Below, in pieces: positions 1-37,778 of a stretch of 37,778 nt of DNA (positions within the stretch are counted from its first letter, which is position 1; each line of letters opens with the position of its first letter). Source of the DNA: Gammaproteobacteria bacterium (lineage in GTDB: Bacteria; Pseudomonadota; Gammaproteobacteria; UBA6429; Thiohalophilaceae); the NCBI GenBank assembly GCA_022712915.1, contig JAFLJQ010000191.1:1-37778 (forward strand). The letters run 5' to 3'. The notes under the pieces were generated by a model. The model had not been told where the DNA came from. It did not search any database and saw only the letters and a list, made by a program, of their open reading frames with translations. A program made the translations under genes and the position numbers.

Positions 1-125
1 TTAAGGCAGCGGTTCTGCGTGCATTAGAATACTTGTCAACGAATGCAAAACGCGCTCACCCTGAACGTGATAGGTTGTCAGGTCGCGCTAAGCTTGGATT
101 GACGCCTGTTTTTTGTACAGCTTAA
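1..125 (+). CDS. C-terminal fragment of an unidentified protein inside the edge repeat
   Basis: A frame open from the left edge (first whole codon at base 3) ends at a TAA at 123-125. It gives a basic C-terminal tail of 40 residues that includes LRALEYLSTNAKR and ends LGLTPVFCTA. The same tail is encoded in the right copy of the repeat on the minus strand (37653-37775). I do not recognise the family. Its presence in a multicopy repeat makes a transposase tail plausible, but no catalytic motif is visible and chance openness cannot be excluded at this length. Confidence 0.3.
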   Translation, partial: KAAVLRALEYLSTNAKRAHPERDRLSGRAKLGLTPVFCTA

Positions 126-139
126 GAACTAACGTATGA
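1..139. repeat. Left copy of a 139-bp inverted repeat at the window edges
   Basis: These 139 bases are the exact reverse complement of 37639-37777. The match stops at base 140 on the inner side and runs to the edge on the outer side, so the true repeat is probably longer and cut off here. Because the genes between are ordinary chromosomal ones, the simplest reading is a multicopy element (for example an insertion sequence) at which the assembled sequence ends on both sides. The inner boundary lies 21 bp from the gpsA stop codon. Confidence 0.9.
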
Positions 140-160
140 GCACCCCCTAGTGAAAGATCT

Positions 161-1180
161 TTAACCTAGTTCAGGCTTCAAATCACGTGATAACAATGCC
201 TGCACACTATCATTCGGTGACAGTCCTTCAAACAGCACACGATAGACCTGCTCGGTAATGGGCATATCTACTTTTTGTTGTTGTGCGAGAGTATAAATTT
301 CTTTAGCGGTATGCAGACCTTCGGTAACCTGACCAATTTCTTCTGTTGCCTGCTGCTGGGTTTTGCCCTTAGCAAGCAATAGGCCAAGTCGGCGGTTACG
401 AGACTGATTATCGGTAGCTGTAAGAATGAGATCACCCAGTCCAGCTAACCCCATGAAGGTATCTCGTTGGCCACCCATCTTCACACCAAAACGCACGACC
501 TCAGCCAGGGCTCGAGTGATAAGGGCCGCGCGGGTGTTCGCGCCATAACCAAGGCCATCGGCAATCCCTGCGGCTATGGCAATAACATTTTTTACCGCCC
601 CACCAATTTGAGCGCCAATAATATCGGTGCTGATATAAGCACGAAATACATCATTGTGCAGCATACGCGCAACCTGCACAGCATAGTGCTCATCTTCACA
701 GGCCACCGTCACTGCCGAAGGCAAGCCTTTTGCCACTTCGGCCGCAAAAGTTGGACCAGTCACTACAACCGGCACCACCGCATTGCCCAGCTCTTCCCGG
801 CAGATCTCATGCAGCAATTTGTTGGTCTTGGGCTCCAGCCCCTTACTAGCCCAGACGAGATGCTGATGCTTGCCCATAAAAGGTTGAATTGCTTTTAAAG
901 TGCTGCGAAAGGCATGGCTGGGGACAACAACCAAGACCAGATCCACACCGGTCAACGTTGTTTGCAAATCGGCTGTGGCCTGCAAATTACTAGGTAATGG
1001 AATACCAGGCAGGTAACGCATATTACAGCGAGCTGCATTGATGCTATCAACATGCTCCTGTCGATGTGCCCACAAATGGACATGTGAGTGGTTTTTTGCC
1101 AGCAGAATAGCCAGAGCCGTACCCCACGAGCCAGCACCGATAACTCCGACCGTTTTTGTTGAGGCGTTGGTGAGAGGCAT
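161..1180 (-). CDS. gpsA: NAD(P)-dependent glycerol-3-phosphate dehydrogenase
   Basis: 339 residues, the normal length. GpsA reduces dihydroxyacetone phosphate to sn-glycerol 3-phosphate in the cytoplasm, the first step of phospholipid synthesis. The Rossmann nucleotide-binding loop VGVIGAGSWGTALA is at residues 11-24, the family block VTGPTFAAEVAKG is mid-protein, and the GGAVKNVIAIAAG segment carries the catalytic lysine. It is the last gene of a minus-strand run rhodanese-grxC-trxC-secB-gpsA and starts 11 bp after the secB stop, the same secB-gpsA order as in E. coli. Identification is secure. Confidence 0.97.
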   Translation of the reverse strand: MPLTNASTKTVGVIGAGSWGTALAILLAKNHSHVHLWAHRQEHVDSINAARCNMRYLPGIPLPSNLQATADLQTTLTGVDLVLVVVPSHAFRSTLKAIQPFMGKHQHLVWASKGLEPKTNKLLHEICREELGNAVVPVVVTGPTFAAEVAKGLPSAVTVACEDEHYAVQVARMLHNDVFRAYISTDIIGAQIGGAVKNVIAIAAGIADGLGYGANTRAALITRALAEVVRFGVKMGGQRDTFMGLAGLGDLILTATDNQSRNRRLGLLLAKGKTQQQATEEIGQVTEGLHTAKEIYTLAQQQKVDMPITEQVYRVLFEGLSPNDSVQALLSRDLKPELG

Positions 1181-1191
1181 CCGTTCTGGGC

Positions 1192-1677
1192 CTAGTGTGT
1201 AGTAACCGGTTCCGGTTGCTCTTGTACGGCCTGCTGTTTTAAGTGCTCTTGATACAAGGCATCAAAATTGACGGGGGCCAGTAACAACTGCGGAAAACCA
1301 CCCCGTGTCACCAGATCCGAAATCACCTCGCGGGCATAAGGAAACAAGATATCAGGACAAAAACTACCCAACATACCATTCAACTGATCCTGCTCGAAAC
1401 CATTCATACCAAAGACACCCGCTTGCTGAACCTCTACTAAAAAGGCATTCTTGTCATCGTTTTTAGCCGTCACGGTAACCGACAACACAACTTCGTATTG
1501 CTTGTCACCGATGGTGCGAGCATTGGTATTGAGCTGGACATTCACTTCAGGCTGCCACTCCAGTGTAAATGTCTCTGGTGTACCGGGCGCCTCAAAAGAA
1601 ACATCCTTAACGAAAATTTTCTGGATCTCAAATTGCTGCGGGGTTTGTTCCCCTGCCTGGTTTTGTTCATCACTCAT
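1192..1677 (-). CDS. secB: Protein-export chaperone SecB
   Basis: 161 residues, typical for SecB. This tetrameric cytoplasmic chaperone keeps precursor proteins unfolded and hands them to SecA for Sec-dependent export. The sequence shows the family blocks QKIFVKDVSFEAPGTPETF near the N terminus, VEVQQAGVFGM in the middle, and CPDILFPYAREVISDLVTRG, which forms part of the client groove. The tail is acidic and disordered, as usual. It lies between trxC (75 bp upstream) and gpsA (11 bp downstream) and probably shares their transcript. Identification is secure. Confidence 0.97.
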   Translation of the reverse strand: MSDEQNQAGEQTPQQFEIQKIFVKDVSFEAPGTPETFTLEWQPEVNVQLNTNARTIGDKQYEVVLSVTVTAKNDDKNAFLVEVQQAGVFGMNGFEQDQLNGMLGSFCPDILFPYAREVISDLVTRGGFPQLLLAPVNFDALYQEHLKQQAVQEQPEPVTTH

Positions 1678-1752
1678 GTCATACGCCCAATTTTATCGAT
1701 TACAAAATTATTTATGTGGTTATATTAACAAAAAGTCACAACGAAAACCTGA

Positions 1753-2187
1753 CTAGATATATTGTCTGGCCCAAGCTAATAGATCATTCAAATCCATGAC
1801 CCCAGCCATACGTGCCACCTCCTGACCACCTTTAAACACCGCCAGAGTTGGAATACTACGAATATTATACTGTGCCGCTAGAGTTTGTTGTTGTTCAGTA
1901 TCGACCTTGGCCAGACGTATCTCAGGCTCTAGTTGGGCCGCTGCCTGACTAAAAACTGGAGCCATCATTTTGCAAGGACCACACCAGGGAGCCCAAAAAT
2001 CAACCAGCATGGGAATATCACTGCTGCGGATATGACGAGAAAAATTCTGACTGGTAAGATTGATGGGCTGGCCCTTGAACAAGGCCTGCTTGCACTTGCC
2101 ACATTTGCCACCACTGGCCAGCCTGTTAGCTGGCAGGCGGTTAACACCATCGCAGTGGGGACAAACAATATGTAGCAGGTCAGACAT
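1753..2187 (-). CDS. trxC: Thioredoxin 2 with N-terminal zinc ribbon
   Basis: 144 residues, the TrxC length. Two CxxC pairs (C9/C12 and C29/C32) form the zinc-binding N-terminal domain that separates TrxC from thioredoxin 1. The redox site WCGPCK is at residues 68-73, in the expected APWCGPCKMMAP context. The protein reduces cytoplasmic disulfides and is usually tied to oxidative stress. Its start overlaps the grxC stop by one base (TAATG), so the two are probably translated together. In E. coli trxC is not in this cluster, so the placement between grxC and secB is notable. Confidence 0.95.
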   Translation of the reverse strand: MSDLLHIVCPHCDGVNRLPANRLASGGKCGKCKQALFKGQPINLTSQNFSRHIRSSDIPMLVDFWAPWCGPCKMMAPVFSQAAAQLEPEIRLAKVDTEQQQTLAAQYNIRSIPTLAVFKGGQEVARMAGVMDLNDLLAWARQYI

Positions 2188-2453
2188 TATTCAGGAGAAC
2201 CAAGCATTAAGTGGTCATCCAGTTTTCCCTCAGCCTCGAGAGCATAGAGGTCATCACAACCTCCAACATGAAAATCATTAATAAAGATCTGTGGCACACT
2301 GCTACGGCCACTAAGCTCTTCCATTTTCTGGCGTAATTGTGGATCGATATCAACACGCAGTTCAGAAAACGTCACACCCTTACGCTGTAACAATGTAGCC
2401 GCCTGTAAACAATACGGACAATAAGGGGTCAAGTATATTTCCACTTTTGGCAT
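2187..2453 (-). CDS. grxC: Glutaredoxin 3
   Basis: 88 residues, close to the 83 of E. coli Grx3. The CPYC redox site is at residues 12-15 after the YLTPY strand. SSVPQIFIND (cis-proline loop) and HVGGCDDLYALE (glutathione-binding GG motif) follow in order. It reduces protein and glutathione mixed disulfides using glutathione. The TAATG overlap with trxC joins two thiol reductants, one glutathione-linked and one thioredoxin-type, in one coupled unit. It lies 51 bp downstream of the rhodanese gene, matching the usual yibN-grxC order. Confidence 0.95.
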   Translation of the reverse strand: MPKVEIYLTPYCPYCLQAATLLQRKGVTFSELRVDIDPQLRQKMEELSGRSSVPQIFINDFHVGGCDDLYALEAEGKLDDHLMLGSPE

Positions 2454-2504
2454 CGTTATGATTCCTAAAAATTATTATTTTGACCGTTCTTGAACTAAGC
2501 CTAA

Positions 2505-2936
2505 CTAGCTTTTATCAAGCGGTAAGCTGGCATGCTGCCAAGCCATCATACCGCCCTTGAGATTATATATCTTGTCGAAACCTTCCTTTTTCAATAAGGC
2601 GCAAGCACTACTGGAACGACTGCCAGAACGGCAAGCCGCAATGACAGGTCGGTTTTTATATTTTTCTAGTTCAACCTTGCGATCCTTTAGATAGCCAAGT
2701 GGAATGTGGATTGCATTCACAATATGACCAGAATGAAATTCATTCTCTTCACGAATATCCAGTACAAGAGCATCTTCTCGGTTGATCAATTGAGTGACCT
2801 CAACGGGGGTGGCTGAGATATAACCTCGCAAACTGCTTCCAAAGATATCCACGAGCAGCAGGGCCAGAATCGCCACAAAGGCACCGGATAATATAATATG
2901 AGCGCTTATAAACTCTATAATTTGTTCCATCATCAT
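2505..2936 (-). CDS. yibN: Membrane-anchored rhodanese-like protein (YibN type)
   Basis: 143 residues. One transmembrane helix (about residues 10-32) is followed by a single rhodanese domain (about 43-140). The active-site loop is C102-R-S-G-S-R, a cysteine that can carry a persulfide. Other family blocks are LVLDIREENEFHSGHI and NLKGGMMAWQ. Rhodaneses move sulfane sulfur between thiols; the physiological partner is not known from sequence. Position next to grxC, secB and gpsA and divergent from gpmI matches E. coli yibN. The ArsR gene immediately upstream resembles a persulfide sensor, which fits a sulfur-transfer role. Confidence 0.9.
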   Translation of the reverse strand: MMMEQIIEFISAHIILSGAFVAILALLLVDIFGSSLRGYISATPVEVTQLINREDALVLDIREENEFHSGHIVNAIHIPLGYLKDRKVELEKYKNRPVIAACRSGSRSSSACALLKKEGFDKIYNLKGGMMAWQHASLPLDKS

Positions 2937-3111
2937 GAACCATTTCAGTTAATTAAGGGCGCGGCTATAAACAGTGATTTTTTCGCAAAAGCAAGGAAGT
3001 ACCGTGCACAAAGCCGCAGTGTCTATGCAGCACATAATGATTCGGGCACGGTTCTGGCGCCGCTATCGCGGAAAAGATGCATTTATGGAAATGCCCTTAA
3101 GGTTAAATTAT

Positions 3112-3137
3112 AAAAAAGGACAACATGTATGTTGTCC
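3112..3137 (-). terminator. Intrinsic terminator downstream of the ArsR gene
   Basis: A perfect 9-bp hairpin (GGACAACAT, 2-base loop, ATGTTGTCC) at 3118-3137 is followed, read on the minus strand, by six T residues (the A run at 3112-3117). It lies 30 bp past the ArsR stop and before the rhodanese gene, so the ArsR transcript should largely end here and the rhodanese cluster should have its own promoter between about 2937 and 3111. Confidence 0.85.
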
Positions 3138-3167
3138 CTGGAAAACTACCGGAATCTTACAGTGTTA

Positions 3168-3485
3168 TTATGGATTACAAAACACTTCACGCATCATACT
3201 GATTAAACGCAAGGTACGCGCATCACCAACCCGGTAATAGACTCGATTGGCATCCTTACGGGAGGCAAGGATACCCTTATCGCGCAAAATCGCCAAATGC
3301 TGGGAAATATTACTCTGTGAGGTTCCGACATTTTCCACAATGTCTTGCACACTCACTTCTTCTCCCCCCAGGGTGCAAAGAATCTTTAATCTAAGAGGGT
3401 GGGACATAGCCTTCAAAGAACGGGATGCTCGATCAATGTCTTCATCGCGCGACATCAGAACGGAAGTGGCATCAATCAAATTCAT
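3168..3485 (-). CDS. ArsR-family repressor of the BigR/SqrR dithiol type
   Basis: 105-residue winged-helix protein. The helix-turn-helix reads SVQDIVENVGTSQSNISQHL (about 45-64) and the wing RKDANRVYYRV (76-86). The ArsR metal site ELCVCDL is absent. Instead there are just two cysteines, C37 (KILCTLG) and C103 (VFCNP), 66 residues apart and in the same contexts as the paired cysteines of BigR and SqrR, which bridge with sulfane sulfur on persulfide exposure. That makes a reactive-sulfur derepressor the best guess. It lies between the rhodanese-thioredoxin cluster and the divergent gpmI promoter. Its targets are not proven; the wider ArsR family also binds metals. Confidence 0.85.
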   Translation of the reverse strand: MNLIDATSVLMSRDEDIDRASRSLKAMSHPLRLKILCTLGGEEVSVQDIVENVGTSQSNISQHLAILRDKGILASRKDANRVYYRVGDARTLRLISMMREVFCNP

Positions 3486-3587
3486 AACTTTAACCCTTAA
3501 TAAAACTTAGGCAGGAACCCTTGTCCATGAACTACTTTACCATTACCCCAAAGTGGACGGTGCCCTTTATTAATAAAACATTATACA

Positions 3588-3602
3588 ATAATCTACTATT
3601 AT
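3588..3602. promoter_or_regulatory. AT-rich inverted repeat in the ArsR/gpmI divergent region
   Basis: ATAAT and ATTAT arms separated by CTACT, overlapping TATAAT-like sequence on both strands, lie 103 bp upstream of the ArsR start. ArsR-family repressors bind AT-rich inverted repeats over promoters, so this is a possible autoregulatory operator. AT-rich repeats arise easily by chance, hence the modest confidence. Confidence 0.3.
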
Positions 3603-3720
3603 AGCAGGGCGATGGCCAGATAAATTATCATAATGTCTAGTTGTCTATTTCTGCCCAAAGCAGATAATTAAAAATCTGTTAAAAATTAGCAAGTTATCTG
3701 TATTTTCACTAGAGGCACAG

Positions 3721-3735
3721 TTAGACTAAGTCTAA
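3721..3735. promoter_or_regulatory. Perfect 15-bp palindrome upstream of gpmI
   Basis: TTAGACT, a single A, then AGTCTAA form a 7-1-7 perfect inverted repeat ending 34 bp before the gpmI start codon. There is no following T run, so it is not a terminator. The position suits an operator or an mRNA leader hairpin. The adjacent ArsR protein is one candidate binder, but nothing in the sequence proves it. Confidence 0.45.
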
Positions 3736-3769
3736 TATTGCCAAATTTAGAGACAACAAAAATTAAGTT

Positions 3770-5341
3770 ATGTCAGTAAACCATCGACCAACTGTCTTAA
3801 TCATCCTTGATGGTTGGGGCTATTCCGAAGATAGTGCAAGTAATGCCATCATGGCCGCCAACAAACCCTGCTGGGACAAACTGTGGGACAACTGCCCACA
3901 TACTCTGGTCAGAGGTTCAGGCGCTGAAGTTGGCCTGCCTGCCGACCAAATGGGCAATTCTGAAGTAGGCCACCTTAATTTAGGCGCTGGTCGCGTGGTC
4001 TATCAGGAGTTCACCCGGGTTAGCCGTTCGATTAAGACCGGTTCCTTCTTTACCAATCAAACCCTGGTGGATGCTGTCACACAGGCAAAAAACACCAACA
4101 AGGCTGTGCATATTCTCGGCCTGCTCTCGCCCGGTGGTGTGCACAGCCATGAAAAACATATCCATGCCATGGCCGAACTGGCGGTCAAACAAGGAGCACC
4201 ACAAGTCTATGTCCACGCCTTTCTTGATGGCCGAGACACCGCCCCCAAAAGTGCCCACTCATCCCTGAAACTTATGCAAGATAAGTTTGTCGAGCTTGGC
4301 GTGGGTCGCATTGCCTCGATTATCGGCCGCTATTACGCCATGGATCGCGATCACCGCTGGCCGCGCGTCAAGGAAGCTTATGACCTAATCACTCACGGCG
4401 AAGCCCAATTTCAGGCTGATGACCCTTTAACGGCCCTCAATATGGCCTATGAACGAGGCGAAAACGACGAGTTCGTTAAAGCCACCACCATTGTCCCGGC
4501 CGACTGTGAGTCGGTAAAAATTGAGGACGGTGATGTACTTATTTTTATGAACTATCGTTCGGATCGTGCGCGACAGATCACCCGCCCATTCATCGAGCCA
4601 GATTTTGCCGAGTTTGATCGTGGTCGCGCGCCTAAGCTGGGACTATTTGTTAGCCTGACGGAATACAAAGCTGACTTCGATGCACCGGTGGCCTATCCAC
4701 CCGATCGTCTGAAAAATGTATTTGGTGAATACATATCTAACCTTGGCATGCACCAGCTACGCATTGCCGAAACGGAAAAGTATGCTCACGTCACCTTCTT
4801 TTTTAATGGTGGTCGCGAAGATCCCTTTGCGTTCGAGGATCGAGAGTTGATTAACTCACCCAATGTCGCAACCTATGATTTACAACCCGCAATGAATGCG
4901 CCTTTACTGACAGAAAAGTTGGTAGCCGCCATTACAGGTGATAAATATGATGTCATTATTTGCAACTATGCCAACCCTGACATGGTCGGCCACTCCGGCA
5001 ATTTCGATGCCACCGTCAAGGCCATCGAGGCACTGGATCGTTGCCTTAACGGCGTTATCGATGCTGCCAAATCTGTCGGCGCCGAACTATTGATTACCGC
5101 CGACCATGGTAATGCAGAGCTAATGGAAAATCCTCTAACAGGCCAACCACATACCGCCCATACTACCAATCCGGTGCCCTTAATCTATGTTGGTGAGCGC
5201 CCACTTTCCTTCAAGTCCAGTCACGGAGCCCTTTCAGATATTGCCCCGACCATACTCTACCTGATGGGATTGGATCAGCCATCCGAAATGAGTGGCCGCT
5301 GTCTATTCGACACCGATACCGAACTTGCCCAACCGGCCTGA
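3770..5341 (+). CDS. gpmI: 2,3-bisphosphoglycerate-independent phosphoglycerate mutase
   Basis: 523 residues, slightly above the usual 510-515. It interconverts 3- and 2-phosphoglycerate in glycolysis and gluconeogenesis using two metal ions. The first metal aspartate is in [12 protein letters not shown] (D14). The catalytic serine is S64 in [38 protein letters not shown] and the C-terminal [11 protein letters not shown] complete the alkaline-phosphatase-like site. It starts the plus-strand run gpmI-envC-ctpA-yibQ, with envC only 10 bp downstream, and is divergent from the ArsR gene. Identification is secure. Confidence 0.97.
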
Positions 5342-5351
5342 GTTATCCCTC

Positions 5352-6572
5352 ATGCCATATTACCCCTGTCCTCATAACATAAAACGACGACAGGGGCTGG
5401 CAAACGTATATTTTTTTGTAATCCTGATAATTGGCCTTAACGGCACCGCCCTCCCTGCGGCCGCAGATTTTTCCAGTGATAACAACAATAGCAATACCAG
5501 CCATGAACTCCAGCAGCTACGCCAGCGTATTGACCAACTGCGTAAAGACGTCACTCAAACACGTAACCAACATGATAAAGAGCGCGAAAAACTGCGCAAC
5601 ATCGATCTTCGAATCAGTAAACAGGTACGTGAACTGAAATACATTCACTTTCGCCTCGGCCAGCAGGATCGCCGTCTCGGCCAGCTCTATCATGATCGCA
5701 AGCGTTACCAAAAAGACTTGCAAGAACAACGTAAGCTGCTCGGTAAACAAATCCACACGGCCTATATCATAGGCCAGCAGGCCCATTTTAAACTTCTGCT
5801 CAGCCAGGATAACCCAGCAATGGCTGGCCGCACCCTCAAGTATTACGATTATTTTCACCGCTCACGCGCCGATTTGATTAAACGAGCCAACACTGCCCTG
5901 GCACGTACCAAACAAAACAAACACGATATCGCGCAAGAGAAAAAACGCCTCACTGAGTTGCGTGCCTACAGCCTAAAGAAAAAAGACCAATTGGAAGTTG
6001 ACTCCCGGCAACGTCGCACCCTGATAACCAGCCTCAACCAGCAATTGCAAGGTAAGACCCATTCATTAAACCGTATGCTGGAAGATGAACAGCAACTACA
6101 GAGCCTGCTCAATGGCATTGAGGAACTGATGCCCGATGCACTGACCATCAAAAAATCCAAACAGGCCTTTCACGCTCTCAAAGGAAAGTTGACTTGGCCT
6201 GCTGCCGGTACAGTGCAACATCTATTTGGCCGTAAACGCGGTAACAGCAAGGCTAGCTGGAATGGCATTATCATCAAGGCTAAAGAGGGTAATGATGTCC
6301 ATACCGTCTCTCACGGCCGAGTAGCCTATGCCGACTGGTTACGTGGATATGGTCTACTATTAATTATCGATCACGGTAATGGTTACATGAGTCTGTATGG
6401 ACACAACCAGAGTCTCTTGAAAGAGATAGGCGACTGGGTCGAGACGGGCGAGACCATCGCAACTATTGGCAATACTGCGGGACATACGCACAGTGGTCTG
6501 TATTTTGAAATTCGTCATAAAGGTAAACCCACCAACCCAATAAACTGGTGCCGCAAATCACGACACTCATAA
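5352..6572 (+). CDS. envC: Murein hydrolase activator EnvC-like, degenerate LytM domain
   Basis: About 406 residues from the ATG 10 bp after the gpmI stop; a longer reading would overlap gpmI, so I chose this start. A hydrophobic segment (about 20-40) looks like a signal peptide. A long charged coiled coil (about 50-270) and a C-terminal LytM/M23 fold follow. The M23 zinc ligands are missing: SWNGIIIKA stands where active enzymes have H and D, and LYFEIR where they have HxH. This is the state of EnvC, which activates the amidases AmiA and AmiB at the septum through FtsEX. ftsE and ftsX are present at 27937-29594. Confidence 0.88.
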   Translation: MPYYPCPHNIKRRQGLANVYFFVILIIGLNGTALPAAADFSSDNNNSNTSHELQQLRQRIDQLRKDVTQTRNQHDKEREKLRNIDLRISKQVRELKYIHFRLGQQDRRLGQLYHDRKRYQKDLQEQRKLLGKQIHTAYIIGQQAHFKLLLSQDNPAMAGRTLKYYDYFHRSRADLIKRANTALARTKQNKHDIAQEKKRLTELRAYSLKKKDQLEVDSRQRRTLITSLNQQLQGKTHSLNRMLEDEQQLQSLLNGIEELMPDALTIKKSKQAFHALKGKLTWPAAGTVQHLFGRKRGNSKASWNGIIIKAKEGNDVHTVSHGRVAYADWLRGYGLLLIIDHGNGYMSLYGHNQSLLKEIGDWVETGETIATIGNTAGHTHSGLYFEIRHKGKPTNPINWCRKSRHS

Positions 6573-6660
6573 TGTGTACTTGCAAACATAATTTGAGACC
6601 TTTCGAATGAAATGGATTTTCTGTCAGGACAAAGGGCCCAAATTAATAAAGGGTGTTAGG

Positions 6661-6683
6661 GGATATTATTTACTGTAATATCC
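6661..6683. promoter_or_regulatory. Hairpin in the envC-ctpA gap
   Basis: GGATATTA and TAATATCC are perfect 8-bp arms around a 7-base loop, 41 bp before the ctpA start, extendable by G-U pairs. No T run follows, so it is not a standard terminator. It may be an operator or an mRNA processing or stability element that lets ctpA be expressed differently from gpmI-envC. Confidence 0.35.
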
Positions 6684-6723
6684 TTGGCACAAAACATACA
6701 ACTTTCCTAGCAGGACAACAGGC

Positions 6724-8040
6724 ATGAACACATTTACACGTAAGACAATTCTGGTCATAACCGGTCTGGTACTCGGTGTCGTACTCACTCTTGGAGGTAG
6801 CGTTTTCGCCAAGCGCAATGATTCACAGGCCATCCCCCTGGAAGACATTCGCACCTTGAGTGAGGTGTTTGGCAAAATCAAAAAAAATTATGTTGAAGAT
6901 ATTCCAGACAAGACCCTGCTGGAGAATGCTATCCGAGGTATGCTGACTGGGTTAGATCCCCATTCAACTTATCTGGATGTTTCCTCATATAAAGAACTGC
7001 GTGTTGGTACCTCGGGTGAATTCGGTGGGTTGGGTATTGTGGTGGGGATAGAAGATGGCTTCGTCAAAGTTATTTCCCCTATCGATGACACACCTGCTGA
7101 CAAAGCTGGCATCAAGGCCGGTGACCTGATCATCCGGCTGGATGAAACGCCCGTCAAAGGCATGAGCCTGGATGAAGCGGTGAAGCTCATGCGTGGCAAA
7201 CCAGGTACCAGTATCGATTTATTGATTGTCCGTGAAGGTGCTGACAAGCCCATGAAAATTGCCGTAACGCGTGACAAGATCCGCGTCAAGAGCGTGCGCA
7301 ATCGCACCCTTGATGAGGGATATGGCTATGTGCGTATTTCCCAATTCCAGCAACGCACCACAAAAGACCTGCGCGCCGCCATCAAAAATCTTAGAAAAGA
7401 GAATAAGAATAAATTGTACGGCCTGATACTCGACCTGCGAAACAATCCCGGAGGCCTTCTGGATTCCGCCGTATCGGTATCTGATACCTTCCTGACCAAA
7501 GGCAACATCGTTAGTGTTAAGGGTCGTGGTAACAACTCAGAATTAAAACATCAAGCCACACCAGTGGATTACACCAATGGCATTCCCATTGTGGTACTGG
7601 TCAATGCTGGCTCAGCCTCAGCTTCAGAAATTGTTGCAGGTGCTTTGCAAGATCACCAACGCGCAATCCTCATGGGTGAAAAGACCTTTGGTAAAGGTTC
7701 GGTGCAATCTGTTGTGCCCCTCGGTAATAACACCGCGATCAAACTCACTACGGCACGTTATTACACCCCGTCTGGCCGCTCCATTCAGGCAGAGGGAATT
7801 GAGCCTGATATTATCCTAGACAATTTTCGAATTACAGAAAATAAAGGTGCCGCCGATATAGAGCGTGTTAAAGAAGCTAACCTGAGCAAACACTTGACCA
7901 ACGACACCACTAAACAGAAAAAACAAGGCGTCAAGCAAAACAAGGATAAACGCATTAGCCTAGCTAAACAGGACTATGCCTTGTATGAGGCCCTGAATGT
8001 GTTAAAAGGTATGAAACTGATCAGTAACAGAAAAAAATAG
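6724..8040 (+). CDS. ctpA: S41-family carboxyl-terminal processing peptidase
   Basis: 438 residues with an N-terminal signal or anchor (about 8-29), a PDZ domain (about 95-170, GIVVGIEDGFVKVISPI) and an S41 protease domain. The Ser/Lys dyad is S299 in NAGSASASE and K324 in GEKTFGKGS, 25 residues apart as in Prc. LILDLRNNPGG is the other family hallmark. Such enzymes trim periplasmic protein tails and often control cell-wall hydrolases. The tail is rich in lysine and glutamine. Placement between envC and yibQ is common in gammaproteobacteria and supports a cell-wall role. Confidence 0.93.
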   Translation: MNTFTRKTILVITGLVLGVVLTLGGSVFAKRNDSQAIPLEDIRTLSEVFGKIKKNYVEDIPDKTLLENAIRGMLTGLDPHSTYLDVSSYKELRVGTSGEFGGLGIVVGIEDGFVKVISPIDDTPADKAGIKAGDLIIRLDETPVKGMSLDEAVKLMRGKPGTSIDLLIVREGADKPMKIAVTRDKIRVKSVRNRTLDEGYGYVRISQFQQRTTKDLRAAIKNLRKENKNKLYGLILDLRNNPGGLLDSAVSVSDTFLTKGNIVSVKGRGNNSELKHQATPVDYTNGIPIVVLVNAGSASASEIVAGALQDHQRAILMGEKTFGKGSVQSVVPLGNNTAIKLTTARYYTPSGRSIQAEGIEPDIILDNFRITENKGAADIERVKEANLSKHLTNDTTKQKKQGVKQNKDKRISLAKQDYALYEALNVLKGMKLISNRKK

Positions 8041-8077
8041 GCTTATGCGCCATTAATCCCGGTGCGAATGCAAAAAA

Positions 8078-8103
8078 TTCGCAGCTGATGTGTTAGCTGC
8101 GAA
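8078..8103. promoter_or_regulatory. Strong hairpin in the ctpA-yibQ gap
   Basis: TTCGCAGCT and AGCTGCGAA are perfect 9-bp arms around an 8-base loop, 37 bp after the ctpA stop. On the plus strand no T run follows, so it is at best a partial attenuator or 3-prime mRNA protector. On the minus strand it is followed by six T residues, but no minus-strand gene is present to terminate. A GTG at 8090 lies in the loop, which argues against using it as the yibQ start. Confidence 0.5.
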
Positions 8104-8122
8104 ATATACAAACAGGCAACAA

Positions 8123-8923
8123 ATGCGACGATGGTTGTTAATATGTGCGTTTCTTTGTGCCCCAACCTGGGCCAGCAGCGCTCCTCCCTCTCAAACAAAT
8201 GCCCTTGTCAGCATCATCATTGATGATCTGGGATACCGCTACCAAACCAGTATGCAGGCGGTAAACAGTCCCCATGCATTGAGTTGTTCTTTCTTACCCC
8301 ATTCCCCCCATGCCCAAAATCTTGCCAGGCAAGCCTGGTTACTGGGCAAAGACGTGATGGTGCACCTTCCCATGGAGGCCACAAATAGCAAGCCCATCGG
8401 CCCCGGCGGTTTATACTCGGCCATGTCACGTCAGCAGTTTGAAAAAACCGTCATGGACAACATCAAAGCCATCCCCCACGCTACGGGCATCAACAATCAC
8501 ATGGGTAGCCTGCTGACCCGTAATCACACTGCCATGGACTGGCTAATGCAACAAATTGCCAACCGTAATAAACTGTTCTTTGTCGATAGCCGTACCACAC
8601 AAAATAGTCAGGCTATCGTGCATGCCAACCTCAATGGTGTCATGAATACCGGGCGAGATATTTTTCTGGATAACGTGGTTGAAACAGATGCTATTCGCAA
8701 ACAATTCAAACAACTCATCTGGCAGGCACAGCGCCGTGGCAGCGCACTGGCCATTGGCCATCCTCACCCGGAAACGCTTGCGGTGTTAGAACAAGAACTG
8801 CCACAACTTGCCCAGATGGGTATAAAATTAGTGCCCGTATCACAACTGATCCAGTTTCGATCTGAAAGGAAATTAGCATGGCAAACATCCTCGTCCCCCT
8901 TGCACAAGGCTGCGAAGAACTAG
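8123..8923 (+). CDS. yibQ: Divergent polysaccharide deacetylase family protein (YibQ)
   Basis: 266 residues from the ATG at 8123. The start gives a clean signal peptide (MRRWLLICAFLCAPTWASS) and avoids the hairpin that contains an upstream GTG. The mature protein shows VSIIIDDLGYR and the GINNHMGSLLTRN block of DUF610/YibQ, a polysaccharide-deacetylase-like fold. HLPMEATNSKPIGPGGLY and AIGHPHPETLAVLEQ follow as in the family. Function is not established. Linkage to envC and ctpA suggests a periplasmic envelope role. Its 3-prime end overlaps the next gene by 46 bp in another frame. Confidence 0.88.
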   Translation: MRRWLLICAFLCAPTWASSAPPSQTNALVSIIIDDLGYRYQTSMQAVNSPHALSCSFLPHSPHAQNLARQAWLLGKDVMVHLPMEATNSKPIGPGGLYSAMSRQQFEKTVMDNIKAIPHATGINNHMGSLLTRNHTAMDWLMQQIANRNKLFFVDSRTTQNSQAIVHANLNGVMNTGRDIFLDNVVETDAIRKQFKQLIWQAQRRGSALAIGHPHPETLAVLEQELPQLAQMGIKLVPVSQLIQFRSERKLAWQTSSSPLHKAAKN

Positions 8924-9435
8924 AAGCTGTTACGATTACCGATCTATTAACCCGTGCCGGATTTATGGTGGTAACTGCCGGGTTGGATGATAAACCCATT
9001 ACGGCCAGTCGTGGTATGGTTCTGGTCCCTAGCACCACTCTGGATAAAGCCCTGCAACAGGACTTCGATATGATCGTCCTGCCCGGGGGCCTACCCGGCG
9101 CGGATCATCTGAACAACGATCCACGCATCCATCAATCACTAAAAAAAATGAATGACAACGGCAAGTATATTGCCGCAATTTGCGCCGCCCCCAAGGTGTT
9201 AGCCCGTGCAGGTCTGTTACAAAACAGACAAGCCACCAGCTACCCCGACTCCATCCCGGAACAGGACATGGCCGGTATAGATTATCAGCAACAAAGCGTC
9301 GTCATCGATGGCAACATCATCACCTCACGCGGCCCTGGTACAGCAATGGACTTTGCTCTTGTCTTGATTGAATTATTAGCGGGTAAGGACAAACGCATCG
9401 AAGTGGAAAAGCCTCTGCAACGCCCGGCAACCTGA
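8878..9435 (+). CDS. DJ-1/PfpI family protein (YajL/ThiJ type)
   Basis: 185 residues, the length of YajL. The reactive cysteine is C102 in AAICAAPKVLARAG, and the paired acidic residue lies in GCEELEAVT (E13/E14). The glycine-rich turn is VLPGGLPGADHL. DJ-1 family members are proposed to act as glyoxalases, deglycases or redox-protective chaperones; the exact activity is disputed. A GAAAGGA ribosome site precedes the ATG, which lies inside the yibQ 3-prime end, so it is probably co-translated with yibQ. It is the last gene of the plus-strand run. Confidence 0.9.
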   Translation: MANILVPLAQGCEELEAVTITDLLTRAGFMVVTAGLDDKPITASRGMVLVPSTTLDKALQQDFDMIVLPGGLPGADHLNNDPRIHQSLKKMNDNGKYIAAICAAPKVLARAGLLQNRQATSYPDSIPEQDMAGIDYQQQSVVIDGNIITSRGPGTAMDFALVLIELLAGKDKRIEVEKPLQRPAT

Positions 9436-9474
9436 CGCTGGGTAGACACACTAACCGGCCCTTACGATGTACAT

Positions 9475-9900
9475 TTAATCGTTTAAATTCAGGGTAAAAT
9501 GATGGCTGGAAATGTACAGGTTATTTTTTAGATAAAATTTATGTGCGGCAAAACGTTGTACGCCAGAATCCAGGTGGATCTGCTGACAAGCATGTTCATT
9601 GGCATAAGCAATTAACCAGTCTAGTAACTGTTTGCCATAACCTTGTGAGCGAGCGCTCTCATCGGTGATCAAATCATCAACGTAAAGGAATTTTCCCCAT
9701 GCAAGGTTGAGGCAAAGCCTGAATCCTGCAACCGCCACCACATCAGAGTCTACAACACAGGCCATTTAAAAACCGCTCTGCATTTGCAGCTTTACCTGAG
9801 TATGAAATTTATCTTTTGACAGGTGTGGACGTAACTGTGACATCACTGGAAAACAATCCAGTATTATCTCATCTGTCGTCGCTAAAATTATTTTTGTCAT
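9475..9900 (-). pseudogene. GNAT acetyltransferase split by one in-frame stop
   Basis: Read on the minus strand from the ATG at 9900, 44 codons (MTKIILATTDEI to LQMQSGF) run into a TAA at 9766-9768. The very next codon begins MACVVDSDVVAVAGFRLC and continues in the same frame for 96 residues. The joined product of about 140 residues is a normal GNAT protein, with the N-terminal FPVMSQLRPHL block, the acetyl-CoA loop SARSQGYGKQLL and LDSGVQRFAAHKFY. A single base change therefore separates the halves. The downstream ATG lacks most of the first strand and helix, so it is unlikely to be functional alone. Reading error or recent inactivation are both possible. Confidence 0.85.
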
Positions 9901-10055
9901 AATGAGTCCGTTGCATGCATTTTAATCCGATATATTGCTTTGCAAGCATGTCACCAGCATAGTACAAAACCCCTAACACTATCAGGCATGAGGCGCTGAC
10001 AACGTGTGGTTTATTTTAAAGGGAATGTGAGACAAGCAAACTTAATTCTGTGCGC

Positions 10056-11711
10056 TTAATCTGCAGATTTCGGCCAGGCGGCCAACAAAATGATCACACC
10101 CAATGCACCACTAACCCATGAGACCAAAGGGAAATCACCCAGCATCGTTTTACCATAGCCATCCAGTGCATAAATTATGGCCGCAGAGATAATAAAACCG
10201 GCCCCGGTAATGGCGGCAAAGTTACGGTGGCTGGAACGGTGGATTTCGTGTTGAAGCTGGCTCATTTGCTTATTATCCGATTCCATTCTCAATTGACCCT
10301 GCTTGGCCTGCTCCAGTACTTCAAATAACATATTAGGCATTTGTGGCAGACGTTCGGCCCACAGTGGTACATTTTCTTTCAGGTGACGGAACATGGCTCG
10401 CGGACCGATCTGCTCGGCCATCCATCTTTCGAGGAAGGGTTTAGCCGTTTTCCACAAATCCAGATCGGGATATAGCTGCCGGCCCAGGCCTTCGATATTC
10501 AACAAGGTCTTCTGCAATAAAACCAGTTGAGGTTGCACTTCCATATTAAAACGACGTGCGGTCTGGAACAGACGCAATAACAAATGCCCAAAGGAAATTT
10601 CTTTCAAAGGTTTATCAAAGATCGGTTCACACACGGTACGTATCGCGGCCTCGAATTCATCAATGCGGGTATTCTTCGAGACCCAGCCGGAATCAACATG
10701 TAATTGTGCGACGCGATGATAATCGCGATTGAAAAAGGCCAGGAAATTTTCGGCGAGATAACGCTGATCGCTACGATTCAATGTGCCCATGATGCCAAAA
10801 TCGACGGCAATATAGTTGCCTTTCTCCGAGACAAAGATGTTGCCCGGATGCATATCAGCATGAAAAAAACTGTCTCGAAATACCTGGGTAAAAAAGATCT
10901 CCACACCCTTGTCGGCCAGATCCTTCAAACTGATACCGGCTTTCAGCAAGGCCTCAGTGTTGCTCACCGGGATGCCCTGAATACGTTCCATCACCAGCAC
11001 TTCACGGCGGCAATAATGCCAGTAAACCTCGGGAACATAGAGTTTTTCTGATGACAGGAAATTACGCCGCAATAGCGAGGCATTGGCCGCCTCACGCATC
11101 AGATCCAATTCATCGAGAATAGTCTTCTCAAACTCAACCACCACTTCACGTGGCCGCAGTTGCTTGCCTGGCCGCCAATACTTCGTAATATTGTCGGCGA
11201 TGATATAGAGGAGTCGAATATCCCGCTTAATCACTGGCAAAATACCGGGACGCAACACTTTGACGATGACTTCACTGCCGTCTTTCAGGGTGGCTCCGTG
11301 CACTTGAGCGATGGAGGCTGATGCAAACGGAGTTGGTTCAAAGTGCAAAAAGACCTCATCTGGTGATTGGCCATAGGCACGGGTGATGATCTGCCGGGCT
11401 AGAGCATCGGCGAACGGTGGCACCTGATCCTGTAATTGGGCCAATTCCTCAGCAATATCATCAGGCAATAAATCACGCCGAGTGGAGAGAATCTGCCCAA
11501 ATTTGACGAAAATCGGCCCTAATGCCACCAAACTCTTGCGAATTCTCTCTCCCCGACTCGCCCGGTGCGTCACCCATGTCCAGGGCATAAGGACTTTTAT
11601 AAAGCGTACCGGCCGGAACAAATGCGAGGCCAGGATCAGCTCATCAAGGCCATTGCGCATTAACACCAGACTTATATAGATCAGTCTGAAAAAATCCCCA
11701 AAACGTGCCAT
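10056..11711 (-). CDS. ubiB: UbiB atypical kinase/ATPase for ubiquinone biosynthesis
   Basis: 551 residues, the UbiB length. The ADCK-family signature KxGQ is K70-F-G-Q73. SIAQVHGA, the lysine in [10 protein letters not shown], the catalytic HADMHPGN and the metal aspartate in VDFGIMG follow in order. Two C-terminal transmembrane helices (about 495-515 and 525-545) anchor it in the inner membrane. It supports the aerobic coenzyme Q pathway, probably by ATP-driven extraction of lipid intermediates. The usual ubiE and ubiJ neighbours are absent; it stands alone between a GNAT pseudogene and an accessory region. Confidence 0.95.
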
Positions 11712-11874
11712 TTTAATTCTTCGATTTGTTAGAAAGGTAAGATTGTACGGGCTGGAGCCGAAAGAGACTAGAGTAGATATTTATATCGGTATATTTTTGG
11801 GGCCTATCCACAACATATTCTGCTCGGATTTAACCTGATCTTGAATTGCATTTTGAAGCAGTGCAACGCTAAGC

Positions 11875-12021
11875 TATAGGGCTCCTCTTAAAAACCACTG
11901 AAACAACGCTGGCTGCGTTAAAAACAAGCTCAATGTGCTCATTTATCATGTGTAAACGGCACTTTTTGCTTTTTTTGCCTTACCATCACCTGCTTGATTG
12001 AATCTTTCGAGGTGCCCTATA
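11875..12021. mobile_element. MITE of the IS630/mariner type
   Basis: A 147-bp non-coding unit. The ends are TATAGGGCTCCTC at 11875-11887 and GAGGTGCCCTATA at 12009-12021, inverted repeats of 13 bp with one mismatch that begin with the TA dinucleotide duplicated by IS630/mariner transposases. Internal sequence (about 11888-11930) recurs on the minus strand at 36706-36760, so the family has more than one copy here. No transposase is encoded, and none is seen intact in the window. It fills most of the 345-bp gap between ubiB and the barrel gene, ending 35 bp before that gene's start. Confidence 0.75.
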
Positions 12022-12056
12022 ATCTATTCGATAAAATAATAATTAGCATTAACACC

Positions 12057-12584
12057 ATGCATAAAACTAATTTCCGATATGGCGTTTTGGTACTCATCGC
12101 CCTGTTCTGGGTCACACCGGCTGTAGCCAAAGTCCTGGTTTATAGCGGTATGACCGCAGGTTCGGCAAAATCATCCAGCAATACGCAATTTGACGCCACG
12201 GATTCGATGTACCTGTTTGTGGGAATTCAAACTGACTATTATGTTACCTATGAGGTTGGCGCCACCCGACTCCACACAAAACAAGCAACGTCCGCAAATA
12301 ATCAAAAAAACACGCTGGGATTGCTGACGGTCTCTGCCCTTGGTCACCTGCCTATCAGCGACTCATCGCTCTTTGCCAGAATAGGTTTCAGTGCTTATGA
12401 ATATGGTGATAACAATGATAAATTGCAAAGAGTATTGTTGCCGATCTATGGGGCCGGTATAGATCTGGGTATTATCCCGCGCCTGACAATCCGCCTGGAA
12501 TGGCAACACTATGTTGATCTTAAAATGAACGATGTCAATTTTGATGTTAAGACAATACAACTCGGTGCTTTTTATTATTTCTAA
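12057..12584 (+). CDS. Small outer-membrane beta-barrel protein
   Basis: 175 residues from the ATG that gives a signal peptide (MHKTNFRYG...TPAVAKV, cleavage after AVA). Longer starts reach into the MITE. The mature part alternates polar and hydrophobic residues in about eight short strands and ends IQLGAFYYF, a C-terminal aromatic signal for BAM-mediated insertion. Blocks such as GAGIDLGIIPRLTIRLEWQ resemble OmpA-like or opacity-type eight-stranded barrels. No OmpA C-terminal peptidoglycan domain is present. Function is unknown. The MITE just upstream may influence its promoter. Confidence 0.7.
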   Translation: MHKTNFRYGVLVLIALFWVTPAVAKVLVYSGMTAGSAKSSSNTQFDATDSMYLFVGIQTDYYVTYEVGATRLHTKQATSANNQKNTLGLLTVSALGHLPISDSSLFARIGFSAYEYGDNNDKLQRVLLPIYGAGIDLGIIPRLTIRLEWQHYVDLKMNDVNFDVKTIQLGAFYYF

Positions 12585-12666
12585 TCTAAACTGGATGCTG
12601 TAAAGACTATCAGGGGCATAGCAAATGATCGTAACACTAACGCAAAATCGATAAGATAAAACTACT

Positions 12667-13227
12667 ATGAACTATTGGCGGCATAGTCTATTCATCAAAC
12701 TCATCTCCTATCTTATTTTGGGACTGATGATTATCAACCCAGCCCTGGCCCTACAATATCAGCAATACAATCAAACCACCGATTTCATCAGCAAGATACC
12801 GGACTACCTGCCCAAGGCATATCACATACATATGTCCCAAAAAAATGATGTACTGGCACTATTGAAGAAACAGGGTTATGACGTCATTCAGGCCAATGAA
12901 GGCGATATTGAGCATTTTCTCCGTGGCCAAACTGACATAACCAACAAATCATTACAGGTAGCCGCCAATTTTAATCTGAAATCTGTATATGAGAAGGGCT
13001 GCCCACCCAGAACAAAAACCTGTTACGCAGAGGAGTGTGATAAATATGCAAAAGAACGACGCAATGACTGTGTCTATGATGAACCTGTCGTTATAAGTAA
13101 AAAAACCGAACCAAAATCAACAAGCAGCGGGTCAATTTCAGTTATAGGTAATATCCCTGTTCCCAGAATCGGCGGTGGTGGTAAGGATGCTGCGTCTGTG
13201 TTGCTTATTGTTATAGGCGTTATGTGA
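12667..13227 (+). CDS. Exported protein, N-terminal part of a probable split gene
   Basis: 186 residues with a signal peptide (about 1-28, ending PALALQ), a soluble domain with LPKAYHIHMSQKNDVLALL, a cluster of four cysteines (GCPPRTKTC, EECDKYAKERRNDC) and a serine/glycine-rich linker. It ends abruptly in DAASVLLIVIGVM, which is only half of a membrane helix. The stop overlaps the next gene's GTG (GTGA) and that gene begins with the missing half helix. The two are best read as one protein interrupted by a -1 frame change, or as a coupled pair. I do not recognise the soluble domain. Confidence 0.65.
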   Translation: MNYWRHSLFIKLISYLILGLMIINPALALQYQQYNQTTDFISKIPDYLPKAYHIHMSQKNDVLALLKKQGYDVIQANEGDIEHFLRGQTDITNKSLQVAANFNLKSVYEKGCPPRTKTCYAEECDKYAKERRNDCVYDEPVVISKKTEPKSTSSGSISVIGNIPVPRIGGGGKDAASVLLIVIGVM

Positions 13228-13793
13228 TTGCAGCCCTGTTTATATATGCCGGCAAATGGATTGCTGGTGCCTTAAAAAATGATGAGGACTATTATGCCTA
13301 TTGGTGGGATCTTGGCATGCAATTCACCCGCCTTGATACCAATGCCGGTGAATACGGGAATTTTTCTGGGCTAAAGCTTAGTGGTGGCTTTGTGCCCAAC
13401 ATGCAGACCAACTTCGGCCTTGCGATCGAAATTGGCAAGATGGATCTGGATCTGCTTTACAACCGTAACAGTAAACCTGAACGTATTAATCTGGAAGGAA
13501 CATATTGGTTGATCGGCCCATCCGTCCGCTGGTTGATTGGTTATACGGATTCTGAAAATTTGTTAAACAGTAGTTATATCTATCTAAATCTCATGGCTGG
13601 CAACTCTGACCGTGATGAGGTGGACATGATTGCAACAGGCAAGATTGGTTTTAACACCCGTATCGGTGAATATGCACGCTTCGGTATCCACTATGGTGCT
13701 TTTTATCTAGGATTGAATGAAGACCAGAGTATGGTCAATGATGGAGACAATTACTGGCACATGTACGGCCTGGAAGTTGGCTATCAGTTCTAA
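13224..13793 (+). CDS. Beta-barrel protein, C-terminal part of a probable split gene
   Basis: 189 residues from a GTG that overlaps the previous stop by 4 bp. It opens with IAALFIYAGKWIAGAL, the second half of a transmembrane helix, and has no signal peptide of its own. The rest alternates in beta-strand fashion (MQFTRLDTNAGEYGNF, WLIGPSVRWLIGY) and ends YGLEVGYQF, a BAM-type C-terminal signal. Without the upstream part it would lack an export signal, so the two halves probably made one protein. The frame change could be programmed, a genuine mutation or a sequence error. Confidence 0.6.
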   Translation: MIAALFIYAGKWIAGALKNDEDYYAYWWDLGMQFTRLDTNAGEYGNFSGLKLSGGFVPNMQTNFGLAIEIGKMDLDLLYNRNSKPERINLEGTYWLIGPSVRWLIGYTDSENLLNSSYIYLNLMAGNSDRDEVDMIATGKIGFNTRIGEYARFGIHYGAFYLGLNEDQSMVNDGDNYWHMYGLEVGYQF

Positions 13794-13979
13794 GTTTCAT
13801 TTATGATGTTTCTTGTTGTTATATATCATATCATGATTGGGGATGTTTTGTGATTGACACGATTTTTGACGTATTCACATGCCTATATTTCATTGCAAGC
13901 CATCAAGTCGATTTGAAAAGCTAAGAGTCTGGATACAATGTAGTGTGATGAGATTACATCTTTCCGAGTAGAAAGGATC

Positions 13980-14256
13980 ATGTTGGATAACATAATTATT
14001 GCGCGGTGTGGTGAGTTAAAGGATAGTGATCTGGATAAACCACTTAAATATATAAATATTTAAAGGTGCCATGCACAACAAAAAGTTAGGTGATTTAATA
14101 TTACATATTCCTCTCCATAAGGTGCACCATCGTGGGCAAGTCACCACAATGTTATCTCAATAGGGCATTGATTTTGGTGAAACAGATTTGTCCGAAATCA
14201 TTCCTGATACAGATACAGTTCAGGTGGTTAATGAAAATATAAGACGGCCACCTTAA
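13980..14256 (+). pseudogene. DinB-family protein remnant
   Basis: Two frames must be joined. From the ATG at 13980 the frame reads ARCGELKDSDLDKPLKYINI, then hits TAA at 14061. Skipping one T, the next frame continues KGAMHNKKLGDLILH, then HKVHHRGQVTTMLSQ, a TAG at 14161, and GIDFGETDLSEIIPD to a TAA at 14254-14256. HHRGQ-TT-LSQ-GID--TDL is the C-terminal signature of DinB four-helix metalloproteins. The first half of the domain, with its first metal histidine, is missing. So the gene has a truncation, a single-base frameshift and a nonsense codon. Confidence 0.8.
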
Positions 14257-14336
14257 CTATTACTCGTATTCTAAATGTTAGTTAAGGGGGGCTGAGGTTT
14301 ACGCCTTGTATTGGCGTGGTACCAAATTTGTTCAGT

Positions 14337-15053
14337 TTAAAATGCAGCATTATGATAAACATTTTGTACGTCATCTAGCTCCGTCAGCATGTCGAGAAAT
14401 TTATTAAATATTTCGATATCGTCACCGGCGAGAGGGCTGGTGTTTTTGGGTAAGAATTGAATTTCATCCACTTCAAAATCAATCTCACCAAGGGCATCGG
14501 TCAATGTTTGTTTGGCCTTAAAGTAATCGGTGTGAGGGGCAAATACGGTGATGGCATCGTCGTTAGTTTCAATGTCGATGACATCAATATCAGCCATGAT
14601 GAGTGCTTCAAGAGCGGCTTCCTCATCCTGGCCTTTAAATACCAGAATGCAAGCGTGATCAAACATGTGGCTGACGGTACCCTGGGTGCCTATTTTTGAT
14701 TTTGTTTTGGTAAAGCACAGACGTACATCACAAAAGGTCCGATTGGGATTGTCGCTGAGGCAATCAATGATCACCATGCAACCCCCTGGGCCATAACCTT
14801 CATAGCGGGTGGGGGAGAAGTCTTCTCCTCCTCCTCCTTTGGCCTTGTTTATTGCTTTTTCAATGACGTGGGTTGGCACCTGATCCTTTTTAGCCCGCTC
14901 AATTAGTCCTCGTAATGCCAGATTGCCATCAGGATCGATGCCGCCTGCTTTTGCGCACACATAGATTTCACGCCCGTATTTACTGTATATCTTGGTCTTG
15001 GCACCGGCTGTTTTGGCCATGGAATCTTTACGGTTTTGATAGGCTCTGCCCAT
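14337..15053 (-). CDS. YebC/PmpR family protein, YeeN-like paralogue
   Basis: 238 residues covering the three YebC domains. [21 protein letters not shown] and [21 protein letters not shown] are diagnostic blocks, and [11 protein letters not shown] is the usual end. The N terminus [20 protein letters not shown] and the [18 protein letters not shown] stretch resemble E. coli YeeN more than YebC. YebC proteins were long called transcriptional regulators and have more recently been linked to rescuing ribosomes stalled in translation. It is monocistronic and away from ruvABC, where canonical yebC sits, which also suggests a paralogue. Confidence 0.9.
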
Positions 15054-15408
15054 ACTCGACTACTCCGTTGAATGTGTTTAAAAGATAAATTTTACAGAGA
15101 AGTTTCTGTATAAGGAATGTTTTCATTAAATTACTCGGAGTGGATTTGTCGGTGTTTTGCTGAATGAGGCAGGTATTTGTGAGAGGGTGCTTGTCGTAGC
15201 TTGATAAATTAATCGTTAACGTGTTGTTTTCTTATGGGTTTATTTGATTCTGTGGTGTTAATTTTATCTGTTATCATTCTATTTTATGATCTTCGCACCA
15301 GGATGATGATTTTGTTAAAGTGATGCTCTTCATTTGTCAAACAGCGGTGTACTGGTAAGATTCATTTGTGTTTTTTCGAGCGGACCTTATTATATTGGAG
15401 AATAAATT
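15054..15408. other. Non-coding divergent region between the YebC paralogue and DUF2058 gene
   Basis: 355 bp of AT-rich sequence that must hold both promoters. A ribosome site (TTGGAG) precedes the DUF2058 start. I found no open frame of note, strong palindrome, RNA gene or mobile-element end. Confidence 0.6.
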
Positions 15409-15948
15409 ATGGCAAATCCCTTTCAGGATCAGTTACTCAAGGCCGGCCTGGTATCAAAAGACAGGGTAAATAAGGCCAATAAGTCAAAGCATAAACAGGC
15501 GAAACAGCAGCCTAAAAATCAGGTCACGGATGCGGATGAGCGTAAGCAGCAGGTAAAGCAGGCAGACTTGTTGAAGATGGAGCGAGATCGGGAATTAAAC
15601 CGTCAAAGGCTCGAAGAAGATAATAAGAGGGCGATTGGGGCACAAATTCGTCAGCTGGTGGAGATGAATCAGCTCTCTGGGGCAGAAGGGGATACGATAT
15701 ATAATTTTGCCGATGCTGATATTGTAAAACAAATTTATGTAACAGATGATATCCGTAAACAGATCATCAATGGCCGTTTAGCCATTGTTCGCCTGGATGA
15801 CAAATATAAGCTCGTTCCAATAAATGTGGCTAACAAAATTATGCAACGTGACATTAGCTTTGTTGTTGTGCGCAATGAAACGACGCAGGACAATGAAGAA
15901 GATGATGAATATGCCGATTATAAAGTGCCAGATGATTTGATGTGGTAG
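15409..15948 (+). CDS. DUF2058 family protein (YaiL-like)
   Basis: 179 residues. It begins MANPFQDQLLKAGLVSKDRV, the DUF2058 opening, followed by a strongly basic, glutamine- and lysine-rich helical stretch (about 20-80). A compact C-terminal domain (about 80-165) has YNFADADIVKQIYVTDDIR and GRLAIVRLDDKYKLVP. The family is annotated as nucleoprotein or polynucleotide-associated, but no activity is established. The basic N-terminal region fits nucleic-acid binding. It ends with an acidic tail. It appears to be transcribed alone or with the ABC genes 59 bp downstream. Confidence 0.88.
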   Translation: MANPFQDQLLKAGLVSKDRVNKANKSKHKQAKQQPKNQVTDADERKQQVKQADLLKMERDRELNRQRLEEDNKRAIGAQIRQLVEMNQLSGAEGDTIYNFADADIVKQIYVTDDIRKQIINGRLAIVRLDDKYKLVPINVANKIMQRDISFVVVRNETTQDNEEDDEYADYKVPDDLMW

Positions 15949-16007
15949 CCCGGCATTATGTTAGTATCTCTTCCTCAATAATAAATTAAATTTTCCGAAT
16001 ATTATCT

Positions 16008-16892
16008 ATGTCAGCGATTCTTCAAGTTAAAAACCTGGTTAAACATTTCAAAAAAGTGCAGGCGGTAAAGGGTGTCAGTTTCAAGGTAGATGCCGGTATT
16101 TGTTTTGGTTTGTTGGGCCCAAATGGTGCGGGCAAGACGACGACGATTGAAATTATTGAGGGGATAAAAACGCCCACGCAGGGTGAAATCCTTTATAAGG
16201 GGGAAGCTCTCAGTAACCGCTTTCAGCAGGAGGCGGGCATTATGTTTCAATCAACCTCTTTGCAGGAATTTATCACGGTGCGAGAAACGTTGCATATGTT
16301 TCAGCAACTCTATTCGGTGACCATGTCATTGGATGAAGTTATCGATATTTGTGCACTGGAAGAATTTTTGGAACGTGATACTCGGCAGTTATCAGGCGGT
16401 CAACGGCAACGCCTTTTATTGGCCATTGCGCTGATCAATGATCCGGAGATTATCTTTCTGGATGAACCCACTACGGGTCTGGATCCACAGTCACGACATA
16501 ATTTCTGGGAATTAATTACGCGGGTCAAGACACAGGGTAAGACGGTAATTTTGACTACACACTATATGGAAGAGGCTTACTCTCTGTGCGACACCATTGC
16601 TATTATGGATCACGGTAAAATTATTGCTGAGGGCACACCCAAGAATTTGTTAGCCACACATTTTAGTGATGTGGTATTGCAAATACCCATTGAGGATTTG
16701 CCCGCTGACACTCAGGCCTTGCCATTTAAAATAGTTGAAATACAGGAGATGGCGGAGATTTTGAGCCACGATGTTAATGTGACCATTGAACAATTGATGC
16801 AGCAGGGCATTGACCTTCGTCACCTGCAAATACGCAACCGTACGTTGGATGATTTATTCTTGGACATTACAGGTAAGGAGTTACGGCATTGA
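16008..16892 (+). CDS. ABC transporter ATP-binding protein, exporter type
   Basis: 294 residues. Walker A is GLLGPNGAGKTT, the signature is LSGGQRQR, Walker B is IIFLDEPTTGLDP, and the H-loop is in ILTTHYMEEA. The C-terminal extension after residue 220 is typical of the DrrA/NodI-like class of ATPases that power ABC-2 exporters. It overlaps the permease gene by 4 bases, so the two form one exporter. The substrate cannot be read from sequence; drugs, lipids and polysaccharides are all exported by this class. No clear ribosome site precedes the ATG. Confidence 0.93.
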   Translation: MSAILQVKNLVKHFKKVQAVKGVSFKVDAGICFGLLGPNGAGKTTTIEIIEGIKTPTQGEILYKGEALSNRFQQEAGIMFQSTSLQEFITVRETLHMFQQLYSVTMSLDEVIDICALEEFLERDTRQLSGGQRQRLLLAIALINDPEIIFLDEPTTGLDPQSRHNFWELITRVKTQGKTVILTTHYMEEAYSLCDTIAIMDHGKIIAEGTPKNLLATHFSDVVLQIPIEDLPADTQALPFKIVEIQEMAEILSHDVNVTIEQLMQQGIDLRHLQIRNRTLDDLFLDITGKELRH

Positions 16893-17899
16893 GCTGGCGA
16901 CGTCTATGGGCTATTTTGCGCGCTAGAAACATGGAGTTTTTCCGTGACCGTTCTGCCTTAGGTTGGAATTTCATGTTTCCCATCCTGATTGTGGCGGGAT
17001 TTAGTTTTGCCTTTTCCGGTGAACCCGCCAAGCTTTATAAGGTGGGTGTTTATCAGGATGATAGCACGCCATCATCTTTAGCCTTTTTTGAAACGGATTA
17101 TATTCAGTTTATTACTGTTACTGATTTGGCCCCGGCGATTATAAAAGTGGATCGCCATCAACTGGATATGTTGCTTGATATAAATCAACATAAATTCTGG
17201 ATTAATGAAACTTCTCCAAAAGGATACATACTGGAGCGTGTTTTGCGGGGGGCAGGTGTAACTCACAATCAGTTTGACAAGGCCACGGTCACTGGTCGGG
17301 AAATACGTTATGTGGACTGGGTGCTGCCAGGCGTGCTGGCCATGAATATGATGTTTAGCGCCTTGTTCGGAATTGGTTATGTCATCGTACGCTATCGTAA
17401 AAATGGTGTTTTAAAGCGACTCAAGGCCACACCACTGACCTCGTTTGAATTTCTTGCTGCGCAGATCATCTCCAGATCATGGCTGATTATGCTGATCCTG
17501 ATTCTGGTTTATGTCGGAACCAATTTTTTTATTGATTTTACCATGCATGGTTCCTATGTTCATTTATTTCTGATTTTTTTACTTGGCGCTATCAGTCTTA
17601 TTAGTCTGGGTCTATTGGTTGCGGCTCGCGTAAAGAGTGAGGAGTTGGCTGGCGGCTTGTTAAATTTGATCACCTGGCCAATGATGTTTCTTTCGGGGGT
17701 TTGGTTTTCCACGGAAGGCATTCATCCTGTGTTACAAAAGGTCGCCTTATTCTTTCCGTTAACACATGTACTCTCTGGTGCCAGAGCTATTATGATTGAT
17801 GGAGGTGGTTTACAGGATATCGCCATTCAGTTGATTTCCCTACTTATCATGACGGTAGTATTTCTTATTATTGGTGCGCTGAGTTTTCGTTGGGAATGA
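16889..17899 (+). CDS. ABC-2 type permease
   Basis: 336 residues from a TTG that overlaps the ATPase stop (TTGA), implying translational coupling. One N-terminal membrane helix (about 27-45), a large extracytoplasmic domain (about 50-145) and five C-terminal helices follow the ABC2_membrane layout. The block MTLAR-like RYRKNGVLKRLKATPLTSFEF before the third helix is a family hallmark, as is the MMFLSGVWF turn. It forms the membrane part of the exporter with the preceding ATPase. Substrate unknown. Confidence 0.9.
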   Translation: MSWRRLWAILRARNMEFFRDRSALGWNFMFPILIVAGFSFAFSGEPAKLYKVGVYQDDSTPSSLAFFETDYIQFITVTDLAPAIIKVDRHQLDMLLDINQHKFWINETSPKGYILERVLRGAGVTHNQFDKATVTGREIRYVDWVLPGVLAMNMMFSALFGIGYVIVRYRKNGVLKRLKATPLTSFEFLAAQIISRSWLIMLILILVYVGTNFFIDFTMHGSYVHLFLIFLLGAISLISLGLLVAARVKSEELAGGLLNLITWPMMFLSGVWFSTEGIHPVLQKVALFFPLTHVLSGARAIMIDGGGLQDIAIQLISLLIMTVVFLIIGALSFRWE

Positions 17900-17934
17900 G
17901 CAATCATCGATTTGCTTGCAGAGAGATATAAAAA

Positions 17935-17949
17935 TTTTCTATTAGAAAA
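17935..17949. repeat. 15-bp AT-rich palindrome between convergent genes
   Basis: TTTTCTA, T, TAGAAAA form a perfect inverted repeat in the 68-bp gap between the convergent ABC permease and rluA. It could act as a weak bidirectional terminator, although the stem is AT-rich and no other terminator is visible. Confidence 0.3.
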
Positions 17950-17967
17950 ATGCCCTGGAATTGAGCA

Positions 17968-18621
17968 TTAAAATGGTACTTTATTAGAAAAGTTGATGTG
18001 GACACCTTTATCAGGATGTGCAAACGCCAGATATTGTGCATGTAATAATAATCTATTGGATTTTTGTTGTATTGGCTTAGTTGCGTACAATCCATCTCCG
18101 AGTATGGCATGTCCTATGACTTGCATGTGTACGCGTAATTGATGTGTGCGACCGGTTTGAGGGATGAGTTCGACACGACTAGTGTTGTTAATTTCGTTGT
18201 ATTCAATCACCTTATATGTTGTTAATGCGGGCTTGCCGATATCATGATCTATTTTTTGTAAAGGACGATTGGGCCAGTCGGTGATAAGGGGTTGATTGAT
18301 TTCACCTCTTTGTAGTTTGAGCTTGCCATCGACAATGGCAATGTAAGCTTTATTGATCTGCCTTTTTTCAAACATCATACTGAGCAGGCGCTGTGTGTCT
18401 TTGTTGCGAGCCATGAGTATTAATCCGGAGGTCGCCATGTCGAGTCGATGTACAATAAGGGCTTCTGGATATTCAACCTGTACACGCTTGATCAGACAGT
18501 CTTGTTTATCGACACCTCGGCCGGGTACGGATAATAGCCCGGCAGGTTTATCTAATAGCAACAGACTATCATCAGCATAAATAATATTCAGACCGGTATT
18601 GGCCGGTGGATTATAAAACAT
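17968..18621 (-). CDS. rluA: Dual-specificity rRNA/tRNA pseudouridine synthase RluA
   Basis: 217 residues, the short form without an S4 domain, matching E. coli RluA (219). The catalytic aspartate is D61 in VHRLDMATSG. LLDKPAGLLSVPGRG precedes it, and DWPNRPLQK, GRTHQLRVHM and GHAILGDGLYA follow as in RluA. RluA makes pseudouridine 746 of 23S rRNA and 32 of several tRNAs. It stands alone on the minus strand, convergent with the ABC genes and divergent from the hotdog gene. Confidence 0.93.
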   Translation of the reverse strand: MFYNPPANTGLNIIYADDSLLLLDKPAGLLSVPGRGVDKQDCLIKRVQVEYPEALIVHRLDMATSGLILMARNKDTQRLLSMMFEKRQINKAYIAIVDGKLKLQRGEINQPLITDWPNRPLQKIDHDIGKPALTTYKVIEYNEINNTSRVELIPQTGRTHQLRVHMQVIGHAILGDGLYATKPIQQKSNRLLLHAQYLAFAHPDKGVHINFSNKVPF

Positions 18622-18755
18622 GGTATTTTTATGTTACAGCGTGGTATGTGGGAAAATATTTTTCATGGCAGACACAAATATTGTTTGCCATTATCTAGAC
18701 TATTATAGTGTTAATCAAAATTTTGTGCGGTAATTTATACATTTAGGATGTGAGT

Positions 18756-19238
18756 ATGGCTAAAAATCAACTTGTGATTGGTGACCGTTTATTGAATCTC
18801 TGGCAACGCCTTTCATCTTTGCCGGGTGGCCGCCATGTATTTAGTTTTTTACTAGGCAAATTTGCCCCGTATACGGGCTCCATTGGCGCACTGGTAGACG
18901 ATCTCCGACCGGGTTATGCAAGGGTTGAATTGCGCGACCGACGTAAGGTGCGTAATCATTTAGATTGTATACACGCCATTGCCCTTGTCAATCTGGCAGA
19001 AGTCACGACCGGGCTGGCACTATTGACGGGACTTAAACCGGGTGTTCGTGGCATTATTTGCGGTCTGTCGATTGAGTATTTTAAAAAGGCCCGTGGCCGA
19101 TTGGTCTCGATTGCTGAAACGGTGCAACCTGATGTAGAAGGTGATCTACAGCACGAGGTAATTGCCGAGATAAAAGATCAAAGTGGTGATGTGGTGGCAC
19201 GCTGCACAGCCATGTGGCGTCTGGGAGTAATCCCATGA
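18756..19238 (+). CDS. DUF4442 hotdog-fold protein, thioesterase-like
   Basis: 160 residues from the ATG at 18756, which has an AGGA site 7 bases upstream; a GTG two codons earlier is less well placed. The hotdog fold is visible in RKVRNHLDCIHAIALVNLAE, the long central helix, and in LSIEYFKKARGRLVS. The asparagine-histidine pair is typical of DUF4442, related to acyl-CoA thioesterases such as PaaI. The substrate is unknown. Its stop overlaps the next gene's start (ATGA), so the two proteins likely work together, perhaps on acyl chains. Confidence 0.85.
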   Translation: MAKNQLVIGDRLLNLWQRLSSLPGGRHVFSFLLGKFAPYTGSIGALVDDLRPGYARVELRDRRKVRNHLDCIHAIALVNLAEVTTGLALLTGLKPGVRGIICGLSIEYFKKARGRLVSIAETVQPDVEGDLQHEVIAEIKDQSGDVVARCTAMWRLGVIP

Positions 19239-20209
19239 CCCGGGCTCATACCGCTTTTAGTCGGCAAGCAGGCATTGATGTTCCATTGATCTGCGGCCCC
19301 ATGTATCCGTGTAGTAACCCCGAGTTGGTGGCTGCCGTTTCTGAGGCGGGCGGGATTGGCATCGTCCAGCCTCTCTCTCTTACTTATGTTCATGGCTATG
19401 ATTTTCGTGAAGGTCTGCGCTACATCCGGCAACTCACCGGCAAACCTATCGGCATGAATGCCCTTATAGAACAGTCATCTAAAAAATATCATCAGCGCAT
19501 GCAGGAATGGGTAGATATAGCGCTGGAGGAAGGTGTTTATTTTTTTGTCACCTCTCTGGGCAAACCGGACTGGGTCGTGAAGTGTGTGCATGCTGCTGGT
19601 GGACTGGTTTACCATGATGTCACAGAACGCAAGTGGGCCGAAAAGGGGTTGGCCGGTGGAGTAGATGGATTGATCGCAGTGAATAATCGGGCTGGTGGTC
19701 ATGCTGGGGGCAAGAGTGCAGAACAGTTATATGCAGAACTTGAAGATCTTAAGCTACCATTGATCTGTGCTGGTGGGATAGGCAATGAAGTAGATTTTGT
19801 TGAGGCCTTAAAACTTGGCTATGCCGGAGTACAAATGGGCACACGTTTTATTGCCACAGAAGAATGCACTGCCAGTGATAGTTATAAAAAAGCGATTCTA
19901 GACGCCAAAGAAAAAGACATTGTGCATAGCGAACGTATCACTGGCGTACCAGTGGCGGTGATCAAGACCGCTTTTATCGAGCGCGTCGGACTCAAAGCCG
20001 GCCTTTTTGCACGCTGGATGTTAAAAGGTCACAAAACCAAACGCATTATGCGCATGGTTTATGCACTACGTTCCTTGTATCAACTTAAACATGCCTCGCT
20101 GGATAAAACCGGTCGTAAAGATTACTGGCAGGCAGGCAAAAGTGTTGAACATATTGATATGGTTGAGCCGGCTGAAACTATTGTGCAACGCTTTTCAGAC
20201 AAATTATAG
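19235..20209 (+). CDS. Nitronate monooxygenase family flavoprotein
   Basis: 324 residues from the ATG that overlaps the upstream stop by 4 bases. The TIM-barrel FMN enzyme features are CGPMYPCSNPELVAAVSEAGGIG at the start (a 2-nitropropane dioxygenase-like opening), AVNNRAGGHAGGKSAEQL with the catalytic-region histidine, and CAGGIGNEV plus GVQMGTRFIATEEC for phosphate binding. Annotated members oxidise nitronates, but many relatives are enoyl reductases (FabK-like). Coupling to a hotdog thioesterase-like gene makes a lipid or polyketide-type reaction worth considering. The C-terminal 60 residues are less typical. Confidence 0.85.
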   Translation: MTRAHTAFSRQAGIDVPLICGPMYPCSNPELVAAVSEAGGIGIVQPLSLTYVHGYDFREGLRYIRQLTGKPIGMNALIEQSSKKYHQRMQEWVDIALEEGVYFFVTSLGKPDWVVKCVHAAGGLVYHDVTERKWAEKGLAGGVDGLIAVNNRAGGHAGGKSAEQLYAELEDLKLPLICAGGIGNEVDFVEALKLGYAGVQMGTRFIATEECTASDSYKKAILDAKEKDIVHSERITGVPVAVIKTAFIERVGLKAGLFARWMLKGHKTKRIMRMVYALRSLYQLKHASLDKTGRKDYWQAGKSVEHIDMVEPAETIVQRFSDKL

Positions 20210-20697
20210 TAATATTAAATAATAATTAAACCGAAAATAAATCTGTCACCATGACAGCAACACATGAAAATTATGTTGTTGATGTGATGTTTTCATTCAA
20301 TCTGCGCTAACGTATATCCTGAAGCGTATGGTAAGGCTAGTTAAACGCACTACTTCTTTTTCTCGTAACATCATTACCTTTCTCATGACGCATGCCGATA
20401 GAAATGATCGACGTGCAAGTCATACGAAGTTGGTTTGCCTTGTTGTAAGTCAAGCCACTCATCTTTGATTTTATGTTTGTTTTCAAAATATCTGTCTCTG
20501 TTATTTTAAAAATGACAAATCAATATGGTTGACATAACAACTGCCAGTAATAGGTTAAATATTGATTTCGCTTAGGGGTGGCTTTATTTAGGGCGTGATA
20601 TAGATGTTTGAGTCTCTAGTTTTTCACGAAAATTGCTTTTAAATAACATTGATTGCGTTAATAAAAACCAGGGTGTTTGCAATGAATTTGGTATGAC

Positions 20698-20713
20698 GTT
20701 TGTCGTGACAAAC
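20698..20713. promoter_or_regulatory. Operator-like palindrome in the long gap
   Basis: GTTTGTC and GACAAAC are perfect 7-bp arms around GT. No T run follows. It lies 197 bp before the candidate small gene and about 770 bp before the sensor kinase, with no regulator gene adjacent. It may be a protein-binding site for an unlinked regulator. Confidence 0.35.
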
Positions 20714-20909
20714 ATTAATGTACTTAAAATATAAGCCATAAAAGATGCAAGGGTAGGGCTAGTTGTTTTGTTTATAGGTTCCCTTTATGTGTTTTAGCTG
20801 AATGAGAGTATTCCTGAAGTATTTAGGTTTATTATATTAGCCCCCTTCACCACAAGCCTTTAATTAACAGGGTGATGATGGTTTATCTACATTAATTTTC
20901 AGGAGACAA

Positions 20910-20984
20910 ATGAATTGGTATGTTTATGATTTGAATATTTTAAAAATAGCATTGTTTCTTTTTTATTTATGGCCGTTATTATAA
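20910..20984 (+). CDS. Candidate 24-residue hydrophobic small protein
   Basis: An AGGAG site five bases before the ATG opens a 24-codon frame whose product begins MNWYVYDLNILK and continues as a hydrophobic stretch with many L, F and Y residues to WPLL. That fits a single-pass membrane microprotein. A terminator-like hairpin begins about 55 bp after the stop. The ribosome site, membrane character and terminator together make a self-contained unit. Length alone gives no statistical support, and no homologue is known to me. Confidence 0.35.
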   Translation: MNWYVYDLNILKIALFLFYLWPLL

Positions 20985-21032
20985 ATGAAAATTAATTTTT
21001 TAGTTAGTTGAGAACATGCAATATTTTTGTGC

Positions 21033-21060
21033 AAAAAGCTTCGCAGTTTGCGAATTTTTT
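21033..21060 (+). terminator. Terminator-like hairpin after the candidate small gene
   Basis: TTCGC and GCGAA form a 5-bp stem (21040-21054) with a 5-base loop, preceded by an A run and followed by six T residues, so A-U pairs may extend it. The stem is short but the layout is that of an intrinsic terminator. Confidence 0.5.
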
Positions 21061-21482
21061 GTTTTGTCTTCTAGTGACGCACATATTCCATTGAATATCA
21101 ACTAATGAAATGCTGGCCTGTCATTTGCATAGGTGTATAGAAATTTAACCTCTGTCGAAGGAATGCATTTTAAGGGTAAAGAATATCATGAATGAGTTGG
21201 TTGTTTTTGTTGAGAAAAACAGCAGGCACCGTGATCTATAAAGTTTATGTAATAAGTTATTAGATAGGCCATGGTGTTGCACTGAACGATTTTTACCATA
21301 GCCCTGGATGCCTTTAGCCGTACCTTTATTATCAGGGCGATGCAGCGAATTGTTAATCATTGTTAATGATCAGGTACGAATCATCTACACCTATGAAACT
21401 ACGGTGAATCAGGCCAATGCCAGGCCAGAAAGGACGGCTGAAATAGAGTAATAGTTTAACTGCGGGACAACAGGAGAAAAAC

Positions 21483-24476
21483 GTGAATTCAGATCAAACT
21501 ACAAACAGTGCTGTTGGGGGTATCACGATTGATGCTTCCGGCACTATCAAATCTTTTGATGCTATGGCGGAATCCATATTTGGTTATTCGGCATCTCAGG
21601 TTGTTGGTTGTAATGTGATGATGCTGATGCCAGAGCCGTACCATTCGGAACACGATGGTTATTTGCAACGTTATATGCACGAAAGCGCGCCTCGAGTGAT
21701 CGGCAAAGGCCGTGAAGTGATTGGTCTGCGTAAAGATGGTACAACCTTTCCGCTGTGGCTGGCGGTAAATGAGGTGCGACTCGGGGAGGAGCGTATTTTT
21801 GTCGGCTCCGTTGTTGATCTCTCCGGAAGTAAGGCGATAGAGGCCGGTCTTGCTCGTAGTCTGGAAGTAACCCGGGCGATACTTGATACGGCAGTGAATC
21901 CTATCATTACGATTGATAGTGACGGTAGCATCCGTTCTTTTAATCCGGCCGCTGAACAGCTTTTTGGTTACGATACTGAAGAGGTTATCAACCAAAATAT
22001 TAATCGACTCATGCCCGAACCTTATCATTCGGAACATGATGATTATCTGAGTCGTTATCTCAATGGTGGCGCGCCTCGAGTGATTGGTACGGGGCGTGAT
22101 GTAGAGGGACGTCGTAAAGATGGCTCCACTTTTCCAATGCTGCTCTCTGTTGGGGTCATGGATGTGGCCGATGGAAAAATGTTTGTCGGTATTATTGCCG
22201 ATATCACCCAACAAAAGTTGGCTGAAGAAGAGCTGCGGCAACACCGCGATCACCTGGAAAAACTGGTGGCCCTGGCCACGGCCGAGGTCAAAGCGATTGT
22301 GCAGACGGCGGTTAGCGGTATTGTGACGATTGATGAGTCAGGCATTATTCATGTCTTTAATCCCTCCGCAGAGGCGCTGTTTGGCTGGAAGGGCGAAGAA
22401 GTGGTAGGAAAAAATGTCTCCCTACTGATGGACGATTTACAAGCCTCACAACATGATGCCCATCTCAATCGTTTTCTTGAAACAGGCGAGGCCCGTATCA
22501 TCGGTATCGGCCGGGAAATAACCGCCAAACGTAAGGACGGTACTACTTTTCCCGCCTATCTGGCCGTAGGCCATACCCAGCTAGAGAATAGTCATCGTCT
22601 TTTTGTGGCGTTCATCGCCGACATCAGTGAACAAAAACGCAATGAAGAGGCGCTCAGACAGGCGAAGGAAGAGGCTGAAGCAGGCGCACAGGCAAAGGCG
22701 GCCTTTCTAGCCAATATGAGCCATGAAATTCGCACCCCCATGAACGCCATCATGGGCTTTGCCGAGGTGGTACTCAAGGCCCCTGAACTGGCACCGGAAA
22801 CGAAGGGCTATGTGCGGACGATTCTGAATTCCTCCAAATCACTATTGGGGCTTATCAACGATATTCTGGATGTATCTAAATTGGAAAGTGGCAAGTTTGC
22901 CCTGGAGACAGTCTGCTTTCATCTACCTAATGCCCTGGCAGAAGCCATGCGCACAGTGGAACAACAGGCGGCGGAAAAGGGCTTGAGTATACAGATTGAA
23001 TATGATCCGGCCTTGCCGATGCGTTTTATGGGGGATCCCTCTCGCTTGCGGCAAGTGGTGCTGAACCTGGTGGGCAACGCCATTAAGTTTACCGACAGCG
23101 GTGGGATTACCTTTCGTGTGCAGGATGGTGAAGAAGCGGATCAGCTTCATTTTTCCATTGCCGATACCGGTATCGGCATGAGTCCGGAACAGGCGGGGAA
23201 GGTGTTTGATTCATTCTCCCAGGCTGACAGTTCAACGACCCGCCGTTTTGGTGGCACGGGACTTGGCACTACGATATCCCTGCAGATTGTGGAACTGATG
23301 GGGGGTAAAATATGGGTCGAGAGTGAACAGGGAAAGGGATCGATATTCCACTTTACCGGCCGCATGCCTGAGGCAGAGAATATTGATGGCTGTTTGTATG
23401 AAGCGGTCAGCTCTGTGATGGAAGAATATGTTTCTCCACGCCTGTTTCGTGTCCTGGTGGCTGAGGATATTGAGGAGAATGCTACCCTGGTGACACTGCG
23501 CCTGGGACAACAGGGCCACGAGGTTCTCTGGGTGAAAAACGGCCTTGAAGCTGTCGAGGCCTTTCGCACCGGCCAGCATGATCTGATCCTCATGGATGTC
23601 ATGATGCCCGAGCTGGATGGCCTGAATGCAACCCGTAGGATTCGTGAACTGGAACAGGGAACTCAAACCCCTATTCCAATCCTGGCGCTGACTGCCAGCG
23701 TTATGCGTGAAGATCATGACAAATGTCTGGCAGCAGGTATGAATAGTGTTGAAGCGAAGCCTATTGATTTCGATGCCCTATTTACGGCTATGGAACAGAG
23801 TGTCTCTGAAGGGGTCGGTAGGCCCAATACCAGTCGCAGAATTGGAATCGATCATAGTGCCGAGGTCGATCTTTCACCGCTGCAAGGGGTTGCGGATGTT
23901 TCAAAAGCCCTGAGTACCTGGCGTGATCCTCGTGCCTATGCCAAGGCATTAATCTCTTTTGCGGCTGAGCGGGCAAACGATGCGACAGAAATGGCGCGTC
24001 TATTGAATACTCATCCTGATGATGTCCAACCGGCGCGGGCCGTGGCCCATGCACTGAAAGGCGTGGCAGGCAATCTGGCCATTGAGCAGGTCGCCCAGTC
24101 GGCCATCAACGTTGACACCGCATTAAAATCTGAGCAACGGCCGCAGGCCTTTGAAAAGATAGAAGCACTTGCTTTGTCTCTGGCGGTGGCTGTCAGCGCA
24201 ATTGGTGAGCTTAATTTGCCAGATGCCATTTCTGTTCCCCTTAAACCATTCGACCCTGCTGTAGTCGGCCGTTTGGTGCAAGAACTGTTGTTGGTGTTGA
24301 ATGAACTTAACCCGGATAGCGCTGAGCCGGTGTTAACTCAACTTGGTGAATATATCAGTGATGTCGACCTCGCACCTATTCGTCGTGAAATAGACGTATT
24401 TGATTTTGACTCGGCTAAAAATAAAATGCACTCCCTCGCTGAAAAGCTGGGTTTGAGTTTGATAGATAAGGCCTAA
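21483..24476 (+). CDS. Hybrid histidine kinase: PAS-PAS-PAS-HisKA-HATPase-REC-HPt
   Basis: 997 residues from a GTG with AGGAG six bases upstream; no signal peptide or membrane helix, so cytoplasmic. Three PAS repeats (about 8-120, 133-247, 270-388) resemble the FixL haem PAS. Each keeps the FixL proximal His and two Arg at +6 and +20: H57/R63/R77, H185/R191/R205, H324/R330/R344. Then come the phosphorylated H414 (NMSHEIRTPM), ATP-binding boxes N532, DTGIGM (561-566) and GTGLG (591-595), a receiver with D705 and K759, and an HPt domain with H856 (AHALKG). It is the first gene of an operon with an HD-GYP regulator 10 bp downstream. Haem binding is an inference. Confidence 0.95.
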   Translation: MNSDQTTNSAVGGITIDASGTIKSFDAMAESIFGYSASQVVGCNVMMLMPEPYHSEHDGYLQRYMHESAPRVIGKGREVIGLRKDGTTFPLWLAVNEVRLGEERIFVGSVVDLSGSKAIEAGLARSLEVTRAILDTAVNPIITIDSDGSIRSFNPAAEQLFGYDTEEVINQNINRLMPEPYHSEHDDYLSRYLNGGAPRVIGTGRDVEGRRKDGSTFPMLLSVGVMDVADGKMFVGIIADITQQKLAEEELRQHRDHLEKLVALATAEVKAIVQTAVSGIVTIDESGIIHVFNPSAEALFGWKGEEVVGKNVSLLMDDLQASQHDAHLNRFLETGEARIIGIGREITAKRKDGTTFPAYLAVGHTQLENSHRLFVAFIADISEQKRNEEALRQAKEEAEAGAQAKAAFLANMSHEIRTPMNAIMGFAEVVLKAPELAPETKGYVRTILNSSKSLLGLINDILDVSKLESGKFALETVCFHLPNALAEAMRTVEQQAAEKGLSIQIEYDPALPMRFMGDPSRLRQVVLNLVGNAIKFTDSGGITFRVQDGEEADQLHFSIADTGIGMSPEQAGKVFDSFSQADSSTTRRFGGTGLGTTISLQIVELMGGKIWVESEQGKGSIFHFTGRMPEAENIDGCLYEAVSSVMEEYVSPRLFRVLVAEDIEENATLVTLRLGQQGHEVLWVKNGLEAVEAFRTGQHDLILMDVMMPELDGLNATRRIRELEQGTQTPIPILALTASVMREDHDKCLAAGMNSVEAKPIDFDALFTAMEQSVSEGVGRPNTSRRIGIDHSAEVDLSPLQGVADVSKALSTWRDPRAYAKALISFAAERANDATEMARLLNTHPDDVQPARAVAHALKGVAGNLAIEQVAQSAINVDTALKSEQRPQAFEKIEALALSLAVAVSAIGELNLPDAISVPLKPFDPAVVGRLVQELLLVLNELNPDSAEPVLTQLGEYISDVDLAPIRREIDVFDFDSAKNKMHSLAEKLGLSLIDKA

Positions 24477-24486
24477 GAGAGGTGAA

Positions 24487-25473
24487 ATGATGAAAAAAAT
24501 TCTTCTTGTTGATGATGAGCCCAACAACTTACAGTTGTTGAAGCAGATCCTAAAGGAACACTATCAACTCATTTTTGCCACCAGTGGGGAAAAGGCTCTT
24601 AGCGTGGTAGTCGAGCATGGCCCCGATCTGGTGTTGCTGGATATCATGATGCCGGGCATGAGTGGTTATGAAGTGTGTGAGAAGCTGAAGGCCAACCCTT
24701 CAACCACAAATATTCCGGTAATTTTTGTTACCGCCATGAGTGAAGTCGAAGATGAAGCCAGAGGCTTCGATGCCGGTGCGGTGGATTATATTCAAAAACC
24801 TGTATCAGGTGCCATCGTGTTACGGCGGGTGCAAACTCACCTGTCATTGGTACGGGCCAAAGAGCTCGATGATAATCAACGGGCGGCGATCTTTATGCTC
24901 GGTGAGGCTGGACACTATAATGATACCGATACGGGTGAGCATATCTGGCGAATGTCGGCTTATGCCCGTGCCATTGCCGAGGCAGCGGGATGGGATCATG
25001 ATATTGCTGAGCGCTTGGAACTGGCAGCACCCATGCATGATACGGGCAAGATTGGTATTCCTGATGAAATACTAAAAGCACCACGCAAACTGACACCGGA
25101 AGAATGGCAGATAATGAAAACCCATTCTGAAATCGGCAGCCGGATCCTCAGTATGAGTCGTAATCCTATTTTTAGTTTGGCAGCAGAAGTTGCACTTTAT
25201 CATCATGAGAAATGGGATGGCAGTGGATATCCCAAGGGCTTGTCTGGTGAGGATATTCCTGAATCTGCGCGCATTGTTGCTATTGCCGATGTGTTTGATG
25301 CACTGACCATGAAACGCCCGTATAAAGAGGCGTGGCCTCTGGAAAAGGCTTTTGCGACCATCAAACAAGATGCAGGTACACACTTTGATCAACAGCTGGT
25401 TAATCTTTTCATAGATATTCAGTCAAAGATTCTTCAAATCAAGGAAGAATGGGATGCCAAAGAGATATTGTAA
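24487..25473 (+). CDS. Response regulator with HD-GYP domain (RpfG type)
   Basis: 328 residues. The receiver (1-120) has the acidic pair D9/D10, phospho-acceptor D52 and K104. The HD-GYP domain (about 130-325) keeps the metal pair H184-D185 in MHDTGKIGIPD and HHEKWDGSGYP at 239-249, so it should hydrolyse cyclic di-GMP. It starts 10 bp after the hybrid kinase, from one of two adjacent ATG codons, and is its likely phosphorylation partner. Together they would turn the PAS signal into c-di-GMP breakdown. A bidirectional terminator follows. Confidence 0.95.
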   Translation: MMKKILLVDDEPNNLQLLKQILKEHYQLIFATSGEKALSVVVEHGPDLVLLDIMMPGMSGYEVCEKLKANPSTTNIPVIFVTAMSEVEDEARGFDAGAVDYIQKPVSGAIVLRRVQTHLSLVRAKELDDNQRAAIFMLGEAGHYNDTDTGEHIWRMSAYARAIAEAAGWDHDIAERLELAAPMHDTGKIGIPDEILKAPRKLTPEEWQIMKTHSEIGSRILSMSRNPIFSLAAEVALYHHEKWDGSGYPKGLSGEDIPESARIVAIADVFDALTMKRPYKEAWPLEKAFATIKQDAGTHFDQQLVNLFIDIQSKILQIKEEWDAKEIL

Positions 25474-25504
25474 TTTGTCGTTATGTTATTACCTGAGGTC
25501 ATAA

Positions 25505-25529
25505 AAAAGGCCTCTAAAAGAGGCCTTTT
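25505..25529. terminator. Bidirectional intrinsic terminator
   Basis: AAAAGGCCTCT, a 3-base loop, then AGAGGCCTTTT form a perfect stem with an A run on one side and a T run on the other. It lies in the 83-bp gap between the convergent HD-GYP and rpoH genes and can stop transcription from both sides. Confidence 0.93.
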
Positions 25530-25556
25530 CCAATAACTTAAAACAATATACTACGT

Positions 25557-26402
25557 TTACATTAAATTCGTTTTAAGCTTCTTAATGGCATTATTTTCCA
25601 ACTGCCGAATCCTTTCTGCTGAAACACTGTATTCATCTGCCAGTTCTTGCAGGGTCGTTTTATTGTCGGTTAACCAGCGACGTTGAACGATGTCGCGGCT
25701 GCGATCATCCAATGTGGCGATGGCGTTTTGCAGACGTTGGTTATTGTTTTCTTCCCAGTCACGGGCTTCCATCAGTTGCCCTGGCTCCTGTGAATTGTCT
25801 TGCAGGTAAGTGGCCGGTGAATAGCTGTGGTCGTCATCATCGTCACCGCGCAGGTCGAAAGCAATGTCCTGTCCAGTGAGTCGCGATTCCATTTCGCGCA
25901 CATCTTTGGTTGTGACGCCCAGATCTTCAGCCACGCCATTGATTTCATCGCGCGTGAACCAACCGAGTTGTTTCTTTGCGCTGCGCAGATTGAAGAACAA
26001 TTTGCGTTGTGCTTTAGTGGTGGCCACTTTGACAATGCGCCAGTTACGCAATACATATTCATGTATTTCTGCACGTATCCAGTAGACAGCGAAGGACACT
26101 AGACGCACGCCACGGTTTGGATCGAAGCGTTTGACGGCCTTCATCAAGCCGATGTTACCTTCCTGAACCAGATCGGCAACAGGTAGGCCGTAGCCACTGT
26201 AACTGCGGGCGACGTGGGCGACAAAGCGCAGATGCGACAGCACCAGCTCGCGGGCCGCTTCCAGATCGCCATCATTATGGAGGCGGTTGGCCAGCTCAGT
26301 TTCCCGTTCGGCACTGAGTACGGACACCCGACTGACAGCCTGCATGTAGGCATCCAGGCTACCTGTGGGAACTGCAAGTTGTAGGTCTAAGGTTTTGCTC
26401 AT
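25557..26402 (-). CDS. rpoH: RNA polymerase heat-shock sigma factor RpoH (sigma32)
   Basis: 281 residues from the ATG with GGGAG eight bases upstream; a longer frame would run through the promoter. Region 2 ([39 protein letters not shown]) is intact. The RpoH box QRKLFFNLR is at 132-140, the segment specific to this sigma factor. Region 4 ends in [17 protein letters not shown]. It directs transcription of heat-shock genes. It lies downstream of ftsX with a GGDEF gene inserted between. A CIRCE operator overlaps its promoter, which suggests control by HrcA. Confidence 0.97.
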
Positions 26403-26427
26403 AGTATCACTCCCGAAATTTTTCCTA

Positions 26428-26457
26428 ATATTAGCACTCTGCCCCTTTGAGTGCCAA
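26428..26457 (-). promoter_or_regulatory. Putative sigma70 promoter of rpoH
   Basis: Read on the minus strand, TTGGCA (26452-26457) and TAATAT (26428-26433) are separated by 18 bases, placing the start of transcription about 20 bases before the rpoH ATG. The CIRCE arms cover both elements and the spacer. Confidence 0.55.
26431..26457. promoter_or_regulatory. CIRCE operator upstream of rpoH
   Basis: TTAGCACTC, nine bases, then GAGTGCCAA. The CIRCE consensus bound by the HrcA repressor is TTAGCACTC-N9-GAGTGCTAA, so 17 of 18 arm positions match and the spacer is exact. It lies 28 bp before the rpoH start codon and overlaps the putative promoter. HrcA loses DNA binding on heat shock when GroEL is titrated, so rpoH would be derepressed then. 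No hrcA gene is in the window. Confidence 0.9.
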
Positions 26458-26515
26458 TCCTGGTAAAGGTTCAATTTGTAAACAATTTTAAAATGTTAAA
26501 AAAAACAAGTCATTA

Positions 26516-27874
26516 TCATGTCTGGATGATGCTTTCTTGCCGTGGGGCATCGACAATATCGTCATCTGTGTAGATACAGATCCGGTTGCGCCCCCGTTCC
26601 TTGGCGGCATTGAGGGCCTTGTCGGCATTTGCCAGGAATTGGCTAAGGTGTAAATTGGGGAAGTCGAGACTGGAGACCATGCCTATGCTGATAGTGATAT
26701 TTATGCCGACCGGGTGCAGGTCGGCGATGTCCTGGCGCAGTTTTTCTGCTTGCTGCATGGCCTGTTCGGTATGGGTGTTGGGCAACAAGATACTGAATTC
26801 CTCTCCGCCAAAGCGCACTACCATGGCATCTGGAAAGTGGTTATTCAGCAAGTCTCCTACTGCTGCCAGTACATGATCACCCATAATGTGACCTTTGCTT
26901 GTGTTTAACTGCCTGAAGTGGTCAATATCCAGCAATAATGCCCAGACCGGTTGTTGGTGACTGTCATGTAGATAATCCGGGCCATTATTAATTAGATAAT
27001 GTTTATTGCGTACGCCAGTGAGACTGTCGGTGGCGGCGATCCAGCGCATGGTTTCGGCTTGTTCTTTAATGGCACCGTGCTGGTGCTTGATGAGTAACAG
27101 GGTGCGCACCCGGGCGATGAGGATCTCCTCAATAATTGGTTTGTTAACATAATCATTTGCCCCGGCATGGAAAACCTCTATATGGGTCTTATCGTCATTA
27201 TTGCCGGTCAGTACCAGCACCGGTAGTTCTTGCTGTGACATATGCAGGGTGACGCGTATGGCGTACAGTAGGTCACCACCGGTCATTTTGCCTTCCAGAT
27301 AAAAGTCGGTGATCACCAGATCGATGGGGATTTGTGAGTGATTTCCACCGCTATCAGCGACATAAGACATGGCCTCTTCGGCAGTATTGACCCGTAATAC
27401 TGTCAGGCCATACTGGTCAAGGATTTTACCGGTAACGGCAGCAGCCGTGGCACTATCCTCAACAAATAGTATATGGCCGACCATGCCGGAGTGGCGCTGA
27501 ATAAAGCCTTTCACAAAACTGCCAAAGGCTTTGTAACCCTTGGATTTGTCAAAATAGTCGGTTATCCCGGCGGCGAAACCTTCATGTAGCAGACGTGTGT
27601 CGGCATCACCAGAAACAATGATGACCGGCACATAACTGAGTTCATTGGATTGACGTATCTTGCGGCACAGGGCCAAGCCGTCCATATCAGGCAGCACCAG
27701 GGCGGTGGAAAGCAGATCGAAGCGAGCCCCGGAAAGTTTTTGTAAGGCCTCCTTGCCGGATTCACAGGCCGTGACTTCTACATGGGGTAACTCTTGCAGT
27801 AGCGTTTTGGTCAGCAAGGCGCGAGTCACAGAAGAGCCATCAACAAGCAAGATGCGAATAGTTTGATTGGCCAT
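26516..27874 (-). CDS. Diguanylate cyclase response regulator, REC-REC-GGDEF
   Basis: 452 residues from the ATG at 27874; a GTG five codons earlier is possible. The first receiver (about 5-125) is degenerate: alanine (about A57, in LSTALVLPDMDG) replaces the phospho-acceptor aspartate, and the acidic pair is D-G. The second receiver (about 132-260) has VEDS, a phosphorylatable aspartate in VITDFYLEG and the lysine in VNKP. The C-terminal GGDEF domain has the active RFGGEEF loop, so it should make c-di-GMP. The RxxD inhibitory site is absent. It lies between ftsX (62 bp upstream) and rpoH, an unusual insertion into this conserved block. Confidence 0.92.
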   Translation of the reverse strand: MANQTIRILLVDGSSVTRALLTKTLLQELPHVEVTACESGKEALQKLSGARFDLLSTALVLPDMDGLALCRKIRQSNELSYVPVIIVSGDADTRLLHEGFAAGITDYFDKSKGYKAFGSFVKGFIQRHSGMVGHILFVEDSATAAAVTGKILDQYGLTVLRVNTAEEAMSYVADSGGNHSQIPIDLVITDFYLEGKMTGGDLLYAIRVTLHMSQQELPVLVLTGNNDDKTHIEVFHAGANDYVNKPIIEEILIARVRTLLLIKHQHGAIKEQAETMRWIAATDSLTGVRNKHYLINNGPDYLHDSHQQPVWALLLDIDHFRQLNTSKGHIMGDHVLAAVGDLLNNHFPDAMVVRFGGEEFSILLPNTHTEQAMQQAEKLRQDIADLHPVGINITISIGMVSSLDFPNLHLSQFLANADKALNAAKERGRNRICIYTDDDIVDAPRQESIIQT

Positions 27875-27936
27875 GCTTGGGATTGCCACCCTTGGTTTAA
27901 GTTAAGATTTAAAGCCAGTATCGGAAATATACGATA

Positions 27937-28926
27937 TTAACGTGGTTCAATGTCGCGTAAATGCCGCCCGACTGCAAGCCAGGAGCCCGCCAGTCCCAGC
28001 AAAATGCCGCAGGCAAACAATAACAAGCTGGTTTGAGCATCAAGGGAAGAAAGCAGGATATCACTATGATAGAGCCGGGCCAGTCGCTCGATAGGGTCAT
28101 TTAATAAAAAGAGGGCGGTGTTTATTAGCACAAAGGCGATCAGCGCACCAAACAGGCCATACCAGAACCCGGTATAGAGAAAGGGGCGACGAATAAAAGC
28201 ATCTGTGCCGCCGATGAGTTTGACTATAACTATCTCGTCGCGCCGGTTCTGAATAGCAAGCCGAATGGTATTACCCACCACCAGTAACACGGCCAGGGCT
28301 AGCATGGTGGCCAGTATCCAGACACCGCGTTTGATGAAATCCATGATGGTGTACAGACGTTTGATCCATTCCTCATCGAGTTGGGCGACATCAACATGCA
28401 CCATGCCCTGCAATTGGGCTAGCAGTTTTTGCATAGCCTGTTCGCCAGTATGTTTGATCGAGGGATGAATGACGACGACATGGGGCAAGGGATTTTCATC
28501 CAGTGCCTTCATGGCTTCAGTGAAACCGGCATTTTGTTTAAATTCCTTGAGGGCATCCTGTTTTGATATAAAGCGTACCTTGCCAACCTCGGGCATTTGG
28601 CGCAGGCGTCCCGCCAACTGCTGCGCCTGTTTTTCATTTACGCCTTTTTTCAGGAATAGGGAAATTTGGGTCGCGCCATCAATTTCACCAGAGAGTAGTT
28701 CAGCACTTTTCAGAAGCACATGCAGACCAGTGGGCAAGGCCAGGGCAATGCCAATCACGGTGGCAGTCATCAGCATGGAAAAAGGATCTCGCAATAACTG
28801 GCCGAGTGTATATATAAGTGTCTGGGCATGACGTACAAAATAACTGCCGCTACGGGTGATTAAATTGGGCTGGTGCTGACGCTTGAGATCCTGTCCGTGT
28901 TTAGACTGTGTGCTTGCGGATTTCAT
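27937..28926 (-). CDS. ftsX: Cell-division protein FtsX
   Basis: 329 residues. A cytoplasmic N-terminal stretch, a first membrane helix (about 50-70), a periplasmic loop (about 75-205) and three C-terminal helices give the FtsX topology. [26 protein letters not shown] and the final helix [21 protein letters not shown] are family blocks. FtsX with the ATPase FtsE signals to the EnvC-type amidase activator at the septum; an envC-like gene lies at 5352-6572. The gene overlaps ftsE by 4 bases. Confidence 0.95.
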
Positions 28927-29594
28927 GATTGCGCCGGATTATCCTGTTGCAATTGTCCATTTTTGAGTATTAGTTGCCGGCGCTGCATACGCGAGATCAA
29001 CTCCAGATCATGGCTGGCCACCAGTACCGTGACACCGACCTGCGAGAAGTCACTGAAGATCTGCATAATATCCCATGACAGCGCCGAATCCAGGTTGCCG
29101 GTAGGTTCATCGGCTAGTAATAATGGCGGTTTGTGGACAACTGCGCGGGCAATGCCGACCCGTTGCTGTTCTCCGCCAGATAAGGTGATCGGGTAGTGTT
29201 TTTCCTTTTTAAGTAAGCCGACCTTTTCCAGTGCTGGACGCACACGGCGGCTGATTTCCCGATGGGGGTGACCAGCAATGATCAAGGGCAGGGCGACGTT
29301 ATCGAAGACAGTGCGATCAAATAACAACTGGTGATCCTGAAAAATAATGCCTATGTTGCGTCGAAAATAAGGGATCTGCCGACGCTTTACTCTGGCCAAA
29401 TTCTGGCCGTTGACAATAACCTGTCCCCGTGAGGGTCGCTCAAGCAGTGCGATGAGTTTCAACAGGGTACTTTTACCGGCACCGGAATGACCGGTGATAA
29501 AAGCCATCTCACCTTGTTCAATGTCAAAAGAGATGTTGAGCAGGGCATCTTGGCCGCTTGCGTAGCGTTTAGTGGTGTTGCTGAAATGGATCAT
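28923..29594 (-). CDS. ftsE: Cell-division ATP-binding protein FtsE
   Basis: 223 residues, the normal FtsE length. Walker A is [14 protein letters not shown], the signature [14 protein letters not shown], Walker [13 protein letters not shown] and the switch histidine is in [11 protein letters not shown]. It pairs with FtsX in the inner membrane to control septal peptidoglycan hydrolysis. The ATGA overlap with ftsX implies coupled translation. A 252-bp gap separates it from ftsY upstream, longer than in E. coli, with no convincing gene in it. Confidence 0.97.
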
Positions 29595-29846
29595 CGGCTT
29601 ATTTAACTAAAATGATTAAAAAATTTTCACCATCAAGACCGCTCCTGGGCATCTCTGCCCTTGCGGCATTAGTACATCCATATACATTACGCCAAGGCTC
29701 CAAGAAAGAACAATTTCTATGGTTTGGCAATTTAGATTCTTGAGAGAGCATATATTTTTTATCTTTAATTTTTAACCCCATCTGACCCAAGAGGGAAAGC
29801 CTAAGTTGATTTTACTTTTTCTTGGAGTCTTGGTGGTGAGATTTGT

Positions 29847-30812
29847 TTATTCATCATGTTCAAACAAAGCCTCAACAAATTCTTCTGCATGGAAAGGGCG
29901 CAGGTCGTCTACGGCTTCACCGATACCGATAAAACGCACCGGGATGCCCAGTTTGTCGGCGATGGCGAAGATGATGCCACCCTTGGCAGTGCCATCCAGT
30001 TTAGTGAGGGTGATGCCGCTGACGGTCACGGCCTGATTGAATTCTCTGGCTTGCGCGAGGGCATTCTGGCCTGTGCCGGCATCAAGCACCAACATGGTTT
30101 CATGGGGTGCTGTGTCATCCAGTTTACCCATCACCCGTTTGACCTTTTTCAGTTCTTCCATGAGGTTACTCTGGGTATGAAGACGTCCGGCCGTATCAGC
30201 AATCAAGATGTCGATGTTCTTTGCTTTGGCGGTTTGCAGGGCATCGAAGATTACACTGGCGCTATCGGTACCGTTGCTCTGAGATATGACCGGGATATCG
30301 TTGCGTTCGCCCCAGCTCTGTAATTGCTCCACCGCAGCGGCACGAAAGGTGTCTCCGGCGGCTAGCATGACCGATAGACCCTGTTGTTTGAATTGCCGAG
30401 CCAGTTTACCGATGGTGGTGGTTTTGCCTACACCATTTACGCCAACCATAAGGATCACAAAGGGTGATTTGCTGCGATCAATTTCCAGAGGCTTATCACT
30501 AGGGGCGAGAATCGCCGTCATGTCGGTGCGCAAGGCGGTAATGAGTGATTCACTATCCCTCAGTTCTTTTTTTGAGATCCGGCGGCTCAGGTCATCGATG
30601 ATACGCATGGTGGTTTCTACGCCGACATCGGCTGTGAGCAACAGTGTTTCCAGCTCTTCCAGGATATCGTCATCAATTTGTCGGTTGCCTTGCACCAGTG
30701 AGGAGAGGGAATCGGTGATTGAGTGGCGCGTTTTGGATAGGCCCTGCTTGAGTCGACCAAACAGAGATTGAGATTCAGGTGGCGCTAAAGTCTTTTTTTT
30801 GAAACCAAACAT
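29847..30812 (-). CDS. ftsY: Signal recognition particle receptor FtsY
   Basis: 321 residues. The NG domain is complete: an N-terminal four-helix bundle (about 20-100), the P-loop [34 protein letters not shown], and [10 protein letters not shown], ending in [15 protein letters not shown]. The acidic A domain that makes the E. coli protein 497 residues long is almost absent, as in many other bacteria. It is a GTPase that docks ribosomes translating membrane proteins at the inner membrane. It begins the minus-strand ftsY-ftsE-ftsX block. Confidence 0.97.
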
Positions 30813-30881
30813 CGTAATTTTTGTCTTATGTCAGCTATAGTAATCAGATTGTAATGTTGGAGACCCGTGACGAGTCAGTTA

Positions 30882-30895
30882 GTAGGATATCCTAC
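30882..30895. promoter_or_regulatory. Perfect 14-bp palindrome between ftsY and the M16 operon
   Basis: GTAGGATATCCTAC is a fully palindromic site without a loop, in the 140-bp region that must hold the divergent promoters of ftsY and the M16 peptidase genes. It lies 58 bp before the peptidase start. It fits a dimeric repressor site, though the regulator is unknown. Confidence 0.4.
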
Positions 30896-30952
30896 CATTG
30901 CCACCGGCGCGGGGTAAGCACTCACTTAGGGGAATCTTGGGATTTGCGATAT

Positions 30953-32305
30953 ATGTATATAAAAAGGTATCACGCCACAGTATTGGTTTTATTGGGTTTG
31001 TTCTTGAGCGGGTCACTCTCTGCTCAGGTTCATGAATTTAAATTACGCAATGGGCTCAAGATATTAATTAAAGAAGACCACCGTGCGCCCGTGGTGGTGG
31101 CGCAAATCTGGTACAAGGTTGGCTCCAGCTATGAACATAATGGTATCACCGGTGTCTCCCATGTGCTGGAACACATGATGTTTAAAGGTACGGAAAAACA
31201 TGATGCGGGGGAGTTTTCCAAAATTATTGCCGCTAATGGTGGCCGTGACAACGCCTTTACCTCTAAGGACTACACAGCCTACTTCCAGCACCTGGAGGTC
31301 AGCCGTCTGCCCATCAGCTTTGAAATGGAGGCTGATCGTATGCGTAACCTGACCCTGCCAGTGGAGGAATTCAAAAAGGAAGTAGAGGTCGTAATGGAAG
31401 AGCGGCGTATGCGCACAGACGATAAGCCCCGGTCTAAAATGTATGAGCAATTTTATGCCACAGCCTTTAACAGTAACCCCTATGGCCAGCCCATTATTGG
31501 CTGGATGGATGATCTGATAAATCTCAATATCAATGACCTGCAAATGTGGTATGAGAAATGGTATGCCCCCAATAATGCCACACTGGTCGTTGTTGGTGAT
31601 GTCAATCCAAAAGAGGTGTTAAAACTGGCAGAACGTTATTACGGTAGTGTGCCACGCACACCTAACGTTAAGCCTCTTAAGCCGCGTTTTGAGCCGAAAC
31701 AGGACGGGCCACGTTATTTGAAGGTTAAGGCTCCTGCCCGTTTGCCATATTTATTAATGGGCTATAAGGTACCGGTGGTTAAAACCGCAAAAGAAGAATG
31801 GGAGCCTTATGCTCTGGAGGTGATGGCCGGGGTACTGAGCAGTGGTTCCAGTGCTCGTTTCACCAAAAAACTCGTACGTGAAAAACAGATCGTAGCCCAG
31901 GCCAGTGCGGGCTATAACCTTTATGCTCGCCAATCGGAGTTGTTTGTTATCGATGCCACGCCTGCGGCGGGCAAAAGTATCGAGGCGGTACAACAAGCCA
32001 TTGTAGATGAACTTGAGTTATTAAAAACTCAGCCCGTCAGTCAGCAGGAACTGGATCGTATTAAGGCGCAAGTAGTGGCAAGCAAGGTTTATGAAAAAGA
32101 TTCCCTGTTTTATCAGGCCATGCAAATGGGAACCCTTGAGACGGTCGGTCTTGGTTGGCAACGATTGGATGAATACCCGGACAAGGTGCGTAGCGTCACT
32201 GCCGAGCAGATTATGCAGGTGGCAAACAAGTACTTGATCGAAGACAGTTTGACCGTGGCCGAATTGGTGCCGGTTTCCATGAAACAAGCAAAAAAGAAAA
32301 ATTAG
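30953..32305 (+). CDS. M16 family zinc peptidase, catalytic subunit
   Basis: 450 residues from the ATG that gives a signal peptide (MYIKRYHATVLVLLGLFLSG, cleavage near SLSAQ). Longer frames have no sensible N terminus. The inverted zinc motif HxxEH is in SHVLEHMMFKG, with the downstream glutamate in EVEVVMEERRMR. It is a periplasmic or membrane-facing peptidase of the M16B type. The next gene is a motif-lacking partner, the arrangement of two-subunit M16 enzymes. The same pair next to ftsY and rsmD is known in Pseudomonas. The substrate is unknown. Confidence 0.93.
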   Translation: MYIKRYHATVLVLLGLFLSGSLSAQVHEFKLRNGLKILIKEDHRAPVVVAQIWYKVGSSYEHNGITGVSHVLEHMMFKGTEKHDAGEFSKIIAANGGRDNAFTSKDYTAYFQHLEVSRLPISFEMEADRMRNLTLPVEEFKKEVEVVMEERRMRTDDKPRSKMYEQFYATAFNSNPYGQPIIGWMDDLINLNINDLQMWYEKWYAPNNATLVVVGDVNPKEVLKLAERYYGSVPRTPNVKPLKPRFEPKQDGPRYLKVKAPARLPYLLMGYKVPVVKTAKEEWEPYALEVMAGVLSSGSSARFTKKLVREKQIVAQASAGYNLYARQSELFVIDATPAAGKSIEAVQQAIVDELELLKTQPVSQQELDRIKAQVVASKVYEKDSLFYQAMQMGTLETVGLGWQRLDEYPDKVRSVTAEQIMQVANKYLIEDSLTVAELVPVSMKQAKKKN

Positions 32306-32308
32306 ATT

Positions 32309-33688
32309 ATGTTTGCAGCGAATGTAAAATCCCCCTTAACGTTTTTAGTGGCGATTATTATTGCCGTCGGTGTGTTTATCTGGATAAGTGAAGATCAGAT
32401 CATACCTGAGTCCTCCTCTTCCAAGCACAGCTTTAACATTAAATCATGGCAGACTCACAATGGTGCCAAGGTGGTGTTTGTGCAGGCCAATGAATTGCCT
32501 ATGCTCGATGTGCAAGTGGTATTTGATGCAGGCAGCGCACGCGATGGCAATTTGCCTGGGCTGGCCAGTTTTACTCATCAAATGCTTGATAGAGGGGCGG
32601 GTGAGTGGTCAACCGATCAGATTGCCGAGCGCACCGACAGTATTGGTGCCAGTATTGGCGGCAGTGTGGCAAGGGACATGGCGGTATTGTCTCTGCGTGC
32701 CTTGACGGACGAAGCCATACAGGAAAAGGCCCTGGCAACCTTGCAGGCCATTATTCAGAAACCACTCTTTCCTAAAGAGGAATTGCAGCGTGAGCGCAAG
32801 CAGCTTATGATCTCACTAGAAAATGAGCAGCAATCGCCAAGTGCGATCGCCAATAAATTATTTTATAAAAATCTTTATGGTCAGCACCCTTATGCCTCGC
32901 CCGTTGCGGGTGACATGGAGAGTGTCACAAAACTGGAGCGTGATAGTCTGGCTCGTTTTTATAAACAATATTATGTAGCGAGTAATGCCGTTATTTCCAT
33001 GGTTGGAGCTATTGATGAGGCCCGCGCCAAAGATATTGCCGAGCAACTGATGTCAGGTCTGGACAAGGGTAATAAGGCTGAAAAAATAGACGCAGTACCT
33101 GAGTTGCAAAAGGCTGTTGCCGCCAATCATCAACATCCTTCGACACAAACCCATGTAATGCTTGGTCAGCCAGGAATGAAACGGGGTGATAAGGATTACT
33201 TTGCCTTGTATGTTGGTAATCATATTCTTGGTGGTAGTGGTTTCAGTTCGCGCATCGTTGATGAAGTACGTGAAAAGCGTGGACTTGCCTATAGTAGCTA
33301 CAGTTATTTTATACCGATGCGCGCAAGGGGACCTTTTTTGTTAGGTCTGCAAACCAAAAATACTCAGGCAAAAGAGGCACTACAGGTTTTGCGTGAGACC
33401 CTGGACACGTTTATTAAAAATGGTCCAACTGATGATGAGCTGGATCATGCGATCAAAAATATTACCGGCGGTTTCCCTCTGCGCATCGACAGCAACAGGG
33501 ACATTGTTGGTTATTTGGCTATGCTGGGTTTTTATGATTTGCCTCTGGATTACCTGCAAACCTTTAATCATAATGTTCAGAATGTCACGAGTGAACAAAT
33601 CATGCAGGCCTTCCAGTCACGTATCCATGCGGATAATATGATCACTGTGATGGTAGGTGATGTGAGCACGACAAAAAATACAAAATAA
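32309..33688 (+). CDS. M16 family protein, non-catalytic partner subunit
   Basis: 459 residues. An N-terminal membrane anchor or uncleaved signal (about 9-27) is followed by the two M16 halves. The zinc motif is lost: FTHQMLDRGAG stands where the catalytic partner has HxxEH. The C-terminal substrate-binding block GGSGFSSRIVDEVREKRGLAYS is strongly conserved. In M16 heterodimers one subunit carries zinc and the other the arginine-tyrosine pair that binds substrate, which fits this gene 3 bp after the catalytic subunit. Confidence 0.9.
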   Translation: MFAANVKSPLTFLVAIIIAVGVFIWISEDQIIPESSSSKHSFNIKSWQTHNGAKVVFVQANELPMLDVQVVFDAGSARDGNLPGLASFTHQMLDRGAGEWSTDQIAERTDSIGASIGGSVARDMAVLSLRALTDEAIQEKALATLQAIIQKPLFPKEELQRERKQLMISLENEQQSPSAIANKLFYKNLYGQHPYASPVAGDMESVTKLERDSLARFYKQYYVASNAVISMVGAIDEARAKDIAEQLMSGLDKGNKAEKIDAVPELQKAVAANHQHPSTQTHVMLGQPGMKRGDKDYFALYVGNHILGGSGFSSRIVDEVREKRGLAYSSYSYFIPMRARGPFLLGLQTKNTQAKEALQVLRETLDTFIKNGPTDDELDHAIKNITGGFPLRIDSNRDIVGYLAMLGFYDLPLDYLQTFNHNVQNVTSEQIMQAFQSRIHADNMITVMVGDVSTTKNTK

Positions 33689-33690
33689 TC

Positions 33691-34260
33691 ATGCCTCGCA
33701 ATACCCGGAATCAGTTGCGGATTATTGCGGGTGAGTGGCGTGGCCGTAAACTTCCCTTTGCCGATGTGGAGGGACTCCGTCCGACACCAGATCGGGTGCG
33801 CGAAACCCTGTTTAACTGGTTGTCTCCCCGGATGGAGGGCGCACGTTGCCTGGATCTTTTTGCTGGTAGTGGTGCGCTTGGACTGGAGGCTCTGTCGCGT
33901 GGTGCAGGGGAAGTCATAATGCTGGATCAGCACCCCAAGGTGATTAAGCAACTTCAGGCCAACCTTACATTGCTGACGTGTGATCGGGCGGTGGTACAAC
34001 AGGCTGATGTACTGAGCTTTTTACAACAGGCACCCGACAAATCCTTTAACGTGGTGTTTCTCGACCCTCCTTATCGAAAAAATCTGTTGGCACCCTGTTG
34101 CGAACTATTAAGCAAACAGGCTTGGCTGGCCAAGGGGGCACGGGTCTATCTGGAAATTGAAAGTGACCATCCATTGCCCGTCTTACCGGATAACTGGGAA
34201 CTGGTACACAGCAAAAAGGCGGGCCAGGTGGCTTATCACCTTGCGATTTTTAGTAAATAG
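33691..34260 (+). CDS. rsmD: 16S rRNA (guanine-966-N2)-methyltransferase RsmD
   Basis: 189 residues, starting 2 bp after the M16 partner stop. It begins with IIAGEWRGRKLPF and LRPTPDRVRETLFNWL, the RsmD opening. The SAM site is LDLFAGSGALGLEALSRGA and the catalytic motif is VFLDPPYRK. It methylates G966 of 16S rRNA in the small subunit. The rsmD-coaD pairing is widespread. Confidence 0.96.
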   Translation: MPRNTRNQLRIIAGEWRGRKLPFADVEGLRPTPDRVRETLFNWLSPRMEGARCLDLFAGSGALGLEALSRGAGEVIMLDQHPKVIKQLQANLTLLTCDRAVVQQADVLSFLQQAPDKSFNVVFLDPPYRKNLLAPCCELLSKQAWLAKGARVYLEIESDHPLPVLPDNWELVHSKKAGQVAYHLAIFSK

Positions 34261-34292
34261 CCACTTGACCTTTTAATGTACAACATCAATGA

Positions 34293-35100
<808 letters not shown>

Positions 35101-35128
35101 TGCTGTACTAGATTTTCTTTTCATCACA

Positions 35129-35199
35129 CAGGCTCAAAGATACAACGTTATTTATTTCATAACGTTTATCATCTGAGCGGAATCATTTTTTTGAGCCTG
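35129..35199. terminator. Nested hairpin structure downstream of the ferredoxin gene
   Basis: Outer arms CAGGCTCAAA (35129-35138) and TTTGAGCCTG (35190-35199) enclose an inner perfect hairpin AACGTTAT (35144-35151), 7-base loop, ATAACGTT (35159-35166), which extends by GATA/TATC across one bulged C. The T run at 35186-35192 is part of the outer arm. It starts 29 bp after the ferredoxin stop and likely ends or stabilises that transcript. A repeated extragenic element is an alternative. Confidence 0.5.
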
Positions 35200-35251
35200 G
35201 GTGGTGAAAAATATCACTTCTTAGTGGCGCAGGCTTTGTTGTCACAAAGCC

Positions 35252-35753
35252 ATGCCTATTTTTTCTTCCAAAAAAGTCATCGTTGCCGCACTAATAGGCA
35301 GCAGTTTAATGGCTGTCATCGTGTTTGCTATGCTGATCAGAGATTCGGGGATTATGCTGGCCTGTTGTTTATTTTAGCCGGTGTAGCGCTTATGCATGTT
35401 ACCGGAAACGCCACTTATGGCGATATTATCACCTTGGAGTTAGTGGGCTTGATCTCAGGCGATACGATCACTTGGCTAGTGCAGAAAACAAAAAATTTAC
35501 TCATCGGTAAAAACGCCAACCCTCAGCTCGTAGAAAGAAGACATTCGGCGTATTATCAAGGCTGAACAGGGTATTCAATGCATTAACAAAAGACTTACTA
35601 TGTACGTGTTATTTGGTTTTGTCCTTGTTAATATCAGCATTACTTTTGTGACACTATACCCGTTGATGAGATTAAAAAAACCATTATCGGTTTCGATCAA
35701 AAATAAAATCCCGGTTTTATGCCGGCTTCAGGAAAGAGGAATATCATGAATAA
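35252..35753 (+). pseudogene. Decayed cation diffusion facilitator (CDF) gene
   Basis: CDF-family pieces are spread over several frames. From the ATG at 35252: MPIFSSKKVIVAALIGSSLM, the first membrane helix, then IRDSGIMLA before a TAG at 35375. In the next frame, AGLLFILAGVALMHVTGN, then KTKNLLIGKNANPQLVER, the CDF lysine-glycine block. After a further shift, RRIIKAEQGIQCINKRLTM and VLVNISITF; then DEIKKTIIGFDQ; then a last frame ending at 35753. Helices 2-4, with the transport metal site, are deleted. At least three frame changes and one large deletion make it non-functional. Its last codons overlap the dsrE-like start. Confidence 0.8.
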
Positions 35754-36237
35754 ATTTTCAGTTCTTGGTGTTTTATGGATAGTCATGTTGTTAGCACTAC
35801 CTGTCAGCAAGGGCATGGCGGCAGATGAGGAGGTTATGAAAGTGGTTTATCATGCTGATTTTGCCGATCCACGCCGTCTGAGTGCCATGTTGACCAGTAT
35901 CAATAACATGGCCATAACTTATCAAAATGATCTGGTTGATTATGATGTTCGTATTGTCTTTGTCGCCTACGGTATTCGGTTCCTGACAAAGGATAAGTTG
36001 GCAAAGACACCCTTTGCCGAGGATAAGGAATTGGCTGAGCGGCGGGATAATCTTATGCAACGGCTGGTAAGTTTACAAAAGGTGCAAGGTGTAAAACTGG
36101 AGCTATGTGACATCACACGTCAGGGCGTGGATTTAGATGTCAAAAAACTCATACCCAATGTCAAACTGGTTCGTTCCGGCGTAGTTCGTATCGCCGAGTT
36201 GCAACATCGGGGATTTGCCTATCTGAAAATAGAGTGA
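35746..36237 (+). CDS. Exported DsrE-like protein
   Basis: 163 residues from the ATG with AGAGG eight bases upstream. A signal peptide (about 1-25, ending GMAADEE) directs it to the periplasm. The rest has the DsrE/F/H fold pattern: KVVYHADFADPRRLSAMLTSINNM, VDYDVRIVFVAYGIRFL, and a single conserved cysteine in VKLELCDITRQGV near the usual active position. DsrE proteins carry or relay sulfur; exported members are found in sulfur-oxidising bacteria and others. The function of this one is unproven. It is intact although both flanks are decayed genes. Confidence 0.8.
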   Translation: MNKFSVLGVLWIVMLLALPVSKGMAADEEVMKVVYHADFADPRRLSAMLTSINNMAITYQNDLVDYDVRIVFVAYGIRFLTKDKLAKTPFAEDKELAERRDNLMQRLVSLQKVQGVKLELCDITRQGVDLDVKKLIPNVKLVRSGVVRIAELQHRGFAYLKIE

Positions 36238-36381
36238 CAATATCTGAAACAAAACACTTCACCTCCAACTGTTTCTGCCGCTTTCCTGTACCTCGCTCGA
36301 AGAAATAAAGTTACTAAGGGGTGCGATGATTACCCGACATTATATTTCCAACACCTAAGGCAAGTGTCCTTTTATCAACCG

Positions 36382-36702
36382 TTATTTCTCAGCGCGATAC
36401 ATCTGCTCTCTTTGTAACAATATCCAACAAAGCCTAGCCATCCTGTTGGCCATGGCGACATTGGCTTTATTGTGACAGCGCCGTGTGATTAAGGCATTGA
36501 GTCAATGACTCAACCGGTCATCACGTTTTTTACAACGAGCCATTGCTGCACGGACACCGTGTATTAATGGTTTCCGACAATATCGGTTGCCCCGTTTGCT
36601 AATGGCTAACATGCTTTATCTATGACCGCTGACATATTGTCGCGGGGTGATCCCCAGACAGACCAAGAGTTGTTGATCGGCGGGATCGATAAGGGCGGCC
36701 AT
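36382..36702 (-). pseudogene. IS110-family transposase C-terminal remnant
   Basis: One frame of 107 codons on the minus strand, with two internal stops. It reads QQLLVCLGITPRQYVSGHR, TAA, SMLAISKRGNRYCRKPLIHG, VRAAMARCKKRDDRLSH, TGA, LNALITRRCHNKANVAMANR and MARLCWILLQ, ending YRAEK. This is the conserved C-terminal Transposase_20 region of IS110/IS1111 enzymes. The TGA replaces an expected tryptophan (SHWLNAL) and the TAA an expected lysine, so both are point mutations. The N-terminal DEDD nuclease domain is absent. The remnant abuts half a MITE. Confidence 0.88.
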
Positions 36703-36705
36703 TTT

Positions 36706-36760
36706 AGCTTGTTTTTAACACAGCCAGTGCGGCTTCAGTGGGTTTTTAAATGTACCCTAA
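36706..36760 (-). mobile_element. Half copy of the MITE seen at 11875
   Basis: On the minus strand from 36760 the sequence begins TTAGGGTACATTTAAAAACC and continues to GTTAAAAACAAGCT at 36706, aligning with the left end of the MITE at 11875-11930 with several mismatches and one inserted base. The other half is missing; the IS110 remnant starts 4 bp away. An insertion or deletion has therefore joined the two elements. Confidence 0.6.
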
Positions 36761-37024
36761 AGTGAGCAGATAGAGTGGCTGAATTGGTAGGTGCAAAAAG
36801 GGGGGGCAACTTGTGATTGGTCTTGAAAATTGTATGTTGCCAGTTATTCTTCCGTTTGACCTATGAAGTCAGAATGCCTTTGGGTGTGATATTTATCACA
36901 GGAGTCACATTAATAATAAGGTATTATCCTTACTATATGGGGTTACGCTAATCTAGTCACTCGATTAGAAGGGGGGGGATCATAAATTGATTCAGCCCGA
37001 AGTGTCGGAGGGGAGATAAAATCA
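36761..37024. other. Non-coding region upstream of the decayed fibronectin-III gene
   Basis: 264 bp between the MITE fragment and the signal-peptide ATG at 37025. It holds the CRP-like site at 36885-36900, an inverted repeat (CTAATC, 9 bases, GATTAG at 36948-36968), two G-rich runs and a good ribosome site (GGAGGGGAG). No coding frame is convincing. Confidence 0.5.
36885..36900. promoter_or_regulatory. CRP-like binding site
   Basis: TGTGA-TATTTA-TCACA matches the CRP half-sites TGTGA-N6-TCACA exactly, with one extra symmetric base pair inside. It lies 125 bp upstream of the ATG of an exported fibronectin-III gene, a plausible activator position. CRP/FNR-family cross-recognition is possible. 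Confidence 0.5.
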
Positions 37025-37427
37025 ATGACCAATATTCGCAAAAGCACGCTGAAGTGTGCAATGCATAAGTTTACGTTTCGCTTTTTTGCAACACTGTTTC
37101 TCGTTGGCCTTAGCAGCTTGGCTAATGCTCTCGTCATTCATCAGTGGAGATAGCACCACTACCGATACAAAACGAAAAACAAGTCTTTCTATTTCGTGGC
37201 TACACAACACGGATGCTGACTTAAACGGATACTATATCTATCATGGCCCAAACCCATCAACGCTTACGGATAAATACTTAGTTGGAAAAGAAACCAACTC
37301 ATATGTATATCAAATTAAAGATGCTGACAGCGCAGATCATTATTTTGCAATAAGTGCTGTTGATCTTGCTGGTAACGAATCAACTCCCTCTGGCGTAATT
37401 CATGTTAATGATAAAATAACGTCGTAA
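37025..37427 (+). pseudogene. Exported fibronectin type III protein with a frameshift
   Basis: From the ATG at 37025, after a strong ribosome site, a signal peptide is read (FATLFLVGLSSLANA), then the frame stops at 37151-37153. The fibronectin type III domain continues in another frame: SLSISWLHNTDADLNGYYIY, then SYVYQIKDADSADHYFAISA and VDLAGNESTPSG, ending at TAA 37425-37427. The two frames must be joined by a single-base change around 37125-37150. The single-domain secreted form is common in bacterial surface or polysaccharide-binding proteins. Either a recent mutation or a read error. Confidence 0.7.
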
Positions 37428-37454
37428 ACATAATCTGGCAAATATAACGTTAGG

Positions 37455-37631
37455 GCGGCCTTCATATGGTCGGGGAGCTATGTTGCGACTTATTATGTTG
37501 ATAATGCGGCTCTTGATGATAATGGTACCGGCTCCACTCTTTCACTCAAGACATATATTGCTTCTGGCATTCAATTGATGAGCGGTGGAGATATCTTGAT
37601 CATTTTCGCAAGCAGGTTTTTCGGCGCCTAA
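37455..37631 (+). pseudogene. Fragment of a secreted right-handed beta-helix protein
   Basis: A frame without a usable start reads SGSYVATYYVDNAALDDNGTG, then LSLKTYIASGIQLMSGGDIL, and stops at 37629-37631. VATYYVDN followed by a P/L-K-x-I-x-x-G-I-x-L-M-x-x-GD pattern is the opening of parallel beta-helix (PbH1) surface proteins. The rest of the protein is absent: the edge repeat begins 7 bp later. It is in the same frame as the fibronectin-III domain upstream, but two stops separate them, so they may be pieces of one gene or two. Confidence 0.5.
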
Positions 37632-37638
37632 TAATGCA

Positions 37639-37777
37639 TCATACGTTAGTTCTTAAGCTGTACAAAAAACAGGCGTCAATCCAAGCTTAGCGCGACCTGA
37701 CAACCTATCACGTTCAGGGTGAGCGCGTTTTGCATTCGTTGACAAGTATTCTAATGCACGCAGAACCGCTGCCTTAA
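37639..37777. repeat. Right copy of the 139-bp inverted edge repeat
   Basis: This is the exact reverse complement of 1-139. Inner flanks differ (base 140 does not match), so the inner boundary is the true end of the similarity. The beta-helix fragment stops just inside it, suggesting that arrival of the repeat disrupted that gene. Confidence 0.9.
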
Positions 37778-37778
37778 G

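Follow-up and report, generated by a model that had tools for sequence, protein, structure and literature searches.

Teaching on the heat-shock response mostly presents its control as one of two distinct designs, repression by HrcA or activation by sigma32. The operator of the former, CIRCE, occurs generally at groESL and dnaK operons, and the operator described below, which lies before the sigma32 gene rpoH, has the same sequence and presumably the same repressor. A meeting of the two designs may already be on record: work of 2003 by Permina and Gelfand on the beta-, gamma- and epsilonproteobacteria may include cases of CIRCE before rpoH in the beta- or gammaproteobacteria.

In Geobacter sulfurreducens, a CIRCE before rpoH was predicted in 2004 (PMC545781, Table 8), so that the HrcA-rpoH link itself is not wholly new. 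That organism is, however, a deltaproteobacterium, the site is a prediction for one genome of the table, and the available excerpt of PMC545781 does not mention a nested sigmaE promoter at its rpoH. In E. coli, the P3 promoter of rpoH (GAACTT-N16-TCTGA, downstream of ftsX) is reported, in the excerpt available of PMC8103513, to be transcribed by RpoE; CIRCE was not seen in the 244-base stretch upstream of E. coli rpoH, and the control genomes in which HrcA was matched do not include E. coli. A search of the open literature (most subscription journals lay outside its scope) found no description of a rpoH promoter in which CIRCE and a sigmaE element are nested: the excerpts available of PMC3224663, PMC3135505 and PMC10696704 do not describe one, and PMC5343134 mentions neither HrcA, rpoH, CIRCE nor heat shock.

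The window, by which is meant the whole stretch of 37,778 bases that was analysed, carries the following features at and before rpoH:

25557..26402, minus strand: rpoH, heat-shock sigma factor sigma32, 281 aa (TIGR02392, 418.5 bits; cut-off 323.1)
26410..26414, minus strand: ribosome-binding site GGGAG, assigned by eye
26428..26433, minus strand: predicted sigma70 -10 element TAATAT, its TAA common with the 3' operator arm
26431..26457, minus strand: CIRCE operator (predicted HrcA binding site), coding-strand reading TTGGCACTC-AAAGGGGCA-GAGTGCTAA, 1/18 mismatch
26446..26450, minus strand: putative sigmaE-type -10 element TCAAA, 16 bp after the -35, in operator arm and spacer
26452..26457, minus strand: predicted sigma70 -35 element TTGGCA, formed by the 5' operator arm
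26467..26472, minus strand: putative sigmaE-type -35 element GAACCT, its GAAC conserved at this exact offset

The rpoH ATG at 26402 matches the start of the gene in relatives. Upstream, on the same strand, lie a gene for a PleD-like response regulator with a GGDEF domain (26516-27889), ftsX, ftsE and ftsY; the first of these separates ftsX from rpoH, whereas in E. coli ftsX lies directly before rpoH.

The palindrome, TTAGCACTC-TGCCCCTTT-GAGTGCCAA on the plus strand, occupies 26431-26457, lies 28 bp before rpoH and agrees with the CIRCE consensus (TTAGCACTC-N9-GAGTGCTAA, searched with few mismatches allowed) at 17 of 18 arm positions, with one mismatch. The original prediction had claimed just such a match immediately upstream of rpoH, and the match is indeed there; the span of 26428-26457 that it gave holds for the promoter but not for the palindrome, which begins only at 26431. 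It is the sole match in the window at up to three mismatches, the mean in shuffled sequence being 0.01 (n = 100).

The genome to which the window belongs (4.24 Mb in 274 contigs, 97.8% complete) provides the repressor and its standard targets. The hrcA gene and the groES operator that the original prediction had proposed to look for were both found: there is one hrcA match (PF01628, 217.8 bits; cut-off 22.2) and a perfect CIRCE before groES. The other perfect CIRCE precedes hrcA; the reading frames that come after hrcA look, by eye, like grpE, dnaK and dnaJ. At up to three mismatches there are three CIRCE matches in the genome, with 0, 0 and 1 mismatches, located at groESL, hrcA-grpE-dnaK-dnaJ and rpoH. 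As a control, the CIRCE pattern was reversed; at the same threshold it matched the genome 4 times on each strand, so loose matches alone mean little on this scale and the weight rests on the low mismatch numbers and on the places. The three places make the predicted targets of HrcA the two core chaperone operons plus the heat-shock sigma factor, which are also the three CIRCE targets given for Geobacter sulfurreducens in the excerpt of PMC545781. A different regulator acting at the rpoH palindrome was considered and rejected, given the one hrcA match and the perfect CIRCE found at each of two standard targets.

The conservation of the operator was followed at two depths. In a near set of 40 genomes, the window's own included, the region upstream of rpoH was readable in 35, of which 31 have CIRCE (up to three mismatches) before rpoH. 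The original prediction had proposed a comparison with relatives; in the window's family, every one of the 21 members that could be read (of 25, again with the window's own) has retained the palindrome upstream of rpoH. The arms of these rpoH sites are nearly invariant and spacer bases 12-17 are variable. The near-set genomes without an rpoH CIRCE are G026, G027, G031 and G037; the first three are also without an hrcA match, and G037 has one. Two genomes run counter to this: G011 and G029 have the rpoH CIRCE without an hrcA match and are 70% and 62% complete.

The wider sample consisted of 184 evenly drawn genomes of the class, at least 90% complete and mostly of different families, and hrcA was found in 133 of them. 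Of the 119 hrcA-bearing genomes examined, 113 have CIRCE (up to three mismatches) before rpoH and 6 do not; of the 34 examined that are without hrcA, 6 have it. This tally excludes 14/133 and 17/51 genomes, respectively, in which the place of rpoH was not listed, found or readable, and it scores as positive G056 and G184, which have two rpoH genes each, on the strength of one copy. The difference is large (Fisher's p ~4e-19, shared ancestry not being corrected for), with "without hrcA" meaning that there is no PF01628 match, which may reflect an assembly gap. From the reversed control, a chance CIRCE match in a 460-base upstream stretch is expected in about 4 of 10,000 cases. These counts, together with the promoter counts given below, are those of an operator that is close to the rule at rpoH among the examined genomes with hrcA, nesting with a sigmaE-like element being frequent but not universal. 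In both genomes with two rpoH genes (G056, loci L285 and L286; G184, loci L292 and L293), only one of the copies has CIRCE at up to three mismatches.

The hrcA-less genomes with an rpoH CIRCE are G040, G091, G107, G136, G143 and G206. The site has 0 or 1 mismatch in G040, G107, G136 and G143, and 3 mismatches in G091 and G206, which are of one genus. An assembly gap is possible for G040, since its relative in the same genus, G173, has hrcA. The other three with 0-1 mismatch (L254 in G143, L253 in G136 and L250 in G107) come from genomes that are 97-99% complete; here, a missing piece of assembly is possible, as is another protein that reads the site. Decayed remnants in some hrcA-less genomes, such as G091, G206 and G093, speak for taking the palindrome of the window as a relic, or as a product of chance, with no present role. 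Such a view is extremely improbable in the face of the chance expectation of 0.01 in the window, of nearly invariant arms and of the retention of the site in 21/21 readable family members and in 113/119 examined hrcA-bearing genomes of the class.

The predicted promoter into which the operator is set has two layers. Read on the minus strand, the first consists of TTGGCA (26457-26452), N18 and TAATAT (26433-26428), with a TG preceding the -10. A scan of 26350-26650 with the sigma70 consensus gave two sites tied at 9/12, as compared with 0.7 in shuffled sequence, and with a tied second site and this background the scan says little by itself. The second sigma70-like site, ATGACT-N17-TAAAAT (26513-26485, minus strand, 9/12), lies upstream of CIRCE. 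As to conservation, position 3 of the arm, where a G makes a better sigma70 -35, is G in 21/21 rpoH sites of the family versus 7/27 of the family's groES and hrcA sites, and the final T of TAATAT is kept in 21/21 family rpoH sites. The TTGGCA-N18-TAATAT promoter overlapping CIRCE, as originally proposed, is thus present and is supported by the conservation of the arm G and the final T. The groES genes of these genomes are arranged differently, in that CIRCE lies directly 3' of a sigma70-like -10 (a TTGACA-like hexamer is found at -27 in 20/23 groES sites), whereas at rpoH it lies between the -35 and the -10.

The second layer, which spans 26472-26446, resembles a sigmaE promoter. When the near-set sites are aligned on the operator, GAAC stands exactly 15 bp before it in 27/31 rpoH sites, and in 21/21 of those in the family, as opposed to 0/23 groES and 0/17 hrcA operators at the same offset (p ~1e-15; the control sites were labelled by tblastn and are those among the matches listed from the 40 near genomes). 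The -10 is of the form TCnAA, 16 bases after the -35 hexamer, its TC being the end of the operator arm. Within the spacer, positions +10 and +11 are A in 95% and 90%, respectively, of the 21 family rpoH sites, a conservation that groES spacers do not have. The copy in the window, GAACCT-N16-TCAAA, is degenerate and weaker than that of E. coli P3, with which it shares the N16 spacing, but its position is strongly conserved in relatives. The same spacing recurs before rpoE in the window's genome (GAACTT-N16-TCTTA). This rpoE codes for a true RpoE (TIGR02939, 315.6 bits; cut-off 236.15, which 1 of 14 control genomes passes) and has beside it reading frames that, by eye, resemble RseA and RseB; the RpoE model also matches other loci of the genome less strongly, which suggests that further ECF sigma factors are present. 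GAAC is missing at the offset in 4/31 near-set rpoH CIRCE sites. In one genome, G034, rpoH is preceded by a tandem CIRCE (L069; starts 32 bp apart, one copy perfect and the other with 1 mismatch), and GAAC is absent there at the usual offset.

The original reading of an HrcA operator on a sigma70 promoter therefore stands as far as it goes, but it is incomplete, having missed this conserved sigmaE-type element. Its central claim, HrcA control of the sigma32 gene, is supported, at the level of sequence, by the presence of hrcA, by the perfect CIRCE sites at the chaperone operons and by conservation. Neither of the outcomes that the original prediction had named as refuting it, an absence of hrcA from the genome or a loss of the palindrome in relatives, was observed. 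Since the operator also overlaps the sigmaE-type element, the node may join three inputs.

How widely this composite of GAAC-type element and CIRCE is distributed was assessed in the class sample and in public genomes. In the class, the composite (up to two mismatches) is present in 69/184 genomes, including 68 of the 133 with hrcA, so that 65/133 are without it; the backwards control of the composite gave zero matches among the class rows listed. Of these 69 composites, 67 are correctly oriented upstream of rpoH, and the distance to the gene is 29-195 bp in 64/64 genomes with listed rpoH coordinates; in G127, G158 and G166, the position before rpoH was confirmed by tblastn. In G106, the palindrome precedes a partial rpoH and the composite match is on the opposite strand.

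The exact pattern GAACYY-N9-TTRGCACTC-N-AA-N6-GAGTGCTA was also scanned for in about 85,000 genomes of bacteria and archaea from a public collection, which may omit records of the window's genome. The scan gave at least 118 stretches, 80 of which were listed and read. With the RpoH of the window as tblastn query, rpoH was found directly downstream in 78 of these 80 listed loci (two of the assignments, L120 and L163, being short matches at record ends), which makes the composite a concise marker by which rpoH promoters can be recognised in sequence. The two others are L164, whose record ends at the match, and L180, a Peregrinibacteria record in which the composite precedes a Clp ATPase-like frame, named by eye. 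The titles of the records listed include gamma- and betaproteobacteria, among them Alcanivorax, Thioalkalivibrio, Woeseiaceae, Chromatiales, Arenimonas, Methyloversatilis, Deefgea, Gallionellaceae and Nitrosovibrio, and the nearest locus among the matches listed, L141, has an RpoH with 86% identity and the title "Gammaproteobacteria bacterium". Some other titles look doubtful: three metagenome-assembled records with the composite, L170, L172 and L173, are titled Bordetella parapertussis or Klebsiella pneumoniae and have RpoH proteins 56-61% identical to that of the window. A contig titled Verrucomicrobia also has the composite (L123; RpoH 57% identical) and is possibly mis-binned or transferred.

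The sigma70 layer can also be followed in 79 named composites among the matches listed. TAnnnT occurs in 77/79 of these, versus 3/23 groES and 9/17 hrcA sites, although TA is fixed by the search pattern, so that only the final T serves as a test; the commonest hexamer over the 3' arm is TAAAAT (45 of the 79 listed). At the 5' arm, TTAG is commoner outside the family, in 58 of the 79 named composites among the matches listed.

A follow-up concerned 48 rpoH upstream regions from hrcA-bearing genomes without a composite match at rpoH. CIRCE is present in 41 of them, and a sigmaE-like match in 26 (shuffled rate 5%), leaving 22 with none. In the 41 with CIRCE, a sigmaE-like -35 lies 14-17 bp before the operator, hence nested, in 11 cases and 28-42 bp before it, upstream of the operator, in 10. 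Among 31 rpoH regions from genomes without hrcA, sigmaE-like matches occur in 14, against a shuffled rate of 7%; a few of these matches are distant from the gene.

The 22 regions of 48 without a sigmaE-like match bear on a simpler explanation, in which only the sigma70 promoter is real and repressed by HrcA, and GAAC is some other conserved signal. The deviation of the window's GAACCT/TCAAA from the GAACTT/TCTGA of E. coli P3 would fit such an explanation, as would the weaker RpoE-model matches in the genome, which suggest other ECF sigma factors. It is nevertheless unlikely, for GAAC at its fixed offset is found in 27/31 rpoH sites against 0/40 controls, GAACTT-N16-TCnnA stands both before the rpoE of this genome and before E. 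coli rpoH, and a sigmaE-like element is retained in genomes with neither hrcA nor CIRCE, namely G026 (by eye), G168, G170, G172 and G178.

Another possibility is based on RNA. In other bacteria, CIRCE has been suggested to act as a hairpin that governs mRNA stability, and the palindrome of the window might likewise be a 5' hairpin that sets the stability of rpoH mRNA. An inverted repeat could fold in this way if it were transcribed whole, for example from the sigma70-like site at 26513-26485. The predicted starts, however, are in the spacer for the sigmaE-type promoter and past the palindrome for the sigma70 promoter, so that, to judge from this layout, neither transcript would contain both arms. 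Moreover, the enrichment of the site in hrcA-bearing genomes points to a protein partner, and a search of 25400-26700 against Rfam for a thermosensor returned nothing at the gathering score, with no family over the palindrome. The hairpin is therefore very improbable. It appears likely instead, as far as sequence can tell, that the palindrome functions as an operator through which HrcA represses a compound rpoH promoter made of nested sigmaE- and sigma70-type elements.

In other bacteria, HrcA needs GroEL for its activity. If this carries over, as the analogy with those systems suggests, GroEL would be the signal at rpoH too. In unstressed cells, GroEL would keep HrcA active and rpoH low. HrcA on its predicted operator would then block both the sigmaE-type promoter, the -10 of which lies inside, and the sigma70-type promoter, the -35 and -10 of which lie over the arms; overlapping elements of both, the operator would place HrcA for steric exclusion of the two. 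Misfolded proteins would occupy GroEL, HrcA would fail and groESL, hrcA-grpE-dnaK-dnaJ and rpoH would be released together, after which sigma32 would amplify expression of the chaperone genes and the additional GroEL would re-arm HrcA. Envelope stress could drive the same rpoH promoter via sigmaE, gated by HrcA. One short stretch of DNA may thus merge three stress signals at rpoH, with HrcA binding, the start sites and repression being predicted from the arrangement of the elements.

The distribution of the elements also invites a broader and more tentative proposal, for which the balance falls slightly short of even. The HrcA-gated, nested sigmaE/sigma70 promoter of rpoH might be the ancestral heat-shock control in the gamma- and betaproteobacteria, of which the bare sigmaE P3 of E. 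coli would be a remnant after the loss of HrcA. In most such families, the transcription of rpoH would then be the first point at which the chaperone load is read, within a coherent feed-forward loop (HrcA repressing both rpoH and the chaperone operons that are targets of rpoH) fused with envelope stress. Should the HrcA-gated rpoH promoter itself prove real, many gamma- and betaproteobacterial families would run HrcA and sigma32 as one circuit, envelope stress would often enter as a third input within the same 45 bases, rpoH control in E. coli would be a derived special case and the regulation of rpoH would need re-examination in the lineages that bear hrcA. The hrcA-less genomes that have a sigmaE-like element without the operator fit a loss of the operator after that of the repressor. 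In two further hrcA-less genomes, G093 and G207, a TTGGCACTC half-arm is found at the proper place after GAACTT.

Another arrangement of the module was observed in G088 (L271, G088:C8:47700-48900), where a composite of GAACTT and CIRCE precedes a clpB-like reading frame, named by eye. The rpoH of this genome is without CIRCE, and it looks as though the module had been transferred to a different heat-shock gene.
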